14,738 nt of DNA from Deltaproteobacteria bacterium. GTDB taxonomy: Bacteria; Desulfobacterota_B; Binatia; Bin18. The DNA is taken from positions 1-14,738 of the forward strand of contig JAAXHF010000099.1 in assembly GCA_012271025.1 (NCBI GenBank), given 5' to 3'. Below the pieces are notes generated by a model. The model was given only the letters and a program-made list of their open reading frames with translations, ran no database searches and was not told the DNA's origin. This document shows, in pieces, positions 1-14,738 of the stretch (the stretch's first letter is position 1; each line of letters starts with the position of its first letter). The position numbers were made by a program, and so were the translations under genes.

Positions 1-1658
1 AACGAGTACAGCAGCAGATACTGGGCTACCAGATCACGTGAGCTGGGGACGACTTCCATCTCGGGCCGGTCCTCGTTCATGACCCGATTCATGCGTTTGA
101 TGTATTCGGCCAGCGACAGTGAGCCGCCAACCTGCGGGTCTTGCTCGACTATGGTCTGGAGACGGTCGAGCTGATCCAGCAACTGGGGGTCTTTGAGGCG
201 GTCCGGTTGCTGGCCCTCAATCGCCACATAGATGGGCACGGTGCCCTGAAATTTGTCGCGTAAGATGGTGTCGCCGACGCGCAATTCGTGGTGCGCGTCA
301 AACATGCGGATGACCGACGCATCGACCATAATGCGCTGGGTGCCGAACAGGCACAGCCCGACGACGAGCGCGGTCGGGACCCACACCACCGACGGACGCC
401 GAGCCACGCTCCGCCCCAGGCGTGACAGCAGGCTGGCCGCCCAGCCGGTGGCGGTCAGGTCGCCGCTGCGGCGCATCTGCTGACGCAGGCCGCGGCTGAC
501 GGTCGGCGGCAGCAGACTCAGCATGGCCGGCAGCAGGGTCAGTGAGAAGATCATGGCGGCCAGGATGCCGACCCCGGTAAAGACGCCAAAATGGCGCACC
601 GGGACCATGGCCGCAGTCAGAAAGGATAAGAAGCCGGCGGCGGTGGTCAGGGAGGTCAAAACGACGGGCTGCCACATCTCGCGCATGGCGGCGAGCACGG
701 CGTCGGACGAGGACGTGTCCGGGTGTTCCAACAGTTCGTCGTAATAGCGGCTCAGAATATGAATGCCGTCGGCGACCCCGATCGCCATCAGCACGACCGG
801 CATCATTGAGGTGACGAAGAACATCGGGAAGCCGGCGGCGGCCATGATGCCCAGGGTCCAGATCACCGCGACGACAACGACGGCCAGGGGCAGCAGGACG
901 CCGCGCAGGCTGCGATAGGTGCAGTACAGGGTGGTGACAATCACCACCAGGATCAGGGGCAGGAAGGTCTGCAAGTCGCGCTGACCCTCCCGTTCAAAGT
1001 TGACCTCAAGCGCGCCGCGACCGGCCACGTGGAAGGATTCAGGCACACCGGCCGCTTTTTTTTCCTGAACCATGTCGCGGATCGTGGTATACACCGCTAT
1101 CCGTTGGGCCGAGCTTTCCTGCGTGCCCTCCCCCGGTTCCATCTTGGCCATAATCAGCAGGCCGGTGCCGTCCTGTGACACGACCCAATTGACGAACATG
1201 CTGTTGGCGAACAGACTGCGTTTGAGGCTGTCCAGAGCGGGTGGGGTGTTGGGTACGGCTTCCATGAACGGATCGACGTTCATGCCGTCAACCGTGCCGG
1301 TGATGTTGTCCATGGTGGCGATGCTGGCCACATCCTCGTCGCGGATCGCCTTGATGCCCGGCAGCAGGGCAATTTTTTCCGAGAACTCTTTGACAATGCC
1401 CAGCGTGCGCGGGTTGAAGACGCCGTTCTCGTCGGGGTTGTCGTTGAAGACGCCGACCATGATGAGATCGCGTATGCCGAAGCGTTCCTCGACCATCTTG
1501 TTATAGCTGATGACCGGGTCGTTGGCCGGGAAATTTGCCTCGACATCGCCCTCAAAGCGCAGGCTTTGCAGGGGCAGAACGGCCAGAACTGTACTGGCCA
1601 GGGCCAGTACGATGACCAGCCATCGAAAGCGGATGATCCACCGAAAAAATGACTCCAT
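1..1658 (-). CDS. RND/MMPL-superfamily exporter, 5' part (runs off the left edge)
   Basis: Read on the minus strand from ATG at 1658, with AAGGA 5-6 nt upstream; 552 codons are visible and the 3' end is outside the window. The protein is an inner-membrane, proton-driven transporter of the RND superfamily, MMPL/HAE3-like branch. Visible architecture: TM1 at about residues 11-30, a periplasmic domain at about 31-230, then a TM bundle (about 232-249, 253-275, 280-305, 335-352, 357-385), another TM at about 422-440, and the start of the second periplasmic domain. The family motif GVADGIHILSRY sits at 294-305 and carries the membrane Asp (D297) expected for proton relay. The first half of a two-fold repeated RND protein is thus complete. 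Members of this branch export lipids, hopanoids or hydrophobic compounds; the substrate cannot be read here. Divergent from the DUF1330 gene. Codons 200-201 lie in a run of eight A (T on the plus strand), a potential slippage site. Confidence 0.93.
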   Translation of the reverse strand, partial: MESFFRWIIRFRWLVIVLALASTVLAVLPLQSLRFEGDVEANFPANDPVISYNKMVEERFGIRDLIMVGVFNDNPDENGVFNPRTLGIVKEFSEKIALLPGIKAIRDEDVASIATMDNITGTVDGMNVDPFMEAVPNTPPALDSLKRSLFANSMFVNWVVSQDGTGLLIMAKMEPGEGTQESSAQRIAVYTTIRDMVQEKKAAGVPESFHVAGRGALEVNFEREGQRDLQTFLPLILVVIVTTLYCTYRSLRGVLLPLAVVVVAVIWTLGIMAAAGFPMFFVTSMMPVVLMAIGVADGIHILSRYYDELLEHPDTSSSDAVLAAMREMWQPVVLTSLTTAAGFLSFLTAAMVPVRHFGVFTGVGILAAMIFSLTLLPAMLSLLPPTVSRGLRQQMRRSGDLTATGWAASLLSRLGRSVARRPSVVWVPTALVVGLCLFGTQRIMVDASVIRMFDAHHELRVGDTILRDKFQGTVPIYVAIEGQQPDRLKDPQLLDQLDRLQTIVEQDPQVGGSLSLAEYIKRMNRVMNEDRPEMEVVPSSRDLVAQYLLLYS

Positions 1659-1827
1659 GTTTTCCTTCTTTGCAGGTTTGGGCGGCGGACAGAATCGTGT
1701 CTTGTCCCGGTCTTCTTATGCAAGCCTCCTTATCTAGTGGACAAGAGGGAGCTGCGTCAAGGACAGGCTGCGATTGTTGTGATACAAACTGGAGCAGACC
1801 ACAGCAAAGACAAGGAAGGAGACGCGT

Positions 1828-2127
1828 ATGCCAGCCTATCTCATTGGTCGAGTGGAGGTACGAGACCCAGCGTGGGTGGAAGAGTACGGTCCCAAGGTCC
1901 AGGCCCTGGTCCAGAAGCACGGCGGGCGCTACCTGGTGCGTGGCGGCGAGATGGATGTGGTGGAGGGGACAACGCCGCCGTCGAGCGTGATGGTCGTGAT
2001 TGAGTTCCCGTCCATGGAGCAGGCGCGGGCGTGGTACCACGACCCCGACTACGCCCCGCTTATCACCTTGCGCCAGAGTGGCTCTGATGCCGAGCTTATT
2101 TTGGCTGACGGGCTGTCGGACTCCTGA
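1828..2127 (+). CDS. DUF1330 family protein
   Basis: A 99-residue protein with the DUF1330 (dimeric alpha/beta barrel, ferredoxin-like) pattern: N-terminal strand AYLIGRVEVRDPAWVEEY, central GGRYLVRGG, then VVIEFPSMEQARAWYHDPDY and a C-terminal Leu/Ala-rich strand. This full length is normal for the family. Biochemical function of DUF1330 is not established; the fold is shared with monooxygenase-type and stress-related small dimers. The ATG at 1828 is preceded by a strong AAGGAGA with about 6-7 nt spacing, which rules out the longer overlapping frames. Single-gene unit, divergent from the RND exporter and convergent with the LLM oxidoreductase; a hairpin at 2138-2165 follows the stop codon. 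Confidence 0.9.
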   Translation: MPAYLIGRVEVRDPAWVEEYGPKVQALVQKHGGRYLVRGGEMDVVEGTTPPSSVMVVIEFPSMEQARAWYHDPDYAPLITLRQSGSDAELILADGLSDS

Positions 2128-2137
2128 GGCGGCCCAC

Positions 2138-2165
2138 GAGCGGGCGTCGGGGACGATGCCCGCTC
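2138..2165. terminator. Hairpin between convergent genes, probable bidirectional terminator
   Basis: A perfect 8-bp inverted repeat, GAGCGGGC (2138-2145) and GCCCGCTC (2158-2165), encloses a 12-nt loop that can itself pair GTC with GAC. It lies in the 56-nt gap between the stop codons of two converging genes, where a shared terminator is expected. Neither strand has a clear T-tract after the stem, so intrinsic termination is inferred from position and GC-rich stem only. Confidence 0.5.
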
Positions 2166-2183
2166 ATCCAGACTGCAATCGGG

Positions 2184-3041
2184 CTACAATACCTGACTGG
2201 CCAGGGAGTCGAGGTCTCCAAGCATTTCCTCGGTCTCGAAGGCGTTGATCCAGAGCGTGACCCGGTTCGCTCCACCCCGCTCAAGTGCTGCCAATTCCTC
2301 GCCCTTGCGCCACTGGCCGGGGCCGCCGAATACGGTGATGTCCACCGTGTCCATATCGCGTCCGACCGCCTCGCAGGCGCGTTTCAATTTTTCCATGCCG
2401 TCATGAAAGGCCGCCATATCGGCGATCAGCGGGATCCAGCCGTCGCCCCATTCGGCGACGCGACGATAGACGTAGGGTGAGCCGATGCCGCCGACGAGCA
2501 CTGGCGGACCCGACTGCCGGGCGGGTTTGGGATAACAATACACCGGTGAAAACTCGGCATATTTGCCGCGATACTCCGCCTCGTCGTCCTGCCACAGCGA
2601 ACGCATGGCGGCGATGAAGTCTTTGGTCTGGCCCCAACGGTGGTCGAAGTTTCCGCCCAGGACTTCGCATTCGGCCCGGTTCCAGCCGGCGCCGATCCCC
2701 AGCAGAAAGCGGCCGCGCGTGGCCTCGTCCAGACTGGCGATCTGCTGGGCGGAGATCAGGGGATGCCGCTCCGGTACCAGGTAGACTCCGGTGCCCAGTT
2801 TCAGCCTGGTGGTGACCGCCCCGGCACGGGCCAGGACAATCAGCGGGTCGGGAATGCGGGTCAGAAACGTGAGGGAGCTGCCGTCGGGAGGAGTGCCGGG
2901 ATAGGTTTGCTCGCTGCCCACCGGCACGATCGGATGGTCGGGAACCCAGTAGGACTCAAAACCGAGTTCTTCGGCACGCTTGGCAATGATCGCGGGATCG
3001 GCGGCCGCGGACGGGATAACAGAGAACACGCCAATATCCAT
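2184..3041 (-). CDS. LLM-class (luciferase-like) oxidoreductase, probably F420-dependent
   Basis: A 285-residue flavin/F420-type TIM-barrel enzyme of the bacterial luciferase-like family, close to the group often called probable F420-dependent oxidoreductase (Rv2161c-like). Diagnostic stretches: MDIGVFSVIPS at the N-terminus, AEELGFESYWVPDHP, TRLKLGTGVYLVPERHPL, GRFLLGIGAGWNRAE, and GPPVLVGGIGSPYVYRRVAEWGDG. The order and length fit the family. Cofactor (F420 versus FMN) and substrate cannot be decided. The start at 3041 is chosen over an in-frame upstream ATG at 3119 because AGGAG lies about 7-8 nt before it and homologues begin with the first beta-strand (DIGVF). Divergent from the amidohydrolase gene across a 145-nt gap. 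Confidence 0.92.
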   Translation of the reverse strand: MDIGVFSVIPSAAADPAIIAKRAEELGFESYWVPDHPIVPVGSEQTYPGTPPDGSSLTFLTRIPDPLIVLARAGAVTTRLKLGTGVYLVPERHPLISAQQIASLDEATRGRFLLGIGAGWNRAECEVLGGNFDHRWGQTKDFIAAMRSLWQDDEAEYRGKYAEFSPVYCYPKPARQSGPPVLVGGIGSPYVYRRVAEWGDGWIPLIADMAAFHDGMEKLKRACEAVGRDMDTVDITVFGGPGQWRKGEELAALERGGANRVTLWINAFETEEMLGDLDSLASQVL

Positions 3042-3186
3042 GAGCCATCTCCTGTGTGTACAATATCGTGGCAACCTCCTAGCATTGTCTGTGAACGAAG
3101 GAAAGGCCGGGATGGGCATGTCCTCGACCCGGTGTGGCGGTGAGAGCCGCCCGATACGTCAACCAGTCGCAAAAGGAAGCCGGTGT

Positions 3187-4914
3187 ATGTCGCGATTTCG
3201 ACATTGTCTTTTGAGTGTCCTAATGTTGCCGCTTGTGTTCGGGCATGGCCAGCCGGCGCTGGCTGACGGAGAGCTGGCCGATACCGTCCTGCGCAACGGG
3301 CAGGTGTATACCGTCAATGACCGTCTGCCCTGGGCTCAGGCGGTGGCGGTACGAGACGGCGTCATTGTTGCGGTCGGGGACGACGAGGCAGTCGCGCCCT
3401 ATCTGGGACCGACGACCCGGGTGCTTGATCTGGATGGGAAGTTTGTCATGCCTGGTCTTCACGATGCCCATCTGCACATGCAGTTGGTCGTTGACTTGCA
3501 GGAGAACCTCAGACTCGATGCCTATCAGCCGTGGGACAGGATAGAAGAGGCGATTGCCGAGTATGCCCGGGCTCACCCGGACAGAGCCTGGATCTACGGC
3601 GCCAGCCTGCCGTGGCTGTCCGACGTGATCGGCGATTTCGACGATGTGCCGGCTCATAGATCGGTCTTGGACCGGATTGTGCCTGATCGCCCGGTGGCAA
3701 TCAGGGATATTGGCGGACACGCTATGCTGGTCAATTCAAAAGCTCTGGAGATGGCGGGTATTCACGCCGATACCCCCGATCCGACCGGCGGCATGATCGA
3801 ACGGGACGCCAACGGACAGGCGACCGGAGTCCTGCGGGAGCTGGCGATCCATGTCGTGACCGAGTCGATGGACGGGCTGTCTGTCGAGCAGTATGAGGCC
3901 GGGTTGCCGCAGGCGGTCGCTCAACTGAATGCGGTTGGAATCACGTCGGTGCACGAGGTCTGGACCCACACCACAGCCCTTCAGGCCTTGAAACGTCTGG
4001 ATGAGGCGAACAGGCTCAGCCTGCGGGTCACGGCCGCCATCACCCATCCGGCTGATTTTGTGACTCCCTCGGCCAAGGACGCCGCGCGGCAAACCATACA
4101 CAAGCGCGAGCGCTATCGGGGCAAACGGCTCAAGCCTGACTACGTGAAATTCATCCTCGACGGCGCGGTCAACCGCACCGCAGCAATGCTTGAGCCGTAC
4201 CAAGGCACTGACTTCCGGGGCCACACGCGCGACCCCATAGATGTCGTGATGGCCGAGGTCAGCCGGCTGCACGGCCTGGGGCTTGGCAGCGTCTTGCACG
4301 CGGTCGGAGATCGGGCGGTGCGTATCGCCCTGGATGCGGTCGAGCAGGCGATTGCCAGCCACGGACCAAACGGTGTCCGTCATGCCATCGCCCATACCGT
4401 CTTCGTCAATCCTGAGGATCGGGATCGCTTTGCAAGGCTGGGCGTCATTGCCGAATTTTCTCCCTACTTCTGGTGGCCGAATGCAGTCATCGACTCCTAT
4501 CGTGTCGAGGTCGGCGAGCAGCGCCTGGCCTGGGTGTGGGCGATCAAGGATATGGTTGACCGGGGCGTCAGCGTCGCTGCGGGCAGCGACTGGCCGGTCG
4601 TGTACAGCCCCAATCCCTTTCCCGCCATTGAGGCCATGGTGACGCGGCGCGAACCCGGCGGCGGCTCTGTGAGCTTTCGCCCCGAACAGGCGATCACGCT
4701 GGAGCAGGCGTTGAAGATTTTTACCTTGGGCGGCGCTTTTGCGTTGTACCAGGAGGATGTCACCGGTTCCATTGAGGTCGGTAAATACGCCGATCTGGTC
4801 GTCCTGGACCGTCATCTCTTCAGCATTCCGATTACCGAGGTCGGGACAGTGCGTGTTTTGCAGACCTGGCTTGAGGGCGAGCTGATTTTCGACCGGACAA
4901 GCGGGGCTGGCTGA
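3187..4914 (+). CDS. Exported YtcJ-like amidohydrolase (amidohydrolase family 3)
   Basis: A 575-residue metal-dependent hydrolase of the amidohydrolase superfamily, YtcJ-like/family 3. Residues 1-26 form a Sec signal peptide (basic MSRFRH, hydrophobic core, A-L-A cleavage site before D27; no lipobox), so the enzyme should act outside the cytoplasm. The family composite fold is visible: an N-terminal beta-sandwich (ADTVLRNGQVYTV), the first metal motif HDAHLHM (H95, H97), K321 in YVKFILDGAV (candidate carboxylated lysine), H371 in HAVGDRAV, H399/H403 in RHAIAHT, D468 in AAGSDWPVVYSPNP, and a C-terminal sandwich strand GKYADLVVLDRHLF. Substrate is unknown; family members hydrolyse amides, hydantoin-like rings or dipeptides. 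The ATG at 3187 has AAGGA 9 nt upstream and begins the signal peptide; an open frame continues upstream to 2980 but overlaps the LLM gene and has no RBS. A long antisense frame over 3736-4977 is a composition shadow. Confidence 0.93.
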   Translation: MSRFRHCLLSVLMLPLVFGHGQPALADGELADTVLRNGQVYTVNDRLPWAQAVAVRDGVIVAVGDDEAVAPYLGPTTRVLDLDGKFVMPGLHDAHLHMQLVVDLQENLRLDAYQPWDRIEEAIAEYARAHPDRAWIYGASLPWLSDVIGDFDDVPAHRSVLDRIVPDRPVAIRDIGGHAMLVNSKALEMAGIHADTPDPTGGMIERDANGQATGVLRELAIHVVTESMDGLSVEQYEAGLPQAVAQLNAVGITSVHEVWTHTTALQALKRLDEANRLSLRVTAAITHPADFVTPSAKDAARQTIHKRERYRGKRLKPDYVKFILDGAVNRTAAMLEPYQGTDFRGHTRDPIDVVMAEVSRLHGLGLGSVLHAVGDRAVRIALDAVEQAIASHGPNGVRHAIAHTVFVNPEDRDRFARLGVIAEFSPYFWWPNAVIDSYRVEVGEQRLAWVWAIKDMVDRGVSVAAGSDWPVVYSPNPFPAIEAMVTRREPGGGSVSFRPEQAITLEQALKIFTLGGAFALYQEDVTGSIEVGKYADLVVLDRHLFSIPITEVGTVRVLQTWLEGELIFDRTSGAG

Positions 4915-4991
4915 CAGCGGCAACTTCTCCTTGACTTCTCGGACAAGTTGTTGCAATGCCTTGCACATATTCTTCAAAGGGGGACAGGCCT

Positions 4992-5366
4992 ATGTTCATG
5001 AAGGAGTATGGGGAGCAGACCTATGCGTTGTTGCGCATCATTGCCGGGTTTTTGTTCTTTTTTCATGGTACCCAAAAGCTGTTCGGCTTTCCGCCACCGG
5101 TGCCGGAGGCGCCGGCCTTTGTCATTTATGGGGCGGGCATCATTGAACTGGTCGGCGGGATTCTGGTCATGATCGGTTTCTACACGCGCTGGGCGGCCTT
5201 TGTGTGCAGCGGCCTGATGGCGGTCGCCTACTGGATGGCACACGGCTTTCAAGCCTTGCTTCCTATCGCCAATCAGGGCGAGCTGGCCGCTCTGTACTGC
5301 TTTGTGTTTTTGTGTATTTCGGCCCGGGGCGCCGGCATGTGGGCTGTGGATGCGGCTGATGCCTAG
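4992..5366 (+). CDS. DoxX family integral membrane protein
   Basis: A 124-residue protein with four predicted TM helices and the DoxX pattern: LLRIIAGFLFFFHGTQKLFG at the first helix, then GIIELVGGILVMIGFYTRWAA in helix 2 and GELAALYCFVFLCISARG in the last helix. DoxX-like proteins are small inner-membrane proteins of the quinol-oxidase subunit/thiosulfate-oxidation or redox-stress type; most have no defined activity. Length is typical. The start at 4992 is preceded by GGGGGA at 7-8 nt spacing; an in-frame ATG 36 nt upstream lacks an RBS and would add a polar extension before the first helix. The gene follows the amidohydrolase by 77 nt in the same direction and could be co-transcribed. Confidence 0.9.
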   Translation: MFMKEYGEQTYALLRIIAGFLFFFHGTQKLFGFPPPVPEAPAFVIYGAGIIELVGGILVMIGFYTRWAAFVCSGLMAVAYWMAHGFQALLPIANQGELAALYCFVFLCISARGAGMWAVDAADA

Positions 5367-5416
5367 CGCGTTTCAGGTTAGGCTGTAGCCCTGCCGGACG
5401 CGATCCAGCATCCCTG

Positions 5417-5493
5417 CTTCGACTTCGCTCCGCTCAGCACGACCGGGAGGCCGTTGGGCCTGAGCGTCAGGCGCAGCGCGCCTGAAGTCGAAG
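5417..5493. repeat. Branched palindromic intergenic element
   Basis: Almost half of the 195-nt gap before the MaoC pair is one folded element. An outer 10-bp stem, CTTCGACTTC (5417-5426) with GAAGTCGAAG (5484-5493), encloses two further arms: CGCTCAG (5431-5437) with CTGAGCG (5460-5466), and AGGCGC (5469-5474) with GCGCCT (5478-5483) around a 3-nt loop. The first arm contains an alternative AGGCC/GGCCT hairpin (5448-5452/5457-5461). Together these make a three-way junction. The sequence CTTCGACT..GCTCAGCACGA resembles dispersed intergenic repeats known in many environmental bacterial genomes; that likeness is from memory and unverified. Only one copy occurs in this window, so 'repeat' is inferred from structure. 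Confidence 0.6.
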
Positions 5494-5561
5494 AGCGACA
5501 CAGCAGCGTTATTTGCTCTAGTTGAGATGGCCTAGCGAGCTGAGGAGGAGACAAGACAATC

Positions 5562-6089
5562 ATGGCTGAGTTTGCATTTTCCGCCTATGTCAAGGTTGGT
5601 GAGAACCGCTACCGCGAGCGCTATGGCCTGGATTTTGAGGACTTCGAGGTCGGTCAGGTGTTTCAGCACCGGCCGGGGATTACCATCTCTCAGCAGGACA
5701 ATGTGGAAGAGACGGTCGATACCCTCAATCAGGCCATGCTGCACTTTGACGCCAACTATGCGGCCCAGACCGAGTGGAAAAAGCCGCTCGGGGTGAGCAC
5801 CCTGACGTTGCAGCGGCTGATAGGGCTGACGTGGAAGACGTTCAATAAAAAGAATCGGATCTGTAGCTGGGCGGAGATCAAGATGACCGCCCCCGTGTTT
5901 GGCGGTGATACGCTGTACGCCGAGAGCGAAGTCACACACAAAGCCGCTGCCGCAGACGACGCGGACTGTGGACAGCTGACGGTTGTGACGCGCGGCGTCA
6001 ACCAGGCTGGGAGGGTCGTGTGTGCCATGGAGTACGCCCTGCTGGTGTATAAGCGCGACCGCATTCCGTTTGACACGGCCGGCTACTGA
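5562..6089 (+). CDS. MaoC-like single-hotdog hydratase, first of a tandem pair
   Basis: A 175-residue hotdog-fold protein of the MaoC/enoyl-CoA hydratase 2 group. Visible: YGLDFEDFEVGQVFQHRPG leading into the fold, the long central helix with GVSTLTLQRLIGLTW, then GGDTLYAESEV and an N-Q-x-G-R-x-V strand (VNQAGRVV). At the catalytic loop it has N56-x4-H61 (LNQAMLHFD) instead of the D-x-N-P-x-H of classical R-hydratases; as remembered, mesaconyl-CoA hydratase-type double-hotdog enzymes have a similar N...HF arrangement in one half. The likely reaction is reversible hydration of a 2-enoyl-CoA, possibly branched or dicarboxylic. GAGGAGGAG precedes the ATG at an 11-nt spacing. The next gene is a paralogue 18 nt downstream; both proteins share a FEDF.xGQxFxHRPG block and end in AGY. 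Confidence 0.9.
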   Translation: MAEFAFSAYVKVGENRYRERYGLDFEDFEVGQVFQHRPGITISQQDNVEETVDTLNQAMLHFDANYAAQTEWKKPLGVSTLTLQRLIGLTWKTFNKKNRICSWAEIKMTAPVFGGDTLYAESEVTHKAAAADDADCGQLTVVTRGVNQAGRVVCAMEYALLVYKRDRIPFDTAGY

Positions 6090-6107
6090 TTACCAGAGAT
6101 AGGCGCC

Positions 6108-6629
6108 ATGACGACATTTTACTCACACCGAAAAGTGGCCGACCACACCTACATCGAAGTGGCCGGGATCGAGTTTGAGGACTTTGCCGAGGGGCAGACC
6201 TTTGAACATCGGCCGGGCCGCACCTTCACCGCTGAAGAGAGCCGGCTGCACGCCATCCGCTCGCTCGATCTGTCCATGCGCAATGTGGACGCAGTCTATA
6301 ACGAGAAGGTCTATGGCGGGCAGGAAATCATCGGCGAGTCTTTCCTGATCAGCGTGCTGACGGCACTGACGACCAAGACCTTTGGCAAGGTGGTGGCCAA
6401 TCTGGGCTGGACCAACATGCAGTTTCCGGTGCCGGTTCACGCCGGCGATACGATCTACGCCGAGTCCGAGATCCTCGGCAAACGGGAATCCGCCTCCCGC
6501 CCCGGCCAGGGCATTCTGTCGGTGAAGACGCGAGCCCTGAACCAGCGCGGCGAGGAGGTGTGTTCGTTCGAACGACGGATTCTGCTGTATAAGCGCGGCC
6601 AGGGGCCGTATGAAGAGGCCGGCTATTAA
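6108..6629 (+). CDS. MaoC-like single-hotdog protein, second of a tandem pair
   Basis: A 173-residue paralogue of the preceding gene: IEFEDFAEGQTFEHRPGR, central helix SFLISVLTALTTKTFG, VVANLGWTNMQFPVPVHAGD, then GDTIYAESEI and ALNQRGEEVCSFE. Its catalytic loop reads D54-L-S-M-R-N59: the Asp position is kept but the His of MaoC hydratases is Asn, the reverse of the first protein. The VANLG..PV..GDT block recalls the N-terminal half of mesaconyl-CoA hydratase-type double hotdogs (from memory). The two proteins therefore probably form a heterodimer equivalent to one double-hotdog chain. Same operon, 18 nt after the upstream stop, weak RBS. The TAA stop overlaps the stop of the convergent lyase gene in the tetranucleotide TTAA (6626-6629). 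Confidence 0.9.
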   Translation: MTTFYSHRKVADHTYIEVAGIEFEDFAEGQTFEHRPGRTFTAEESRLHAIRSLDLSMRNVDAVYNEKVYGGQEIIGESFLISVLTALTTKTFGKVVANLGWTNMQFPVPVHAGDTIYAESEILGKRESASRPGQGILSVKTRALNQRGEEVCSFERRILLYKRGQGPYEEAGY

Positions 6630-7573
6630 GCCGCAGTAACGCTGTGGCTGACCTTGGTAAAATACGTCATATCAGGATTGGTCATCGACTCGCCGACCTT
6701 GGAGTCGAGCCGCCGCTCAACCGCCTGGGTGGCCCAACGGCCTATTTCGACAATTTTGTCCAGATCGACGCCGGTTTCAATGCCCAGACCGTTCAGCATG
6801 TAGATCAGCTCTTCGGACGACAGGTTGCCGCTGGCCCCAGGCGCATTCGGGCAGCCGCCCAGGCCGCCACAGGCACTCTCCAGGACGCTCACGCCCATCT
6901 CCAGAGCCGCATAACAGTTGGCCAGCGCCATCCCGCAGGTGTTGTGAAAATGGGCGGTCAGGACGGAGACCGGAACCCCTTCATCTATACACGCCTGGAT
7001 GATGGCCTGAATCGACTTTGGCGTCCCGACTCCGATGCTGTCCCCGAGCCCGATCTCATAACAGCCCATGTGGTAAAAACGGGCAACGAGCTTCCCAACC
7101 GTGTGGGGATCAACCGCACCCTCATACGGACACCCGGCCACACACGAGACCGCCCCCCGCAGCCCGATGCCGTGTTCCTTTGCCGCTGCCGCAACCGGCT
7201 CAAAGCGGGCGAAACTCTCTTCGATTGTGCAGTTGATATTGGCCCGGCTGAAGGCTTCGGTGGCGCTGCCGAAAATCGTGATATACCTGGCCTTGGCCTT
7301 GAGAGCGTCCTGAAAGCCGCGCATATTGGGAACCAGAACACTGTATTCAACTCCGGGTTTCTGCCTGATCTGAGCCGCAACCTGATCGGTCAGCTGCATG
7401 GCCGGGATCACCCGGGGGCTGACAAACTCGCCGATTTCAATCGAAGGAAATCCGGCATCGGTCAGACGGTCGATCAGCTCGACCCGGAACTCGACAGGGA
7501 TGAGATGTTTGAAGCCTTCCAGCCCGTCGCGGGCGGTGAGGTCAACAATTTTGACTGTGTTCGGCAGTGCCAT
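6626..7573 (-). CDS. HMG-CoA lyase-like enzyme (HMGL-like TIM barrel)
   Basis: A 315-residue member of the HMGL/DRE-TIM metallolyase family, close to hydroxymethylglutaryl-CoA lyase, which cleaves HMG-CoA into acetyl-CoA and acetoacetate. Active-site positions line up: R15-D16 in LTARDGLEG, FVSPRVIPAM (50-59), GCPYEG (147-152), GLGDSIGVGTP (175-185), metal-binding HFH (H208, H210), the loop Cys C241 in GGLGGCP and N250 in GASGN. The C241-N250 and H208-C241 spacings match those I recall for human HMG-CoA lyase (C266/N275, H233). HFHNTCG replaces the usual H.HDT.G, so a related CoA substrate is possible. AAGGAG lies about 8 nt before the ATG. Convergent with the MaoC pair; together they suggest hydration and retro-aldol cleavage of a branched acyl-CoA (leucine or mevalonate-like degradation), an inference from context. 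Confidence 0.92.
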   Translation of the reverse strand: MALPNTVKIVDLTARDGLEGFKHLIPVEFRVELIDRLTDAGFPSIEIGEFVSPRVIPAMQLTDQVAAQIRQKPGVEYSVLVPNMRGFQDALKAKARYITIFGSATEAFSRANINCTIEESFARFEPVAAAAKEHGIGLRGAVSCVAGCPYEGAVDPHTVGKLVARFYHMGCYEIGLGDSIGVGTPKSIQAIIQACIDEGVPVSVLTAHFHNTCGMALANCYAALEMGVSVLESACGGLGGCPNAPGASGNLSSEELIYMLNGLGIETGVDLDKIVEIGRWATQAVERRLDSKVGESMTNPDMTYFTKVSHSVTAA

Positions 7574-7601
7574 GGGCGTCGCTCCTTGGAAGAGAATACA
7601 A

Positions 7602-7690
7602 TGAAGGTGAACGCTGCTCTCTGCTTGATGAGATGGTCATCATCGTTCACCTTTGGCCCAGCGAGGCTTATCAAGCCCGCCGGGGGCGCG
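7602..7690 (+). repeat. Palindromic repeat, copy 1 (upstream of the GNAT gene)
   Basis: The first 55 nt (7602-7656) match 8244-8298 with five differences, and the next 34 nt (7657-7690) match more weakly (about 19 of 34). The core is an inverted repeat: AAGGTGAACG (7604-7613) pairs perfectly with CGTTCACCTT (7644-7653), with a partly paired inner stem and a loop ending in GATGAGATGGTC. A second small hairpin, GGCTT (7665-7669) with AAGCC (7673-7677), occupies the right part. The copy lies about 30 nt upstream of the start of the lyase gene (read leftward) and upstream of GNAT (read rightward), so it could be part of either 5' leader. Confidence 0.85.
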
Positions 7691-7722
7691 CAAGCAGTCC
7701 GCGCGCCGCAGGAGGAAGACCC

Positions 7723-8259
7723 ATGAAAGCCGAACTCCCGTGTATTGAGACCGCTCGGCTACGGCTGCGTCCGTGTCGGCGAGCCGATATCGACGTGCTG
7801 CACCGCATCTGGACCGATCCGGGCGTCCGTAAATATGTGTGGGACGATCAGATCATTGCCCGCAGCCAGGCGGCTGAGATAATTGAAGCCAGCCTGACCC
7901 AGTTTCGGCGCCAGAGGGATGGTATCTGGCTCATGCTGTTCGGCCAGGCAGAGACGGCGATTGGCTTTTGCGGCTTTTGGCTCTTCCACCAGCCCGCCCA
8001 GTTGGAGCTGCTGTACGGTCTCGTCCCGAGCCACTGGAACAGGGGCCTGGCCACCGAGGCGGCCCGAGCGCTGCTGCGGTTTGGCTTTGAGGAGCGTGGC
8101 TTTTCGACGATCAGCGCCAGTACGGACGCGCTGAATGCGGCCTCAATCCGCGTGCTGGAAAAGATCGGCATGCGCTTCCACAAACGCGAGCTGAGCAACG
8201 GTCTGGATACGGTCTATTACACCATCGCCCGCAACGCCTTCCGTGAAGGTGAACGATGA
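7723..8259 (+). CDS. GNAT-family N-acetyltransferase, RimJ/RimL-like
   Basis: A 178-residue GNAT acetyltransferase. It opens with ETARLRLRPCRRADIDVLHRI, typical of the RimJ/RimL (ribosomal-protein N-terminal acetyltransferase) group, and has the acetyl-CoA-binding motif A at HWNRGLATEAARALLRFGF followed by motif B NAASIRVLEKIGMRF. Acceptor unknown; family members modify protein N-termini, small molecules or antibiotics. The ATG at 7723 follows AGGAGGAAG with 7-8 nt spacing; the open frame extends upstream to 7567 but only through the repeat. The last four residues (EGER) and the stop codon are encoded by repeat copy 2, so the present C-terminus was probably set by that insertion. A single gene bracketed by direct repeats. 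Confidence 0.9.
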   Translation: MKAELPCIETARLRLRPCRRADIDVLHRIWTDPGVRKYVWDDQIIARSQAAEIIEASLTQFRRQRDGIWLMLFGQAETAIGFCGFWLFHQPAQLELLYGLVPSHWNRGLATEAARALLRFGFEERGFSTISASTDALNAASIRVLEKIGMRFHKRELSNGLDTVYYTIARNAFREGER

Positions 8260-8332
8260 TCTCTTCTCGATGAGATGGTCATCATCGTTTACCTTTGGAG
8301 CGCTGAGCCGTATCAGCTCGAGTGGAGGCGCG
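8244..8332 (+). repeat. Palindromic repeat, copy 2 (shared 3' end of two convergent genes)
   Basis: Same orientation as copy 1. The core stem is AAGGTGAACGATGAT (8246-8260) with ATCATCGTTTACCTT (8281-8295), 15 bp with one G-T wobble, around a 20-nt loop containing GATGAGATGGTC. The right part holds GAGC (8305-8308) with GCTC (8316-8319); this keeps a hairpin where copy 1 has a different one. The repeat contains the GNAT stop codon (8257-8259) and the stop of the convergent ADP-ribosylglycohydrolase-like gene (8313-8315). As a strong hairpin between convergent genes it could also act as a terminator, although no T-tract follows. Confidence 0.87.
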
Positions 8333-9458
8333 AAAAAATCTGAACGTGCTGGTCCAGGCCGAAGTGGAACAGCTCGGTCAGATTCGTCTCAACGATGTCG
8401 AGTTCGGCTTGGAAGTCGAGCCCTTCGGTGTGGAGCGCGGACAGCTGCTCGGCCCCGTACCAGGCTCCGAGCAGGCTGCCGAGCAGCGAGGCCAGCGTGG
8501 CGGTATTGCCGCAGCCGTGGGCGATGGTGCGCAGCGCCACGGCCGGATCGTCGGGCGCGCAGGCAATCGTAGCTGCGAGCTGCGCCAGGACGCGGTAGGG
8601 ATCGTGTATCCCGCCCAGAAGGGCGTGGTCGAGAAAGGGCGGTATCGGCGGGTCAATGACTCGCTGCTTGAAAACGGTGTTGAGGGTGGCTCCTGTCTCG
8701 CCGCGTAGCTCGCTACCGAGTCGTGCCATAGCCTCCAGCAGGCTGCGCAGAGAGGCGGCCTCTTGCGCCTGGGTCGAAGCGTCCAGGTCGTCCACCACGG
8801 CGCGGCCGCGGTCGAAGAACCAGTCGCCAAAAGAGTCCGCCTGCGGGGCTTCATTCACCGCCAGCGATACAAGCGTGGCCAGGAAGCCGGTCACGGCTTT
8901 GGCATAGCCCTGGTCGAGGCTGGCCTGCTGCCGATACAGGGCAAAGGTTTCAAGCGGAGTCGTGCCGTGCCGGACGGCGGCCATTTCCAGATACAGGAAG
9001 AGACCAAAGACGCCCGGAACCCCTGGACTGAATAAGCCCTCGCTGTGATTTTCTTCTTGGGCCTGAAACATGTCCAGCCAGGCCGTGAGCTGATCTCGAC
9101 AGGCGAACGCATACCACTCGGGATACAGCGGCTCGTGCCGGAGAGCGGCCATGAAGTCGCGCAGCGACGCTTCTTCAAACGTCCGGTCGCCGTCAGCAAT
9201 CGCCGCCAGCCAGGGGTGGAGGACACACAGGCGATAGCAGGTATCGTCGGTCGGCATGCCGATTCGCTTGGCGTGCACAATCGCCGGTAGCCAGGTCCCC
9301 CAGGCTTCACCCCACTCGGGCATGTCACGGGCGACCAGGCGTGTCGGCAGCGGGTCCGGCGTCGGCGTTTCCTGGCCCTCCTGGGCGGCGCCGAGCGCAT
9401 CGCCATACGCTCCGAGCAGGAGCATGCCTCTGATTCTATCGTCAAGTGTGTTTGGCAT
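8313..9458 (-). CDS. ADP-ribosylglycohydrolase-fold protein with degenerate metal site
   Basis: A 381-residue all-alpha protein of the ADP-ribosylglycohydrolase (ARH/DraG) family. The N-terminal LLLGAYGDALGAAQEG matches the family GxxxGDAxG block and T70-D71-D72 (MPTDDTCYR) is the first metal motif. The C-terminal GxDTDT-type motif that completes the di-magnesium site is replaced by GCGNTAT (residues 315-321), followed by the normal helix LASLLGSLLGAWYG. Both aspartates of the D-x-D pair are thus lost (N318, A320), so removal of ADP-ribose from proteins is doubtful and a binding or altered hydrolase role is possible. AGGAGG lies 11 nt before the ATG. The terminal RLHSS and stop come from the right part of repeat copy 2. 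Base composition matches the surrounding high-GC genes, so it appears resident and separate from the accessory block to its right. Confidence 0.85.
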   Translation of the reverse strand: MPNTLDDRIRGMLLLGAYGDALGAAQEGQETPTPDPLPTRLVARDMPEWGEAWGTWLPAIVHAKRIGMPTDDTCYRLCVLHPWLAAIADGDRTFEEASLRDFMAALRHEPLYPEWYAFACRDQLTAWLDMFQAQEENHSEGLFSPGVPGVFGLFLYLEMAAVRHGTTPLETFALYRQQASLDQGYAKAVTGFLATLVSLAVNEAPQADSFGDWFFDRGRAVVDDLDASTQAQEAASLRSLLEAMARLGSELRGETGATLNTVFKQRVIDPPIPPFLDHALLGGIHDPYRVLAQLAATIACAPDDPAVALRTIAHGCGNTATLASLLGSLLGAWYGAEQLSALHTEGLDFQAELDIVETNLTELFHFGLDQHVQIFSRLHSS

Positions 9459-9590
9459 GGTGGTTCATTCCTCCTGTGAACGGTTAAGCTTGGCAGTATC
9501 CTTTTGTCCGTGCCGGTATTGCGCCCTAATAAGCACACTTTTCTCGCCTTGGGTAGAAGAATGATGGCTCCCCAGATATTCGGGAGTTCC

Positions 9591-9618
9591 TTGACAGCAG
9601 GGCCTTTTTCTGTAAAAT
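9591..9618 (+). promoter_or_regulatory. Sigma70-type promoter of the RHH-methyltransferase operon
   Basis: TTGACA (9591-9596) and TAAAAT (9613-9618) are separated by 16 nt, close to consensus. The predicted transcription start is at about 9624-9627, on or beside the ATG at 9627. A small inverted repeat, CTCCC (9568-9572) with GGGAG (9582-9586), sits just upstream of the -35 and could be an operator, but it is only 5 bp. Confidence 0.7.
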
Positions 9619-9626
9619 CGTAAATA

Positions 9627-9839
9627 ATGAAATACGGAACAGAAGATAAATCAGCGTGTGATCCACTGGTGCGCGAACGGTCCCCCAAGTTTGGAGCACC
9701 GACCGAGATGAAGCGGCTCACGATTGACATTCCCGCCGAACTTCATGCCAACGTCAAATCCATCTGTGCAAGACGGGGGGTCAAGATGTCGGATGCGATC
9801 CGAAGGATTTTAGAAGAAGAATTCGGGAGAATTGAATAA
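9627..9839 (+). CDS. Ribbon-helix-helix DNA-binding protein (ParG/Arc-like)
   Basis: A 70-residue protein whose C-terminal 43 residues form a ribbon-helix-helix domain: strand [12 protein letters not shown] (29-40), helix [12 protein letters not shown], helix [15 protein letters not shown]. This resembles ParG-like and antitoxin-like RHH proteins, which commonly carry a flexible basic N-terminal arm of this size. It probably represses its own operon, and its partner gene is the methyltransferase one nucleotide downstream. Two starts are possible: ATG 9627, which falls at the predicted transcription start and would give a leaderless mRNA, or ATG 9708, with GGAG 12 nt upstream, giving the bare 43-residue domain. 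I favour 9627 because homologous arms are common. Composition is less GC-rich than the genes on either side. Confidence 0.75.
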
Positions 9840-9840
9840 T

Positions 9841-10620
9841 ATGGGTGCAGGACAGGGTGAAATGTTTCCTGATGGCACCGACGAGCATCGCACGCCCTCA
9901 GGAAGAAAGCGACCAAACGGGGTAGCAACCTCCGATCTCATATTTTCGGCGTATGTAGGAAATAACTCCGACATCTTTCCGAAAGTGCTCAAGCTCCATG
10001 TCGAGGACGGGGCAAAGATCGCAGATGTGACGTACGGCAAAGGCGTTTTCTGGAAAAATATCGATACGGATAAATATCAATTTTTTCCATCCGACATTGC
10101 GGATGGCACGGATTGTCGGAACCTTCCCTATGAAGATGGTTCATTCGATGCCGTTGTCTTCGATCCACCGTACATGGAGGGGTTTTACAGAAAGGGAAAG
10201 ACTGTAAAGGCGGGCGATGGGACACACAATACATTCCGAGATCACTACTCCAACGGCGACGAGACGCCTAAGCCCAACGGCGGTAAATGGCACGCTGCGG
10301 TTTTAGAAATTTACAACGAGGGAAGCAAGGAAGCGCACCGCGTTTTGAGAGACAAAGGGATATTTATCGTCAAGTGTCAGGATGAGGTCAGTGCAAATAG
10401 GCAGAACCTTACTCACGTCGAGATCATCAACTCGTTCGCCGAAGTCGGTTTCTTCTGTAAGGATTTGTTCATCGTTGTTCGTCCCAATAAACCGGGGATG
10501 AGCCGGGTCATCAATCAAGTCCACGCGAGAAAGAACCACTCCTATTTTCTTGTTTTTGTCAAAATGCCAAAAGGGAAAAAAGCGTCGCAGATGCGCTTTG
10601 CTAAAGCATCTCGTTCATAA
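9841..10620 (+). CDS. DNA methyltransferase (DPPY motif, N6-adenine or N4-cytosine type)
   Basis: A 259-residue Rossmann-fold, SAM-dependent DNA methyltransferase. Motif I-like [11 protein letters not shown] (61-71) binds SAM; an acidic turn follows (SDIADG, 84-89), and motif IV is FDPPY (107-111), the catalytic signature of amino-methyltransferases. A loop rich in G/K/H (about 115-145) probably contacts DNA. C-terminal [22 protein letters not shown] and [10 protein letters not shown] complete the sheet. Motif order I then IV fits small orphan or phage/plasmid-type enzymes. Start: ATG 9841 with GGGAGA 10 nt upstream, one nucleotide after the RHH stop; a TTG at 9832 is too close to that RBS. 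No endonuclease gene is adjacent, but a HEPN-domain protein is encoded convergently. Visibly lower GC and more AAA/GAA/TTT codons than the flanks suggest acquisition. Target site not determinable. Confidence 0.88.
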
Positions 10621-10676
10621 ACCTGCGTGAGTTCTTCGATGGTGGTGTCCCCGCGCTGTAGGAGGGAGTCAGCCAT
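10542..10676 (-). CDS. Possible small ORF after the HEPN gene, antisense to the methyltransferase end
   Basis: A 44-codon frame (starts [20 protein letters not shown], ends LTKTRK) begins 2 nt after the HEPN stop codon on the same strand and runs into the antisense of the last 79 nt of the methyltransferase gene. The tight spacing favours translational coupling, and the first 20 codons look like ordinary protein sequence. There is no clear ribosome binding site. It may be a remnant of a longer gene cut when this block formed, or chance. No family recognised. Confidence 0.25.
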
Positions 10677-10678
10677 GG

Positions 10679-11332
10679 TTAGTTCTGACTGAAGTTTTGC
10701 AGGAGAAACTGTTCAACAAAGCCAATGACACTGTTGACTTCCGGTGCAGAGATTTTTTCCCAATCTGCGTGCAATGCTGCGTTTCTTATTTTCGGCATAG
10801 CTTCTAGCAATGACTTCTGCGCCCCAGAAACAAGCCCTTTCGATTTGAGCGCATTGATGATCTCGGACATTGTTCGATCATCGGTCTTTAATCCGTTGGC
10901 GTTTGCATAGCGTTTCAGTGCGTCCTCCAGCGCAGCAGTTGACAAAACGGCTGCTACATCCTTGTGGCCGTTGGTAAGGGATTCCTTAGTCAAGACAACG
11001 AAATTCCCAAAGACTTCTCCGGAAATTTCAAGATCGACATTGAAAACGTAGCCGCCTTCAAAGTCTTCTTTCGCGCTTTTGAATATTTCTTGGAGGGCAT
11101 TGATCCAATACTCACTTCCCCCGCATTTATTTAGGCTCTCTAAAAAATTGATGTAGTGGGGAGAATTTTCTCCATACACGGCCCTGATCAGATTTTGGCA
11201 GCTTGTGGCCCATCCTCGCCAGATTCCTCCCGGCACGTAACGACCAGTGGCTCCGCTCCCTGAACGAAACGGCAGTGAATCCGATTTTTCTTGAAGTTCT
11301 TGGAACCGTTTTAAGAATTTATCATTCAGCAT
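10679..11332 (-). CDS. HEPN/DUF4145-like domain protein, candidate RNase or abortive-infection effector
   Basis: A 217-residue soluble protein. Residues 1-110 are unrecognised (basic, aromatic-rich, GGIWRGWATSCQNLIRAVYG). The C-terminal half, about 115-212, is an all-alpha HEPN-like bundle: KDVAAVLSTAALEDALKRYANANG, then KSLLEAMPKIRNAALHADW, which contains R183-N-A-A-L-H188, a canonical R-x4-H HEPN ribonuclease motif with the usual polar residue after R. Such DUF4145-type domains are common in restriction, toxin-antitoxin and abortive-infection proteins. Start 11332 has GGAG 8 nt upstream; the open frame continues to 11467 but would run through the terminator-like hairpin next to the tRNA. 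Lower GC than neighbours. It faces the methyltransferase gene with a 58-nt gap. HEPN assignment is from the motif and helical pattern, so moderate confidence. Confidence 0.7.
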   Translation of the reverse strand: MLNDKFLKRFQELQEKSDSLPFRSGSGATGRYVPGGIWRGWATSCQNLIRAVYGENSPHYINFLESLNKCGGSEYWINALQEIFKSAKEDFEGGYVFNVDLEISGEVFGNFVVLTKESLTNGHKDVAAVLSTAALEDALKRYANANGLKTDDRTMSEIINALKSKGLVSGAQKSLLEAMPKIRNAALHADWEKISAPEVNSVIGFVEQFLLQNFSQN

Positions 11333-11446
11333 AGAGCATTCTCCGATCCCAGAGGCCGTTCTGTTGGATGAGAGACTGTCGAACGATCCTCGCGCTGTCA
11401 GGTGTCCTTCTGTCGGTCGTATCCTGCCATCCCCGGACCAAACCCA

Positions 11447-11479
11447 GACGCCCCGAAGTCTTGGCAACTTCGGGGCGTC
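11447..11479 (-). terminator. Terminator-like hairpin 4 nt after the initiator tRNA
   Basis: GACGCCCCGAAGT (11447-11459) and ACTTCGGGGCGTC (11467-11479) form a perfect 13-bp stem with a 7-nt loop. It lies 4 nt beyond the CCA end of the minus-strand tRNA, the expected place for a terminator or 3'-processing hairpin. The following bases (TGGGTTTGG on the minus strand) are only a weak T-tract. Confidence 0.65.
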
Positions 11480-11483
11480 AGAT

Positions 11484-11560
<77 letters not shown>

Positions 11561-11603
11561 TCAAGAAAGGAAAACGACACAGAATCTGTGCCGCTCACCA
11601 GTG

Positions 11604-11632
11604 TATGTATCGACTGCGCCGGGCGAAGTCAA
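11604..11632 (-). promoter_or_regulatory. Sigma70-type promoter for the initiator tRNA
   Basis: Read on the minus strand: TTGACT (11632-11627), 17-nt spacer, TACATA (11609-11604). Transcription would start about 35-40 nt before the mature tRNA 5' end. The -35 box overlaps the stop region of the upstream rluB-like gene. Confidence 0.65.
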
Positions 11633-12504
11633 GAGAGGCCGACGTCTCGCTTGAGGGACTGGATCTCGAACGGGGCGAGCGAACGGTAGGCGCCAGGCGC
11701 GAGATCGGTCAGCAGGATCGGACCGAAACGGATTCGGATCAGCTTTTCGACCGGATGGCCGATGGCGTCACACATCTGTCGGACTTCGTGGTGGCGTCCC
11801 TGGCGTAGGGTAAGCTCGATCCAGGTCTTACGCTTGTTGCGGCGGATGGTGCGGAGATCGGCCGGTCCGCTCAGGCTGCCGTCGGCCAGACGCACGCCAC
11901 GTTTTAATTTGGACAGCACGCGCGGCCCGCACGCGCCGGTCAGCTTGGCATGGTAGGTCCGGGGGATCTGATAGCGTGGATGCAGCAGGCGGGCGGTCAG
12001 CTCGCCGTCATTGGTCAGCAGCAGCAGCCCGGCCGAGTGATAGTCGAGCCGACCGACCGGAAAGACGCGCTCGCGCACCTCGCCGAGCAGCTCACGGACC
12101 GTTGGTCGCCCTTCCGGGTCGGCCAGGGTGCTGACCACACCGGTCGGTTTGTTGAGCAGAAAATACAGCCGGGCCGAGTCGAAGGAGACAGGCTGGCCGT
12201 CAACAACAATGGTGTCGCGTCTCGGGTCTGCGGTCGTCCCCAGCCGGGTGACCGTCTGGCCGTTGACCTGGACCTTACCGGCCTCAATCAGTGTCTCGGC
12301 TTTCCGGCGTGAACTGACGCCGGCCTGACTGAGCAGCTTGTGCAGGCGCTGTGCTCGCGATGGCGCGGAAGACCCGGGCGGCTGAGCCGTCTGGGAGGCC
12401 GGAGCTGTCGTGTCACTCCGGTCTGCTGTCCTGGCCTTTTGTGTCGTCGCTCGGCGAGTCTTCGGCCTCGGCCGCGCGGCTCGGGATGTCTTGGGCTTGG
12501 GCAT
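11629..12504 (-). CDS. rluB: 23S rRNA pseudouridine synthase, RluB/RsuA family
   Basis: A 291-residue pseudouridine synthase. After a basic, low-complexity N-terminus (1-50, many K/R/P/T) comes an S4 RNA-binding domain RLHKLLSQAGVSSRRKAE..IEAGKVQVNG (53-82), then the catalytic domain with LNKPTGVVST (118-126) and the motif GRLDYHSAGLLLLTNDGEL, where D154 is the nucleophile; RRNKRKTWIELTLRQGRHHEVRQM is the family C-terminal block. RluB isomerises U2605 of 23S rRNA; the RluB/RsuA/RluE choice rests on the genomic position after scpB and is likely, not certain. YHSAG replaces the usual Y[DN]T.G. GGAG lies 6 nt before the ATG, supporting this start although it overlaps scpB by 92 nt. Confidence 0.9.
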   Translation of the reverse strand: MPKPKTSRAARPRPKTRRATTQKARTADRSDTTAPASQTAQPPGSSAPSRAQRLHKLLSQAGVSSRRKAETLIEAGKVQVNGQTVTRLGTTADPRRDTIVVDGQPVSFDSARLYFLLNKPTGVVSTLADPEGRPTVRELLGEVRERVFPVGRLDYHSAGLLLLTNDGELTARLLHPRYQIPRTYHAKLTGACGPRVLSKLKRGVRLADGSLSGPADLRTIRRNKRKTWIELTLRQGRHHEVRQMCDAIGHPVEKLIRIRFGPILLTDLAPGAYRSLAPFEIQSLKRDVGLS

Positions 12505-13105
12505 GGCGTTCTCCGCCGCTGGCGTGGTCCCCCGCGCGCGCGCTGTCAGGCGTCCCGTCGAGGGCGTGGTCGGCGAGGGGGTTGGGGCTTGGTTCGTGGA
12601 TGTCGGGCAGCGGCGGCAGATCGGTCAGGTCGTTCAGACCGAAGAGTTCCAGGAACTGGGGAGTCGTGCCGTACACCCACGGCCGACCGGGCATGTCCTT
12701 GCGACCCAGCTCGCGGACCAGCTGCTTGGTCAGCAGCGAGTGGATGACGCCGTCAACGGTGACCCCGCGTACCGACTCGATCTCCAGCTTGGTGATGGGC
12801 TGACGGTAGGCAATAATGGCCAGGGTTTCCAAGGCTGCCCGACTCAGCCTGCCGGGTTTTTCTTGCAGCAGCGTCTTGACGTACTCGGCGTGATGCGGCG
12901 CGGTGCGGAACTGGTAGCCGCCGGCCACCTCGGCAAAGACAATACCCCGGTTTGCGGCCTGGTATTCTTCGCGCAGCAGGGATATGGCCGGCTTCACTTC
13001 CGCCGGTGTCACGCCGATGACTTCTGACAGTCGGCGCAGAGAGACCGGGTCGCCGGCGGCAAAGATCAGGCTTTCGACAATCGTTTTGAGTTCGGCGGGA
13101 TGCAT
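12413..13105 (-). CDS. scpB: Segregation and condensation protein B
   Basis: A 230-residue ScpB, the winged-helix kleisin-associated subunit that binds the C-terminal region of ScpA in the SMC-ScpAB condensin complex. Two tandem winged-helix domains are visible: residues 1-75 (ELKTIVESLIFAAGDPVSLRRLSEVIG, then GIVFAEVAGGYQFRT) and about 80-165 (RLSRAALETLAIIAYRQPITKLEIESVRGVTVDGVIHSLL, then LVRELGRKDMPGRPWVYGTT). A tail at about 168-230 is low-complexity, rich in D/S/P/A, and encoded partly by the region shared with rluB. Homologues are usually near 180-200 residues without such a tail. The gene starts 3 nt after the scpA stop, so translation is probably coupled. Confidence 0.95.
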   Translation of the reverse strand: MHPAELKTIVESLIFAAGDPVSLRRLSEVIGVTPAEVKPAISLLREEYQAANRGIVFAEVAGGYQFRTAPHHAEYVKTLLQEKPGRLSRAALETLAIIAYRQPITKLEIESVRGVTVDGVIHSLLTKQLVRELGRKDMPGRPWVYGTTPQFLELFGLNDLTDLPPLPDIHEPSPNPLADHALDGTPDSARAGDHASGGERHAQAQDIPSRAAEAEDSPSDDTKGQDSRPE

Positions 13106-13108
13106 GGC

Positions 13109-13906
13109 TCAGAGCTGTTCCAGGCCGGGCGGCAGCGGAGCATCCGGACTGACGGCCAGGCTGAGGACAATGGGACCGAAGGGAGCCGTTTGGTGCACGT
13201 CAATCACCCGGCTGCGGACCAGTTCCAGGCTGGCCAGGAAGGTCACCAGGATTTGTAATCGGGTCGTATCGGCCGCGAATAATTCGGTGAAGCTGATGCG
13301 GCCACGCTCCCGTAGCAGGTCGAGGACTAAACCGACACGCTCGCGCAGAGAGATCTGTTCAAGCACAATCTCGTGCACCAGTTCGGGCTCGGCCTTTTTC
13401 AGCGCCTCCTGCAGGGCGTCAAGCAAGTCCCCCAGCCCGACAGTAGGAAACGTGATCTCCTCTTGAGATGATCGGTTATCGCGTTTCCTACTGACATCAT
13501 GCACATGCTTGGCCTGATCCTCGGTGGGCAGCGGCCGACGGGTAAAGACATCCCGTCCCAGCAACGGTCGGCGCCCGAGCCCGACCGCAGCTTCCTGAAA
13601 GCGCTGGTATTCGAGCAGCTGGCGGGCCAGTTCTTCCCGGGGATCGGGTCCGGCTTCCTCCTCCGCCGTCTCGTGGGTAGGCAGCAACAGGCGCGACTTG
13701 AGGTGTAACAGGGTGGCGGCCATGACCAGATATTCTCCGGCCAGGTCAAGGTCGAGCTGGTGCAGCAGGTCGAGGTAGCCGAGGTATTGGTCGGTGATGG
13801 TGGCGACTGGAATGTCCGAGAGATCGACCTCGTTCTTTTTGACGAGGTGCAGGAGGAGGTCGAGCGGTCCCTCAAAAATATCGAGTCTGACGCGGTATGA
13901 CATCAT
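13109..13906 (-). CDS. scpA: Segregation and condensation protein A (with in-frame palindromic insert)
   Basis: A 265-residue ScpA, the kleisin that bridges SMC heads in bacterial condensin. The N-terminal SMC-binding domain is clear: VRLDIFEGPLDLLLHLVKKNEVDLSDIPVATITDQYLGYL, then LDLAGEYLVMAATLLHLKSRLLLP. The C-terminal winged helix is HEIVLEQISLRERVGLVLDLL...ISFTELFA, then LVTFLASLELVRSRVIDVHQTAPFGPIVL. Between them residues 138-156 (V-S-R-K-R-D-N-R-S-S-Q-E-E-I-T-F-P-T-V) are encoded by a palindromic repeat at 13441-13493 related to those flanking the GNAT gene. The insert lies in the flexible linker, and the reading frame stays open. Start is one of two adjacent ATGs (13906 or 13903), 14 nt after the M50 stop, no strong RBS. 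Confidence 0.95.
   Translation of the reverse strand: MMSYRVRLDIFEGPLDLLLHLVKKNEVDLSDIPVATITDQYLGYLDLLHQLDLDLAGEYLVMAATLLHLKSRLLLPTHETAEEEAGPDPREELARQLLEYQRFQEAAVGLGRRPLLGRDVFTRRPLPTEDQAKHVHDVSRKRDNRSSQEEITFPTVGLGDLLDALQEALKKAEPELVHEIVLEQISLRERVGLVLDLLRERGRISFTELFAADTTRLQILVTFLASLELVRSRVIDVHQTAPFGPIVLSLAVSPDAPLPPGLEQL
13441..13493 (+). repeat. Palindromic repeat, copy 3 (inside scpA, in frame)
   Basis: CAGTAGGAAACG (13441-13452) and CGTTTCCTACTG (13482-13493) pair perfectly over 12 bp, then a G-T wobble and GAT/ATC extend the stem to 16 bp. The loop region TGATCTCCTCTTGAGATG matches the TGATCTCTTCTCGATGAGATG of copy 2 in the same orientation, with small gaps. The outer stem differs from copies 1 and 2 on both arms in a way that preserves pairing (AGGAAACG/CGTTTCCT versus AGGTGAACG/CGTTTACCT). 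The repeat ends abruptly at both sides in ordinary scpA coding sequence. Related family membership is my own alignment by eye. Confidence 0.75.
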
Positions 13907-13920
13907 GCGAGACGGATTTT

Positions 13921-14571
13921 CTACAGCAGAGCGCCCAGAAGAAAAACGGTGACCGGGCGAATCATGTCGCCGAGAATTCCGGTCATCAGCAGTCCGATAA
14001 GGATGAACATGCCGTAGGGCTCAAGGCGCGCCAGGGGGAAGGCCAGGCCGCGTGGCAACAGACCGACCGCCACCCGTCCGCCGTCCAGGGGGGGCAGGGG
14101 AACGAGGTTGAAGACCGCCAGGGCGACATTGATGAAGACACTGGCGGTGAGCATGGCCGCCACCAGACCCGTGCTCTCCGGCTGGGCGTGTGGCAGGTCG
14201 AGCGGCAGCTGAGGGGCCTGGAGCTGGTGGAGCAAAAAGGCTGAAAGCGTGGCCAGAAAGAGATTCATGGCTGGGCCGGCAGCGGCCACAGAGACCATAT
14301 CCCGGCGGGGGTTGCGCAGATTGGTAAAATCGACCGGGACGGGTTTGGCGTAGCCGAACAGGATGGGCGAGCCCGTCAGCACCAGGAACAGGGGGAGCAG
14401 GATGGTGCCGAACATATCGACATGGCTGATCGGGTTCAGGCTCAGCCGTCCGAGCCGGGCCGCGGTCGGATCGCCCAGCTGGTAGGCCGTGTAGCCGTGG
14501 GCCAGCTCGTGGAGGATGACCGCTACCAGCACCGGGACCGACCAAAAGGCGATTTTTGCCACAAGCTCCAT
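13921..14571 (-). CDS. Site-2 protease family protein (M50 zinc metalloprotease)
   Basis: A 216-residue polytopic intramembrane zinc metalloprotease of the M50/SpoIVFB-like short form. TM1 holds the catalytic HELAH (H21-E22-x2-H25), followed by GYTAYQLGDPTAARLGRLSLNP, a hallmark of this group. Further TM segments lie at about 54-68, 93-113 and 133-155, and the third zinc ligand is in NLVPLPPLDGGRV (Asp of LDGG). It lacks PDZ and CBS domains. Function is cleavage of a membrane-bound substrate, unknown here. In many deltaproteobacterial-like and Bacillota genomes this gene heads the scpA-scpB-rluB operon, often with trpS between; trpS is absent from this interval. Start ATG 14571 has only a weak GCGAG before it. 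Confidence 0.92.
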   Translation of the reverse strand: MELVAKIAFWSVPVLVAVILHELAHGYTAYQLGDPTAARLGRLSLNPISHVDMFGTILLPLFLVLTGSPILFGYAKPVPVDFTNLRNPRRDMVSVAAAGPAMNLFLATLSAFLLHQLQAPQLPLDLPHAQPESTGLVAAMLTASVFINVALAVFNLVPLPPLDGGRVAVGLLPRGLAFPLARLEPYGMFILIGLLMTGILGDMIRPVTVFLLGALL

Positions 14572-14738
14572 TACTCGCAGTGTATAAGCTCACGGCTGGA
14601 GAGACAAGAGACGAGGGGCGAGAGGGGGAGGGGGCTGGCTGGGAGGTGCCCCTGGGGAGGGAAGGGCGACCGCCACATACAGGGCGTGTAGGCAGAACCT
14701 ATCCAGCCCTCACCATGTCACACCCGCATGACAGGCGG
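14572..14738. other. Upstream region of the M50-scpAB-rluB operon, purine-rich with G-tracts
   Basis: No gene is seen in the final 167 nt. The plus strand from about 14600 to 14665 is strongly purine-rich. It contains a G-quadruplex-type pattern at 14615-14643: GGGG, 5-nt spacer, GGGGG, 1 nt, GGGGG, 6 nt, GGG. On the minus strand this is a C/T-rich leader or promoter-proximal tract of the operon. No convincing -35/-10 pair was found. Confidence 0.5.

Follow-up and report, generated by a model that had tools for sequence, protein, structure and literature searches.

Rickettsia palindromic elements (RPEs) lie between genes and also in frame inside unrelated, often conserved genes, where they encode a recurring peptide; in the parts of the reports drawn on here (PMC2229807, PMC10969869 and PMC3767692), the mechanism of their spread is given as not established. 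These rickettsial elements measure approximately 100–150 bp in the sections cited, with one RPE-4 of 84 bp in a table of PMC3767692, and their host range is Rickettsia (and Wolbachia). Other short bacterial repeats are the REPs, which an excerpt of PMC3733652 defines by unpaired tags, and the bacterial MITEs (Correia/NEMIS, RUP and ERIC), which PMC2229807, in the part cited, describes as non-autonomous elements of high copy number with terminal inverted repeats and some in-frame fusions.

Here we analyse a 14,738-nucleotide stretch of DNA (the window) in which a hairpin element lies inside scpA. Like the RPEs, the element is palindromic, is found both between and within genes, and is read in frame in unrelated proteins; it differs from them in being mostly 51–55 nt long, in belonging to a Binatota-related genus (its named record is a Candidatus Binatota bin), and in having conserved loop sides and covarying arms. 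Compared by description, it behaves like an RPE, set apart by size, host and loop: the same in-frame palindrome strategy that is best known from Rickettsia, but probably a separate family, in another phylum. With the REP/RAYT systems (GTAG and CGTC repeats) it shares short hairpins in many, mostly intergenic copies; however, it has no regular unpaired GTAG or CGTC tag, its loop is about 20 nt long, and no Y1 transposase was found in the nearest genome compared, so that it is not a tagged REP. As in MITEs, there are terminal inverted repeats (the 16-bp arms), non-autonomy and high copy number, but no consistent target duplication was seen at the sites compared, the consensus has no TA ends, the arms vary yet stay paired, and no parent transposon was found with the two profiles used (PF01797 and PF04986, neither a DDE family). 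We consider it likely, with considerable confidence, that these hairpins form a small non-autonomous mobile family with variable but paired arms of about 16 bp and an asymmetric loop, whose surviving coding copies are tolerated as linkers and then decay.

The hairpin in scpA and its relatives in the window

The scpA gene (13109–13906, minus strand; 265 aa; Pfam SMC_ScpA, PF02616) contains, at 13441–13493, a hairpin with arms of about 16 bp (one mismatch allowed) enclosing a 21-nt loop, its core in plus orientation and therefore antisense to scpA. Folded with RNA parameters, the stretch 13436–13498 reached −28.1 kcal/mol on the plus strand (z = −5.2; minus strand, z = −4.4), and 0 of 200 dinucleotide shuffles folded equally well on either strand; the inverted repeat reported in the preliminary description is real. 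Scanning the whole window for hairpins (arm of at least 12, loop of 15–30, no more than 1 mismatch) produced 11 overlapping entries in only three places, 7604–7653, 8246–8295 and 13439–13495, compared with 0 to 3 entries per sequence in 10 random sequences matched in first-order composition.

The other two hairpins, both on the plus strand, are of the consensus-arm type. The first (7603–7654) lies between genes at 6626–7573 (minus) and 7723–8259 (plus), and the second (8245–8296) provides, in one of its arms, the end of the acetyltransferase gene at 7723–8259, including its stop codon (TGA, 8257–8259). In shuffle tests the 8245 copy gave z = −3.9 (0 of 200 shuffles) and the 7603 copy a weaker z = −2.0 (7 of 200). 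These two were compared with G001, the nearest genome, and G002, its genus sister (incomplete, fragmented assemblies, 96% and 87% complete). Neither element is present in G001, although neither junction is clean there, and G002 carries both, with a 6-nt deletion in the right arm of the 7603 copy.

Judged from its sequence, the scpA hairpin is a divergent relative of these two, placed in a subfamily with GGAAACGTGAT arms. Our covariance model (R1) was built from 25 training copies (22 from G001, the 7603 and 8245 copies, and one Candidatus Binatota record), with the scpA copy left out; it scored the two training copies in the window at 74.0 bits (7603) and 77.0 bits (8245) and matched 13441–13493 over its full length at 29.0 bits (E = 3.5 × 10−7 in 22.7 kb; 1.8 × 10−5 in 1.18 Mb). 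The relation previously proposed to the repeats at 7602 and 8244 was thereby borne out, and the stem arms do differ in a paired manner; they read AGTAGGAAACG/CGTTTCCTACT in the scpA copy and AAGGTGAACG/CGTTCACCTT in the other two.

Comparison with G001 revealed an empty site. The G001 scpA lacks exactly 54 nt (18 codons) between flanks that are 94 and 92% identical, its protein being 18 residues shorter, and reads cccGACatc where the window has cccGAC, 51 nt and GACatc; GAC repeats at 13439–13441 and 13493–13495 therefore flank a 51-nt body (13439–13495 in all), or, in an alternative reading, 53 nt were added with one duplicated base. The element encodes ScpA residues 138–155 (VSRKRDNRSSQEEITFPT). 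Of the earlier proposal that the repeat adds about 18 residues (138–156) without breaking the frame, the number of residues and the intact frame held, whereas the boundary moved to residue 155 and the net insert from 53 to 54 nt.

Family size, host range and placement

The covariance-model search found many further copies in the genus. A core pattern alone matched 25 times in G001, at 23 places (reversed control, 0), and with 150 candidates scored per genome and both strands counted, R1 matched (E ≤ 0.001) at least 111 times in G001 and at least 80 times in G002, compared with 0 to 2 matches in any one of 14 further genomes of the family (again 150 candidates scored per genome). Among 118 genomes of the class, a broader model (R2) with stricter filters matched in four: G001, G002, G015 (two matches) and G072 (one match). 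The G072 match (L198) is a longer, different-looking palindrome that is probably unrelated and was not counted in the family. One of the two G015 matches lies on contig C209 (L197), where the element sits in frame within a YgiQ-family gene. This contig matches G001 at 90% and matches none of 6 other tested genomes of the G015 genus; it is probably a bin contaminant from the genus to which the element belongs, or else a transfer. Among the genomes searched, the family is thus nearly restricted to one genus. An exact 21-nt pattern matched once in Genome_contigs, in a Candidatus Binatota bin; one strict 36-nt pattern had no exact match in IMG/VR; and at the level of titles and abstract openings we found no account of palindromic elements in Binatota.

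For placement we used the 225 R1 matches at E ≤ 0.01 in 1.18 Mb of G001, G002 and the window (stretches selected for holding copies), which resolve into 148 distinct, dispersed places after the two strands of each place were merged by hand; two partial or overlapping matches at E = 0.01 (L085:17432–17455 and L102:6930–6985) were excluded. A DNA search found further copies with GGGAAACGTGAT arms, several of them missing among the R1 matches listed, and copy counts are therefore lower bounds. Although the coding density of these stretches is 0.88 (gene calls from a purpose-written caller), 33 of the 148 places fall within a predicted gene, 77 being intergenic and 38 at gene edges. For 33 of those 38, it is the 3′ end of the gene that falls within the element. 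Inside genes, 28 of the 33 copies are in frame 1, the sole frame of the consensus that is free of stops, on either strand: 24 are read antisense (giving the hydrophilic KVNDDDHLIKKRSSFTL) and 4 sense (KVNDDLFLMRWSSSFTL), orthologous copies being counted separately. Five of the 33 lie no more than 40 codons from the predicted start and, together with a site in L110, at least six may precede the true start. The L110 site, an O-methyltransferase ORF with a 54-nt gap in G001, was examined as an in-frame insert and ruled out, since in G001 its first 98 residues fall in a different frame; the true start of this gene is probably downstream of the element.

Filled and empty sites were compared with flank pieces, approximately 36 of the 46 prepared being searched. 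Five proteins differ from their orthologues by a single gap of exactly 18 residues, namely ScpA, a GyrB-type topoisomerase, polyphosphate kinase (PPK), a YgiQ-family protein and a gamma-glutamyltransferase (GGT) ORF, and all five read the antisense strand of the element. In the GyrB-type protein (above cut-off for NF004189, below it for TIGR01059 gyrB), the insert lies between the Toprim and C-terminal domains; the GGT ORF, of 183 residues, covers only the N-terminal part of the enzyme, and the gene may therefore be broken. Other proteins differ in length by 19 (an AddA/UvrD-like helicase), 17 (a metallophosphatase) and 14 residues (an abhydrolase). At the DNA level, the difference is a single 54-nt gap for ScpA, GyrB and GGT, the YgiQ match is 54 nt shorter, and the surrounding DNA alignment is not clean for PPK. 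Outside gene interiors, gaps measure 52 nt (L096:17047 and L092:7140) or 54 nt (L085:15170 and L110:9082). Junction duplications range from 0 to 3 nt and vary between sites without a rule, and we therefore claim no target duplication. Because sister genomes offer both occupied and empty sites, one can trace how such insertions arise, are tolerated, flip and decay.

Structure and divergence of inserted copies

The consensus of the element, CAAGGTGAACGATGATCTCTTCCTGATGAGGTGGTCATCATCGTTCACCTTG, comprises a 16-bp stem and a loop of approximately 20 nt, the sides of which (TGATCTCTTC ... GGTCATCA) are better conserved than the tip. Its length is 51–55 nt in 122 of the 148 matches (range, 38–70), and the asymmetric loop gives each copy a direction. 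Across 68 copies, the arms covary strongly, with 149 cells changed on both sides compared with 40.5 in shuffled data (0 of 500 shuffles reached 149) and a maximum of 32 in slid controls. Outside the stem, 79 copies showed a weak preference for C at the fourth base upstream and G at the fourth base downstream of the element; a joint C/G preference was set aside, both bases being present at just 23 of 113 copies.

At orthologous sites, inserted copies diverge more than the DNA around them. In 27 same-orientation pairs, flanks differ by 5.7%, compared with 11.1% for the stem and 9.5% for the loop in 26 of these pairs (one with unequal lengths was excluded from stem and loop, and flipped pairs from the test). 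Changes on both sides were counted in eight stem pairs, with compensation in five, compared with means of 5.8 and 2.0 in simulations of the 26 pairs that assumed 60% transitions (P = 0.17 and 0.04, respectively); the excess is weak and could reflect mild selection or the correction of arms through template switching. In groups chosen by eye, 12 one-genome sites whose gap had the size of an element gave a stem Watson–Crick fraction of 0.956, and 71 shared copies, both pair members included, gave 0.828 (P = 2 × 10−4); a second set of 12 one-genome sites (0.828) was no better paired than the shared copies, and all 24 together gave P = 0.002. The palindrome thus seems to be near perfect when young and to decay afterwards. 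The preliminary description had envisaged a coding-tolerant family of conserved structure: the structure does recur, with arms that covary across copies, but the individual inserted copy is not well conserved. Any selection for structure would be exerted chiefly in the mobile pool, and inserted copies are mostly decaying passengers, although the weak compensation excess may leave some share to post-insertion selection or arm correction.

These measurements bear directly on the idea that each hairpin is a functional RNA or DNA element (a terminator, attenuator, mRNA stabiliser or protein-binding site) selected at its own place. Such a function would fit the strong hairpin, the arm covariation across copies, the concentration of copies between genes and at gene ends and, at orthologous sites, the excess of compensated changes at P = 0.04; we nevertheless consider it improbable, because at those sites the flanks diverge more slowly than stem or loop, no Rfam family reached its gathering threshold on the hairpin stretches (in the window, only a tRNA did), the consensus has no T-run, and the element shows no preference for gaps between convergent genes (these hold 8 of the 110 copies that lie outside gene interiors and have both neighbours called, and make up 93 of the 713 gaps of at least 30 nt overall). 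Strong covariation across copies combined with poor conservation per site is a pattern that could be mistaken for a selected RNA.

Loop orientation also changes after insertion. Among 42 shared pairs (leaving out that at L081:6717, whose G002 side has no R1 match), 34 have loops in the same orientation, 6 have the loop inverted with the flanks in place and 2 are unclear. In yeast, the switching of templates between inverted repeats turns the spacer round and makes the arms alike, according to the part of PMC8604942 cited here. The likeness is a loop inverted between fixed arms at one locus; the difference is that the yeast process, as described in that part of the paper, is a mutation of existing repeats, whereas here the inversion acts on inserted mobile copies.

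Proposed spread of the family, and the inserted peptides

Within a mobile family, copies would be spread by a trans-acting activity that reads the hairpin shape and the loop more than the arm sequence, perhaps on single-stranded DNA; we infer such an activity from young-looking copies, which differ in their arms yet are almost perfect palindromes, and from the lack of a consistent target duplication at junctions. Most insertions that survive lie between genes or at the ends of genes. Those that survive within genes are read in the single open frame, usually antisense to the core, and the host protein tolerates the resulting short hydrophilic linker (K.DDDDH...KRSS.L or RKRDNRSSQEEITFP). The palindrome mutates later, and its loop is sometimes inverted, most simply via template switching during replication. 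Movement is read here from presence and absence in metagenome bins, where loss and gain look alike at many sites. Profile searches with PF01797 and with the Y2 transposase profile PF04986 identified no mobilising enzyme (the PF04986 control matched nowhere either, so that its negative carries no weight), and no source element was seen. A more specific proposal, which we advance tentatively and think somewhat doubtful, is that recognition depends on the hairpin's shape and loop and not on its terminal sequence, that the arms diversify freely yet stay palindromic in the mobile pool, and that the mover is an enzyme of an undescribed kind that leaves a recurrent 18-residue hydrophilic tag in ScpA, GyrB and other housekeeping proteins.

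A known mover to consider is RAYT, the IS200/IS605-type tyrosine transposase of REP families. IS200/IS605 elements are not known to leave a clear target duplication. The short, dispersed and largely intergenic hairpins without clear target duplication would suit such a system, and the scpA copy does contain GTAG (13443–13446), though within the paired arm. However, up to 8 nt from the stem, GTAG stands beside 0 of 113 copies and CGTC beside 5 of 113, and Y1_Tnp (PF01797) has 0 matches in the 96% complete G001 and one in G002, on a 5.8-kb contig (L166) that has no R1 match; a RAYT-moved REP family is accordingly an unlikely identity for the element.

Returning to ScpA, we considered whether the insert is instead an adaptation, a linker kept by selection because it serves the condensin complex, as its in-frame presence in both the window and G002, whose ScpA proteins are 98% identical, might suggest. 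Against this, near-identical copies of the same subfamily, and hence near-identical peptides, occur in unrelated proteins of G002 (PPK and the GGT ORF) and are absent from the G001 orthologues, one further copy lying elsewhere in G001 (L193). Among 15 ScpA proteins chosen for alignment from 120 listed, the full insert is in the window protein alone and the 14 others are without it, and the ScpA of the sister genome G001 also lacks it, in line with the comparison with relatives proposed in the preliminary description; a metagenomic relative (P0002) has an in-frame QEEITFPT at the insert place, best read as a remnant left by in-frame deletion. Adaptation of this kind is thus very improbable. An AlphaFold2 model of ScpA (mean pLDDT, 46.4) was too poor to place the insert. 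Finally, template switching can create hairpins (PMC8794818, in the part cited) and could explain the loop flips, but an origin of each hairpin in place, with no mobility, is barely credible given that dispersed copies share some 50 nt in unrelated places and that several are clean gaps in the orthologue.

Several smaller observations accompany the hairpin family. The loop motif GATCTC appears as GAGTTC in several copies (L111:3401, L098:4399, L111:13983, L113:3843 and others), and the same difference is also seen between copies at one same orthologous site; such repetition of a two-base change may point to templated mutation or to sequence exchange among copies. Copies stand in tandem at L116:8925–9031 and L119:9884–9987, and an apparently nested or chimeric copy lies at L102:6954–7023. 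Beside the G001 copy at L119:19579–19631 is a perfect 20-nt palindrome (19635–19654), as if it were a copy minus its loop, at a place where G002 has a second copy. In the window itself, positions 9482–11439, beside a tRNA-Met gene (11484–11560), hold a DNA methylase gene (9832–10620) and most of a DUF4145 gene (10679–11467); the segment is missing from the orthologous contig of G002, is replaced in G001 by approximately 1.2 kb of other DNA, and looks like a small accessory island.
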